Source: a bacterium
GTDB lineage: Bacteria; Patescibacteriota; Dojkabacteria; B142; OLB20
Direction: 5' to 3'
NCBI GenBank assembly: GCA_021463645.1
Contig: JAJTYI010000009.1
Location: 253,269-300,756, forward strand
DNA: 47,488 nt
This document shows, piece after piece, positions 1-47,488 of this stretch. A model generated the notes under the pieces. It saw only the letters and a program-made list of their open reading frames with translations. It searched no databases and was not told the origin of the DNA. The stretch's first letter is position 1. Each line of letters starts with the position of its first letter. The position numbers were made by a program, and so were the translations under genes.

Positions 1-29
1 AAATATTTTTCTTCCAAACATTATTTTGA

Positions 30-950
30 TTACAAATTGTTAAATGATTCATCTGGGATAGCTTCTAATTCAGTTGTTTCACCCGACAGCAACCTTAACT
101 TCAGTTTCCAAGCATGCAACATCAGTCGAGGATACGCAGTCCCTTTTCCATAAATGATATCTCCCAGAATTGGGAAACCTTGTTCAGAAAGATGTACACG
201 GATTTGGTGTGTTCGACCAGTCTTGGGCATAACCTTCAAAAGACTATAAATTTGACCTTGATATTCTAATGTTCTTAAAAAAGTTATCGCTGTTATGGCT
301 TTTTTCCCTTTACTCGGGGGAACTTTAGCAAATTTTTTTCTATTTATTTGATTTCTTCCCAAATAGTTATCGACGATTTGTTCTGCAGGTCCGAACTTGT
401 CATAATAATCCCCCTTAACGACTGCCAAGTAAGTCTTTTCAATTTTTCTATCAGCGAATAATTTAGAATAATACCACAATCCTTCGTTCGTTTTTCCTAC
501 TAAAACAATTCCGGAGGTATCCTTGTCTAATCTATGGATTAACCCAGATCTTTTTGAATCTCCTACAGCCGTTAAATTGGAGTATTTGAAGAATAATGCA
601 TTTAACAAAGTCGAATCCCAATTAGATGTTGATGGGTGTACAACCATTCCTACTGGCTTATCAATTGCCACCATGTGCTCATCTTCATAGATGATATTCA
701 ATGGAATATCTTGAGGTACAATTTGATCACCACCCTTATCCTCAATTACAAATTCGCAAAATATTTCATCATTCTTTTTAACCTTATAATTGGGTCTATA
801 TTCAATAACATTATCAACTTTGACATTTCCTGACTCTATTTGTTTTTTTACAATTGATCTTGTTAAGTTGTTAAACTCAAAAGCCAGAAATAAGTCTAAT
901 CTCTTACCTTCATGATGTTCCTCGACTTTTATTTTTTTTGTAATATTCAT
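30..950 (-). CDS. RluA-family 23S rRNA/tRNA pseudouridine synthase
   Basis: Isomerises specific uridines in rRNA or tRNA to pseudouridine in the cytoplasm. The 306-residue protein has an N-terminal S4-like RNA-binding segment (about residues 14-70) and the family catalytic motif HRLDKDTSG near residue 140, with the nucleophilic Asp. A later GRTHQIRVHL motif is also typical. The length fits RluC/RluD, but the exact target cannot be read from sequence, so no symbol is given. The first 41 bases overlap the end of lspA, which suggests translational coupling; lspA-rluD adjacency is common in bacteria. No Shine-Dalgarno sequence precedes the start. Confidence 0.93.
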   Translation of the reverse strand: MNITKKIKVEEHHEGKRLDLFLAFEFNNLTRSIVKKQIESGNVKVDNVIEYRPNYKVKKNDEIFCEFVIEDKGGDQIVPQDIPLNIIYEDEHMVAIDKPVGMVVHPSTSNWDSTLLNALFFKYSNLTAVGDSKRSGLIHRLDKDTSGIVLVGKTNEGLWYYSKLFADRKIEKTYLAVVKGDYYDKFGPAEQIVDNYLGRNQINRKKFAKVPPSKGKKAITAITFLRTLEYQGQIYSLLKVMPKTGRTHQIRVHLSEQGFPILGDIIYGKGTAYPRLMLHAWKLKLRLLSGETTELEAIPDESFNNL

Positions 951-1317
951 TTAATTCAAAAATTATAAGTAACAAAGCACCAAATACTACCATTAAATCT
1001 GCTATATTGAACTTTGGGAAAATCCACACGTCAATATAATCCACTACCCCATTATACATAAATCTATCTAACAAGTTTGAAATTGAGCCGAGAATGACTG
1101 CTAATATTGAGCATTTAACCTGAATATTTGAATCAATCTTATACAAATATAAAACTAACACACATGTTAAAAAGATATGAGTAATCTGAACCAATCCTGG
1201 ATTGGCTCCAATGATACCGAAAGCTACTCCAGGGTTTAAAACGTAACTACCATAATTCACGAAGTATAACTTCAACACCCTATCTGCAACAAAGAGGAAG
1301 AATAGAAATATCATCAT
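910..1317 (-). CDS. lspA: Lipoprotein signal peptidase II
   Basis: Membrane aspartyl protease that cleaves signal peptides from lipid-modified prolipoproteins. At 135 residues it is slightly short for the family and hydrophobic, with about four membrane segments. Visible family motifs are NPGVAFG (residues 28-34), GSISNLLDR with catalytic Asp84, and FNIADLMV with catalytic Asp107. It overlaps the upstream Lgt-like gene by 4 bases and the downstream pseudouridine synthase by 41 bases, so the three look like one transcription unit. Both catalytic Asp residues are intact, in contrast to its neighbour. Confidence 0.93.
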   Translation of the reverse strand: MMIFLFFLFVADRVLKLYFVNYGSYVLNPGVAFGIIGANPGLVQITHIFLTCVLVLYLYKIDSNIQVKCSILAVILGSISNLLDRFMYNGVVDYIDVWIFPKFNIADLMVVFGALLLIIFELNEYYKKNKSRGTS

Positions 1318-2213
1318 GGCCTATTTATTGAATCTCGATATTTTCTTTTATTTGATGTAAGGTTCTTAATTTTAATATTAATCGGATTTGAAACTCTTCT
1401 ACGATTTGCGAAAGATATCGCAAACCCTTTGTTCATACTCGGCTTTAGTGGTTTCAGTTTTTTCCTAATCTCTTGTTCTTGTAATGTTGCTATTGAAGTA
1501 AGGAGCAAGTTAATCGAAAGGATTATAGAGAGAACACCAATAATTTGGTGATAATTTATAATTCCAAAAAAATTGGGAACATAAGAAGGATCAAGATAGT
1601 CGAGAATAATTTCTCCAATAGTTATAAATAATACAGAGATGCTTGTATATAAACCACTCTTTGCCAACCAAAAATTATTAAAGAAATTAAAGATTGCCAA
1701 TAGAAGTACAAATTCGAAAAGTCTAACTAAGTTGGGAATATACAAAGAAATATCGAATTCTGCTCCACTTTTACCTGTATTAAGGAATGTAAAAACCATA
1801 CTCAGAAGAACTAACGGTAAGAGGCAGAGTATTGCTAATCTGGTAATACGATCCAGAGAATTATATTCAACTTTTTGGATGGTATTTATCAAGTTATAAA
1901 GACTAATCCCAAAAATCGCCCCTATGAAAAAATAGATTAATGAGAATCCTGAAAACAAATCGAAGTTTAGCAAAGAAATTGGAAGTGTATTTACAAAACT
2001 TACAAAAGACCATTGTAAATTATTTACATCTATCCAGTTAGTAACAATGAAGAGAGTCCTTTCTGTCAGAAATCCAAAGAATAGATACAAGAAAGTAAAA
2101 TCAAATAACTTTTCGTGTTTGAATTTTTCGATAAATGTTCTCCAAGAGAGATATGTGAAAACTACCACAAATATTAGCAGTCCCAGAGTCTTTGGATAAT
2201 TAAATAAATCCAT
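1314..2213 (-). CDS. Multi-pass membrane protein resembling a degenerate Lgt
   Basis: A 299-residue protein with roughly seven membrane segments and a basic C-terminal tail (about residues 240-299). The order of segments recalls prolipoprotein diacylglyceryl transferase: a GFSLIYFFIGA stretch where Lgt has its His-Gly-Gly motif, FTFLNTGKSG where Lgt has RIGNFINGE, and RLFEFVLL where Lgt has its Tyr-Glu segment. The catalytic His, Arg and Asn of Lgt appear to be lost. Location directly upstream of lspA (4-base overlap) supports a link to lipoprotein maturation. The Lgt relationship is my inference from pattern; it could be an unrelated membrane protein. The coding status is secure from length and overlap. 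Confidence 0.6.
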   Translation of the reverse strand: MDLFNYPKTLGLLIFVVVFTYLSWRTFIEKFKHEKLFDFTFLYLFFGFLTERTLFIVTNWIDVNNLQWSFVSFVNTLPISLLNFDLFSGFSLIYFFIGAIFGISLYNLINTIQKVEYNSLDRITRLAILCLLPLVLLSMVFTFLNTGKSGAEFDISLYIPNLVRLFEFVLLLAIFNFFNNFWLAKSGLYTSISVLFITIGEIILDYLDPSYVPNFFGIINYHQIIGVLSIILSINLLLTSIATLQEQEIRKKLKPLKPSMNKGFAISFANRRRVSNPINIKIKNLTSNKRKYRDSINRP

Positions 2214-2250
2214 CGAATAATAAAATTAAACTAATTATGTTTCGATCTTA

Positions 2251-3522
2251 TTAATATTTTATATCTTTCTCGGATATAATTGCTACAAGAATATTACTAT
2301 CTCTGATTACGCCTTCCCATGCCTGAATTATATCTTCTTTTGTAATTAGTTCAATTTCTCTCAATTGTTGGTCCGGGGTTTTGTGTTTCTTATTTAATAT
2401 TTTAGATATACCATACCATCCTGCTTTATCTTCTCCTGTTTCAATATTGTCTAGAATTGATGAGATATGATAATTTTTTGCTCTATCTAACTCATCTTGC
2501 GAAAAAGATCCTGAGGACAAGTCTTTGAAAGAATTAATGACTTCATCAATTCCCTTCTGTGTTGAACTATTTGCTATTCCAGCTCTGACATAGAATTTAC
2601 CTACGTCCTCATAAGTTGCCACACCACCACCAATATAATAAGCAATTCCATGCTTTTCCCTCAAATTCTGAAATAGTCTACTCCCAAATCCATCGGATAA
2701 AAGTGTCATACCAATCTTCATAGGATATTCTAGAGGGTGATTCCTTTCATAAGAAATTCCTCCTACGACAACGTGTGATTGTTCTGTTTTCTTTTTGATA
2801 TGTAAATGTTTTGTAGATAAATCTCCAAAACGACTTATTGAATCAGCAATAGCTTTTTCTTGAATTTTGTTATCCTTCAGTTGTGCAAAATATTTCTCAG
2901 CAATTTGTAATGCAAAATCCTCATTTAATGCACCAGCAATAATCAATTGCATATTTTTTGGTAGGTAGTGATTAGCCTTAAAATCCGATATTGTTTCTAC
3001 TACTATATTTGCCAAAGTATGGGTAGTACCCGCAATATTTCTTCCTAGAGGATGGTTAACGAACAATGACTTATTAAATTCATCTTTTATTTTTTCGGAA
3101 GGAAGATCATCATACATTCGAATTTCCTCTTCAATAACCCCTTTTTCCTTCTCAAATTCTTCTTTTCTGAAAATCGGATTTATAATTATATCCGCAATTA
3201 ATTCAACGGCTTTTTCGAAATTTTTCAGCGGAACCTTTATGTAGTAGCCTGTGTAATCGTATGATGTAAATGCATTAGATAGCCCTCCCAACATCTCCAT
3301 TGCCATCGCAAGCTTATTACTTGTAGGGTGCATTGAAGATCCTTTGAAAAACATGTGTTCAAGAAAATGTGCAGTACCCGAAAATTTTTCGTCTTCATGT
3401 CGCGAGCCAATAGCAACCAATAACATGATAGTTACCGACTGCACATCCAAACCATTTATAAATGTATATGGGAGATTGTTTGATAATTTGTAATCTTTGA
3501 CGAAATAATTCGGTTTTTTCAT
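2251..3522 (-). CDS. M16-family zinc metallopeptidase
   Basis: Insulinase/processing-peptidase family (PqqL/YmxG-like), 423 residues. The inverted zinc motif HFLEH is at residues 52-56, with the third ligand expected in the EEIRMYDD segment near residue 131. The second M16 domain is present, with a GFGSRLFQNLREK segment typical of the inactive half. In bacteria such single-chain proteins cleave peptides in the cytoplasm or at the envelope; no signal peptide is seen. Its start overlaps the stop of the upstream membrane-protein gene by one base, so the two are probably co-transcribed. Confidence 0.92.
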   Translation of the reverse strand: MKKPNYFVKDYKLSNNLPYTFINGLDVQSVTIMLLVAIGSRHEDEKFSGTAHFLEHMFFKGSSMHPTSNKLAMAMEMLGGLSNAFTSYDYTGYYIKVPLKNFEKAVELIADIIINPIFRKEEFEKEKGVIEEEIRMYDDLPSEKIKDEFNKSLFVNHPLGRNIAGTTHTLANIVVETISDFKANHYLPKNMQLIIAGALNEDFALQIAEKYFAQLKDNKIQEKAIADSISRFGDLSTKHLHIKKKTEQSHVVVGGISYERNHPLEYPMKIGMTLLSDGFGSRLFQNLREKHGIAYYIGGGVATYEDVGKFYVRAGIANSSTQKGIDEVINSFKDLSSGSFSQDELDRAKNYHISSILDNIETGEDKAGWYGISKILNKKHKTPDQQLREIELITKEDIIQAWEGVIRDSNILVAIISEKDIKY

Positions 3523-4223
3523 TATCTATTCTTTTTCTTTTTACCTTTCTTGTTTTTTTTCTTTTTTTTCGAAGTAGAAATTACCTCATTTTCTGTACTA
3601 ATTTCACTAACATCACTATCTTCTTCTTCGTCATCATCTTTATCATCATAGTTATCATCATCTTTATCTAATCTCTCTTTTAAGCTTGAAACCAAATCTG
3701 AAATTTTACTTTTCAAATTAGGTAATAATTTACGTTTATTAGTAGTGTTATCATTTTGTTTGTCGACACTCACAACTGCACCATCTTGAGCAGATATTTC
3801 AATCTTCCCAATTGTGGGCTCTTCATTCTCTTTGTTCAATGCTACATCAAGATTATAATCAATTTTCTCATCGAGAATCCTCTTAGTGTCGATTTTCAAT
3901 TGTAAGGAAATCACGACCCCATCTTTTCCAGTAAAGTTAGCAACAGGAATATTAATTCCTCCTTCAGGAGAATCATCCCATTCATCTCTGTGACTGGGTC
4001 TAATTAATAAATAAATCAGTAGCAATGGAAAAGAGAGTACCAAGTTCAACAAGGCCAAAATAGCTGCTACCAAAAGATTATTAAATCTAGATTTTGCATC
4101 ATTAAATACCCAGACAGATACAAAAACCCATAATAAAACTAAATATACGACCACAATTTTTGTAACTACCGAATAATCAATTCCTTCGTTAAAACTGATA
4201 AGTTCTAAAATAAAATTTACCAT
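3522..4223 (-). CDS. Membrane protein with charged C-terminal tail
   Basis: I do not recognise a named family. The 233-residue protein has two N-terminal membrane segments (about residues 18-40 and 48-75) joined by VFNDAKSR, a signature that recurs in small CPR membrane proteins, then a short beta-rich stretch. The C-terminal half is low-complexity: an acidic run of Asp/Glu (about residues 190-205) followed by a Lys-rich end (about 217-233). The tail is probably disordered and cytoplasmic. It lies between efp and the M16 peptidase, one base from the latter. No function is proposed. Confidence 0.8.
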   Translation of the reverse strand: MVNFILELISFNEGIDYSVVTKIVVVYLVLLWVFVSVWVFNDAKSRFNNLLVAAILALLNLVLSFPLLLIYLLIRPSHRDEWDDSPEGGINIPVANFTGKDGVVISLQLKIDTKRILDEKIDYNLDVALNKENEEPTIGKIEISAQDGAVVSVDKQNDNTTNKRKLLPNLKSKISDLVSSLKERLDKDDDNYDDKDDDEEEDSDVSEISTENEVISTSKKKKKNKKGKKKKNR

Positions 4224-4242
4224 CTATCAAATATAAAAAATA

Positions 4243-4806
4243 TTATTCGCGGGATGAATATTTCCCGGTCTCTGTGTTAATCTTGATTTTATCTCCAACC
4301 TTTATAAATAACGGAACTAGAATGTTCAGATTATTGCCAACTTTGGCGACTTTTGAAGCTCCTGTTGCTGTATTACCAGCAACTGCAGGTTCGGTATCTA
4401 TAACTTCTAATACAACAGATTTAGGTAAATCAATACTCAAGGGTTCGTCTTCTACAAATAGCACTACAACTTTCAATCCTTCGTAGAGAAAATCAGCCTT
4501 TGTACCAAGGATCTCTCGGTTGAGTTCGTACTGTTCAAAATTTTCATTGTCCATGAAGTAGTAACTGTCTCCTTCACTATATAAAAACTGTGCAGACTTC
4601 TTCTCTGCTGTGAATTCTTCTAATTTTTCTTCATTACTAAAAGTAAGTTCTGTATTAGATCTTGTGACAATATTTTGAACTTTGACTCTAATGACTGCCT
4701 GTCCTCTACCCTTTTTAATGTGTTGGTATTTTAAGACGATGTATTTCTGACCGTCATAAATAAAAAGAGAACCTTCTCTTAATGAATTACTTGCTAGATA
4801 TGCCAT
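4243..4806 (-). CDS. efp: Translation elongation factor P
   Basis: Relieves ribosome stalling at polyproline stretches by binding between the P and E sites. At 187 residues it is the normal length, with the KOW-like domain I, two OB-fold domains and the conserved C-terminal GDKIKINTETGKY segment. The tip of the domain-I loop reads KKGRGQA, placing Arg at position 34, where E. coli EF-P has the lysylated Lys. Arg at the tip is known in EF-Ps modified by EarP rhamnosylation, but no modification enzyme is visible here. The first start codon gives a standard N terminus; there is no Shine-Dalgarno sequence. Confidence 0.96.
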   Translation of the reverse strand: MAYLASNSLREGSLFIYDGQKYIVLKYQHIKKGRGQAVIRVKVQNIVTRSNTELTFSNEEKLEEFTAEKKSAQFLYSEGDSYYFMDNENFEQYELNREILGTKADFLYEGLKVVVLFVEDEPLSIDLPKSVVLEVIDTEPAVAGNTATGASKVAKVGNNLNILVPLFIKVGDKIKINTETGKYSSRE

Positions 4807-4835
4807 TTCACTATGTTTACTTTAATTATTTAACA

Positions 4836-4919
4836 TGCCAAGAGAGGGAATCGAACCCACACCCCCGTGAAGGGACCGGATTTTGAGTCCGGCGCGTCTA
4901 CCAATTCCGCCATCTTGGC
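4836..4919 (-). tRNA. tRNA-Leu(CAA)
   Basis: Read on the minus strand, the acceptor GCCAAGA (4919-4913) pairs with TCTTGGC (4843-4837), followed by discriminator A. The anticodon loop CTCAAAA gives anticodon CAA, and a long variable arm is present as expected for leucine. CCA is not encoded. A truncated copy of its 5' half lies immediately upstream (4926-4985). Confidence 0.95.
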
Positions 4920-4925
4920 TATATT

Positions 4926-4985
4926 TACCAACTCGTTCCTCGTAGCCCGACTATTCTGGGCGAAGAGGAATTCCGCCATCTTGGC
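4926..4985 (-). repeat. 5'-half tRNA-Leu copy with a hairpin in the D arm
   Basis: On the minus strand the first 17 bases of tRNA-Leu are repeated exactly (4985-4969). The copy is interrupted in the D loop by a hairpin (4968-4938), then resumes with TTGGTA (4931-4926) before breaking off. The hairpin is CCTC-TTC-GCCC, a 9-nt loop, then GGGC-TAC-GAGG: two perfect stems around a TTC/TAC internal loop. The same internal loop occurs in the D-arm inserts of two tRNA-Thr copies at 33399-33424 and 38307-38332. The copy lacks anticodon and T arms, so it is not a functional tRNA. Confidence 0.85.
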
Positions 4986-5029
4986 AATATATACGTTAGT
5001 AGACCATTAATCATGGAAAACGTACATCG

Positions 5030-5035
5030 ATTATA
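5030..5035 (-). promoter_or_regulatory. -10 box upstream of the tRNA-Leu unit
   Basis: TATAAT on the minus strand, about 45 bases before the partial tRNA-Leu copy and just past the stop of the 163-residue gene. No good -35 is seen at 16-18 bases. If used, the transcript would carry the partial copy and then the full tRNA-Leu. Confidence 0.45.
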
Positions 5036-5063
5036 GCGGGAAATCCCTGAAATTAATAGTTCC

Positions 5064-5555
5064 CTATCCCTTTTTTCTTCCCAATTCTCTATTTGAGTTT
5101 AAACCAATTTGGGCAGCCATTTGCCCTGCAATCTTTTGTAAGGCAGCTTTCCTAGCACTAACAGCAGAACCCATCATTTCAATATTTTGATTCAATGATT
5201 CAAGTTTTCCTGAATATTCATTAATTCTATTTCCAATATCCTTCATACCTTTTTTAAGGTATGAGATTTGACCAATAATTTGCTCTTTTTGTGCACGTAA
5301 TTTGCTTAGCTGTTCCGCTACCTGTGGATGATCTGGCCCCAAAGGGTGGTTCTTTACGCTATTTATGGCACCATTTATCTGGTCAAGACCTCCATACATC
5401 CGTTTCAAATTGGACTGTATTTCATTTCGTTGATTTTTCATAGCAGAAACAGCTTCTTTTAGCTTTCCCCTACCTTTCATTGCTTCTTGTTTTTGGCTTT
5501 CTAGGGTAAGCGTTTCCGCCTTAATTTTGTTAATGCTAGCTTGAGCACCTGCCAT
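5064..5555 (-). CDS. Coiled-coil protein of unknown function
   Basis: I do not recognise a family. The 163-residue protein is almost entirely helical with heptad-like spacing (about residues 5-75 and 80-150), split by a Pro/Gly-containing turn near HPLGPDHP (about residue 70). It ends in a basic tail. No signal peptide or membrane segment is present. It lies 16 bases downstream of a small helical gene, with which it is probably co-transcribed. A structural or scaffold role is possible, but nothing in the sequence shows it. Confidence 0.75.
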   Translation of the reverse strand: MAGAQASINKIKAETLTLESQKQEAMKGRGKLKEAVSAMKNQRNEIQSNLKRMYGGLDQINGAINSVKNHPLGPDHPQVAEQLSKLRAQKEQIIGQISYLKKGMKDIGNRINEYSGKLESLNQNIEMMGSAVSARKAALQKIAGQMAAQIGLNSNRELGRKKG

Positions 5556-5571
5556 AGTTAAACTGGCTATA

Positions 5572-5910
5572 TTAAGATTGTGGGGTACTTAGATATTCGT
5601 TTCTGAAATTTACTAATACCTGAAGTATTTGTTGTTCTAAATTTGGGATATTAGTTATCAGAAATTCTAAAAGTCTTTCTTGTTCTGGGTTGGTCGCAAC
5701 TAATTGATCGAATTGTAGTTTCTGTTCTTCAGAAAGCATAGGTTCAAAATAATCTACAAGGTTATTACCAAACATATCATAGAGTCTATCAGATTCTTGA
5801 TTTAGGAAATCTATCTCTGTTTCATCACCATATTTTTCTTGAACCAATTGCATCATAAATGAAAGCACATTTTGATCTTTAGGCATACTGGCGTTTTGTG
5901 GGTTGTTCAT
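5572..5910 (-). CDS. Small acidic helical protein
   Basis: A 112-residue protein with an acidic, helical composition and the segment DYFEPMLSEEQKLQFDQL (about residues 53-70). This pattern recurs in short uncharacterised proteins of CPR genomes (DUF5663-like, from memory, low certainty). There is no catalytic motif, signal peptide or membrane helix. It follows dnaB by 36 bases and precedes the coiled-coil gene by 16 bases, so the three may be one operon. Function unknown. Confidence 0.75.
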   Translation of the reverse strand: MNNPQNASMPKDQNVLSFMMQLVQEKYGDETEIDFLNQESDRLYDMFGNNLVDYFEPMLSEEQKLQFDQLVATNPEQERLLEFLITNIPNLEQQILQVLVNFRNEYLSTPQS

Positions 5911-5946
5911 ATAAGTTATTTAATAATTATTAAATTTAACATATTT

Positions 5947-7263
5947 TTATTGCTGATGGTATCTATCAATTTCTTTAAATCTTGCCATCTCTTTAACAAA
6001 AAATAACTCAACTGCGCCAGTAGGACCATTTCTATGCTTTGCGACGGTGAGTGTCCTATTATCGCTATTTTCCCCATCTCCTCCTACCCTACTTAGAAAC
6101 AAAACAATATCCGCATCCTGTTCGATTGAACCGGAATCTCGAAGGTCTGACAACATCGGATTTCCATCTGATCTTTGTTCTATTGCACGACTTAACTGAG
6201 AAAGTGCAAGTACAGGTACATTTAACTCTCTAGCTATACCTTTAAGATATCTAGATATTTCAGACACTTCCTGAACCCGACCCTCTCGATTGTTCCCCAC
6301 AATCAGTTGGAGATAATCAACCACAACCATATCCAAACCTTTTTCTAATTTTAATTTCCTTGCTTTTGACCTCAATTCCATAATACTAATACCTGGTGTA
6401 TCATCAATATAAAGATTTGTTTCTGAAAGCATTCCCATCGCATCTGAGATCTTTGGGAAAAATTCATCCTTTATTCTGCCGGTCCTAAGATCCCACAAGC
6501 CCACACCTACTTGCATTGAGAGTAACCTATCCATCAACTGTGCACTAGACATTTCTAAAGAAAAGACGGCAACTGTTTTTTTATCGGTAACTGCGGCATG
6601 CCTTGCTATATCTAATGAAAACGCGGTCTTACCCACGGATGGTCTTGCGGCTAGGATAATTAAATCCGATTTTTGTAATCCACCTAACAAGTTATCTAAA
6701 TATAAAAAGCCAGTAGCTACACCTCTTACTGCTCCTGGGTTTTTGTTCAATTCCTCTGCTCTTTCATATGCATCTTCAAGTAATGTACTTATATGAACGA
6801 AGTCACTTTTACTACTTGTTTCAGAAATTTGAACAAGTGCTTTTTCAGCTTGATCAAGAAGCTCTGAAAGTTCCTTGTCCTCTTCATATGACATCCTTTC
6901 CAAATTTGATGACAACGAAATTATTTTTCTTCTTAAGGATGTTTCTTTTACTAATCGAGCATATTCTTCAACATGTGCAGACGTAGGAACACTACTTACT
7001 AGATCCGACAAGAACTTTACTCCACCAACATCCGCTAATTTTTTCTTTTTTTTGAGAACACTAGAGAGCGTTAATACGTCAACAGCCTTTTGATTAGAGA
7101 ATAGCTCAATACAGGATTTAAATATTAATCCGTTCGTTTTGTCGTAAAAGTCTTCAGAAGTAATTATCTCTGCAATTTTATAAATTGCCTCTGAGTCAAG
7201 AAGAATGGCACCTAAAACAGATTTCTCTGCATCTAGATTTTGTGGAGGTAACTTGATTTCCAA
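5947..7263 (-). CDS. dnaB: Replicative DNA helicase DnaB
   Basis: Hexameric 5'-3' helicase that unwinds DNA at the replication fork. The 438-residue protein has the N-terminal helical domain (about 1-110), a linker, and a RecA-like domain with Walker A RPSVGKTA (near residue 208), a Walker B-like VVVDYLQL and the DSGSIEQDAD motif near the end. The start is TTG: the preceding frame has no ATG, and the N terminus begins in the usual DnaB way with PPQNLDAEKSVLGA. No intein interrupts the Walker A region, a common site for one. Three bases separate it from the upstream gene. Confidence 0.96.
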   Translation of the reverse strand: MEIKLPPQNLDAEKSVLGAILLDSEAIYKIAEIITSEDFYDKTNGLIFKSCIELFSNQKAVDVLTLSSVLKKKKKLADVGGVKFLSDLVSSVPTSAHVEEYARLVKETSLRRKIISLSSNLERMSYEEDKELSELLDQAEKALVQISETSSKSDFVHISTLLEDAYERAEELNKNPGAVRGVATGFLYLDNLLGGLQKSDLIILAARPSVGKTAFSLDIARHAAVTDKKTVAVFSLEMSSAQLMDRLLSMQVGVGLWDLRTGRIKDEFFPKISDAMGMLSETNLYIDDTPGISIMELRSKARKLKLEKGLDMVVVDYLQLIVGNNREGRVQEVSEISRYLKGIARELNVPVLALSQLSRAIEQRSDGNPMLSDLRDSGSIEQDADIVLFLSRVGGDGENSDNRTLTVAKHRNGPTGAVELFFVKEMARFKEIDRYHQQ

Positions 7264-7266
7264 TTT

Positions 7267-7824
7267 TTAGTTATTTAATAAATACACTAATAGTTCGGAT
7301 GATTCACTATCAAAGTCCTTTTGAGCAACGTTTAATGTAGGTACTGATTCAATATTCGCAACGCCCAATGCTTTTTTGATGTCTTCTAGCTTAGATTTAT
7401 CTACAAGAGGAACAAAGATATCAGGTTCTAAGTCTGATACAATTTGTAGCTTTTTGTCTAGTTTCGAATCTTCAATTTCAGCTATCAAAATGTTCACATC
7501 TGGTAATTTTTCTATGATAGATTTATCTAAGTTGTCAACATGTGACAATAAATACAGAACTCGAATATTTTCGTTACTATCTAGAAAGATTATGTCTGGA
7601 TGATCAAGATTATCGCCATATGCGAAAATACTGAATAGTATGTCCTCAATTTCATATTCTCCTGGAGCACTCATTACGTTGTTGTCGGGTTCTACAAAAT
7701 CACCAATGTTAACTACGGATGCATACTCAGTTGTGTTAAATTTACCTTCTTTGTGGAATAACACTCGCTTTCCATCAGTATTAACTAATAAATTCTTTTT
7801 TTCTAGTTTTATTTTCATATTCAC
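7267..7824 (-). CDS. Degenerate metallo-beta-lactamase-fold-like protein
   Basis: A 185-residue protein whose layout recalls short UlaG-like metallo-beta-lactamase-fold proteins: an APGEYEI segment (about residue 55), then strands, then a C-terminal segment with LEPDIFVPLVD where the family has its Pro-Met-His. No HxHxDH motif is present and the C-terminal His is replaced, so metal catalysis looks lost. It lies 3 bases upstream of dnaB and should be co-transcribed with it. The fold assignment is an inference from motif order; that it is a gene is well supported. A -10-like TATAAT (minus, 7843-7848) precedes it. Confidence 0.6.
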   Translation of the reverse strand: MNMKIKLEKKNLLVNTDGKRVLFHKEGKFNTTEYASVVNIGDFVEPDNNVMSAPGEYEIEDILFSIFAYGDNLDHPDIIFLDSNENIRVLYLLSHVDNLDKSIIEKLPDVNILIAEIEDSKLDKKLQIVSDLEPDIFVPLVDKSKLEDIKKALGVANIESVPTLNVAQKDFDSESSELLVYLLNN

Positions 7825-7913
7825 AAATCCTAAATTTAAGTAATTATACTATATCATCTAAGACCTTTTTGACTAGTTTATTTGAATTTTTACAGGAACA
7901 TCAATTCCGTTTG

Positions 7914-7942
7914 TTGTACATAACATAATTAATTGTTATAAT
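7914..7942 (+). promoter_or_regulatory. Promoter for rpmE-prfA-prmC
   Basis: TTGTAC (7914-7919), a 17-base spacer and a consensus TATAAT (7937-7942). Transcription would begin near 7949, leaving only about 15 bases before the ATG of rpmE. It is in the divergent gap between the dnaB unit and the ribosomal protein gene. Confidence 0.75.
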
Positions 7943-7963
7943 TCAAAAGTTTATTTGAAAGAA

Positions 7964-8284
7964 ATGAAAAAAGGGATACATCCAAAATTACATATGAATG
8001 CAAAAGTTACAGATCTCTCATCAGGGACTACTTTTACATTACCAAGCACAAAAGAAGAGATTGTTACAGAAGTTACTAACCTTAGTCATCCCTTTTACAC
8101 AGGTAAACATAGAATTGTAGACACAGAGAACCTTGTAAAGAAATTCGAGAAAAGACGACAAAGTGCAAATATTGACAAAGTTTCTTCAAAAAAGACAAAA
8201 CAGTCACAAAGAAAACAAAGAACAACATCAATCAACACAAAAAACACACTGACTCTTAAAGATATGCTTGCCAAGGTTAAATAA
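7964..8284 (+). CDS. rpmE: Ribosomal protein bL31
   Basis: Large-subunit protein bridging the 50S central protuberance and the 30S head. The start MKKGIHPKLH matches the family, so ATG 7964 is preferred over an in-frame TTG at 7955. The body (residues 1-60) contains the SHPFYTGKHRIVDT segment of bL31. The Cys pair that binds zinc in many bL31 proteins is missing (VTDLSSGTTF), so this is the zinc-free form. A basic extension of about 45 residues follows the core, making it longer than the usual 70-90 residues. It is the first gene of an operon with prfA and prmC. Confidence 0.93.
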   Translation: MKKGIHPKLHMNAKVTDLSSGTTFTLPSTKEEIVTEVTNLSHPFYTGKHRIVDTENLVKKFEKRRQSANIDKVSSKKTKQSQRKQRTTSINTKNTLTLKDMLAKVK

Positions 8285-8289
8285 CCTAG

Positions 8290-9339
8290 ATGGATAGCAA
8301 AATATATTCCATAATTTCTGAATACGAGAAAATCCTCTCATTACTCACTTCACCCGAAATATATTCTGACCATAAAAAATCTATCGAACTAAATTCTAAG
8401 TTAGACGATCTCAAAGAAAAATATTCCTACGCCAAAAAGATACAAAATTTAAACGAAGAAATTCAAGAAGCCAAAGACTTACTAGAAACAGAGTCAAGTC
8501 CCGATATAATTGAGTTTTACGAGAATGTTATCAGTTCCAACTCATCTCTGCTAACTAATACACAAAGTGAACTAAAGTCAATACTTTCCAAATCAATAGA
8601 ATTACCAAATCCCGGAATAATAGAAATCAGAGCAGGAACTGGGGGTGAAGAATCCAGCCTGTTTGCACAAGACTTATTAAGAATGTATTTAGGATATTTC
8701 GCCTCTCAAGGTTGGCAGGCAAATATTTTATCTGCCAATGAAAGTACACTTGGTGGGATTAAGGAAGTAATAGTTGAGATTACACAAAAAGGATCATATT
8801 CAAAATTAAGGTTTGAAAGTGGTGTACATAGAGTCCAACGTATTCCTAAAACTGAAACTTCCGGTAGAATTCATACCTCGGCAGTTTCAGTTGTAGTATA
8901 CCCTCGTGTCGAAGAACACGAAGTTGAACTTAATCAATCAGATTTAGAAATATACACTTATCGTTCAAGTGGACCTGGGGGACAAAGTGTAAATACCACT
9001 GACTCAGCAATAAGAATTACACACAAACCAACGGGTATTACAGTTACTTGCCAAGACAGCAAGTCTCAACTCAAAAATAAAGAAAAAGCTTTATCTATTT
9101 TAAGAGGAAAACTTTATGACGTTCAGCTCCAAGAATCAAATTCTACAATATCGGAAATTCGTAAATCATCTATTAAATCAGGAGACAGATCTGATAAAAT
9201 TCGCACCTACAACTTTCCACAAGACAGAGTTACTGACCACAGGATTAACAAATCATGGCATGGCTTACCAAATATACTTGGCGGAGACATTGATCAAATT
9301 ATTACAGAGGTTCGGACACAATTAACGTTACCCAAATGA
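8290..9339 (+). CDS. prfA: Peptide chain release factor 1
   Basis: Recognises UAA and UAG and triggers peptide release. At 349 residues it is the normal length. The GGQ motif lies at residues 230-232 (GPGGQSVNTTDSA). The stop-codon-reading motif is of the PxT type (RIPKTETSGRIHTS), as in RF1; RF2 would have SPF. The N-terminal helical domain is present. It starts 5 bases after rpmE and its stop overlaps the prmC start (ATGA), which couples it to its own methylase. Confidence 0.96.
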   Translation: MDSKIYSIISEYEKILSLLTSPEIYSDHKKSIELNSKLDDLKEKYSYAKKIQNLNEEIQEAKDLLETESSPDIIEFYENVISSNSSLLTNTQSELKSILSKSIELPNPGIIEIRAGTGGEESSLFAQDLLRMYLGYFASQGWQANILSANESTLGGIKEVIVEITQKGSYSKLRFESGVHRVQRIPKTETSGRIHTSAVSVVVYPRVEEHEVELNQSDLEIYTYRSSGPGGQSVNTTDSAIRITHKPTGITVTCQDSKSQLKNKEKALSILRGKLYDVQLQESNSTISEIRKSSIKSGDRSDKIRTYNFPQDRVTDHRINKSWHGLPNILGGDIDQIITEVRTQLTLPK

Positions 9340-10229
9340 AACGTTTAGATGAGAACAAACCATATACTTATCATCATGCCATAGATTCAATATCTAAAGC
9401 ATTATCGACATACTATAAAGACCCATATATCTATGCTTTATCAGTAATTAGTTCTGTAACTAAAATGGACAAACAGTTCATTCTAGTAAATATGGATAAC
9501 CCCCTCTCTATAAAACAGATCAAACTGGTAACAAACATAGAGAACAGACTGTTTCAAAGCTACCCTCTTTCGTATATTTTGGGTAACATAGATTTTTATA
9601 GGGAGAACTACGTAATAACTGAGTCAGTTTTAATTCCGAGACCCGAGACTGAGTTGATTGTGGAAGAAGCTATTACTTTCGTTAATAACTTTAACAAAAA
9701 ACGACAATTTAAAATATTAGAGATTGGTACGGGATCAGGTTGTATTTCAATTTCAATTTTAAATAACATCAAAAACAACAATGTTCAAATTGTTGCTACA
9801 GATATTTCTGAGAGCGCACTGAAGATTGCTCAGAGAAATGTAAATATTAATTTACAGAAATCTCGACGTAGTAGAATTATGTTTGTCGAGCAAGATATAT
9901 TGACTGAACTCCCAAGTGAGTGTTTTGATTTAATCATCTCGAATCCTCCGTATATACCTCTTGACGAATACAAAAAGTTGGAAAAGTCACTATACTATGA
10001 ACCAGAAATAGCACTAACTGATTTTTCTAATGGATTGAGATTCTACAAGCGTTTGGCTTTGTCAGTAAAGAATAATTTAAATACTGGTGGCATGGCTATA
10101 TTTGAAATACATTCAATGAATACAGAAAATACATTAAAAGTATTTAAGGAGATTCTAGGTAAAAAAACAATACTAATGATACTGAAAGACACCTTTGGTA
10201 GAGATAGGTTTCTTAAAATACTTACTTAG
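9336..10229 (+). CDS. prmC: Release factor glutamine methyltransferase
   Basis: Methylates the Gln of the GGQ motif in release factors using S-adenosylmethionine. The 297-residue protein has an N-terminal helical domain, the SAM-binding motif EIGTGSGCISIS (about residues 129-140) and the substrate-binding NPPY motif (SNPPYIPL, about residue 204). The 4-base overlap with prfA is a classic arrangement. Its 3' end overlaps the convergent CtpA-type gene by 8 bases. Confidence 0.95.
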   Translation: MKRLDENKPYTYHHAIDSISKALSTYYKDPYIYALSVISSVTKMDKQFILVNMDNPLSIKQIKLVTNIENRLFQSYPLSYILGNIDFYRENYVITESVLIPRPETELIVEEAITFVNNFNKKRQFKILEIGTGSGCISISILNNIKNNNVQIVATDISESALKIAQRNVNINLQKSRRSRIMFVEQDILTELPSECFDLIISNPPYIPLDEYKKLEKSLYYEPEIALTDFSNGLRFYKRLALSVKNNLNTGGMAIFEIHSMNTENTLKVFKEILGKKTILMILKDTFGRDRFLKILT

Positions 10230-11442
10230 AAAGTAGTAGTTCTAAAGCCTTTTTCTCTTGTTCCTCATTATCTTCTACCTCATGATTTGGGGTTATTGGC
10301 TCATCCTCCGTTATATTTCTTCCACTTGGTGTTAACCACTTTTGGAAGACAATTTGCAACATTGAACCGTCAGAGAGATTGATTAACTTCTGCTCTACTC
10401 CTTTTCCTACTGTTTTTGTTCCAACAACTTGCGCCCTATCATTATCCTGCATAGCTCCTGCAAAGATTTCCGAAGAAGATGCGCTACCTTCATTTACGAT
10501 AACAACCATGGGAATATCTAATAAGCGCCCTTCCCTATTCACTTTGAATTGAGATTTTCTTCCAGATCTTTCTTGTTCTTGGAAAACTATTGCCCCCTTC
10601 GGAAGAAATTCACTAACTGAATAACGAACTGCATCTACAAAACCACCAGGATTATTTCTTAAATCTACAATCAAACCCTTTGGGTTATCTTTAATTATTT
10701 GGTCAATATTTGCATCCCATTCTATGTTAAAAGTCTCTACATCAGCTTCAGTAAATTGATATACTTTTAACATTTTTATCCCATCCTCGAGGTCAACTAC
10801 CTCGATATTCTTCAGGTCAATCTTCTGTCTAATTATTTCCACATCATTCGTTTCATTACTACTTGGACGGTAATATGTAATCATCACTTTTGAATTTGCT
10901 TCCCCACGTATATTTTGAGCTACCTCAACAACAGATTTTCCTTGCATGTCTACCTCATCGACCTCAAGTATGACATCTTTGGACTTCAAACCTGCTTTTT
11001 GAGCAGGAGAACCATCGATAGGGCTTTCGATAATAACAAACTCACCTTCCTGCGCAAGGGTGGTTCCTATTCCCTCAAACTCCCTTTTGTTCCCACTCAA
11101 ATACTCTTGTGTCTCCTCCGGAGTTAGAAAACTTGTGTACCGATCGTCAAGACCTTTTACTAATCCGTCTACAGCTCCATAAAGCAATTCTTGACCATCG
11201 ATGTCTTCTGTATCTATGTATTCCCTTTCAATTTCTGACCAAACTTCCCACAGTAGTCCTACATCTACATTCTTTCTTTCTGTAAGTCTATCCCCTGTGA
11301 TTTGGTATTTCTCTGGGACTATCTCTGCATTTCCAAATAAATCAATTTTCCCTATGTAAAAGCCAGCTACAAATATTGCAATTATTAATATAAAAATAAT
11401 AAGGTATTTAGGACCTCCATTGTTATTTACTCTCTGTATCAT
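10222..11442 (-). CDS. S41-family C-terminal processing protease (CtpA-like)
   Basis: Serine protease of the Tsp/CtpA family acting outside the cytoplasmic membrane. The 406-residue protein has one N-terminal membrane anchor (about residues 13-30), a PDZ domain (about 120-195, with SPAQKAGLKSKDVILEVD), and the S41 core with the catalytic Ser in NEGSASSSEIFAG and the catalytic Lys in GTKTVGKG. The C terminus is acidic. It overlaps the upstream 643-residue gene by 20 bases, so translation is probably coupled. Confidence 0.94.
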   Translation of the reverse strand: MIQRVNNNGGPKYLIIFILIIAIFVAGFYIGKIDLFGNAEIVPEKYQITGDRLTERKNVDVGLLWEVWSEIEREYIDTEDIDGQELLYGAVDGLVKGLDDRYTSFLTPEETQEYLSGNKREFEGIGTTLAQEGEFVIIESPIDGSPAQKAGLKSKDVILEVDEVDMQGKSVVEVAQNIRGEANSKVMITYYRPSSNETNDVEIIRQKIDLKNIEVVDLEDGIKMLKVYQFTEADVETFNIEWDANIDQIIKDNPKGLIVDLRNNPGGFVDAVRYSVSEFLPKGAIVFQEQERSGRKSQFKVNREGRLLDIPMVVIVNEGSASSSEIFAGAMQDNDRAQVVGTKTVGKGVEQKLINLSDGSMLQIVFQKWLTPSGRNITEDEPITPNHEVEDNEEQEKKALELLLSK

Positions 11443-13354
11443 AGAATGTACTTGTATATTTAATAATATTACTGAAATTAGTGACTATTATGCCTCTTTC
11501 GGTGTTTAATACTAGTTCCCGAGGCGAAACATTTTCTATTCTAGCATAAGGATCTTGATGGGAATAGTTAAAAAAAGAAACATGCTCACCTTTTCGCAAT
11601 ATACTCTTCTTGCTCTGAGTATCCTTCGATTTCAGCCTTAGGAGTATTTCTTTACTCTGCTTTTGATCAATCAAAAGATGGAGTGAATTTTTAGATATAA
11701 TAACCGTATTCCCTGTATATAAATATAAGATATCTATTATGTTACTAGTTGACCTTATTGAGAATGGATTTAAAACACATAGTGTTGTGGCTTTAGAGTT
11801 CTTAAGGACTTTTGCAATGTATCTGCGTATCTTTAAATAATCTGGAGTGTCGACGATAACTCCCGAAACATTGTTTTTCATTATAAAGTCTAGATTGATA
11901 TCGCCTAATTCGTTAGATTTCACTAATAATAATTTTGATGCACTAGAGTTTTGAACGTCTTCGAGTCTCATAAGTTTTCCTTGTACATCATCTCCAACTT
12001 TATAAATTGTATTGGTAGTAAATGAATTCGCTTTTATTTTTGCAGATTGAGCTGTTTCTGACTTGTCTATGGATACAATTTCTCCTTCAAAATCAGCTAG
12101 GAATTGCTTTTTATCCTTCAATTCTTTAAAAATCAGAACTCCTTGATTTAAAAAACTTATATCTAAATACCCCGTAAATGGGGTAACTACTTTTTCCTTC
12201 AACATGTTTTTCAGTACTGCCCTTTCGGCAATAACATCGCCCCTCTTAACATATTGCCCGTCTTTAACTTTCAAAGTTAGTTGTTTAGGTAATTTTATTC
12301 TCAGTAGATGATTTTCGTATTCAGGAATTAAACCTATGTCTTCATTTATTGATACCCTCTCCCCTTCATACTTCTGTAATACACTCCCTCCAGGTAGTAA
12401 GTAACTTAGTTCTACTTTGTGAAGAATGCTTCTTGGAATAGTGAGAGGCGTAACGTTATCAATACCAATAGAAATCACGTTTTTACTTAAGAGTGATTTA
12501 GCACTTTTACTTAGCACATAATTGTAATCTGGTTTATGAGTCACTCCTGAAGGGAAGGTTTTAATGAACTCACTGTTTGCATATAGTGGATAATTATTAC
12601 TCTTTATCTGTGGAATCTCGTTTAATGTTTTTGATTTTTTAGTAGTCAAGAACAGAGAAGTTGTAAAACTATCTATTAGATCATCATGCTCGACAATCCC
12701 ATACTCCTTATCGTAATCAGCAGTACTTAATAACTGCTGTACCAAACCCCAGCTATCAATAATAAATATTTTATTATTGTATTTGTTGTCATCTAATGTG
12801 TTTAGGATTATATCCATAGTTAGCCATCCACTCCAAACTAGTTCTCCGGATAAAATTACTACTTCAGTATTTGGCTTTATTTTAGGGTAGATTCGTTGAA
12901 ATATTTCGTAGTTTACAATTTCTGTTTCCTTTTCCACAGGAATCACAGGATATGCAGAAAATGAGTCAAGCAAAACATCACTTTTAACACCATTCTTTGT
13001 TAATTTTTTGAAGTATTTGGAATTGATGAAATTCTTTTCTAGAGATATCTTTATAGAGGAACTCTCTGATTTGGTAAATTTGTGTACTCGGTGGAAATCA
13101 AAGTCATAATATTCTATATCGGACTTATAATATTCTGATAGTTTCATAATGTTTTCTGAAACTATTTCTGACTTGATTTTGGAAATATTTACTAACTTAA
13201 CATCCTCAAAGGATTTATTAACTTGTGTCGAATACCAGTTATTGAGGAAACCGTTTACCCTATGGAGTGATACTGATCTAGCACCGCTTTCATCAATAGA
13301 AATTCTTCTACTAAAGAAATCCCCTAGCAAGAAGTAGTTTGATGCTAATAACAT
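11423..13354 (-). CDS. Unrecognised 643-residue protein with a biotinyl/lipoyl-like beta segment
   Basis: I cannot name this family. The N-terminal half has alternating strands and helices, including VVILSGELVWSGWL followed by NKIFIIDSWGLVQQLL (about residues 165-210). This loosely recalls the end of MutL/GlmL-type ASKHA proteins, but no phosphate-binding motif is intact. The middle (about residues 335-440) is beta-rich with VKDGQYVKRGDVIAE and VVTPFTGYLD, the pattern of a barrel-sandwich (biotinyl/lipoyl-like) fold without the modified Lys motif. The last third looks like a small alpha/beta domain. No signal peptide or membrane span is clear. Co-transcribed with the CtpA-like protease. Confidence 0.75.
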   Translation of the reverse strand: MLLASNYFLLGDFFSRRISIDESGARSVSLHRVNGFLNNWYSTQVNKSFEDVKLVNISKIKSEIVSENIMKLSEYYKSDIEYYDFDFHRVHKFTKSESSSIKISLEKNFINSKYFKKLTKNGVKSDVLLDSFSAYPVIPVEKETEIVNYEIFQRIYPKIKPNTEVVILSGELVWSGWLTMDIILNTLDDNKYNNKIFIIDSWGLVQQLLSTADYDKEYGIVEHDDLIDSFTTSLFLTTKKSKTLNEIPQIKSNNYPLYANSEFIKTFPSGVTHKPDYNYVLSKSAKSLLSKNVISIGIDNVTPLTIPRSILHKVELSYLLPGGSVLQKYEGERVSINEDIGLIPEYENHLLRIKLPKQLTLKVKDGQYVKRGDVIAERAVLKNMLKEKVVTPFTGYLDISFLNQGVLIFKELKDKKQFLADFEGEIVSIDKSETAQSAKIKANSFTTNTIYKVGDDVQGKLMRLEDVQNSSASKLLLVKSNELGDINLDFIMKNNVSGVIVDTPDYLKIRRYIAKVLKNSKATTLCVLNPFSIRSTSNIIDILYLYTGNTVIISKNSLHLLIDQKQSKEILLRLKSKDTQSKKSILRKGEHVSFFNYSHQDPYARIENVSPRELVLNTERGIIVTNFSNIIKYTSTFYDTESK

Positions 13355-13374
13355 TGGGCAGAATGTATTTTAGT

Positions 13375-13617
13375 TTATGTTAGCTCGTTATATGGAAGTA
13401 ACGCCATAAATCGTGCTCTCTTTATCTCCCTTGCTAACTTTCTTTGACAGGATGGTGATACTCCAGTTCTTTCTGGATTTATTATCCTGCCTCTAGTAGT
13501 GATAAATTTCTTTAATTTGTAGACATCTTTATAATTGATTCTACTTTTATCACCTGCAAAAGGACATGAAGGTTTTGGGAGCTTCTTAATCTTTTTTTTG
13601 TTATTCTTTTTAGCCAT
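13375..13617 (-). CDS. rpsR: Ribosomal protein bS18
   Basis: Small-subunit platform protein that pairs with bS6. The 80-residue protein has [28 protein letters not shown] and [19 protein letters not shown], all typical of bS18. A basic N-terminal extension precedes the core. It is the last gene of the conserved rpsF-ssb-rpsR operon, 9 bases after ssb. Confidence 0.97.
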
Positions 13618-13626
13618 TTTTACTTA

Positions 13627-14139
13627 TTAAAATAAATCCTCACCATCATCAACCTTATCAAGGTCTTCTTTTGGTTGTTTAACTTCTTCTACAGGAGAGT
13701 CTTTTTCTTCGACTTCTGTTTCTAAACTCTCTACAGGAACTTCTCCTCCTTCTTCTTCTCCTGCAAGTTTCGCCTCATCAAGTCCAACACCTTTTTTACC
13801 TTTATCATCAAGTAATTTCATATCATTTATTTTGATTTCTGTCTTGTAGTGTCTGACACCGTTTGCATCATCCCAAGTTCTTGTTCGAAGCTCACCTTCA
13901 ACATAAATTAACATTCCAACAGCTAATATCTGAGCACAAATTTCTGCTAGTTTATTCCATGCTACTAAATTATGGAATTCTGTTCTCTCTTGTACATTGC
14001 TACCACCATCTTTCCATGTTGCGTTAGTTGCGATTCCGAAATTACATACAACTGAACCGTTGCCAATTGTTCTTAAAACAGGATTCCTAGTAAGGTTTCC
14101 AATTAGTATTACTTTATTTACTGATCTAGAGGTTGACAT
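13627..14139 (-). CDS. ssb: Single-stranded DNA-binding protein
   Basis: Binds and protects single-stranded DNA in replication and repair. The OB fold spans about residues 1-110, with the usual start SVNKVILIGNLTRNP and the KTEIKINDMKLLD end. An acidic, probably disordered tail follows and ends in DDGEDLF, the acidic tip that recruits partner proteins. At 170 residues it is normal. It sits between rpsF and rpsR as in most bacteria. Confidence 0.97.
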   Translation of the reverse strand: MSTSRSVNKVILIGNLTRNPVLRTIGNGSVVCNFGIATNATWKDGGSNVQERTEFHNLVAWNKLAEICAQILAVGMLIYVEGELRTRTWDDANGVRHYKTEIKINDMKLLDDKGKKGVGLDEAKLAGEEEGGEVPVESLETEVEEKDSPVEEVKQPKEDLDKVDDGEDLF

Positions 14140-14169
14140 TCTTATACGTTAATAAATAAAAAAAGTTAA

Positions 14170-14451
14170 TTAGTCTTCTAAAACAAGAAGAAATCTTAAA
14201 ATATCATTCATAAATTTGAGTTTGTTTTGGAGTTCGGTAACTTTTGATTTGTCTAGCTCCATGTTATAAACAACATAATAGCCTTCTTCATTACCTTCGA
14301 TAATGTAGGCTAGATGACGTTTACCCCATATATCTTCCTTTGTAATCTTTCCTCCTGCCTTTGTAACATATTCATCGATTTTCTTTAAAACGTTTGCTCG
14401 AATATCTTCGGTTAGCATCGGTTTCAGGATAAGCATCAATTCGTATTTCAT
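14170..14451 (-). CDS. rpsF: Ribosomal protein bS6
   Basis: Small-subunit protein binding bS18. MKYELMLILKPML is the usual N terminus, so the ATG at 14451 is preferred over an in-frame start at 14484 that would add 11 unrelated residues. The core has GKRHLAYIIEGNEEGYYVVYNMEL and LKFMNDILRFLLV. First gene of the rpsF-ssb-rpsR operon. A short perfect hairpin, TCGCTA-T-TAGCGA (14492-14504), lies in its leader; it may be part of autoregulation by bS6:bS18, but no known motif is clear. Confidence 0.95.
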   Translation of the reverse strand: MKYELMLILKPMLTEDIRANVLKKIDEYVTKAGGKITKEDIWGKRHLAYIIEGNEEGYYVVYNMELDKSKVTELQNKLKFMNDILRFLLVLED

Positions 14452-14558
14452 ATAATTTCTCACTAAACAATTAAAACAATACAACTAAAACTCGCTATTA
14501 GCGATAGAGATGATATTAGCATAATTCTCCAAAAAATAGAATAACCTGAGTGTTTTTA

Positions 14559-15656
14559 CTACGCACCATGTCTAAATATCATTACATCTCCATCTTGAAC
14601 TATATAGTCCTTTCCCTCTAACTTGACCTTGCCTTCCTCTTTCAATAAATGCCAGTTTGGATTATCTAGGTAGTCATCAACTTTCGCAACCTCGGCACTG
14701 ATAAATTTCTTTTCAAAGTCAGTATGAATCGCACCTCCTGCTTGTGGCGCAGATGATCCTCTTCTTATTGTCCAGGCTTTAACTTCCTCTGGTCCAACAG
14801 TAAAAAACGAAATCAAATCTAGCAACCTGTATCCAATTCTTGTAAGTTCTTCCAAACCTCTAAAGTTCATGCCCATATCTTTCATAAGTTCTTCTCTCTC
14901 CTCCACTCCCATGGTGGTCAATTCGTATTCAAGAGAGATATTAATTGGTAATAAAGGGTGCTCTTCATTTATGTCGAGCTCTTTCCTGAGTTTGGTTGCT
15001 AAGGATACATCAATATTTATCCAATCACCGTTTACTAGATAAATAAATGGTTTATCCGTTAATAGGCATAGCTCTTTTCTCATCGCTACAATATCTTTAT
15101 TTTTTTCGTCAGCTTTGTGAGTATTTGCGAGTAAACCTTTTTCAAGAACTGATTTAATCTGTTTGAGTTCTTCTAGATATTTTGCCTTTGTGCTATCGGA
15201 CCTAGCCTCTTTCTCCATCTTTGATAGACGAGCATCTACCGTATCGAGATCTTTCAGAATCAGTTCTGATTCTATGACTTCTTTGTCGAATTTAGGATTG
15301 ATATCATCATGAACATGAGTTACTTTTTTATCAGCAAAAACTCTTATTACCATGATTACTGCATTTACATTTCGTATATTTGCTAAAAATGCATTTCCAA
15401 GACCCTCTCCTTCGTGCGCACCTTTTACAATTCCAGCAATGTCAACAAATTCGATAATCGCAGGAGATATTTTCTCAGGATTTGCAGTGCTAACTAAACT
15501 ATCAAACCTAGAATCAGAAACTGCTACGACTCCTACGTTTGGATCAATAGTACAAAACGGATAATTTTCCGCTGGTACCTTTTGATTTGTGAGGGCATTG
15601 AATAGTGTAGATTTACCTACATTAGGCAAACCAACAATTCCGAGTGATAAATTCAT
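14559..15656 (-). CDS. ychF: Ribosome-binding GTPase/ATPase YchF (Obg family)
   Basis: Universally conserved OLA1/YchF P-loop NTPase that binds ribosomes. The 365-residue protein has the P-loop GLPNVGKSTLFNAL (residues 8-21), the G3 motif DIAGIVKGAHEGEGLGN and the C-terminal TGS-like domain with TVGPEEVKAW and IHTDFEKKFISAEV. The G4 position reads YLVNGDW rather than NKxD, in line with the relaxed nucleotide specificity of YchF. It is 14 bases downstream of the beta-CASP nuclease gene. Confidence 0.96.
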   Translation of the reverse strand: MNLSLGIVGLPNVGKSTLFNALTNQKVPAENYPFCTIDPNVGVVAVSDSRFDSLVSTANPEKISPAIIEFVDIAGIVKGAHEGEGLGNAFLANIRNVNAVIMVIRVFADKKVTHVHDDINPKFDKEVIESELILKDLDTVDARLSKMEKEARSDSTKAKYLEELKQIKSVLEKGLLANTHKADEKNKDIVAMRKELCLLTDKPFIYLVNGDWINIDVSLATKLRKELDINEEHPLLPINISLEYELTTMGVEEREELMKDMGMNFRGLEELTRIGYRLLDLISFFTVGPEEVKAWTIRRGSSAPQAGGAIHTDFEKKFISAEVAKVDDYLDNPNWHLLKEEGKVKLEGKDYIVQDGDVMIFRHGA

Positions 15657-15669
15657 GTTTTTATGATAA

Positions 15670-17052
15670 TTAATCTAATTCTACTACCTCTTTCCATTTT
15701 GGTATATAGGAGTTGATGCCTTTTTCATCAAGCGCAGTCTTAAATGCCTCACTTCTATCAGGGTCTGCATGAGTCAAAAATACCTTTTTCAAGCTTGTCT
15801 GATTGAAATTTTTCAACCACTCTAGTAGATCTTGATGGTCTCCATGAGAGGAGAATCCTTCTATACGTTTGATATCAGCATTTATTTTAACGCGCTTTCT
15901 ATCTAATTCAATTTCTTGCTGACCTTCTAGTATTTCTCGACCTTTTGTTCCTTCTGCCTGGTATCCGACGAAAATAACCATGTTATTTTTGTGAGGTAAA
16001 TTGTTTATCAAATGTCGAATTACCCTACCCCCTTCAGCCATACCACTTCCTGCGATAAAGATAGATTTGATTTTGTTAGACGACTTTAATGATTGTTTGT
16101 GAGTTCTTGTAATTTTTAAATTTGGAAAGTTAAAAATATTTCGGACAATTTGAGCATCTGTCAGATCATATTTTACAGGATCAAAAAATGTAGTATTATT
16201 TGAATAGATCCCCGTAGCTTTGATAGCAAGTGGACTGTCCAATATTACTTGAACCTCTTGGTCAATCAAGTTTTTCGCAAATGCAACCTTCAAGATTTCT
16301 AAAATTTCTTGGGTTTTATGAACAGCGAAACTTGGAATAACAACATTTCCCCCTCTCCCAATCGTTTCATTGATAAGATTTATCAACTCCTTCGTTGCAT
16401 CAGGCCTGGTTTGATGAACTACTCCACCATAAAGAGATTCCATAATTACATAATCTGCACTGAACTGATTGTCCTGAATGTTGATAAAACTTTCAATAAT
16501 AGCCTCATCTACTCTTCCTAAATCACCCGAGAAAACAATACTTTTTCCACCTATAGTCAGAAATACACTTGCTGCACCTAAAATATGACCAGCTTTTCTG
16601 AAAGTAAACTTTATATCTTGCGAGACATTAATTTCTTCATCAAAATCCACACTTACTAGATTTGCGATTGCATTAAGTGAGTCAAATGTTGTGTAAATGA
16701 TATCAACATTACTATCGTGATCTCCCCTAGAGAAGTTAGACTCCTGGATTTTTGCTGCATCTAATAACAGGATTTCGACTAATTGTGTTGTTGGTGGTGT
16801 TGAATAAATTTTACCAGAAAAACCATTTCGGAATAATTTTGGTAATAAACCTGAGTGATCCATGTGTGCATGGGTTAGAACAACGAAATCAATTTCACTC
16901 GGGTTAAAATCAAAATTATCAAAATTTCTCTTATATACGTCTTCTCCTTGAAATAGTCCACAGTCAATTAGAAATTTTGTTTCGCCATATTGAACAAGAT
17001 AACATGATCCAGTTACTGTTTCAGTCGCTCCTAGAAATGTAATATTTAACAT
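15670..17052 (-). CDS. Beta-CASP metallo-beta-lactamase RNA-processing nuclease
   Basis: CPSF/YSH1-like nuclease, 460 residues. The metallo-beta-lactamase domain has HAHMDH at residues 61-66, and later metal ligands in AGHILGA and SGDLG. The beta-CASP insert contains GSGMAEGGRVIRHL. The C-terminal motifs FSSHGDH and THADPD supply the last His/Asp ligands. All appear intact, so it is probably an active RNA endo- or exonuclease of the cytoplasm. It could take part in maturing the unusual tRNA transcripts of this genome, but nothing links it to them directly. Confidence 0.93.
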   Translation of the reverse strand: MLNITFLGATETVTGSCYLVQYGETKFLIDCGLFQGEDVYKRNFDNFDFNPSEIDFVVLTHAHMDHSGLLPKLFRNGFSGKIYSTPPTTQLVEILLLDAAKIQESNFSRGDHDSNVDIIYTTFDSLNAIANLVSVDFDEEINVSQDIKFTFRKAGHILGAASVFLTIGGKSIVFSGDLGRVDEAIIESFINIQDNQFSADYVIMESLYGGVVHQTRPDATKELINLINETIGRGGNVVIPSFAVHKTQEILEILKVAFAKNLIDQEVQVILDSPLAIKATGIYSNNTTFFDPVKYDLTDAQIVRNIFNFPNLKITRTHKQSLKSSNKIKSIFIAGSGMAEGGRVIRHLINNLPHKNNMVIFVGYQAEGTKGREILEGQQEIELDRKRVKINADIKRIEGFSSHGDHQDLLEWLKNFNQTSLKKVFLTHADPDRSEAFKTALDEKGINSYIPKWKEVVELD

Positions 17053-17093
17053 AATAAATTTCTAATAAATAAACATATATCTTATGAGGAAAT

Positions 17094-18551
17094 TTAAGCT
17101 TTACTACTCAAATAATCCTTGGATAATGAAAGCAATTTTTCTTTATCGTTTAGCATTGGATCTTCTATGACTTTTTCTAATAAGTGTTTTAATACCTCGC
17201 CCATCTTGGGACCTTTTTCGATACCAGCTTCAAACAAGTCTTCCCCTGTAATATTTAAATCGGTAATTTTTAGTGCCATGTCTTTCGAACGCACCTCTGA
17301 TATCCTGTCTTGTAGGGCTTTTATTTCAATCGGATCAAATTCTGATTTGGGATTTGCATTTGCATCTGCAATTCTAAGTTTAAACAAATCATCAATAAAC
17401 TCTTCCCCCACATTGGCAATAAATCTACGAATAGCCGAATCACTCCATCCACCAGAGGAACTTGTTTTCTGATCTGTTATTATTTCAAGTGCATTTTCTT
17501 TCCTCCACTCTGCCGATGGATAATAAAACATATGCCATCTTACAAGTGTTGATACTTTTTTAGTTTCTGAATTCGAGAATTTTAATCGCTCCATAATCGC
17601 TTTTACCATCTCAGCACCGACTATATCGTGACTGTAGAAATGTATCCCACTCTCATCTTCTGATTTAGTTCTAGCCTTACCAATATCATGTAATAAAGCA
17701 GCCAATTTAATAGAATCTTCTGCCAAATCTAAAGTCTTTAAACTATGTGTATAAACATCATCGTGATGCCATTCTGGTTGTTCAATATTTATACACTCCA
17801 GTAACTCAGGTAAAAACAATTCTAAAAGTCCACTAGTCCGAAACAATTCGATACCTACTGATGGTTTTGGTGCATACTTTAATAACTTTAACAACTCATC
17901 TCGAACTCTTTCCATTGAAACCATCTTTGAAATGTTCAAGGTTGCTTTAATTGCTTCGAAAGTGCTTTCTTCTATAGTGAAGCCAAGTATGGCAGCCAAT
18001 CTGCAAGCCCTGTATGCCCTTAAACCATCCTCACCGAATCGTTCCATAGGATCTCCAACAGCTCTAATAATTTGGGCATCTAGGTCCTTTTGGCCACCAA
18101 ATGGATCTACAATTATTTCATGATGAGTACTACCTTGATCATTTAAATTATCGAGATCTATTGCCATTGCATTTATTGTGAAATCACGCCTGGACAAATC
18201 TGTAGTAATATCACTGGCGAACTCTACTTTTGAAGGCCATCTACCACCAAAATAGTCTTCTTCACTTCTAAAAGTAGTAACTTCGACATCGTAACGTTCA
18301 CCTTTTCTGTCGCTATTGATCACCAAAATCGTCCCAAACTTGGCATTCGTAGATACTGAATGTGGAAATATCTTTGAAATTTGTTCTGGGAGTGCATTTG
18401 TTGCAATATCATAATCCTTTGGCTCAACTCCCAGTAACATATCTTTTACTGCACCACCGACTAAAAAGGCTTTATAACCATGATTCACCAAAACATCTGA
18501 TGTATTTAATACGTATTCTGGCAAATTTTTTCTTATTTCTGCGATTTCCAT
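17094..18551 (-). CDS. cca: CCA tRNA nucleotidyltransferase with HD domain
   Basis: Adds or repairs the 3' CCA of tRNAs, needed here because most tRNA genes of the window do not encode CCA. The 485-residue protein has the class II polymerase-beta motif GGAVKDMLLG (residues 32-41) and the metal ligands DYD (about 46-48), the RRDFTINAMA segment, the template-forming GLRAYRACRLAA segment, and a C-terminal HD domain (LLHDIGKA, near residue 287). The domain order matches bacterial CCA-adding or CC-adding enzymes; which subtype cannot be told. Confidence 0.94.
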   Translation of the reverse strand: MEIAEIRKNLPEYVLNTSDVLVNHGYKAFLVGGAVKDMLLGVEPKDYDIATNALPEQISKIFPHSVSTNAKFGTILVINSDRKGERYDVEVTTFRSEEDYFGGRWPSKVEFASDITTDLSRRDFTINAMAIDLDNLNDQGSTHHEIIVDPFGGQKDLDAQIIRAVGDPMERFGEDGLRAYRACRLAAILGFTIEESTFEAIKATLNISKMVSMERVRDELLKLLKYAPKPSVGIELFRTSGLLELFLPELLECINIEQPEWHHDDVYTHSLKTLDLAEDSIKLAALLHDIGKARTKSEDESGIHFYSHDIVGAEMVKAIMERLKFSNSETKKVSTLVRWHMFYYPSAEWRKENALEIITDQKTSSSGGWSDSAIRRFIANVGEEFIDDLFKLRIADANANPKSEFDPIEIKALQDRISEVRSKDMALKITDLNITGEDLFEAGIEKGPKMGEVLKHLLEKVIEDPMLNDKEKLLSLSKDYLSSKA

Positions 18552-18736
18552 ATATGTAATTTAACCATTTATCAACCAAACTAAACAAACAATTTTCCCA
18601 AATTAATCAAGTTTTGTACACAAATGTTACATATATTTCGTGAAACAATAGTTATTGTTTTGTAAAAACCGATTAACATATCACTAACCAATACCCAAGA
18701 TGCTATTAATAACAATATCTAACAGTAAATCCGGGA

Positions 18737-19345
18737 TTATTGGGGCATTTTTGTGCGGTTCTCCAGTGCCCTGAGCAAAGTGAGTTTATCTGTGTAATCC
18801 AAATCTGCTCCAGTAGGAACACCTCGGGCAATCCTTGTGATTTTTATTTCGGGAATATCATGCAACTGTTCTGTTATAAACATAGCGGTCGCCTCGCCTT
18901 CTAGACTAGGACTCGTAGCAAGAATCAACTCAATCTCTCCAGGTATAATTTTTATCCTTTTTAGCAATTTATCTATTGTCAAATCTTCTGGTCCTACTCC
19001 CTGCATTGGTGACAATAAGCCACCTAGCACATGATATTTACCTGAATATTGACCGGTTCTCTCAAAGGCGACCAAATCAAGAACATCTTCCACAACCATT
19101 ATTTGATTCTCACTTCTTTCTTCGTCAATACAAATACCACAAAGTTTGTCATCACTAAGGTTGTAACACTTGTTACAGAAAGTTACATTATTTTTAAGAT
19201 TAACCAAGGAATGGGCGAAGTCTTCTACAATTAATTTATCGATACGCAAGAATGCCAAGGCCAGTCTAGACGCAGACTTCGGACCGATACCTGGTAAATT
19301 TGAAAAATGATTAATTACCTTTTCTATATCTCTTGGGAGGTACAT
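18737..19345 (-). CDS. recR: Recombination mediator RecR
   Basis: Helps load RecA onto SSB-coated DNA with RecO/RecF. It has an N-terminal helix-hairpin-helix (LPGIGPKSASRLA), a four-Cys zinc motif CNKCYNLSDDKLCGIC and a Toprim domain (VVEDVLDLVAFE through ATSPSLEGEAT). I chose MYLPRD as the start (ATG at 19345) because it matches the family and lies just after the ybaB stop; an upstream ATG at 19357 adds four residues. GGAGG lies 6 bases before it but is also the Gly-Gly end of ybaB. Part of the dnaX-ybaB-recR operon. Confidence 0.95.
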   Translation of the reverse strand: MYLPRDIEKVINHFSNLPGIGPKSASRLALAFLRIDKLIVEDFAHSLVNLKNNVTFCNKCYNLSDDKLCGICIDEERSENQIMVVEDVLDLVAFERTGQYSGKYHVLGGLLSPMQGVGPEDLTIDKLLKRIKIIPGEIELILATSPSLEGEATAMFITEQLHDIPEIKITRIARGVPTGADLDYTDKLTLLRALENRTKMPQ

Positions 19346-19346
19346 T

Positions 19347-19652
19347 TTAGCCTCCAAGCATGCCTTTTAGTTTATCCATATCAAAATCTTTCATCATTTC
19401 TTTCTGCAAGTTTTTCTGAGCATCCTTCCAAGCCTGCTTGAGTGATTTAACAAGTTGATTTTTCTCATTTAAATCCATCAATTCGTCATGTATTTCAATG
19501 TTTTCGATTTCTTGCACCCCATTCATTGAAATAATAACCAATTCATCTTCACTCCTACCTTCAACTCTTAGCTGTTTCATCTGTTTTTGCATTGCCCTAG
19601 CCTCTTTTTGCATTGCATATAAATCTTTTGCTTTTCCAAACATATTATTCAA
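19347..19652 (-). CDS. YbaB/EbfC nucleoid-associated protein
   Basis: Small dimeric DNA-binding protein, 101 residues. The family features are the Met/Gln/Lys-rich helix (KEARAMQKQMKQLRVEG, about residues 16-32), the central VQEIENIEIHDEL strand region and the C-terminal helix ending in KLKGMLGG. It is located between dnaX and recR, the most conserved context of this family. Confidence 0.94.
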   Translation of the reverse strand: MNNMFGKAKDLYAMQKEARAMQKQMKQLRVEGRSEDELVIISMNGVQEIENIEIHDELMDLNEKNQLVKSLKQAWKDAQKNLQKEMMKDFDMDKLKGMLGG

Positions 19653-19692
19653 AATAAAAATTAATTTAATAAATTATAATATCACAAAATAC

Positions 19693-21249
19693 TTACAGAT
19701 CCTCCGGATCGCTAAAGACTTCTTCTACCATATCTACATTTGAATCACCTTTCTCAGGTTTTTCATCCTTCCTTGACGCCAAACTTTTGTTTACGACTAT
19801 CTCCATGTTTAAATTTGATCCAAAAACTTCTATCATCATACCCGACAACACATTCCGAACCCTGTTATTTTCAAGCTGTTTCTGATGAAAACCAAATGGA
19901 ACCTCAACCCTAATGTTATCACCATCAACTTCTTTTACCACAACATTCACCAAGAGAGCAGCTAAATGTGGGTTATTGTCTTTCGCCTTCGTAACAAGCT
20001 TACCCCACTGCGAGAAGATTTTATCCGAACTTAGCGATTCTGAACTCGTTGCCACCTCAATCTTTTCAATTATTTCATCATCATCTTTTGTATCCTTCTC
20101 TACCTTAGTCTCTTTAGAGATTTTTGAATTTTTTTCATTATTTTCAACCTTAACTTTTGTGGAGGAACTAGTAGAGATTTTCTCCGTAAAGAAACCGGTA
20201 TTGTTTCCCGATACCTCAACTATATCTAGAATTGCCATCTCTAAAGTCAAAGAAGGTAAGATACTCAGTCTCATTTTATCCAGAGTCTCGGATACATTCT
20301 TTATAAAGGTAAATAAGAATCTATTAGAGTACTTTGCAGTACCTCCTGATATACTTTTGGTTAACTCATTCCTCGCCTGTAACAATAGCTGCTTAACAAA
20401 TTGGTTAGTATCAACACCTTCATTAAGAGAAGTTGCAATTATTTCGAACGCTTTATTTACATCACCATGATATGTACTTTCAATTACATCATTGACCAAT
20501 TTCATATCCGCAAAACCCAAGACTGTAGTGACATCTTCAATATCGATTTTTTTGTCTTTTTCAAATCCTGTGGAGGACAAAACCTTTTCTAGGATTGTCT
20601 CAGAATCCCTGAAACTACCCCCAGAGGAAGAAATTACCATATCAATTGCTTCTTTCTCGAATTTAACGCCTTCTTTTCTTAATATATGCGTAAGCTTTTC
20701 TGTTAATTGCTGCTTAGTAGCCAATTTGAAATCAAATCTTTGAGTTCTAGAAATAATCGTTTGTGGTAATTTATGGACTTCTGTAGTTGCAAGAATAAAG
20801 ACAACATTCGGAGGTGGTTCCTCTAGTGTCTTTAGCAAGGCATTAAACGCTTCACTTGTAAGCATGTGTACCTCATCTATAATATAGACCTTGTAGGTAC
20901 CTTGTACGGGCAAAAACCCGACTTTTTCTTTCAGTTCACGTATCTCATCAATACCTCTATTTGAAGCAGCGTCAATTTCAATAAGATCCATAAAACTGGA
21001 ATTATTGATAGCAATACAGTTGTTGCATTTATTACATGGGTTGGAGTCTTTACGATTCGTGCAATTCAGGGCCTTTGCTAGAACTCTTGCAGTTGTAGTC
21101 TTCCCTGTACCGCGGGGTCCAGTGAATAAATATGCATGAGCTACACGATTATCTTTGAGGGCCTGAATAAGAACCTTCTTTATACGGTCTTGACCGTAAA
21201 TCTCAGAAAAGTCTTTTGATCTGTATTTTCTATATAGTACTTGAGGCAT
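19693..21249 (-). CDS. dnaX: DNA polymerase III subunit gamma/tau
   Basis: Clamp-loader ATPase of the replicative polymerase. The 518-residue protein has Walker A GPRGTGKTTTAR (about residues 44-55), a four-Cys zinc module ending CNKCNNC, Walker B IDEVHML, and the SRTQRF sensor. Domain III follows to about residue 360, then a charged linker rich in Lys/Glu and a small C-terminal domain. First gene of the dnaX-ybaB-recR operon. The linker codes through an A7 run on the minus strand, but no clear programmed frameshift signal follows. Confidence 0.96.
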   Translation of the reverse strand: MPQVLYRKYRSKDFSEIYGQDRIKKVLIQALKDNRVAHAYLFTGPRGTGKTTTARVLAKALNCTNRKDSNPCNKCNNCIAINNSSFMDLIEIDAASNRGIDEIRELKEKVGFLPVQGTYKVYIIDEVHMLTSEAFNALLKTLEEPPPNVVFILATTEVHKLPQTIISRTQRFDFKLATKQQLTEKLTHILRKEGVKFEKEAIDMVISSSGGSFRDSETILEKVLSSTGFEKDKKIDIEDVTTVLGFADMKLVNDVIESTYHGDVNKAFEIIATSLNEGVDTNQFVKQLLLQARNELTKSISGGTAKYSNRFLFTFIKNVSETLDKMRLSILPSLTLEMAILDIVEVSGNNTGFFTEKISTSSSTKVKVENNEKNSKISKETKVEKDTKDDDEIIEKIEVATSSESLSSDKIFSQWGKLVTKAKDNNPHLAALLVNVVVKEVDGDNIRVEVPFGFHQKQLENNRVRNVLSGMMIEVFGSNLNMEIVVNKSLASRKDEKPEKGDSNVDMVEEVFSDPEDL

Positions 21250-21297
21250 GAAAGACCCTAAAGATAATTACGATACTTTGTAAAAACGTGAATGAGA

Positions 21298-21516
21298 TTA
21301 GGCGATTTTGCCTTTTTTGGCCATGCGTCGCTTTGCAGCACGTCTTCTGCGCTTCATTTTAGCCCAGACTTTGTTTTTCTCATGTACTTCACTAGTAGGT
21401 TTGATTCTATAGCGATTTTTGAGGATTTCATTAGGAATATTCTCCCTATTGGCTTCTCTCCAGAGCATTTTTAACGCCTGTTCAACAGACATTTGATCAT
21501 GAACGATTACTGACAT
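21298..21516 (-). CDS. rpsU: Ribosomal protein bS21
   Basis: Small basic 30S protein located near the 3' end of 16S rRNA, 72 residues with MSVIVHDQMSVEQALKML and a very basic tail (RRRRAAKRRMAKKGK). It stands out because it has a strong Shine-Dalgarno sequence, TAGGAGGT, 6 bases before ATG, whereas almost all other genes here have none. A -10-like TATAAT lies at 21551-21556 (minus). It is a separate transcription unit between rseP and dnaX. The ribosome-binding site suggests special control of bS21 (see findings). Confidence 0.97.
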   Translation of the reverse strand: MSVIVHDQMSVEQALKMLWREANRENIPNEILKNRYRIKPTSEVHEKNKVWAKMKRRRRAAKRRMAKKGKIA

Positions 21517-21566
21517 TGTTATTACCTCCTAAATAAATTGTTGAGTTTTGATTATATCAGATAAAT

Positions 21567-23159
21567 TTATTTTATAATACCCGAAACTGTACCTACTATT
21601 CTTTTTGGCCATTCGAATTGAAGTATGTCTTTCAAAACTATTGCTATTGTTAATAAAATCAATAATACAAATACTACCTGACCGATTTTATTTTGCATTT
21701 CCATCGATATCTTTCTACCACGTATCTTTTCAATAAACAAGAAAAGTATATGACCTCCATCAAATAATGGTATGGGTAGTATATTCATAAATGCCAAGAT
21801 GACACTTAACATTGCAACTAGGTTTAGAATATTTATAAAACTATCTACCTTAACAAAATAGTGAGTTACATCTACTATTGCAACGATACTATTTACTTTT
21901 GAAAAAACTGGCTGAACACTCTTCTCTTGAATGGCCTCCCCAATAAAACTAGACATTGCAGTGACATTGTATGTAACGAGGTTAGTAGCATGTAATACAC
22001 CACTAAACAACTTGTTATTTGAGTAGTCTAATCGAATTGCATCCTCATAATAAGCGCTATTATTTACAGGAATCGCACCAAGTATTGGCTCGTCATCCTC
22101 AGGATTGGGTAAATTTAATTGCGTGTTTTTAAACTCTCCTTGAATATTTACATATTGAACTGTAACCTCTTCTCCCCTATATCCATTTAATAAATCACGA
22201 AGATGATCAGAATCTTTTAGGTCAATTCCATCAAATGTCAAAAGTATATCACCGGCAAATAAACCTGCTTTTTCAGCAGATGAATCCTCAGAAACACTAA
22301 TCAATAAAACTTTATCACGTACTTCACTATCGAAGTTCGTATAAAGACCATCACCTGTAAGTATCATTTCTCTTACAAAGATACCCTCAGAATTCTGAAT
22401 TTCAACATTTACTTTTTTATTGTAATTCTGGGTAAGTAGTCGCTCAAAATCACTCTCATTAAGTAACTTCTGATCTGAAACACTTATCAGTAAAGAACCC
22501 TCTAAATCTTTGTACTCCTCTTTGTAGACAGTAAAAATGACAGGGGGACTCGAGACTTCTGCCCCGATAAATTTTGGATCTCCTACTTTTGTCATATCCG
22601 TCGTGAAGTCAGTCAGGAAAAACATTACATAAAATAGTATTGATCCTAGGACGAAGTTCATAACAACGCCAGCCACCAGGATTGCGAATCGTGGAAGGAA
22701 TCCTTTGTTATCGAAATTTTTAGGATGATTCGGAATAAATTCTGAAACCATATAATTCTCAAGCTTCAAATAATCTTCATCTGAAAGCTTGGACTTTTGA
22801 GATTTAACGAATTTCATGACTTTCGAATAGTCGCTATTTGGTTTATCGAGTCCTTTCTTTGATAACAAGTCCATTACAAATTTTCTATCTTTAGAATCCG
22901 TGTCTTTAGAACTGTACCTCCTGAAACTTGAACCATCCATATCTCCCATCATCTTGACGTATCCACCGAGGGGAATTGAATTAATTCTATATGTAACACC
23001 TTTCCACTTTTTTGAAAACAGCTTTGGACCAAAGCCGAAGGCAAATTCATCTACATGTACTCCGGATTTGATTGCAACAATAAAATGACCGAATTCATGT
23101 ACAAAAACCAAAACCCCAAAGATGAGGATTGTAAGGACAAAAGTGATAAAAATATCCAT
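21567..23159 (-). CDS. rseP: RseP-family site-2 zinc metalloprotease (M50)
   Basis: Intramembrane protease that cleaves membrane-bound regulators or signal-peptide remnants. The 530-residue protein has HEFGH at residues 21-25 in the first membrane helix, the second metal motif [12 protein letters not shown] near residue 460, and about four membrane segments. Two PDZ-like regions lie between (about 185-265 and 275-345; the second contains [19 protein letters not shown]). Around residues 70-130 there is a charged insert, longer than usual between the first helix and the AGVVMNF segment. It lies 4 bases downstream of frr. Confidence 0.94.
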
Positions 23160-23163
23160 GTGA

Positions 23164-23718
23164 TTAAACAGTTAGTAATTCAGATTCTTTATCTTCTGCA
23201 ATTTTTTCGAGCTTTTCATTCCATTTATCAACATTTTTTTGAAGTTGCTTTTCCTTTGTTGTGTAATCATCTTCTGTAAGAGTTTTATCTTTTTTCAAAG
23301 CATCAAGTCCAACCAAAACGTCTTTTCGGACTTGTCTAACGGTGATTCTAGCCTCCTCAACTTTTTGTTTCATAATTTTCACATACTCCAACCTTCTTTC
23401 TTCTGTAAGAGCAGGAATTGGTAACCTCAATGTATCACCATCACTTATAGGATTAATCCCGATTTCTGCTTGTTCGACAGCTTTTTTAATTTCAGGTAAT
23501 GCGTTCTTATCCCATGGTTGAATAATCAGTAATGTGGGATCAGCTACAGTGATGTTTGCAAGTTGCTTAATCTGCATCTTTTGGCCATAGACAGTAGCTT
23601 CGATATCTTCAACTAATTTAGGGTTTGCCCTACCAGCGCGGATTGATGCAAGTTCTTTTTGCAGATGATCTGCAACTTCACTGAATTTTTGTTCGGCTTG
23701 TTCGACTGTGATTCTCAT
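23164..23718 (-). CDS. frr: Ribosome recycling factor
   Basis: Splits post-termination ribosomes with EF-G. At 184 residues it is full length, with the tRNA-like L shape predicted from the helical domain I and the short domain II. Motifs: [34 protein letters not shown] and [32 protein letters not shown] (read in parts). It is in the order rpsB-tsf-frr-rseP, the common bacterial arrangement minus pyrH. Confidence 0.97.
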
Positions 23719-23785
23719 CTAAACGCAGATAAAAATTTATGTTTTATCTTAACATGTCGGGAATAAAATTATCTAATACTAGATT

Positions 23786-24400
23786 TTATTTTATTCCGCA
23801 AGAATTAGTAGGTGCACTTATTTTGATTCTACAGAATTTCCCGATCTCAATCTTCTCTCCAATGGATGCGACAGCATCATTGACTAAATCTTTAATTTTT
23901 TTATTGTCATCTTTAACATAAACCTGTTCCATTAATACTGTTTCTTCGTAAAATTTTTGTAGTCTACCCTCAACGATTTTGTTAAGAATCTCAGCAGGTT
24001 TATTCCCAGGTATAGAAGCTTTTGCAACATTTTTCTCTTTATCTAATATATCTGCAGGTACATCATCAATCTTAATATATTCTGGTGCTGCTGCTGCAAT
24101 ATGAAGAGCGATATTAAAAGCTAATTCTCTAAATTTCTCATTTCTGGATGCAAAATCCGTCTCTGCGTTCAATTCAACTAAAACACCTAGATTACCCTCT
24201 CCGTGGATATAATGTGCAATGAAGCCATTTGAAGCAGTTTTATCTGCTCTTTTGGCTGCTTTTGCTAAGCCTTTTTCTCTTAGGTAAAGTAATGATTTTT
24301 CGAAATCACCTTTGCTATGATCCAAAGCCTCTTTGATACTATTGATTCCAGCTCCTGTTAAGCTTCTTAATTCTTTAATTTGATCTAATTGTGATGCCAT
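23786..24400 (-). CDS. tsf: Elongation factor Ts
   Basis: Nucleotide exchange factor for EF-Tu, 204 residues, the short form typical of many bacteria. The N-terminal UBA-like domain has LRSLTGAGINSIKEALDHSKGD; the core has NGFIAHYIHGEGNLGVLVELNAETDFASRNEKF (read in parts), where the TDF motif contacts EF-Tu. It follows rpsB by 24 bases. Confidence 0.97.
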   Translation of the reverse strand: MASQLDQIKELRSLTGAGINSIKEALDHSKGDFEKSLLYLREKGLAKAAKRADKTASNGFIAHYIHGEGNLGVLVELNAETDFASRNEKFRELAFNIALHIAAAAPEYIKIDDVPADILDKEKNVAKASIPGNKPAEILNKIVEGRLQKFYEETVLMEQVYVKDDNKKIKDLVNDAVASIGEKIEIGKFCRIKISAPTNSCGIK

Positions 24401-24424
24401 TTTAGTCAGTTAAAAATTAAATTA

Positions 24425-25411
24425 TTATTTGGCAGATACTTCTCTTTCTTGTGAAGCCTCAACTTGTCTCTTTGCTTCACGCTCTTTCTGAATACTTTCT
24501 AAAATTCCTTTCTGGTTAGCCGATTTTTTACCTGATGTGACTTTCATAGGTTCTACGACCTGGACTTTTGCTTTTTCACCAATTTCTACTAACTCTTCTT
24601 TTTTATCTTCCGCTTTAAGGATTTTAACCTCGTATGTGGAATAATCAACGTATTCGTGTTTTATGCCTTTTCCTCCGTTTCCTTTTTTCACTGCACTTCC
24701 TAAGAATCCTATAAGTAACTTAAGCGAACTAATCGCGTCATCATTACCAGGGATTGGATAATCTACTAAATCAGGGTCTGTGTTTGTATCTACAATAGCA
24801 ACTACAGGAATTCCAAGTCTTTTAGCTTCAGTTAAAACCTTTCTTTCGAAATTCACATCTACCACAACCATTGCCTTAGGGAATCCAGTCATGTTTTTAA
24901 TACCTTCATAAAGTCTATTCATTTTTACCCATTCTTTTTTCATATTCGAAACTTCGAATTTTGTTCTACCTTCTACACCTTCCTGAAACTCTTTTTCTAA
25001 TTCCTTGTGTTTTTTTAAACTCTGTTTAATTTGTTCAAAATTTGTTAATAAACCTCCTGGCCATCTGTTTGTAATGTAATATGCACCAGAGTTTATCGCC
25101 TGTTCTTTGATAATTTCTGCTGCTTGCCTTTTTGTTCCGACGAATAGGATATCACCTTTTGAGGCTGTTTCACTAAGAAATTTTAATGCTACATCCAACA
25201 ACTCGATAGTTTTGGAAATATCAAGAATGTGAATGTTGTTCTTCTGGGCAAAGATAAACTTTTTCATCTTTGGATTCCATCTCTTGGTTTCGTGTCCAAA
25301 TTGAACACCTGCCTTTAGAAATGAAGAAACGTCGTAATCCTCTAGGGATGGTTTGCTTTTGTCTGCAACAGGTGCAGAAGTATTTGTTGTACTTGTCATA
25401 ATAAAAAACAT
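24425..25411 (-). CDS. rpsB: Ribosomal protein uS2
   Basis: Small-subunit protein assembled last near uS1. Core motifs are AGVQFGHETKRWNPKM, GDILFVGTKRQA, NRWPGGLLTNF and VVAIVDTNTDPDLVDYPIPGNDDA. At 328 residues it is longer than the usual 230-260 because of a C-terminal extension with Lys/Glu-rich composition. Two starts are possible: ATG 25411 and ATG 25399; the second gives a conventional hydrophilic N terminus. The leader contains GGAGG and AAAGGAG, one of the few Shine-Dalgarno-like sites in the window. Confidence 0.95.
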   Translation of the reverse strand: MFFIMTSTTNTSAPVADKSKPSLEDYDVSSFLKAGVQFGHETKRWNPKMKKFIFAQKNNIHILDISKTIELLDVALKFLSETASKGDILFVGTKRQAAEIIKEQAINSGAYYITNRWPGGLLTNFEQIKQSLKKHKELEKEFQEGVEGRTKFEVSNMKKEWVKMNRLYEGIKNMTGFPKAMVVVDVNFERKVLTEAKRLGIPVVAIVDTNTDPDLVDYPIPGNDDAISSLKLLIGFLGSAVKKGNGGKGIKHEYVDYSTYEVKILKAEDKKEELVEIGEKAKVQVVEPMKVTSGKKSANQKGILESIQKEREAKRQVEASQEREVSAK

Positions 25412-25495
25412 TCTCCTTTATTCCTCCACCCATAAGATTTTGCTAATGCAAAACAAGGAGAATTACATATTAATTAGGGTGTGTGATTTTCAAAG

Positions 25496-25524
25496 ATTAT
25501 AACATATCAACCAAGTGATACCAA
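25496..25524 (-). promoter_or_regulatory. Promoter for the rpsB-tsf-frr unit
   Basis: On the minus strand TTGGTA (25524-25519), a 17-base spacer and TATAAT (25501-25496). The leader of about 80 bases holds a hairpin TTTTGC-ATTA-GCAAAA before the ribosome-binding site, which may be a uS2 feedback site. Confidence 0.7.
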
Positions 25525-25533
25525 ACTCTCTGA

Positions 25534-27765
25534 CTACTCTACTCCAAGCTCTTTTTTCTTTTCTTTTAGTTCTTTATTGTTGATTCTAAAAACTTCTTTT
25601 TTCTCTGGATAATCAGGATGCGCCCAAAATTCACCAAATCTTCCTTTTCTTAAAACCATTTTTTTGCCGTTTTTTGTTTTGGGTGCAGATCCATACAATT
25701 CTTTGAACACAGACGAAGAATATTCTAAAGGCTTTGCATCCTTAACTTTGGGATAATCTGGATGAGCCCAGAAATATCCGAATCTTCCTCTTTTTAATAA
25801 ATATTCTCTATCATCATCTGTTTTTGGTGCATTTAAGTAAAGATTTGTGAATTCTTCGGATTTCTGATCCATATTTAATAGCGTATCATCACCAAAAGAT
25901 TTCATGCCTTTACATTTTGGAAAGTCTACACAACTGTGGAATTTTCCAAATTTACCAAGTTTTACGACCATTTTGCCACCACAATCAGGACATTTCTCTT
26001 CACTTTTAGAAATTACCGTATAATCTTCCTTCTTAATTTCCAGTTTCTTCGCTTCTAAATTTTTATCGAATGGGGTGTAAAATTCGTGCAAAACTTTTAT
26101 CCAATCTTTTTCCCCTTGAGCGATAGAATCCAAGTCATTTTCAATTTGGGCAGTGAAATTTGTATCTACAATTTGTCCGAAATGTTTTTTCAACAATTTA
26201 ATAACCACCATGCCAGTATCAGTTGGCACCAAGGATCTTCCGTCTTTTTCAATATAGTTTCTCGACGTAATCGTCGAAATGATTGGAGCGTAAGTCGAAG
26301 GTCTACCAATTCCGTAACTCTCTAATGCTTTAATTAAACTAGCTTCTGTAAATCTCGCAATTGGTTCAGTGAATTTTTGTTCTGCATTTAAACTTTCTAA
26401 GAATAATTGTTGACCAACAGTTAATTCAGGTATCAAAGCTTCTGTAAATTGTTCAGGATATACTTCTAAATAACCTTTTTCTAATAATCGTTGCCCATTG
26501 AGTTGGAAAAGATAACCTTCTACTTCGATTGATACTTTTACTGATTCGACTCTAGCCTCTTTCATTTGAGTAGCAAGAGTTCTCTGCCATATAAGTCTAT
26601 ATAATCGTTGATGTTTTTCATCGAACTTAATGCTTTCTGCTAATACATTCACATCTGAAGGCCTTATCGCTTCATGTGCCTCTTGGCTAAGTTTGGATTT
26701 TGTTTTAAATGTTCTAGCATTTTCGGACAAATTAGCCTGCCCGAACTTTTTGTCCACAAATGTCCGAATTTGTTTAATTGCTTGGTCCGCAATATTTAAA
26801 GAGTCAGTCCTCATATATGTAATCAGTCCAGCTTCATATAAATCTTGTGCGAGCTTCATCGTTTGTTTAGCACTAAAACCTAGTTTGTTTGCAGAAGTCT
26901 GCTGTAATGTACTCGTTATAAATGGAGGTTTTGGGTTTCTTAATGATTCTTGTCTACTAATATCTTTTATCACCCAATCTGAGTCAATTATATCCACAAT
27001 AACTTTCTTGCTCGTTTTCTGTTCCTTTAAATCTGGATTTCTACCGTTCATTTTTACCAATCTGAATAGCAGATTATTAGAGTCGGTAGGATTAAAAGCA
27101 ATCTCAGATTCTTTTGTAAAAATATTGATATTTTTCTTTTCTGATCTTTTATCCTGACCTAGTAACGCAGATAAATTCCAATATTCCTCAGGGACAAACT
27201 TGTTTCTTTCTTCCTCCCTATCGACGATTAGTCTGAGAGCCACAGATTGCACCCTACCTGCTGATAGTCCATATCTAATTTTCTGCCATAATAGTGGGGA
27301 AAGTTTGTAACCAACCAATCGATCCAGGACTCTTCTTGCTTGTTGAGCATTTACTAATGCGATATTGATATCATGCTTATTTTCTAAAGCATTCAGAAGT
27401 GCATCCTTGGTAATTTCTGTAAAAGTAATCCTGTGAAGAGGCTTCGCATTACGTTTAGGTTTGCCTAATTTATCGATTAATCCTAATTTCTGAGCTACAT
27501 GCCATCCTATAGCTTCTCCTTCTCTATCGCTATCAACAGCTATTAAAATAGTATCAGAACCCTTAGCAGCGTTCTTCAAAGCTGTTAGAGATTTCTGATT
27601 TGTGACTACATAGTCAGGTTCGAAATTATTTTCAACATCGATACCAATATTTGATTTAGGGAGATCAACGATGTGTCCTTTTGAGGCTAACACCTTGTAA
27701 TCGCGACCCAAATATTTTTCAATAGTCTTTGCCTTAGCAGGCGATTCAACAATTACTAAATTCAT
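25534..27765 (-). CDS. topA: DNA topoisomerase I
   Basis: Type IA topoisomerase relaxing negative supercoils. The 743-residue protein begins with the Toprim domain (NLVIVESPAKAKTIEKYLG, residues 2-20) and has the catalytic Tyr in LITYMRTDS. The C-terminal region contains one four-Cys zinc finger (CPDCGGK ... CVDFPKCKG, about residues 590-620) followed by two shorter repeats, KRGRFGYFWAHPDYP and RKGRFGEFWAHPDYP, which keep the fold signature but have lost all Cys. It lies 9 bases downstream of dprA. Confidence 0.96.
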   Translation of the reverse strand: MNLVIVESPAKAKTIEKYLGRDYKVLASKGHIVDLPKSNIGIDVENNFEPDYVVTNQKSLTALKNAAKGSDTILIAVDSDREGEAIGWHVAQKLGLIDKLGKPKRNAKPLHRITFTEITKDALLNALENKHDINIALVNAQQARRVLDRLVGYKLSPLLWQKIRYGLSAGRVQSVALRLIVDREEERNKFVPEEYWNLSALLGQDKRSEKKNINIFTKESEIAFNPTDSNNLLFRLVKMNGRNPDLKEQKTSKKVIVDIIDSDWVIKDISRQESLRNPKPPFITSTLQQTSANKLGFSAKQTMKLAQDLYEAGLITYMRTDSLNIADQAIKQIRTFVDKKFGQANLSENARTFKTKSKLSQEAHEAIRPSDVNVLAESIKFDEKHQRLYRLIWQRTLATQMKEARVESVKVSIEVEGYLFQLNGQRLLEKGYLEVYPEQFTEALIPELTVGQQLFLESLNAEQKFTEPIARFTEASLIKALESYGIGRPSTYAPIISTITSRNYIEKDGRSLVPTDTGMVVIKLLKKHFGQIVDTNFTAQIENDLDSIAQGEKDWIKVLHEFYTPFDKNLEAKKLEIKKEDYTVISKSEEKCPDCGGKMVVKLGKFGKFHSCVDFPKCKGMKSFGDDTLLNMDQKSEEFTNLYLNAPKTDDDREYLLKRGRFGYFWAHPDYPKVKDAKPLEYSSSVFKELYGSAPKTKNGKKMVLRKGRFGEFWAHPDYPEKKEVFRINNKELKEKKKELGVE

Positions 27766-27774
27766 AAAAATTTT

Positions 27775-28791
27775 TTAAAGCAATTTTATATTATACTTAC
27801 CGTCAGTATTTAAGCAAATTTGGCCTTTTAATTCTAACTGTAGAATCTCGTTTTTTGTGTCGTTAATATCCATATCAAGCAATTCACTAATTTGTTCAAT
27901 ATCAAGTTGTTCGACCCTTAATAAATTTATAATTTTATTTGAGTCCATACCTTTATACAATTTCAATTGTCCGGGGATTATATCATCAACTCCGGAAAAA
28001 AGTTGTGCTTTTAAGTCTTTTATCAATTTATTTGTACCTAGAGAATAAACGGAGTCAATGTTTCCGGGGATAGCATACACTTCCCTATTATATTCAAATG
28101 CTAGATTTGCAGTTATGAGTGAACCACTTTTCCTAGGTGCTTCAATAACAACTGTTTTGGTGGACAATCCGGCAATTATTCTATTTCTTTTAGCGTATAC
28201 ACTTTTATTCCAGATGAAATTATTTAAACATTCGGTAATCACTAACCCGTCTTCGGCAATTTGATTAAATAATTTCCTATTTGACATCGGCATAGGATTA
28301 TCAAGAGAAGATGGAATTACAGCAATAGTTTTGAGTTTATTTGCTAAAGAGTATCTATGTACTAGTGTGTCTATTCCAAGTGCCATACCGCTGATGAATA
28401 CATAATTGTACTTTCCTAAACCCTCAACAATATTCTTAGTCACTCGTTCTCCATAACTGCTGTGTTTTCTAGTTCCAACAATGCTAATCAAGTTTTGTTC
28501 GTTACATAATGAAATATCACCTTTATAGAAAAGGGCTATTGGAGGATAAGGAGTTTCAGTAAGTAATTTCGGATAATTCTTTTCTCCGTAAACAACAAAA
28601 TTGTCGGTAGGAATATCTTCTAATTTATCTGATTCTACGCCTTGTCGAAGCTTACCATGTGATATGTTTGGACTGTCTTCAAAGAAATTCTCTATCGTTT
28701 CAAACTTTTCTAAAATTTCCAAAAAATTGGCAAATTTAAAGCCATTTAATTGCGAAAATTTCAATCTAGCATATTTTTCTGATATCTCCAT
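27775..28791 (-). CDS. dprA: DNA processing protein DprA
   Basis: Loads RecA onto incoming single-stranded DNA during transformation and acts in recombination. The 338-residue protein has the Rossmann-like core with ISIVGTRKHSSYGERV, SGMALGIDTLVHR and TVVIEAPRKSGSLITANLA, then a C-terminal winged-helix-like segment (about 275-338). The topA-dprA pairing is common. CPR bacteria often keep competence genes, which fits uptake of DNA from neighbours. Confidence 0.95.
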   Translation of the reverse strand: MEISEKYARLKFSQLNGFKFANFLEILEKFETIENFFEDSPNISHGKLRQGVESDKLEDIPTDNFVVYGEKNYPKLLTETPYPPIALFYKGDISLCNEQNLISIVGTRKHSSYGERVTKNIVEGLGKYNYVFISGMALGIDTLVHRYSLANKLKTIAVIPSSLDNPMPMSNRKLFNQIAEDGLVITECLNNFIWNKSVYAKRNRIIAGLSTKTVVIEAPRKSGSLITANLAFEYNREVYAIPGNIDSVYSLGTNKLIKDLKAQLFSGVDDIIPGQLKLYKGMDSNKIINLLRVEQLDIEQISELLDMDINDTKNEILQLELKGQICLNTDGKYNIKLL

Positions 28792-28849
28792 TTAACACCA
28801 TAACTAATCTATGATTATGGATTACGAAGATGAAAAATCTCTGGAGAAA

Positions 28850-30721
28850 CTAGATTTTTTCGCAATTTGGAGAAAAATCAGTTTGTACACAATTTACGAA
28901 TTTTTTAATAATTGGGACGGTTTGATATCCTCTTCCAGCCCATTGTTGGATTACGACAAAACAATTATCACTACCTTGATGATTGAAACAGCCCATTATC
29001 CAAGAGTGTGCACCTGAATAAACCTTACCATTAATCACTTCCGATGCATCAGCTGATCCTGTTTTAATAATTATATCTGCATTTAAGTCTCTCAATATAC
29101 TACCACTCCCCTCTTTTGCTGCAGATTTCATTCCTTCTTTTATTATATCTAGATTAGTTTCAGAAACGCTTACTTTCCTTATAACTTCTTTCTGTGACTC
29201 TAATACAATCTCATTTTCTTGACTCACTACTTTATCAAGAACATGTGGTTTTAATACTTCACCTCCGTTATTTATCGCGGATGCTACAACAACCATCTGT
29301 ATTGGAGTGACTGTAAGTAGTCCTTGTCCAATCATACTGTTACAGTCATCTCCTAAATACCAGTTTTCATTAAATAATTTCTTTTTCAATTCAGGAGATG
29401 GTAGCGAGCCGACCTGTTCTCCATATAAATCTATTCCTGTTTTACTCCCAAGACCATAATCCTCAGCATATTTAAGTGTTGTATATATTCCATCAGCATC
29501 CCTATTTAGGCTCATCGCAACCTTACAAAAGAATAGATTACTTGATTGACTCAGGGCTTGAACTACATTCAGGTTTCCCAATACCTTCTTATCAGCTTCA
29601 CAGAAAACAATTCCTGCTGAAAGTTCCAGACAACCTTCTGACCTTATGATTGAATTTCTGTTAATCACTCCAGTCTCAAGACCTGCTGATGCTCCTATCA
29701 CCTTAAAAATTGATCCCGAAGGTAATTGTAGAGCAATGGGTCTGTTTAATAGAGGGGTTTTATCATCTTCTAAAAATTTCTGATATTGTTCGTTTTTGAT
29801 TCCATCGCTAAAAAGGTTATTGTCATATCCAGGAATCCCGACCATCGCCTTAATTTCTCCTGAATTGCTATCCATAATTACACCTGCAGATGCAAATCCC
29901 TCAACCTGTTCCAAACTTTCCTCCATAATATCGCTAAGCTTCTTTTGCCATCGGGAATCTATAGTTAAATGAAGATTATCACCATCAATTTTATTTTCTG
30001 AAATAAAAGTTGACTCGATATCTTCTAAATATTGTTTTTGTTCAATTTTTTTACCTACTTTACCTCTCAAATAGTCATCATAGACCTTTTCAACACCAAG
30101 TTTACCGACCTTTGAAACAGTGAAAATCTCATCTGACAATTCATTTTCAGCTGGTTTTCCAATATATCCAAGGATATGTGAAAAATACTCGGGATCAGAA
30201 TAACGTCTTTGAGTATCATTCTGTATGGTGAAGCCAATTAATTCATCCGAATTTTCTATCAACCTGAAATAAGTGTCCGAATTAATCCCAGACTTCACAC
30301 GGATTAAGCCCTCCTCCTTTGCTATCGAATACAACTCTGTCCGATATACATCTAGTAGTACCTCTACATCAGAATCAATCAAATCTGCGAGTTTACTAAA
30401 AATCTCTCTTTCGTTTTCGACATCTATCTGTGTTTTGTCTGCGTAAACAGAATATGTCGGGGCGTTATAAGCTAATATATTCCCATTTGCATCATAAATT
30501 ACCCCTCTCTGTGGTAGTACTAGAGATATATTTTGACTTGTTCTAGTTGCTGCAAGTAGGTTTTGACGACCTTGAAGAAATTGCATTTGAAATAATCCGA
30601 TAATCAAAAACACGAAAATTAAAAAAATGCATATGTATACTAAGTGAAAACTATAGTCTTCTTTTTGACTAAAATTAATTCTACTTGAGATTTTGAGTTT
30701 TTCTTTATATTTTGAAAGCAT
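28850..30721 (-). CDS. mrdA: Class B penicillin-binding protein 2 (elongasome transpeptidase)
   Basis: Peptidoglycan transpeptidase of the rod-shape complex. The 623-residue protein has one N-terminal membrane anchor (about residues 26-47), a dimerisation/pedestal region (LPQRGVIYDANGNILAYN), and a transpeptidase domain with SxxK in LPSGSIFKV (near residue 335), SxN in SQSSNLF and KTG in IKTGSADAS. All three active-site motifs are intact. Its start overlaps the end of mreD by 17 bases, and the order mreB-mreC-mreD-pbp2 is the classical one. Confidence 0.95.
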   Translation of the reverse strand: MLSKYKEKLKISSRINFSQKEDYSFHLVYICIFLIFVFLIIGLFQMQFLQGRQNLLAATRTSQNISLVLPQRGVIYDANGNILAYNAPTYSVYADKTQIDVENEREIFSKLADLIDSDVEVLLDVYRTELYSIAKEEGLIRVKSGINSDTYFRLIENSDELIGFTIQNDTQRRYSDPEYFSHILGYIGKPAENELSDEIFTVSKVGKLGVEKVYDDYLRGKVGKKIEQKQYLEDIESTFISENKIDGDNLHLTIDSRWQKKLSDIMEESLEQVEGFASAGVIMDSNSGEIKAMVGIPGYDNNLFSDGIKNEQYQKFLEDDKTPLLNRPIALQLPSGSIFKVIGASAGLETGVINRNSIIRSEGCLELSAGIVFCEADKKVLGNLNVVQALSQSSNLFFCKVAMSLNRDADGIYTTLKYAEDYGLGSKTGIDLYGEQVGSLPSPELKKKLFNENWYLGDDCNSMIGQGLLTVTPIQMVVVASAINNGGEVLKPHVLDKVVSQENEIVLESQKEVIRKVSVSETNLDIIKEGMKSAAKEGSGSILRDLNADIIIKTGSADASEVINGKVYSGAHSWIMGCFNHQGSDNCFVVIQQWAGRGYQTVPIIKKFVNCVQTDFSPNCEKI

Positions 30722-31214
30722 TGCGAGATTTGCGTTTTACTGAAGTTATTAGTAAGGAACCAACAAGAATCAACAAACTAGATATTGTAACAAAAATTAT
30801 CTGAGTAATATTTAGGACATTAATTATATATAAATAAGTATTATTGATAATCAAAAATATAAGAAAAACCACAAATGAATGTGTACTACTTCCCGGTAAT
30901 CCAATAATTTTTAAGGATCTCGAGATAAGCCTTGTGATCAAGATACTTGATGTATAAAACATTGCAATCAAGGTTATATTCCTAAACATCAACAAATCTA
31001 CAATAATTGTTCCAATTAAGATAAAAAATAAACCACCCGTTTGACTCCCTTTTGTTAGCTTTATTGTACCTGCTATTATCAGTAAATTAATATTAGCCAC
31101 CCACCAATAGTCGGTAACGAGTAGAGATACTTCTAATAAAACTAGAATAATGAATAAAAAGAAACCAAATATTTTACTCAACATTTCTTTCGATACTAAG
31201 TATAAATACTTCAT
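30705..31214 (-). CDS. mreD: MreD-like rod-shape membrane protein
   Basis: A 169-residue protein with about five membrane segments, no catalytic motif, and the position between mreC and pbp2 that mreD holds in most bacteria. Sequence conservation of MreD is weak, so the name rests on context and topology. The first ATG overlaps mreC by 41 bases; an internal ATG (MLSKIFG, start 31184) would reduce this to 11 bases and is equally likely. Confidence 0.8.
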   Translation of the reverse strand: MKYLYLVSKEMLSKIFGFFLFIILVLLEVSLLVTDYWWVANINLLIIAGTIKLTKGSQTGGLFFILIGTIIVDLLMFRNITLIAMFYTSSILITRLISRSLKIIGLPGSSTHSFVVFLIFLIINNTYLYIINVLNITQIIFVTISSLLILVGSLLITSVKRKSRNAFKI

Positions 31215-31992
31215 CCAAATTTTTAAGGTCAGGGATTATTTTTAACACTGCACTTTTCGTAGTCAAGCTATCATTATCATTAACCTCAACCACCTCCCCA
31301 ACAACTAATCCTTTTTGTAAAATCTCATTCTCAGAGCTAGTTATGACACTCTCCCCCACATTTATAGTACTACCACGAGGAATTTCGTTCATTACTAGTC
31401 CTATACTAAAGTCGCCCTTGATCACTCCTTTTGCATTGTTTTCCATAGAAATTGCAGAAATAATTGTATCAGGCGAATTTATTAATCTGGCTATACTATT
31501 TATTCTATTGACTTCTACAATCTCTCCGAGTAAGAAGTTCTTGATAATTAATGCATCACCAACTTTCACGTTGTCCATGCTTCCTTTGTTAATTAATACA
31601 TGTCCAAATTTGTCAGGGATATAAGAGGTAACAGTTGCCGGAATCGTTTCAGCTTGATTGGTAAAAGTATTTTGTTCTTTTATAATTTCTAGTTCCTTGA
31701 GATTTGTATATAACTTGGTGTTTTCTGACCTTAAAATAAGATTTTCTTCTTCAAGTTGCTCCACTTTCTCTAATGTTTCCTTTCTGTCTTTAAAGACATC
31801 TGTGGTTTTAAATACACTGTCAATTGTTCGTGACGAATCATTCGTTATATTAACACCAATGCTATGTGCAACGCTTTTTATTGGATTGAAAAAACCGATT
31901 CCATCAAATAGAAGTAAAAGTAGACACAAGATGAGCAATCCTATGTTTAGTGGTAGAGATAGCAATTGTTTGTTTGTTTTAATACTGGGCAA
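31174..31992 (-). CDS. mreC: Rod shape-determining protein MreC
   Basis: Bitopic protein linking MreB to the cell-wall synthases. The 272-residue protein has one N-terminal membrane helix (about 13-30), a coiled coil (about 66-105), and the beta-rich periplasmic domain with VLINKGSMDNVKVGDALI and the later GLVVGEVVEVN segment. The start codon is TTG, chosen because the frame opens there just after mreB. In operon with mreB upstream (12 bases) and mreD downstream. Confidence 0.93.
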   Translation of the reverse strand: MPSIKTNKQLLSLPLNIGLLILCLLLLLFDGIGFFNPIKSVAHSIGVNITNDSSRTIDSVFKTTDVFKDRKETLEKVEQLEEENLILRSENTKLYTNLKELEIIKEQNTFTNQAETIPATVTSYIPDKFGHVLINKGSMDNVKVGDALIIKNFLLGEIVEVNRINSIARLINSPDTIISAISMENNAKGVIKGDFSIGLVMNEIPRGSTINVGESVITSSENEILQKGLVVGEVVEVNDNDSLTTKSAVLKIIPDLKNLDEVFILSIERNVE

Positions 31993-32003
31993 ATTATTTA
32001 CAC

Positions 32004-33068
32004 TTAAAAAATATCTCTATCTTTTAACTGGAGTCGCTCTAAAAGATCGATTTCTTCTAGTAATGTTGCAGTACCTCGAACTACACATGTGAGTGGATCG
32101 TCAGCCACAATCACGGGTGTTTGCAACTTTTCCTCCAAATATCGGTCCAAGCCCTCTATAAGAGCACCACCACCAGCCAGTGTAATCCCCTTATCCAATA
32201 AGTCTGAGAGTATTTCAGGTGGTGTTTGCTCGAGAGCATCTTTGATTGACTCAACAATTTTATCGATAACTTTGATTATTGCTTCACGAACCTCAACACT
32301 AGTAAGTGTAATAATTTTTGGAAGTCCCGTAATCATATCTCTCCCCTTTACCTCCATTTCTCTTTCTTTTTTTAATGGTTTGACTGATCCAATTGCTATT
32401 TTCACATCCTCGGCAAATTTGAGACCAATTTGTAAGTTATATTTATTTTTAACATAATTTAATATTTCGTCATCAATTTCATTTCCAGCTATCCGGACAG
32501 TTGTATCTACAACAATCCCACCGAGTGAAATGACAGCAATGTCAGTAGTTCCTCCGCCAATGTCTACGACCATACTTCCTGAAGCGTCGTCTATCGCCAA
32601 ACCAGCCCCAATCGCAGCTGCCATTGGCTCCTCCACGATATATACTTTTCTTGCTCCTGCGGATGTAGCAGCATCAATTACCGCTCTAGCCTCTACTTCT
32701 GTTATAGATGAAGGGATTCCTATTACAACTCTAGGTCGTTTTATTTTTAATAATTTAGGGTATTCATCGTAAACTCTATGGATAAAATATCTAATCATCG
32801 CTTCTGTAGAATCGAAGTCGGAAATAACGCCATCTTTAAGTGGTCTAACCGCAATAATTGCTGCTGGAGTTCTACCTATCATTCTTCTGGCTTCCTCTCC
32901 GACGGCTAGAATCTTTTTAGTATCTTTATTTATAGCAACAACAGATGGCTCACTGACCACAATCCCGTGACCTTTTATAGATACAATTGTATTAGTGGTA
33001 CCCAAATCAATACCTACATCATGAGTTATAGCAGGGAGCAGCTTATTAAAAATTATCACAGAGTTCAA
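32004..33068 (-). CDS. mreB: Rod shape-determining protein MreB (canonical copy)
   Basis: Bacterial actin that guides wall synthesis. Phosphate-1 motif GIDLGTTNT (residues 19-27), phosphate-2 motif DIGGGTTDIA with Asp169, and adenosine motif LAGGGALIEGLD are intact. At 354 residues it is normal; the predicted start is TTG, leaving about 15 residues before the fold, which could include a membrane-binding helix. First gene of the mre-pbp2 cluster. A second MreB-like gene occurs at 44590-45597. Confidence 0.95.
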   Translation of the reverse strand: MNSVIIFNKLLPAITHDVGIDLGTTNTIVSIKGHGIVVSEPSVVAINKDTKKILAVGEEARRMIGRTPAAIIAVRPLKDGVISDFDSTEAMIRYFIHRVYDEYPKLLKIKRPRVVIGIPSSITEVEARAVIDAATSAGARKVYIVEEPMAAAIGAGLAIDDASGSMVVDIGGGTTDIAVISLGGIVVDTTVRIAGNEIDDEILNYVKNKYNLQIGLKFAEDVKIAIGSVKPLKKEREMEVKGRDMITGLPKIITLTSVEVREAIIKVIDKIVESIKDALEQTPPEILSDLLDKGITLAGGGALIEGLDRYLEEKLQTPVIVADDPLTCVVRGTATLLEEIDLLERLQLKDRDIF

Positions 33069-33155
33069 TGGTAAGTTAAGTTCAATATTCTACCACTTGT
33101 AACAGGGAATATTCCACCTAGAGTTCTAGTTGTTTGCGCAATATCAGAAGATTTA

Positions 33156-33185
33156 TTGTTACTTGGGATTCAATTTTGATATACT
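33156..33185 (+). promoter_or_regulatory. Promoter of the 157-nt noncoding RNA
   Basis: TTGTTA (33156-33161), an 18-base spacer and TATACT (33180-33185), six bases before the predicted first base G33191. The same hexamer type and 18-base spacing occur upstream of the tRNA-Tyr unit. Confidence 0.7.
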
Positions 33186-33190
33186 TTACT

Positions 33191-33347
33191 GCCCTACCAA
33201 TGCTCTTTTGATAGATCAAATTGAACTCGACACTTTCAATAGGGAATCCGAAATCTTCCTGTCTACGTGTAGATGGGACTGAGGACAACCACTTGTGGTT
33301 TAGGAGTTTCCAATTCTTCTATCAGGGAACTGCAGTAGGGCTTTTTT
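33191..33347 (+). ncRNA. Structured noncoding RNA, 6S RNA candidate
   Basis: A transcript bounded by a promoter and by a closing helix: GCCCTAC (33191-33197) pairs with GTAGGGC (33335-33341), which is followed by six T, as in a Rho-independent terminator. Inside, TGATAGA pairs with TCTATCA and AATTGAACTC pairs with GAGTTTCCAATT, giving a long interrupted rod. The far part holds two small hairpins, TCTAC-GT-GTAGA and AACCAC-TT-GTGGTT. A closing rod, an open centre with a small hairpin on its 3' side and a length of 157 fit 6S RNA, but I cannot identify the family by sequence. No reading frame is present. Confidence 0.6.
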
Positions 33348-33386
33348 ATGCTCATTTCAATTGTTTTCTGTTATAATTTTTCTCAT

Positions 33387-33450
33387 GCTGGAATAGCTTC
33401 CTTCTTCGCTAAAGCTACGAAGGACAAGCAGTTGGTTTTGAGACCAGCTA
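33387..33450 (+). repeat. 5'-half tRNA-Thr copy with a hairpin in the D arm
   Basis: The first 12 bases of the adjacent tRNA-Thr (GCTGGAATAGCT) are repeated, then interrupted by a hairpin (33399-33424): TCCTTC-TTC-GCT-AA-AGC-TAC-GAAGGA. The tRNA sequence then resumes with CAGTTGG and stops after the D arm, immediately before the full tRNA. A TATAAT lies about 10 bases upstream. The insert has the same TTC/TAC internal loop as those at 4938-4968 and 38307-38332. Confidence 0.85.
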
Positions 33451-33451
33451 C

Positions 33452-33524
33452 GCTGGAATAGCTCAGTTGGCAGAGCACACCCATGGTAAGGGTGGGGTCC
33501 AGAGTTCGAATCTCTGTTCCAGCT
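33452..33524 (+). tRNA. tRNA-Thr(GGT)
   Basis: Acceptor GCTGGAA pairs with TTCCAGC, discriminator T. Anticodon arm CACCC-ATGGTAA-GGGTG gives anticodon GGT. The T arm AGAG-TTCGAAT-CTCT is standard. CCA is not encoded. Confidence 0.95.
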
Positions 33525-33528
33525 TACT

Positions 33529-33603
33529 AACTTTTCTTAACGAGCTTGCGAGTTTAGAAAAGTTGTAATCCCGTAGATCTACCTTAGGGAGATCATACGG
33601 GAT
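33529..33603 (+). repeat. Bipartite hairpin module downstream of tRNA-Thr(GGT)
   Basis: Hairpin I (33529-33564): AACTTTTCT pairs with AGAAAAGTT; inside it a T/T mismatch, AAC/GTT and GA/GA around GC-TT-GC. Three bases (GTA) later, hairpin II (33568-33603): ATCCCGTA pairs with TACGGGAT; GATCT pairs with AGATC, with one bulged A on the 3' side. The same two-hairpin layout, with different but complementary stems, follows tRNA-Thr(TGT) at 38531-38606. There is no U tract, so it is not a standard terminator. Confidence 0.8.
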
Positions 33604-33688
33604 CTAAATCTAATACATACGTACTGAGAAAAGCGAATTCGAATGAAATTAGGATATCGAGGATCTACTTTAAGACAAACTTTATTTA

Positions 33689-34543
33689 ATGAATAGTACA
33701 CCCACTGAAATTTACAATCTTTGTAGTTCTCTATTAACAACAGTTGCGCTAATCGCATTGAAATTTCACGGCAAAGTGGCTAACGATATTAAACTATCCA
33801 CAGACTTGACTGGTACCAGACAAGATCAAGCAAGGGTTACTGCAAAAACAGATATTGATGAATTGATTGAAGATATTTTCTTGCATAAATTATTAGAGGC
33901 AGGTATGTCACGATTAATTTCGGTCGATGTAGAAGAACAATCAAATTTGGTTGAAAAATTCACAACTTCAGGCGAATACAAGTTTGTTCTTGATCCTATT
34001 GACGGAACTATTAATTATTTGGATGCAAATGATAATGATTTCTCAATTAATGTTGCATTAGTTTCCAAAGAAGGAATAGAATTTAGCTTTATCGCATTCC
34101 CAATGCTTAATACTCTATTCACTAATCGTAAAGGTGAATATACAGTTGGTACACTAGCAGAAAACTTGGAGATTAATTTTCAAAATAAATTTGAAGTTAC
34201 CGATGATACTCACAAAATTAGCAATCTAATACAGCATAATCGTAGAACTCCGGAAGAAATACTTTCTAATTTAACCAATCATAAGTTACAAATTACTCCT
34301 TCTAATGGTCTATACTTTCCAATACTAGATATTCTTGCGGGTAAATGTGATGCCGTAATAGCAGGAACGCCGATGGTGAGGGATATATTACTTCATGAAA
34401 TAATAGCTGGATTGTATCCTGAAATTTTTGAAATGTATAACTTCAAAGGTAATCGGCTCGATTATTTTTCCGAGCCAAGATTGAAAGAATTTGTATTCGC
34501 TAAAAAAGGACTGAAAAAAATAATCATTAATAGAGAAGCCTGA
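33689..34543 (+). CDS. Inositol monophosphatase-family phosphatase
   Basis: Magnesium-dependent phosphatase of the FIG/IMPase superfamily, 284 residues. The family motif DPIDGTINYL is present (about residues 107-116), with an upstream acidic VEEQS segment at the usual Glu-Glu metal site. The C-terminal WDxAAG motif is degenerate, here VRDILLHEIIAG. The substrate could be inositol phosphate, fructose bisphosphate or PAP; it cannot be told. Followed 18 bases later by a NUDIX gene on the same strand. Confidence 0.82.
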   Translation: MNSTPTEIYNLCSSLLTTVALIALKFHGKVANDIKLSTDLTGTRQDQARVTAKTDIDELIEDIFLHKLLEAGMSRLISVDVEEQSNLVEKFTTSGEYKFVLDPIDGTINYLDANDNDFSINVALVSKEGIEFSFIAFPMLNTLFTNRKGEYTVGTLAENLEINFQNKFEVTDDTHKISNLIQHNRRTPEEILSNLTNHKLQITPSNGLYFPILDILAGKCDAVIAGTPMVRDILLHEIIAGLYPEIFEMYNFKGNRLDYFSEPRLKEFVFAKKGLKKIIINREA

Positions 34544-34561
34544 AAAGCTATGATAAAGTGA

Positions 34562-35152
34562 GTGAATATTACGAAATTATATCAAATGAACACAGCCGAT
34601 AATAAATCAGAAAAAATAGACATTTTAGACAACCAAGGAAGGGTTACATCTCAATCAAAAACTCGAGACTTAATCCATAAAGATGGAAATTGGCATCAGT
34701 CTATACATCTATACATTTTAGATAAAAATAATCGTGTATTATTTCAAAGACGCTCGAAAGATAAGATGCTGTTTGCAAGTATGTACGCATGCCCAGTTGG
34801 TGGCCACATTAAATCTGGGGAAGCACCACTTTCCACATTAGTAAAAGAATCACTTGAAGAAATAAATTTACAAATTAAAACCGAAGATTTGACCTATCTA
34901 GGTATTGATAGAGTTGGATATCACAATCCTAAAGTCGATTTATCTGAGAACGAATTTGTTCATATATATATTCTAAATCTTGACGAAGAAATAAACTTAA
35001 ATGTGGAAAATGCTGAAGTTGAAGGTTTATTTTGGTTTGACTTCGATGACTTTAAAACTAAAGTCCGTTCGAAGAACGAAGAGTTTATGCCCTGTTGGAT
35101 TATCTACGAAAAGATTATTGATTATGTTGAGAACTTGAAAAAGTTTATTTGA
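34562..35152 (+). CDS. NUDIX hydrolase, YfcD/IPP-isomerase-like
   Basis: Hydrolyses or isomerises a substrate bearing a nucleoside-diphosphate-linked or isoprenyl diphosphate group. The 196-residue protein has DILDNQGRV near the N terminus and HKDGNWHQSIHLYIL, both typical of the YfcD/Idi branch. The NUDIX box reads G-H-I-K-S-G-E ... K-E-S-L-E-E-I, with Lys in place of the usual Arg. Predicted start GTG 34562; an ATG at 34586 is possible. Substrate unknown. Confidence 0.85.
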   Translation: MNITKLYQMNTADNKSEKIDILDNQGRVTSQSKTRDLIHKDGNWHQSIHLYILDKNNRVLFQRRSKDKMLFASMYACPVGGHIKSGEAPLSTLVKESLEEINLQIKTEDLTYLGIDRVGYHNPKVDLSENEFVHIYILNLDEEINLNVENAEVEGLFWFDFDDFKTKVRSKNEEFMPCWIIYEKIIDYVENLKKFI

Positions 35153-35186
35153 GGTCTCAATATTACTGTTTTAAAATAAGTTTCAG

Positions 35187-36446
35187 TCAGCCACCGATGA
35201 ATGTAGTACTCCCAGATCTCTCAACAGGATTCCACTCACAATTAAATGTACCTTTTTTTCTTTCGGACATAATTTTTTTAATGCTTATCAATCCAACAAC
35301 ACTCACTAAATACTCATAATACACTACAAGATACATAGGAACCATTAACAGAATCGATAAAAAGGATAATTTCAATCGTTCCACTAAATTATAACCGTTA
35401 GAAGCTCCCAACATTTGGAACGTTGTAAAAGTAACAAATACAATTATACATGTAATCAACGTTCCATAATCGTTCACCTGAATAATCAGGTATAGGACGT
35501 AACCCAGAATCAACGGCTCAAGTAAATAAGAGAATTCGGCATAAAGTGCATAAGGTAAGTATATCCAACTTAGTAAAAAGTTGTATCGAGTGGAAAAGAA
35601 CAACTTTCTTCGTTTAAAGAATGACTGATATCTCCCGTATTTCCATCTAATTCTTTGTTTATACAAATCTGGTAAGCTCAAGACCGCTTCAGTGTATACG
35701 ACAACATTTGGACTATAACCAATTTTTTTGTCTTTTCCGTAAAATTCAATTATTTTCATGGAAAGATCTATATCTTCGGTTATTGTATCCGTATCATATA
35801 AACCAACTTCCTTTAATTCTGTTAATCTATACATAGACCCTACTCCCCCAATAATATATTGGATATGTGCAAAGACCTCGGCCTTTTTCATCTGATAATT
35901 CAACAAATACTCAACGCGTTGAAGCAAATTTAAGAACCCTTTATCAGCGAGAATTTTGACATTGGCAGAAAGAGCTACTAAGTTCTCATCTCTAAATTCC
36001 TTGACAGCGTTTTCTATTGCATTTGGAGATAGCATTGAGTCGGCATCTAAACACATAACTAATGTACCATTAGCATATTTAAGTCCGAGATTTAATGCTT
36101 TAGCTTTTCCACGAACTTGAACATCCACTACTTTTACTCCAAAATATTCTCTTTGAAATTTACAAGCAATTCTCTTAGTTGCGTCAGTACTGCTATCATT
36201 TACAATGATAAGCTCAATGTACTTATAAGTGCTTGCTGCTACACTTTTGATGTTTCTTAATAGCGTTTTTTCTTCATTATGAGCAGGAACGATTACCGTT
36301 ACTAATGGATTATATTCTTGTAATTCTTTTTGGCCATGTCTTCTACTCCTAATTATATCGTGAACGTCACTTCCTATAAGAAAAAAAGCCATCCTGATTA
36401 GATTGATAGCACTTAGAACAAAGACTAGATATGCAATAAATATCAA
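35187..36446 (-). CDS. Family 2 glycosyltransferase, membrane-bound (processive type)
   Basis: Transfers sugars from a nucleotide donor at the inner membrane. The 419-residue protein has a GT-A core (VTVIVPAHNEEKTL near residue 47; DxD-type LDADSM near 135; a ED motif ITEDIDLS) and the QRIRWKYGR motif typical of cellulose/hyaluronan synthase-like enzymes, flanked by an N-terminal and about four C-terminal membrane segments. This points to an extracellular or capsular polysaccharide. Start codon TTG, overlapping the stop of the upstream small membrane gene. Confidence 0.92.
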   Translation of the reverse strand: MIFIAYLVFVLSAINLIRMAFFLIGSDVHDIIRSRRHGQKELQEYNPLVTVIVPAHNEEKTLLRNIKSVAASTYKYIELIIVNDSSTDATKRIACKFQREYFGVKVVDVQVRGKAKALNLGLKYANGTLVMCLDADSMLSPNAIENAVKEFRDENLVALSANVKILADKGFLNLLQRVEYLLNYQMKKAEVFAHIQYIIGGVGSMYRLTELKEVGLYDTDTITEDIDLSMKIIEFYGKDKKIGYSPNVVVYTEAVLSLPDLYKQRIRWKYGRYQSFFKRRKLFFSTRYNFLLSWIYLPYALYAEFSYLLEPLILGYVLYLIIQVNDYGTLITCIIVFVTFTTFQMLGASNGYNLVERLKLSFLSILLMVPMYLVVYYEYLVSVVGLISIKKIMSERKKGTFNCEWNPVERSGSTTFIGG

Positions 36447-36646
36447 TTGTGGTTTTCAATATCGGTGGAAATTGTTTTTATAGTCCTAGTTATAAGAACT
36501 AGGGCGAACACAAGTCCAAAACCAACAAATAAATATTGAAAAATCGAGCTGCCGGTTGCGGCAAGGACCATTCCAGAAGCTCCAGATGCTGTGGCTAATC
36601 CAGCAACTTGACCAACTTGTAATAATGGTGATGTAGATCCAGACAT
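36443..36646 (-). CDS. Small membrane protein
   Basis: A 67-residue protein with a Gly/Ala/Ser-rich N-terminal half (about 10-35) and one clear membrane helix (about 36-55), then a charged end. The ATG at 36646 is preferred; a TTG at 36739 would add 31 unrelated residues and overlap the GIY-YIG gene. It overlaps the glycosyltransferase start and probably works with it, but no family is recognised. Confidence 0.6.
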   Translation of the reverse strand: MSGSTSPLLQVGQVAGLATASGASGMVLAATGSSIFQYLFVGFGLVFALVLITRTIKTISTDIENHN

Positions 36647-36698
36647 GATATTAAAATAATTATATATAATGATATCATATCTACCTTGTCGAATCAAC

Positions 36699-36980
36699 CT
36701 ATTTACGGACAATATGGGGGGTGTTTCGAAGATTCCCAATATTTAATTTAAGACGATTTATTTTCTCCTCCCTACTCCATTTCTTAATCTCAATCTCTCG
36801 TTTCAAAGCTTCAGACCAGCTCTCGAAACATTCCGTATAAATTAATTTAAATGGCTTCCTGCTGTTAACGTATTTTGACCCTTTGCCACTATTGTGTACT
36901 TCTAAACGCTCTTCAATATCTTTAGCAACACCTGTATAAAGTGAGTTGTCCCTGCATAATAATATATATAAGTTGCACAT
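36699..36980 (-). CDS. GIY-YIG domain endonuclease (YhbQ-like)
   Basis: Single-domain UvrC-type nuclease, 93 residues. The motif pair is YILLC and SLYTGVAKDIEERLEVHN, with the Tyr and Arg of the catalytic site, and the later Glu in the KREIEIKKWSR helix region. Stand-alone proteins of this type are common in CPR genomes; their role is unknown. It lies 4 bases downstream of a small zinc-ribbon gene. Confidence 0.9.
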   Translation of the reverse strand: MCNLYILLCRDNSLYTGVAKDIEERLEVHNSGKGSKYVNSRKPFKLIYTECFESWSEALKREIEIKKWSREEKINRLKLNIGNLRNTPHIVRK

Positions 36981-36984
36981 CAGG

Positions 36985-37284
36985 TTATTTGATAATGGAT
37001 TTTGAAATTGCCCCCACGAAAAGCCTGTAAGCAGGTCTTTTCTCAGGTTTATAAATGTAATGAATTCCTATTAAAGTATCACAATTATCGCAGTATAAAT
37101 CACTATTCTCAGATTTAGTATTAATATCGAATATTCTGTCTAAATATAGTCGTTTAAGAATCCCTGGTCCATCTTTTTGATATTTAGCAATTTTAGACAT
37201 ACAACTACTACATTTTATTTGGTAGAGCTTCGTGTTCGAACCTCTACTCTTATAATATCTGTCTTTTTGGATTTTGTATCTCAT
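36985..37284 (-). CDS. Small putative zinc-ribbon protein
   Basis: A 99-residue basic protein with two CxxC pairs (CSSC near residue 25 and CDNC near residue 66), a likely zinc ribbon. No family is recognised. The rest is charged and Tyr-rich. Its proximity to the GIY-YIG nuclease suggests a two-gene unit, possibly with nucleic acid binding, but this is inference. Confidence 0.7.
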   Translation of the reverse strand: MRYKIQKDRYYKSRGSNTKLYQIKCSSCMSKIAKYQKDGPGILKRLYLDRIFDINTKSENSDLYCDNCDTLIGIHYIYKPEKRPAYRLFVGAISKSIIK

Positions 37285-37381
37285 TTGAATTACAAAGAAT
37301 TAATTAGATGATAAAAAAATTTGATTTTACCAGCAAAGGTCCCGTATAAATTTCTACGAAATTTTACTTTACACTCAATTT

Positions 37382-37479
37382 GTCATCAGCTCACTTTGTT
37401 CGCTGGACTTTTAAAGACCCTGAATCTTGTTCAGAGTCCTACCAGTGGTCTGTGTTCGTTTCACTCACACACCACTGGT
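37382..37479 (-). repeat. Three hairpins downstream of tRNA-Ala
   Basis: Read on the minus strand: hairpin a (37479-37441), ACCAGTGGT pairing with ACCACTGGT around GTGT/ACAC, GA/GA and GT-GAA-AC; hairpin b (37438-37416), GACTCTGAA pairing with TTCAGGGTC; hairpin c (37408-37382), GTC-CAGC pairing with GCTG-AT-GAC around GA/GA and AC-AAA-GT. Hairpins a and c share the GA/GA design found after the other tRNAs. Hairpin a begins with the ACCA of the tRNA end. Confidence 0.8.
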
Positions 37480-37550
37480 GGACTTAATGGGAATCGAACC
37501 CATAGCTCCGCAATGCGAATGCGGTATTTTACCAATTAAACTATAAGCCC
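37476..37550 (-). tRNA. tRNA-Ala(CGC)
   Basis: Acceptor GGGCTTA pairs with TAAGTCC, giving the G3-U70 wobble that marks alanine tRNAs. Anticodon arm CCGCA-TTCGCAT-TGCGG gives anticodon CGC. T arm ATGGG-TTCGATT-CCCAT. The 3' CCA (37478-37476) is in the DNA but also forms part of the next hairpin, so its presence may be incidental. Confidence 0.93.
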
Positions 37551-37706
37551 CTATAAATTAACGTTATTGTTAATTTTACATCTCAATCATTATTTTTCCA
37601 AAAAATATTATTTCTCTTCTTTTTTAATGATTTTACTGATAAAATCTTCCTACCCTTAAATAATTTCCCTTTTTAATAATAAAAACCGCCACAGGCTTAT
37701 TTAAAA

Positions 37707-37736
37707 TTGGAAAAAAAATTAGGTTTGAGATATACT
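37707..37736 (+). promoter_or_regulatory. Promoter of the tRNA-Tyr unit
   Basis: TTGGAA (37707-37712), an 18-base spacer and TATACT (37731-37736); start expected near 37743. The rest of 37551-37805 is AT-rich with a small palindrome AAGTCAT-T-ATGACTT and no gene that I can see. Confidence 0.65.
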
Positions 37737-37805
37737 CAATTGTTCTTTGATTTGCAAGGATTTAATGCTTTTTGCTGATTTTTGAAAGTCATTATGACTT
37801 AAGAA

Positions 37806-37872
37806 AAGCAAGCGCAAGCAGGAGTCAAGTCGCTAGCGATCTTGACGGATGCTGGAGCTTTGCTTCGACGCA
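37806..37872 (+). other. Structured 67-nt leader of tRNA-Tyr
   Basis: Folds as AAGCAAGC/GCTTTGCTT, a GCA/GGA internal loop, AGCA/TGCT, a GGA/GGA internal loop, GTCAAG/CTTGAC and an inner TCGC-TA-GCGA, then a CGACG tail ending directly at the first base of the tRNA. The leader of tRNA-Trp (38957-39023) has the same length, order of elements, GCTGGAGC segment and CGACG tail with different, complementary stems. Confidence 0.75.
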
Positions 37873-37955
37873 GCAGAGGTGACGGAGCGGTCAAACGTAC
37901 CAGACTGTAAATCTGGCGGCGAGAGTCTACGGGGGTTCGAATCCCTCCCTCTGCA
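37873..37955 (+). tRNA. tRNA-Tyr(GTA)
   Basis: Acceptor GCAGAGG pairs with CCTCTGC, discriminator A. Anticodon arm CCAGA-CTGTAAA-TCTGG gives GTA. A long variable arm is present, as in bacterial tRNA-Tyr. CCA is not encoded. Confidence 0.95.
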
Positions 37956-38023
37956 ATTAATTTGTAATAGCTCGTTATAATAAAAATGTTATGTTCGAAA
38001 AATCGATTGGGATGAAAAGTTTA

Positions 38024-38113
38024 CCCCGTGAATCGAACATAGTGAGATTGCACGGGGAATCCCTCCCTCTGCACCAATTCATTCAACGAACTTTGTGAGT
38101 TGAAAATGAATTG
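38024..38113 (+). repeat. 3' tRNA-Tyr fragment flanked by GA/GA hairpins
   Basis: Hairpin 38024-38057: CCCCGTG/CACGGGG, AATC/GATT with one bulged G, GA/GA, AC-ATA-GT. It is joined directly to 16 bases identical to the 3' end of tRNA-Tyr (38058-38073), so the hairpin occupies the place of the T loop. A second hairpin (38075-38113) follows: CAATTCATT/AATGAATTG, CAAC/GTTG with a two-base bulge, GA/GA, AC-TTT-GT. A further plain hairpin TGCCTG/CAGGCA is at 38116-38134. Confidence 0.8.
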
Positions 38114-38168
38114 AGTGCCTGACTTTGGCAGGCATAAGATTAGAATAGCTCTTTATAAGTAATATAAT

Positions 38169-38526
38169 GCTGGAGTAGCTCAGTCCCGATAAATTGTAAC
38201 TCTGTTACAAATTTATCGTGGATCCTCACTGTTCTAATTCATCCCTTCTGGAGAAGGGAGGAAAGAACAGTGGGATTGGTAGAGTCCCGCAGGAGCTGGG
38301 ATAGCTTCCCGCTTCGCTTAAGCTACGCGGGACAGGCAGTTGGTTAGAGTCACTCCTCAGCTGGAGTAGCTCAGTTGGTAGAGCAACGGTTTTGTAAACC
38401 GTCGGTCATGGGTTCGAGTCCCCTCTCCAGCTGAGGAGTGATAAACAGTAGGTCGAGAGTTCGAATCTCTCCCCCAGCTCCAACGGGATAAACCGTCGGT
38501 CATGGGTTCGAGTCCCCTCTCCAGCT
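38169..38526 (+). repeat. Three-level nested tRNA element
   Basis: Outer shell A: a split copy of tRNA-Thr(TGT), 5' part 38169-38284 with a large structured D-loop insert (38185-38276), 3' part 38484-38526; acceptor GCTGGAG/CTCCAGC; the split ends pair as TCCCG (38285-38289) with CGGGA (38484-38488). Middle shell B: GGAGCTGGG (38292-38300) pairs with CCCAGCTCC (38473-38481); its D arm carries a hairpin (38307-38332), and its 3' half 38441-38481 looks like a different tRNA. Core C: the intact tRNA-Thr(TGT), joined to B by CACTCCTCAGCTGGAG (38351-38366) pairing with CTCCAGCTGAGGAGTG (38425-38440), 16 perfect bp. A TATAAT (38163-38168) abuts A. Confidence 0.85.
38360..38432 (+). tRNA. tRNA-Thr(TGT)
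   Basis: Acceptor GCTGGAG pairs with CTCCAGC, discriminator T. Anticodon arm ACGGT-TTTGTAA-ACCGT gives TGT. The acceptor stem is extended by flanking complementary DNA to 16 bp. The gene is the intact core of the nested element. Confidence 0.95.
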
Positions 38527-38530
38527 TACT

Positions 38531-38606
38531 AGAGTTTCTTAATGAATAATGTGAATTTAGAAACTCTGTAATCCTCGAAATTGAGCGTAGCGAAATTATC
38601 GAGGAT
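38531..38606 (+). repeat. Bipartite hairpin module downstream of the nested tRNA
   Basis: Hairpin I (38531-38567): AGAGTTTCT/AGAAACTCT, a T/T mismatch, AAT/ATT, GA/GA, AT-AAT-GT. Hairpin II (38571-38606): ATCCTCGA/TCGAGGAT, AATT/AATT with a bulged A on the 3' side, GA/GA, GC-GTA-GC. Layout and GTA spacer match 33529-33603 although most stem bases differ. Confidence 0.8.
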
Positions 38607-38642
38607 CTTTACAAATTTAAATAACTATTAATAACAAAAATA

Positions 38643-38810
38643 ATGGCAAAAAAAGGAAATAGAATAATTATTAAGATGGCCAATCCTAAGACTGGTACAT
38701 TTTATATAACAAAGAAAAATAGAATAAATACGAACGAAAAAATTGAAACCAAAAAGTTCGATAAGAAAACACGTAAACACGAGAAGTTCATTGAATCAAA
38801 AGTAAAATAA
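38643..38810 (+). CDS. rpmG: Ribosomal protein bL33
   Basis: A 55-residue protein starting MAKKGNRIIIKMANPKTGTF and containing YITKKNRINT and KKFDKKTRKHEKFIESK, all characteristic of bL33. It lacks the Cys residues of the zinc-binding form. rpmG upstream of tRNA-Trp, secE and nusG is a conserved bacterial gene order. No Shine-Dalgarno sequence. Confidence 0.93.
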   Translation: MAKKGNRIIIKMANPKTGTFYITKKNRINTNEKIETKKFDKKTRKHEKFIESKVK

Positions 38811-38856
38811 TATTTAAAAATTAAAAAATTTAAGTATTAAGAGATTATAAGACGAG

Positions 38857-38949
38857 AATAATCTGAGTTATTAGTTCAGATTATTTAATAATGAAAGTTC
38901 TTTAATAATTTTCTTTTAAGATTTTAACGACTATAAGGAGTTAAAATCT
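38857..38949 (+). repeat. Two hairpins between rpmG and tRNA-Trp
   Basis: First, AATAATCTGA pairs with TCAGATTATT (38857-38885), a plain hairpin. Second (38919-38949), AGATTTTAAC pairs with GTTAAAATCT, enclosing GA/GA and CT-ATA-AG: a member of the GA/GA hairpin family with a perfect 10-bp outer stem and no bulge. Confidence 0.75.
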
Positions 38950-38956
38950 CAAAGGA

Positions 38957-39023
38957 GCAACAGGTGGAAGCTGAAGTGAAGTACTTTAGCATCTTCACAA
39001 AAGCTGGAGCCTTGTTGCGACGA
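38957..39023 (+). other. Structured 67-nt leader of tRNA-Trp
   Basis: Folds as GCAACAGG/CCTTGTTGC, a TGGA/GGA internal loop, AGCT/AGCT, a GAA/AAA internal loop, GTGAAG/CTTCAC with an 11-nt loop, then a GACG tail ending at the first tRNA base. It is the counterpart of the tRNA-Tyr leader at 37806-37872. Confidence 0.75.
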
Positions 39024-39095
39024 AGGGTCATGATGTCAATGGTAGCATGGAGGTCTCCAAAACCTCTCGTCTAGGTTCGAATCCTAGTGACCCTG
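39024..39095 (+). tRNA. tRNA-Trp(CCA)
   Basis: Acceptor AGGGTCA pairs with TGACCCT; discriminator G, as expected for bacterial tRNA-Trp. Anticodon arm GAGGT-CTCCAAA-ACCTC gives CCA. Located upstream of secE-nusG as in many bacteria. Confidence 0.95.
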
Positions 39096-39247
39096 TATGA
39101 AAGTATATAAGTAAAAAGCAAAATACTTTCGTCTAGGTTCCCCCGTATTAAATACGGGGCTAGTGACCATGTATGAAAGTATATAAGTAAAAAACAAAAT
39201 ACTTTCGTCTAGGTTCCCCCATATTGAATACGGGGTTAGTGGCCATG
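39096..39247 (+). repeat. Two 76-bp tandem repeats derived from the tRNA-Trp 3' half
   Basis: Units 39096-39171 and 39172-39247 differ at five positions. Each has a hairpin GAAAGTAT/ATACTTTC in the place of the anticodon arm, then GTCTAGGTTC from the tRNA-Trp T arm, a hairpin CCCCGTAT/ATACGGGG (one mismatch in the second unit) in the place of the T loop, and the closing CTAGTGACC of the tRNA acceptor side. Confidence 0.88.
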
Positions 39248-39318
39248 AACTAAAAAATTGGAAATTTAATAAAAAAACAAAATAGTAAAATATAGATATT
39301 ATTGATATAATCAACATT

Positions 39319-39528
39319 ATGAAAGCAATGATACAACTACCTAAACGTATTTTTTCATTCGTGAAAGGTATATTTTTAGAGTTGAAATTGGTCGAGTTCC
39401 CTACTCGAGCGATGACTTTAAAAAATACTCACATTGTAATAGTTATTTCGATTCTCTTCTCTGTAGCATTATTGCTACTTGATGGATTATTTAACTATGC
39501 TAGAAATTATTTAACATTGAACATCTAA
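39319..39528 (+). CDS. secE: Preprotein translocase subunit SecE
   Basis: Small essential subunit of the SecYEG channel. The 69-residue protein has an amphipathic N-terminal helix (FVKGIFLELKLVEFPTR) and one membrane helix (about 40-62). TATAAT at 39306-39311 lies only 7 bases before the ATG, so the mRNA may be nearly leaderless. It is 1 base from nusG. Confidence 0.93.
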   Translation: MKAMIQLPKRIFSFVKGIFLELKLVEFPTRAMTLKNTHIVIVISILFSVALLLLDGLFNYARNYLTLNI

Positions 39529-39529
39529 A

Positions 39530-40111
39530 ATGAAAACAGATTCAGAAAAAGACTTAAAACCTGAAGAACCAAAGTCTAAAGCCAACAAAGATCATAAATG
39601 GTTTATCATCAGTACATACTCTGGACATGAGAAGAAGGTGGCAAATCAAATCAAGCAAAGAGTAAAAGCAAACGATCTCGAAGAATCAGTAAGCGATGTA
39701 GTTGTTCCAACTCAAGAGAAAATTGTCGTTTCAGCGGGTAAGAAAAAGACTGTTGAGGAGAGAATTTTCCCGGGTTACGTCTTAGTGTGTATGGATATGA
39801 ATGAGGAAACATGGCAAATTGTCAGAAATACCGAAGGAGTTACTAGTTTCATTGGTACAGAGAAAAAGCCTACACCTTTAAGTGAAAAGGAAGCCCAAAG
39901 CATCATTGCATACATGGATGTCAAGCAACCTGCATATCAATTTGCATTTTCAGTTGGAGATGCTGTGAAGGTTGTAGACGGTCCTTTTGCTGACTTTATC
40001 GGTTCTATCAGCGAAATCAACGAAGACAAAGGTCAGGTAACAGTTCTCCTATCAGTATTTGGTCGAGAAACACCTGTTTCACTCGATTTTATAAAAGTAT
40101 CTAAATTATAA
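39530..40111 (+). CDS. nusG: Transcription termination/antitermination protein NusG
   Basis: Binds RNA polymerase and links transcription to translation. The 193-residue protein has the NGN domain (KWFIISTYSGHEKKVANQI; ERIFPGYVLVCMDM; VRNTEGVTSFIG) and the C-terminal KOW domain (VGDAVKVVDGPFADFIGSI). A charged N-terminal tail of about 20 residues precedes it. In the conserved secE-nusG-rplK order. Confidence 0.96.
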   Translation: MKTDSEKDLKPEEPKSKANKDHKWFIISTYSGHEKKVANQIKQRVKANDLEESVSDVVVPTQEKIVVSAGKKKTVEERIFPGYVLVCMDMNEETWQIVRNTEGVTSFIGTEKKPTPLSEKEAQSIIAYMDVKQPAYQFAFSVGDAVKVVDGPFADFIGSISEINEDKGQVTVLLSVFGRETPVSLDFIKVSKL

Positions 40112-40128
40112 TTTGAAGATTTAAAATA

Positions 40129-40563
40129 ATGGCAGCTCCATCAAAGAAAATTAAAGCTATAGTGAAATTACAAATTGAAGCCGGCAAGGCTACCCCTGCC
40201 CCACCTATTGGAACAGCACTAGGGCCCCATGGTGTAAATATAGCTGATTTTGTTAATCAATATAACAATAAAACCAAAGACAAAATGGGAGAGGTAATAC
40301 CTTGTGTGCTTACAATTTTTGAAGATAGATCATTTAAGATTGAATTGAAAACTCCACCAGTCGCATCTCTGATCTTAAAGTCAACAGGCATTAAAAAAGG
40401 TTCAGAGACAGCAAATGTTAAAAAAGTAGGTAAAATTAAACGATCTGAAGTTAAGAAAATTGCAGAAATTAAATTACAAGACTTAAATACCACCAAACTT
40501 GACTCCGCAATGAGAATCGTTGAAGGAACAGCTCATAGCATGGGTATTGAAGTGGTTGATTAA
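40129..40563 (+). CDS. rplK: Ribosomal protein uL11
   Basis: Stalk-base protein at the GTPase centre. The 144-residue protein has KLQIEAGKATPAPPIGTALG and GVNIADFVNQYN near the N terminus, and SMGIEVVD at the end, as in the family. It follows nusG by 17 bases. Confidence 0.97.
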   Translation: MAAPSKKIKAIVKLQIEAGKATPAPPIGTALGPHGVNIADFVNQYNNKTKDKMGEVIPCVLTIFEDRSFKIELKTPPVASLILKSTGIKKGSETANVKKVGKIKRSEVKKIAEIKLQDLNTTKLDSAMRIVEGTAHSMGIEVVD

Positions 40564-40586
40564 ATTACGATATTCACTAATTAATT

Positions 40587-41270
40587 ATGAAAAGATCAAA
40601 AAAATATCAAGCTGTGAAAACAAAAATTGATAAAAACAAGTCCTACTCTGCTGAGGAAATTCTTCAAATGATTAAAGACAATTCATTAACAAAATTCCCT
40701 GGTAGTGTTGAAGTTGAAGTTCGATTAAATCTAAATCAAAAACAGAAATCAGAGAGTTTCAGAGGGTCTCTATCTTTCCCTCATAATTTTGGAAAAGAAG
40801 TGAAAGTGCTCGCTTTTGTAGATCCAACCAATATCAAAACCGCAAAATCTGCGGATATAAGTGGTGGCGAAGAGTTAATTAGTAAAGTTGAGAAAGGTGA
40901 ATTGGAGTTTGATGTTGTACTTGCAATTCCTGCAATGATGCCTAAAATCGCTAGACTTGGAAAAGTACTAGGAAGAAAAGGTTTAATGCCCAATCCAAAA
41001 AACGGAACAGTTACAACAGATATGGAAAAAACTATAGAGAGATTCAAATCTGGTCAACGATCATACAAACTTTTACAAGAAGGTAAGTTTAATATGGTTA
41101 TTGGAAAAACCGATATGAAACCAGAAGAATTGATTGCCAATTATGAAGCATTCATGAAGTCTGTAAGAGAGATAACAAAGAAATACGGAAATTCTATCAT
41201 CGCAAGTATTCGCATAAAACCTACAATGGGACCTGCCCTTGTTGTTAGCGAATCAACTCAATCAAATTGA
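40587..41270 (+). CDS. rplA: Ribosomal protein uL1
   Basis: Forms the L1 stalk. The 227-residue protein has MPKIARLGKVLGRKGLMPNP (about residues 117-136) and the C-terminal SIRIKPTMGPALVV. Present although uL1 is considered missing from some CPR lineages, which narrows the possible phylum. Confidence 0.97.
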   Translation: MKRSKKYQAVKTKIDKNKSYSAEEILQMIKDNSLTKFPGSVEVEVRLNLNQKQKSESFRGSLSFPHNFGKEVKVLAFVDPTNIKTAKSADISGGEELISKVEKGELEFDVVLAIPAMMPKIARLGKVLGRKGLMPNPKNGTVTTDMEKTIERFKSGQRSYKLLQEGKFNMVIGKTDMKPEELIANYEAFMKSVREITKKYGNSIIASIRIKPTMGPALVVSESTQSN

Positions 41271-41316
41271 CAAAATTGAATATTTGCTTTAATATCTAGT
41301 GTATTAAGTCAAAGAC

Positions 41317-41420
41317 AATAGGCATCTTACTTCGCTGAAGCTTCGTAAGATTAAGACCTATCGAGACGGAAAACAGATACAATATTATTATTTATCTAAA
41401 TGCCGTTTAGGCATTTTTTT
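41317..41420 (+). promoter_or_regulatory. uL10 leader with attenuator upstream of rplJ
   Basis: Between rplA and rplJ. ATAGG (41318-41322) pairs with CCTAT (41357-41361) around ATCTTAC/GTAAGAT (41324-41351), followed by AGACGGAAAACAG. Then AAATGCC/GGCATTT (41398-41416) is followed by a T run, a Rho-independent terminator 15 bases before the rplJ start. Position and shape fit the uL10-binding leader that controls rplJ-rplL by attenuation. Confidence 0.75.
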
Positions 41421-41434
41421 ATTATTTAAATACA

Positions 41435-41959
41435 ATGGCTAAAACCAGAAAATTTAAAGAGGAATTAGTAAAAATCTACAGAGAGAGAATTAACAATTCA
41501 AAGTCTGTCTTTATTATTAAGCCTTCAGGAATCACTGCAAACGAATCCGTACAGATTAAAAAAGACCTAATTAGTGTTGGATCTTCTTATAATGTGGTTA
41601 AGAATTCGATTTTTTCAATCGCACTTGAACAAGAAGGTTTACCTGCCGTTGAAAACCTAGACGCAAACGAACATGCGGTAGTGTTTACTGGTGAGAATAT
41701 CTCAGAAGCAGCAAAAGTCATAAATACATTCGCAAAAGATACTGGCAGAGTCGAAATACAGGCTGGAATTTATGATAAAAATCTAATATCAGGAGAAGAA
41801 GTTGTAAAATTAGCTGAATTGCCAAGTAAAGATGTCTTAATCGCTCAGGTTTTGAATTTGTTCAATGCCCCACTTACTGGCTTTGTTAATGTAATAAATG
41901 CAAATACTAGAAACCTTGTTTATGTTATGAAGGCAATAGCTGACAATAAACAAGCATAA
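41435..41959 (+). CDS. rplJ: Ribosomal protein uL10
   Basis: Base of the L7/L12 stalk, 174 residues. The N-terminal RNA-binding domain has VFIIKPSGITANE and VVKNSIFSIALE; the C-terminal helix binds bL12 dimers. It is preceded by an attenuator leader and followed by rplL after 23 bases. Confidence 0.95.
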   Translation: MAKTRKFKEELVKIYRERINNSKSVFIIKPSGITANESVQIKKDLISVGSSYNVVKNSIFSIALEQEGLPAVENLDANEHAVVFTGENISEAAKVINTFAKDTGRVEIQAGIYDKNLISGEEVVKLAELPSKDVLIAQVLNLFNAPLTGFVNVINANTRNLVYVMKAIADNKQA

Positions 41960-41982
41960 TTTTATTTAATTAATTTAAAACA

Positions 41983-42390
41983 ATGGCAGACGAAAAAACA
42001 ACAACAGAATTAAAGGGTGATGCCAAAAAAATTGCAGAGATGCTAGAAAAAATGACTGTTTTAGAAGTATCTGAACTAGTCAAAGCTCTAGAGGATAAAT
42101 TCGGAGTTAGTGCAGCAGCACCAGCATCCTTTGCAGTAGCAGCCCCTGCAGCAGACGCAGGAGCACCAGAAGAAGAACAAAGTGAGTTCTCAGTAGAACT
42201 TACAGAGATTGGTGCTAACAAAATCGCTGTAATCAAAGTTGTAAAATCAGCTACAAACATTGGTCTTAAAGAAGCAAAAGACCTAGTTGAAGCTGCACCT
42301 AAAATGGTGAAAGAAGCTTTGAGTAAAGAAGACGCAGAGAAACTGAAGAAAGAACTTGAAGAAGCTGGAGCAAAAGTAACACTAAAATAA
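41983..42390 (+). CDS. rplL: Ribosomal protein bL12
   Basis: Stalk protein that recruits translation factors, 135 residues. Helical N-terminal domain ([20 protein letters not shown]), an Ala-rich hinge (about 44-60), and the globular C-terminal domain with [20 protein letters not shown] and [14 protein letters not shown]. Last gene of the operon; a terminator follows. Confidence 0.97.
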
Positions 42391-42411
42391 TTGCTCTTCG
42401 GCGAAAAACTA

Positions 42412-42437
42412 AACCCCGTAATTCATTACGGGGTTTT
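42412..42437 (+). terminator. Terminator after rplL
   Basis: AACCCCGTAA-TTCA-TTACGGGGTT followed by TTCGTTTCG, a 10-bp hairpin with a short T-rich tail, 22 bases after the rplL stop. Confidence 0.75.
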
Positions 42438-42498
42438 CGTTTCGTGTTGTTTTTATTTAATTTAAGGTATAATCTACACATAATTTAGTATTGAAACT

Positions 42499-43188
42499 AT
42501 GCCTGGTATCGCATTATCACAATTTGAAAACAATCTCAGCTTAGATCCAAACACACTCATTTTTTTGGTTACCCTACCCCTTGTTATAACGATTATCAGT
42601 TTTGCAAAATACATAATGGGCGTGAAATCATTTGGTATTTATGTGCCAGTGATATTAACTTTTATGTTCTATCAGTTCAGTAGAATCGATGGAGGTGTTT
42701 CAGTATGGCAAGGTTTGAAATATGGACTTTTCATCACATTAATTGTTTTTATTAGTTCTTATATTAGTTATAAGATCGTTCAGCCTTTAACTCTACATTA
42801 TTATTCGAAGCTAGCCATTGTCACAACAAACGTGACAATTTCCCTACTCGTAGTTCTATTTATACTAGACCTTATGGACAGAGGCGGTATATTGCGAGTT
42901 GACATATTTTCCTTAATATTACTCGCTTCAATTTCAGAGAGGTTTACTAACCTACTCGCTTCGAAACAGACCACAACAGCACTTATGTTATCATTGCAAA
43001 CCATCTTACTTGGAATGATATGTTTCTTAGTTATAAGCTCTCAGAGCGTACAAACTGCATTCTTGAATTATCCTTGGATAATACTACTGAGTTTTCCTGT
43101 AAACTATCTAATTGGGAGATTCACTGGTTTAAGATTAAGTGAGATTTATAGATTTAGAGAACTATTAAAAAAAGATTCAGAATCATGA
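42499..43188 (+). CDS. Seven-helix membrane protein of the 7TM/ATP-grasp system
   Basis: A 229-residue protein with about seven membrane helices spread over its whole length and no catalytic motif. I infer it to be the stand-alone version of the 7TM domain that in Proteobacteria is fused to an inactive transglutaminase and encoded next to an ATP-grasp ligase and a retropepsin-like protease. Its stop overlaps the start of the ATP-grasp gene by 4 bases, which supports this. A TATAAT lies at 42468-42473. Confidence 0.7.
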   Translation: MPGIALSQFENNLSLDPNTLIFLVTLPLVITIISFAKYIMGVKSFGIYVPVILTFMFYQFSRIDGGVSVWQGLKYGLFITLIVFISSYISYKIVQPLTLHYYSKLAIVTTNVTISLLVVLFILDLMDRGGILRVDIFSLILLASISERFTNLLASKQTTTALMLSLQTILLGMICFLVISSQSVQTAFLNYPWIILLSFPVNYLIGRFTGLRLSEIYRFRELLKKDSES

Positions 43189-44597
43189 GTTACCTCGACT
43201 ACTGGAAAAACAGAAAACAGGTGCTAGGTATCAACGAAAGAAACCTTTCGTATATTAGTGAATATAACACTACTAAATCCAAGAAGATTGCGGATGATAA
43301 GGTTTTGACCAAAACTGTGTTAAACAAGGCAGAAATACCCACACCCAAACTCATCACCATAATCCATAACCAAAAAGAACTTAGGGAACTTGACTTTAGT
43401 ACCTTACCAAATAGTTTCGTTTTAAAGCCCGTGACAGGTCTCGAAGGTGGAGGAATTGAGATTTTTTATAACAGGGATAAACAGAACAATTGGATTCGTG
43501 CGGATAAATCAAAGGTCTCCCCAGATGAATTTTATCATCACTGCATCGATATATTAAATGGACGTTACTCCATTCACCAAGAACCAGACAGTATTCTGAT
43601 TGAAGAACGAGTAAAAATTCATCATGAATTTAAATACTATTCTTACAAAGGAACACCTGATATCCGAGTGATCGTTTTCAACAATATTCCAATAATGTCC
43701 TATATCCGCCTAGCAACAAAAGAATCTGCCGGAAAAGCTAACTTGGCAATGGGGGCGATTGGAGTTGGAATTGACTTAGCAAAAGGTCGTACAACAAGCG
43801 CAATTCACGGGAAAAGTGGATACATAGAATATGTACCTGGGACTAAGCTCCGATTGAGTGGTTTACGTATCCCCTACTGGAGCAAAATGTTGCAGTATGC
43901 GGTAGAAGCACAAAAAGCTACAAACCTGAGATTTGCTGCAGTAGATTTTCTTCTCGATAGAGATTTGGGACCACTTATTGTTGAGCTAAATGCTCGTCCT
44001 GGGCTTTCTATACAATTAGCCAACGATGATGGACTAAGATGGAGACTAAAAAAAGCCACAGGTTTGAAGGTTAAAGATGTCGAGAAAGGTGTACGACTTG
44101 GAAAAGACATGTTCGGAGGAGAAATTGAAGAAGGTATTGAAAGCATAGCTGGAAAGGATCTTATTGGTATTTACGAAACTGTGACTTTTTATGGAAAAGA
44201 CGATAAAACTACTGCTACTATTGCAAAAGTCGATACAGGTGCCGACTCTACTTCAATCGACAAAGAAATTGCCAGGAAATTAGGATATACAGAGGTATTA
44301 GATATTATAGACAGTGGGATAATTCCTGAGAATGTAGACTATGAGGAAGGTTTAAAAATTGTGCGAAAATTAAACGAAGAATTAACTAAAAAACACGATG
44401 ATGTTTATGAGGTGAATCTTGTCAAATCTAGTCACGGGATGAGTATCCGAGTCAATATTATACTTAAAATCAAAATTCAAGACACAACATACGAAACAAA
44501 AGTATCCATATTTGACAGAAGTGGTCTTACATACAATGCAATTATAGGTAGGAAATCTTTAACGAAATTCTTAATCGACCCATCAAAAATCAGGTAA
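43185..44597 (+). CDS. ATP-grasp ligase fused to a RimK-associated aspartyl-protease-like domain
   Basis: A 470-residue two-domain protein. Residues 1-300 form an ATP-grasp ligase of the alpha-L-glutamate-ligase-like group (FVLKPVTGLEGGGIEIF; ILIEERVKIHHEF; DIRVIVFNNIPIMSYIRLA; FLLDRDLGPLIVELNARPG, which provide the ATP and magnesium sites). Residues 325-470 form a retropepsin-like domain with the motif VDTGADSTS (Asp350) and a late IIGRKSL strand. These two domains are usually separate genes. Together with the 7TM gene before it, this suggests a compact peptide-tagging or crosslinking system. Confidence 0.85.
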   Translation: MSYLDYWKNRKQVLGINERNLSYISEYNTTKSKKIADDKVLTKTVLNKAEIPTPKLITIIHNQKELRELDFSTLPNSFVLKPVTGLEGGGIEIFYNRDKQNNWIRADKSKVSPDEFYHHCIDILNGRYSIHQEPDSILIEERVKIHHEFKYYSYKGTPDIRVIVFNNIPIMSYIRLATKESAGKANLAMGAIGVGIDLAKGRTTSAIHGKSGYIEYVPGTKLRLSGLRIPYWSKMLQYAVEAQKATNLRFAAVDFLLDRDLGPLIVELNARPGLSIQLANDDGLRWRLKKATGLKVKDVEKGVRLGKDMFGGEIEEGIESIAGKDLIGIYETVTFYGKDDKTTATIAKVDTGADSTSIDKEIARKLGYTEVLDIIDSGIIPENVDYEEGLKIVRKLNEELTKKHDDVYEVNLVKSSHGMSIRVNIILKIKIQDTTYETKVSIFDRSGLTYNAIIGRKSLTKFLIDPSKIR

Positions 44598-45597
44598 TAC
44601 TTCTCAATCCTGCTTTTAATACCTCAATGTGGTCAAGTGACTCGAGAATACCATTGATAACGCATTCCTGTGGGTTTTCTACGGTATGAAAAGGAACTCC
44701 AATGGCATTTGTAAAAAGCTCATCAATATTTCGCAACATCGAAGTTCCTCCGCTTAATACTATTCCCCGATCTATAATATCGGAGGATAATTCTGGAGGA
44801 GTTTTCTCAAGAACGTTTTTTATCGATGCAAGAATTTGATTCAGTACTTGATTAATAGGCTCTACGAAATCATTTGAGGTTAGATGAATTGAATGTGGTA
44901 ATCCAGTTGTTACATCTCTTCCACGAACATGTTTTTCCAAGGGTTTATCCATCATCTTGGCACTCCCAATATCAATTTTAATTTGCTCTGCCATTTGCTC
45001 ACCAATGGCCAGTGAATATTTTTTTCGAACAAAATTGATTATTGCATCATTAATCGCATCACCTGCTACTCTTTTTGATTCGTAAGTGACAATACCATTC
45101 ATTGAGATTATAGCAATTTCCGATGTTCCTCCTCCCATATTAACAATCATATTCCCTGCACTGGAGCTCACTGGCAACTGTGCTCCAATTGCAGCGGCAA
45201 TTGGTTCGGGAACAAGATAGACTTTACCAGCTCCGGCTGTAACTGCAGCCTCTATCACAGCTCTTTGTTCTACTGACGTGATGCCAGCAGGAACACTAAT
45301 CATTACCTCTGGTTTGAAGAACCTAGTCCTACCTAGTGCTTTTGCAAGCATAGCAGAAATCAACGCTTCAGTCAGTTTATAACTTGCAATTACACCTTGT
45401 TTAAGTGGTCTACGAGCAATTATATTCCCTGGCACTTTCCCTAACATTTGTTTTGCATTTGTACCTACTGCAAGGACTTTCTTAGTGTCCATATCAATAG
45501 CTACAACGGTAGGCTCGTTTAGAATTATGCCCTTGCCTTCTACAGCTACTAAAAAATTCGCTGTACCTAAATCAATTGCTATTTTTTTTCCTGCCAT
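44590..45597 (-). CDS. MreB-like actin, second copy with altered phosphate-2 motif
   Basis: MreB family, 335 residues. Phosphate-1 motif AIDLGTANF is intact, as is the EPIAAAIGA helix. The phosphate-2 motif reads NMGGGTSEIA: Asn153 replaces the catalytic Asp seen in the canonical copy (Asp169 at 32004-33068). Adenosine motif LSGGTSML is present. It stands alone, convergent with the ATP-grasp gene (8-base overlap) and divergent from the PEGA gene. Confidence 0.9.
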   Translation of the reverse strand: MAGKKIAIDLGTANFLVAVEGKGIILNEPTVVAIDMDTKKVLAVGTNAKQMLGKVPGNIIARRPLKQGVIASYKLTEALISAMLAKALGRTRFFKPEVMISVPAGITSVEQRAVIEAAVTAGAGKVYLVPEPIAAAIGAQLPVSSSAGNMIVNMGGGTSEIAIISMNGIVTYESKRVAGDAINDAIINFVRKKYSLAIGEQMAEQIKIDIGSAKMMDKPLEKHVRGRDVTTGLPHSIHLTSNDFVEPINQVLNQILASIKNVLEKTPPELSSDIIDRGIVLSGGTSMLRNIDELFTNAIGVPFHTVENPQECVINGILESLDHIEVLKAGLRSIT

Positions 45598-45661
45598 TTT
45601 ATTTTATTTTATTCAAATTAACAGTTTGCTATACTTGTATTCATCAAATTAAACATTTCAA

Positions 45662-47149
45662 GTGAGCAAATCAAAAAAACGAATCAGAACAAAAAAGTTC
45701 CTCAATACTTTATTGGTAATTATAGTAGTTACGCTATTCATTAGTACAGCTATTATAGCAATTATCTACACCCAAGGGGGGAAAATCACCAGAACAGGTA
45801 TAGTCGAGACTGGTAGTATAAGACTAGAAATACAACCTGAAGATAAAGAAAATTTGGTATACCTTGATGACAAACAAATTAAATCAGACGAAAGATTAAT
45901 CAATAATATCACTCCGGGTATTCATACCATTAGAATTGAATCCACAAAGTTTCATAGTTGGGAAAAAGATATTGAGATTTCCCCCTCATACGTTACTACA
46001 CTTCAAGTAAAGTTATTTCCCCTAGAACCAGAACTAACTCAATTAACACAGACTAACATCTCAAAACTATTCTTCAGCGAGGACGGATCTTATGCTTATT
46101 ATCTTGTAAATGATTCACTTGTAGAACCAAATGATCAAGGCCTATGGCGACTTAGACTTGAAGAACAAGAATTATTCTTTAGAAGAAACTCTGATCCAGA
46201 GAAAATTATTGGGCTTGAAGATACTTCACTTTCATATTTTACGGATCCTGATATTGAAGTAATCATCGATCAAACTAATAATAAGATGTTAATCGTAAAT
46301 CCTACTCTTCAAACAGTCACAATTTTTGATCCCACAAAGTCAAACACAGCCGAAAAAATTATAAATTTAAATGAACAAGTTGGTTTCTATCCTACTCAAG
46401 TGAACTGGTTCAATAACAACAACTCTATTATCGTATCTAATGATGAAATAATTATTGAATATAATATTATTAATCAAGAAAAAACAATTGTGAGTTACTC
46501 ACCAGATACAGAACCTATCTATGATACAGATGGAGAGGTGCTTTACACATACTCTTCTGCCAATAATACAATCAGCCTATATCAGAATCAGATAGCCCGA
46601 GTTTTACAGTTGCCTTCGAATTTCCCCATAAATAATATAAATGATCTCAGATTAGCTAGAGATGGTTCTTCGATTATTATTAGAAGTGATTCCATTTACT
46701 ATTATTACCAACTGGAGAAAAAACAATTTATTAAGATTAGTGATACTGGAGAAATTATCAACATAAGCTTTGATGGCACAAGTATTATCTTTAACATTAA
46801 TAATCAAGTTGTCTTCACTGTTATAGAAAAGTCACTCATAGATTTATCCTTATCAGTTAAGTCTACCCCGTCAATGATTGATGTAAACTTAAATCCTAAA
46901 TACATTAATAACTCAAATCTTGTGATAATAAATAACTACCCTCTAGAAAAGATACAAATTAGCGAGAATGATGGAAGTAATATAATAGATATTTTGAATA
47001 ATACCACTATCGACAATGGGTATTATAAGTTCCAAGAAGATGGATCCAGCCTAACACTTATGGTCGAAGATTCTTCAGAAGAAAATATACTGAACAAAAA
47101 TCTGTTTAAACTTGTACTAAATACTTCATCACTTCCGTTTAACCTCTAA
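45662..47149 (+). CDS. Membrane-anchored PEGA-domain protein
   Basis: A 495-residue protein starting at GTG, with one N-terminal membrane helix (about 12-35), a PEGA-like domain (about 48-118; GSIRLEIQPED ... LVYLDDKQI ... ITPGIHTIRIE), and a long beta-rich region resembling repeats of a beta-propeller (about 130-480). Probably exported and facing the cell surface. TATACT at 45630-45635 may be its -10. Function unknown; PEGA proteins often act at the envelope. Confidence 0.8.
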   Translation: MSKSKKRIRTKKFLNTLLVIIVVTLFISTAIIAIIYTQGGKITRTGIVETGSIRLEIQPEDKENLVYLDDKQIKSDERLINNITPGIHTIRIESTKFHSWEKDIEISPSYVTTLQVKLFPLEPELTQLTQTNISKLFFSEDGSYAYYLVNDSLVEPNDQGLWRLRLEEQELFFRRNSDPEKIIGLEDTSLSYFTDPDIEVIIDQTNNKMLIVNPTLQTVTIFDPTKSNTAEKIINLNEQVGFYPTQVNWFNNNNSIIVSNDEIIIEYNIINQEKTIVSYSPDTEPIYDTDGEVLYTYSSANNTISLYQNQIARVLQLPSNFPINNINDLRLARDGSSIIIRSDSIYYYYQLEKKQFIKISDTGEIINISFDGTSIIFNINNQVVFTVIEKSLIDLSLSVKSTPSMIDVNLNPKYINNSNLVIINNYPLEKIQISENDGSNIIDILNNTTIDNGYYKFQEDGSSLTLMVEDSSEENILNKNLFKLVLNTSSLPFNL

Positions 47150-47190
47150 TGCCCTATACGCTTATAACTTTGTGGGGTATAATCATGTGA

Positions 47191-47488
47191 GGGATTAACG
47201 AACCAAACGAAGTGAAGGTGAGTTTACCCGAACATGTCCCGTAAACGAGCGTAGCGAGTTATACGGGACCTAACGTTAAGTTCGCTATAATTTTAGGAGG
47301 TGTTGACGAACACAAGCCATAGGTGATGTGTGAGTCTAACCGAACTTATCCCGTAAACGAGCGCAGCGAGTTGTACGGGATCTAATGTAGTGTTCTGTAA
47401 AATCAACCGAGGGGTTAACGAACCAAACGAAGAGCAGGTGAGTTTACCCGAACTTGTCCCGTAAACGAGCACAGCGAGTTATACGGGA
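47191..47488 (+). repeat. Tandem array of promoter-like box plus bipartite hairpin, three units
   Basis: Three imperfect units with period 108-113 bases, running to the last base of the window. Each unit has TATAAT or TAAAAT (47178, 47286, 47397 region), hairpin I (47191-47229, 47299-47341, 47412-47449) with AAC or GAC stem, GA/GA and ACC/GGT or ACAC/GTGT, a 7-base GAACWTR-like link, and hairpin II (47237-47268, 47349-47380, 47457-47488): TCCCGTA/TACGGGA, AAC/GTT, one bulged base, GA/GA and GC-NNN-GC (the third unit has ACA as loop). No gene is present in 47150-47488. Confidence 0.85.

What the first reader, a model, noticed from the sequence alone, without database searches (positions are those of the whole stretch)
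38169..38526. Nested tRNA: an intact tRNA-Thr inside two split tRNA shells
Going inwards, a split copy of tRNA-Thr(TGT) contains, in its anticodon arm, a second split tRNA-like shell, which contains in its own anticodon arm the intact tRNA-Thr(TGT). Every level is closed by complementary DNA: acceptor GCTGGAG/CTCCAGC; TCCCG/CGGGA; GGAGCTGGG/CCCAGCTCC; and CACTCCTCAGCTGGAG/CTCCAGCTGAGGAGTG (16 perfect bp). Both shells also carry hairpins in the D arm, and both lack the 5' strand of the anticodon stem. Pairing across all levels is unlikely from simple tandem duplication. I know of no description of such a nested arrangement. Possible meanings: repeated insertion of hairpin DNA into the loops of an existing tRNA, or a precursor from which the central tRNA is released.
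Basis: partly seen in the sequence, partly recalled or inferred. Interest (0 to 1): 0.93.

Follow-up and report, generated by a model that had tools for sequence, protein, structure and literature searches.

The report
Whole tRNA nested inside broken tRNAs
In these tiny bacteria, complete tRNA genes have repeatedly landed inside older copies of themselves, splitting the old gene and taking over its job, probably helped by DNA-cutting enzymes encoded next to many of the same tRNA genes.

Summary
At 38169-38526 an intact tRNA-Thr(UGU) sits inside a split tRNA-Thr, which sits inside a second split tRNA-Thr, and every level is closed by inverted repeats. A same-genus genome has one unbroken tRNA-Thr at the same place, with the same leader and trailer. 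The outer shell is therefore the native gene, opened between nt 24 and 36. It is not unique. Nine other assemblies, nearly all patescibacterial, nest tRNA-Thr(UGU) in the same loop, and Val, Arg, Ile, Pro, Trp and Ala cases were also read. In this genome 10 of 39 tRNAs have a copy of their own 5' end upstream and 10 have a copy of their own 3' end downstream; the reverse never occurs. Small GIY-YIG nuclease genes cluster at tRNAs (16 of 29 within 250 bp, 0.7 expected) and typically lie between a displaced tRNA half and the intact tRNA. Best explanation: homing-endonuclease-type elements invade tRNA genes, bring replacement tRNA sequence and leave the displaced halves as shells. The window's nest would be an ORF-less relic of two rounds. 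The displacement is well supported. The GIY-YIG driver is inferred, because the nest itself contains no such gene. No description was found in the papers searched.

The parts
38169..38183 (+). outer shell, native tRNA-Thr(UGU) 5' half, nt 1-15
   Evidence: identical to the start of the intact gene; with its leader it aligns to the unsplit gene of same-genus G001
38184..38275 (+). double hairpin in the outer D loop: TCCCG-hp-CGTGGATCC-hp-GGGA (38184-38222 and 38223-38275)
   Evidence: both hairpins in the minimum-energy folds; same layout in broken tRNA-Met and tRNA-Val copies
38276..38284 (+). outer shell, rest of the D arm (TTGGTAGAG, to nt 24)
   Evidence: sequence; next tRNA base present is nt 36
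38285..38291 (+). left inverted repeat of the first insertion, TCCCGCA
   Evidence: pairs with 38482-38488, part of I12
38292..38307 (+). shell 2, 5' part (GGAGCTGGGATAGCTT)
   Evidence: pairs with CCCAGCTCC at 38473-38481
38308..38331 (+). D-arm hairpin of shell 2, family core TTCGCTNAAGCTACG
   Evidence: 13 copies in fetched loci, with outer-stem pairs changed on both sides
38332..38349 (+). shell 2, rest of the D arm (ACAGGCAGTTGGTTAGAG)
   Evidence: sequence
38350..38359 (+). left inverted repeat around the inner tRNA, TCACTCCTCA
   Evidence: perfect 17-bp inverted repeat together with the acceptor stem (I4)
38360..38432 (+). intact inner tRNA-Thr(UGU)
   Evidence: ARAGORN; Rfam 69.3 bits; 73/73 identical to G001
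38433..38441 (+). right inverted repeat around the inner tRNA
38442..38481 (+). shell 2, 3' half from nt 36
   Evidence: 74% to the inner 3' half without gaps (D3)
38482..38488 (+). right inverted repeat of the first insertion, AACGGGA
   Evidence: I12
38489..38526 (+). outer shell, native 3' half, nt 36-73
   Evidence: 100% to the inner 3' half (D3); continues into the native trailer aligned to G001
33387..33451 (+). related broken 5' copy with D-arm hairpin directly before intact tRNA-Thr(GGU) 33452-33524
   Evidence: 82% to the shell-2 region; absent from G001

Best explanation
The locus is a tRNA gene invaded twice from within. (1) Shown: the native tRNA-Thr(UGU) gene was opened in its anticodon arm and a segment carrying another tRNA-Thr was inserted; that tRNA was itself opened in the same place around the present intact copy. 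(2) Shown: such displacement is recurrent in this genome and its relatives, leaving the tRNA's own 5' part upstream and its own 3' part downstream. (3) Inferred: the incoming cognate tRNA takes over, probably from the old promoter, so the insertion is tolerated, and the shells then collect hairpins in their loops. (4) Inferred: the driver is a family of small GIY-YIG homing endonucleases that cut tRNA genes. Their genes lie between the displaced half and the rebuilt tRNA in many loci; the window's nest would be a derivative that lacks the endonuclease gene.
For: Unsplit allele at the same place in same-genus G001, with the same leader and trailer. Shell halves complementary without overlap: Thr 1-24/36-73, Val 1-22/33-73, Arg(UCG) 1-22/34-73 in this genome, and 1-35/36-73 in G018. 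In tRNA-Val the shell matches the native gene of G001 (GGGTAGT/ACTACCC) while the inner copy is a different allele (GGGTGGT/ACCACCC), best matched at 95% in another genus and another family against 93% in the congener. Own 5' ends upstream in 10 of 39 tRNAs and own 3' ends downstream in 10, never reversed; permuted flanks give means of 0.4 each; G001 7/0/0/7. Nine true Thr nests found in the genome collection, nearly all in assemblies named as Patescibacteria; the other seven pattern matches were chance or low-complexity. 16 of 29 small GIY-YIG genes within 250 bp of a tRNA, 0.68 expected, P about 4e-19, 15 of 16 on the same strand. 10 of 17 GIY-tRNA pairs have a tRNA copy on the far side at E<1e-3, none of the control regions.
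Against: No GIY-YIG gene lies inside the window's nest. The nearest, 36699-36980, is 502 bp from tRNA-Ala and looks like an ordinary stand-alone GIY-YIG gene. Most of the named Thr nests also have none inside. Cutting by these enzymes was not tested. Homing does not by itself explain the perfect, sequence-diverse inverted repeats around the inner tRNAs or the roughly 11-nt loss of the 5' anticodon strand in this genome's cases. One 5' shell, tRNA-Gln, is 128/129 identical between the two species although neighbouring coding sequence is about 77%, which a dead remnant would not predict.
Confidence: 0.58

Rival explanations
1. A different mobile unit, a palindromic (hairpin) element carrying a tRNA and moved in trans or by template switching at hairpin loops, makes the insertions. 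The GIY-YIG genes are passengers that also like tRNA genes.
For: Insertion points are tRNA loops; the inner tRNAs have long perfect inverted repeats with different sequences (17 bp in Thr, 15 bp with three G-U in Val); hairpin families with conserved cores and changing stems recur in D and T arms; most nests contain no GIY-YIG gene.
Against: No Y1/IS200-type transposase in the genome; the GIY-YIG/tRNA association and its fixed internal order are far beyond chance.
Confidence: 0.25
2. Tandem duplication of tRNA genes followed by loss of the 3' part of the upstream copy and the 5' part of the downstream copy.
For: Leaders and trailers are sometimes repeated (Met, Lys, Arg), some 5' and 3' remnants occur without a partner, and in L198 the two displaced parts of tRNA-Asp overlap.
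Against: In the nests the two halves are complementary without overlap and show the same allele, as in Val; no 3' end survives upstream and no 5' end downstream in either genome; shells are closed by inverted repeats.
Confidence: 0.08
3. A functional precursor: the shells are kept because they fold around the central tRNA and control its release.
For: Strong fold; old upstream region retained; the tRNA-Gln 5' shell is almost unchanged between species.
Against: The outer shell of the orthologous Thr nest differs strongly between G018 and G024 while the inner tRNA is identical; the congener does without the shells at Thr, Val, Met and Leu.
Confidence: 0.07
4. Assembly artefact of the metagenome-assembled genome.
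For: Draft assembly in 9 contigs, 88% complete; no reads available here.
Against: The same arrangement in many independent assemblies and for many tRNAs, with species-specific differences.
Confidence: 0.02

Closest known systems
Mobile endonuclease ORFs that replace gene ends in fungal mitochondria (Allomyces atp6; Glomus atp6, atp9, cox2, nad3; PMC3630166)
   Same: An endonuclease gene invades a gene and brings a foreign replacement part; the native part is left displaced beyond the ORF and matches the relatives' native gene
   Different: There protein genes and only the 3' end; here tRNA genes, 5' or 3' parts or a complete tRNA, nested repeatedly; GIY-YIG in bacteria; activity not shown here
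Phage T4 SegB, free-standing GIY-YIG homing endonuclease of the tRNA region (PMC2988022)
   Same: A GIY-YIG gene lies among tRNA genes and drives inheritance of the tRNA region
   Different: Cuts a tRNA intergenic region; no split or nested tRNAs described in the passages read
Insertion sequences in rRNA genes of CPR bacteria (PMC11270868)
   Same: Same bacteria; GIY-YIG proteins in insertions that match no intron, many uncharacterised insertions under 200 bp, at tops or bases of stem-loops
   Different: rRNA genes; tRNA is not mentioned in that paper; no replacement gene copy in the passages read
Group I introns in bacterial tRNA anticodon loops (general knowledge)
   Same: Insertion in the anticodon loop, sometimes with homing endonucleases
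   Different: No intron match; the insert carries a whole tRNA and the outer halves lack the stem needed for a spliced tRNA
Mitochondrial double-hairpin elements (from memory)
   Same: Paired hairpins placed in loops of tRNA genes
   Different: Not compared by sequence; here joined to tRNA displacement

Membership tests
Homing endonuclease element with gene-part replacement | endonuclease gene inside the invaded gene's displaced parts | tested here: not met
   not met for the window's nest (no ORF inside); met in other loci (L175, L177, L198, L208, L209)
Homing endonuclease element with gene-part replacement | displaced part matches the relatives' native gene and the inserted part is of other origin | tested here: inconclusive
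   tRNA-Val: shell like G001 native, inner a different allele. For the window's Thr the outer halves match the native gene, but the inner copy equals the native sequence too, so its origin cannot be told
Homing endonuclease element with gene-part replacement | site-specific cleavage and recombination-dependent spread | not testable with these tools
   needs biochemistry
Group I or II intron | intron core matching a covariance model | tested here: not met
   no intron among Rfam matches
Tyrosine-recombinase integrative element at tRNA | direct repeat of the tRNA 3' end with integrase-bearing DNA between | tested here: not met
   not met at the window's nest: between the intact tRNA and the downstream 3' half lie only shell 2 and short repeats. 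Integrase genes elsewhere in the genome were not searched for
IS200/IS605 or REP-associated transposition | Y1 transposase (PF01797) | tested here: not met
   0 matches in the genome, controls positive
Functional split or intron-containing tRNA | halves that join into a complete cloverleaf | tested here: not met
   both shells lack the anticodon 5' strand

The most novel reading that the evidence does not exclude
Patescibacteria carry a distinct class of mobile element whose cargo is an essential tRNA. A GIY-YIG endonuclease opens the cognate tRNA gene in its anticodon arm, the element inserts with an intact tRNA that rescues the cell, and its own new tRNA becomes the next target, so that elements stack like nested dolls and steadily replace the cell's tRNA set.
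Probability: 0.35. Interest if true: 0.88.

Novelty: new variant of a known kind. Interest (0 to 1): 0.78.

Why it matters
tRNA genes are usually treated as slowly evolving and safe from disruption. Here cells with hardly any spare tRNA genes have them replaced from within, over and over, which would give a route for horizontal replacement of essential RNA genes in a very large, mostly uncultivated bacterial group. It also predicts the target of a large set of unassigned small GIY-YIG proteins, and warns that tRNA annotation and tRNA counts in these genomes need care.

Tried and rejected
Group I/II intron or another known RNA: no Rfam match except tRNA (the weak sX4 hit overlaps tRNA-Tyr). Y1 transposase: absent. 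Phage carriage: the only viral-contig match is AT-rich chance sequence. Low-complexity hits in Prevotellaceae, Lachnospiraceae and others set aside after reading. Simple tandem duplication rejected for the nests. Leader-trailer pairing as a mark of nesting was not kept: several un-nested tRNAs have it too, as A-run/T-run terminator-like flanks. Literature searches for nested tRNAs, tRNA insertions or GIY-YIG/tRNA links in Patescibacteria found no description; many subscription papers and preprints are not held.

Full report
The observation. From outside in: outer tRNA-Thr 5' half 38169-38183 and 38276-38284, with a double hairpin in the D loop (38184-38275); inverted repeat TCCCGCA; shell-2 5' part 38292-38349 with a D-arm hairpin; inverted repeat TCACTCCTCA; intact tRNA-Thr(UGU) 38360-38432; then the mirror parts out to 38526. 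The inner gene scores 69.3 bits as tRNA. The perfect inverted repeat around it is 17 bp. The 376-nt region folds at -166.9 kcal/mol as RNA against -116.3 +/- 6.0 for shuffles (z -8.5), and z is -9.7 with DNA parameters. The shells lack nt 25-35 in the outer copy and the matching stretch in shell 2, so neither can form an anticodon stem.

Polarity. The closest genome (G001, same genus) has a single unbroken tRNA-Thr(UGU) between the same tRNA-Tyr and the same downstream gene. It shares the leader (ATAGCTCTTT...) and the trailer (TACTA...) that in the window flank the outer shell. The outer shell is thus the native gene, and what lies inside was added. The inner copy is 73/73 identical to the G001 gene. 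Shell 2 is a different tRNA-Thr sequence.

Not unique. A pattern for two tRNA-Thr(UGU) 3' halves too close to be tandem, run over 84,980 species genomes, gave 16 stretches. On reading nine are true nests, in Kerfeldbacteria, Kaiserbacteria, WWE3 (two), Parcubacteria (two), a Patescibacteria MAG identical to G018, an unnamed bacterium and one MAG labelled Thermodesulfovibrionia. Seven are low-complexity or AT-rich chance matches in other bacteria. The tool says that records of this genome or very near ones may be left out. In most nests the cut is between nt 35 and 36 (TTTTG|TAAAC). A generic T-loop pair pattern over 86 class members led to nests of tRNA-Ile (L060, two displaced 3' halves), Pro (L070, L078), Trp (L067), Ala (L085) and an Arg inside a Thr (L066), and in the window's own genome to Arg(UCG) (L059); reading all own tRNA flanks added Val(GAC). 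The strict Thr pattern is rare: 2 of 86 in the class and 3 matches in 380 of the phylum, one of which (G298) looks like chance.

Genome-wide rule. For each tRNA, exact copies of 12 nt or more of its own 5' end or 3' end were sought in 600 nt on either side. In this genome 10 of 39 have the 5' end upstream and 10 have the 3' end downstream, with none in the opposite positions. In G001 the counts are 7, 0, 0, 7 of 34. When flanks are permuted among tRNAs the means are 0.1-0.5 and no run exceeds 4. 5' remnants mostly end in the D loop (about nt 12-17) or the anticodon loop (36-37); 3' remnants mostly start in the T loop (about 58) or the anticodon loop. Several are present in one species and absent from the other: Met, Leu(CAA), Thr(CGU), Thr(GGU), Thr(UGU) and Val(GAC) in this genome, Ser(UGA) in G001. 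The process is therefore recent.

Displacement rather than duplication. Shell halves of the nests are complementary without overlap: Thr 1-24/36-73, Val 1-22/33-73, Arg(UCG) 1-22/34-73, G018 Thr 1-35/36-73. In Val, both shell halves show the G001 allele (GGGTAGT paired with ACTACCC), while the intact copy is a different allele (GGGTGGT/ACCACCC) whose best matches are in another genus of the family and in another family (95%), against 93% in G001. That difference is small for a 74-nt gene and only suggests foreign origin. In the G018/G024 pair the inner Thr is unchanged while the shell has drifted. One GIY-YIG locus (L198, Asp) has displaced parts that do overlap, so some loci may include a duplication step.

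The likely driver. Small GIY-YIG ORFs kept appearing beside tRNAs. With the Pfam model over four genomes, leaving UvrC aside, 16 of 29 lie within 250 bp of a tRNA (0.68 expected, P about 4e-19), 12 within 60 bp, and 15 of the 16 on the tRNA strand. The genomes are two pairs of relatives, so the 29 are not fully independent. The usual order is: old upstream region, displaced tRNA 5' half with hairpins in its loops, GIY-YIG ORF, intact tRNA of the same kind (L175 Cys, L177 fMet, L197 Lys, L198 Asp, L208 Leu, L209 Ser). Of 17 GIY-tRNA pairs, including tRNA-Tyr and tRNA-Trp in the named records L045 and L046, 10 have a copy of the tRNA part beyond the ORF at E<1e-3, and no control region does; some of the rest are cut by contig ends. 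This is the layout of fungal mitochondrial endonuclease ORFs that bring a replacement gene end and leave the native end displaced (PMC3630166), and recalls T4 SegB, a GIY-YIG homing endonuclease of the tRNA region (PMC2988022). In CPR rRNA genes, intron-less insertions and GIY-YIG genes at stem-loops have been reported (PMC11270868), but that paper does not mention tRNA.

What is shown and what is inferred. Shown: the nest, the native identity of the outer shell, recurrence, the directional rule, and the GIY-YIG association and order. Inferred: that the endonucleases cut tRNA genes; that the incoming tRNA rescues the cell and is expressed from the old promoter; that the window's nest, which has no ORF, descends from such elements. 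Unexplained: the long, perfect but sequence-diverse inverted repeats around inner tRNAs, the constant loss of about 11 nt on the 5' side in this genome's nests, the hairpin families in D and T arms (for example core TTCGCTNAAGCTACG with stem pairs changed on both sides), and the near identity (128/129) of the tRNA-Gln 5' shell between two species that differ by about 20% around it.

Novelty. No description was found in the open-access papers searched. The principle, an endonuclease-linked element carrying a replacement part of its target gene, is known; its use on tRNA genes, with complete tRNAs stacked inside one another, appears new. Hence 'new variant of a known kind', with a real chance that it is a class of its own.

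Noticed in passing
window 37800-37872 and 38950-39023; also before tRNA-Phe in L113: A similar structured leader (about 70 nt, ends ...GCTGGAGCYTTGYT.CGACG) stands before tRNA-Tyr, tRNA-Trp and tRNA-Phe, in both this genome and G001 for Tyr and Trp: the three aromatic tRNAs. 71% mean column identity in five copies, with complementary arms by eye; no Rfam family.
   Followed up: partly
L103 upstream of tRNA-Gln(UUG), against G001 L160: 129 nt covering the likely promoter and the displaced 5' half of tRNA-Gln differ at one base between two species, while adjacent coding DNA is about 77% identical: possible functional leader, or recent exchange.
   Followed up: partly
window 39084-39235: 76-bp tandem repeat after tRNA-Trp made of the tRNA's 3' part with a hairpin (CCCCGTATTAAATACGGGG) in place of the T loop, plus the trailer.
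   Followed up: no
window 38009-38074: Displaced 3' end of tRNA-Tyr with a hairpin in the T loop (TACCCCGTG...CACGGGGAATCCCTCCCTCTGCA); the same T-loop insert type follows tRNA-Lys, -Ile and -Leu elsewhere in the genome.
   Followed up: partly
window 38527-38625 and 33525-33605: tRNA-Thr(UGU) and tRNA-Thr(GGU) share a two-hairpin trailer (TACTA-hp-TGTAATCC-hp-GGATC) whose stems differ in sequence but stay paired.
   Followed up: no
window 36699-36980 (-): Small GIY-YIG protein (93 aa) between tRNA-Ala and tRNA-Thr(GGU); conserved in G001; does not lie inside a tRNA nest.
   Followed up: partly
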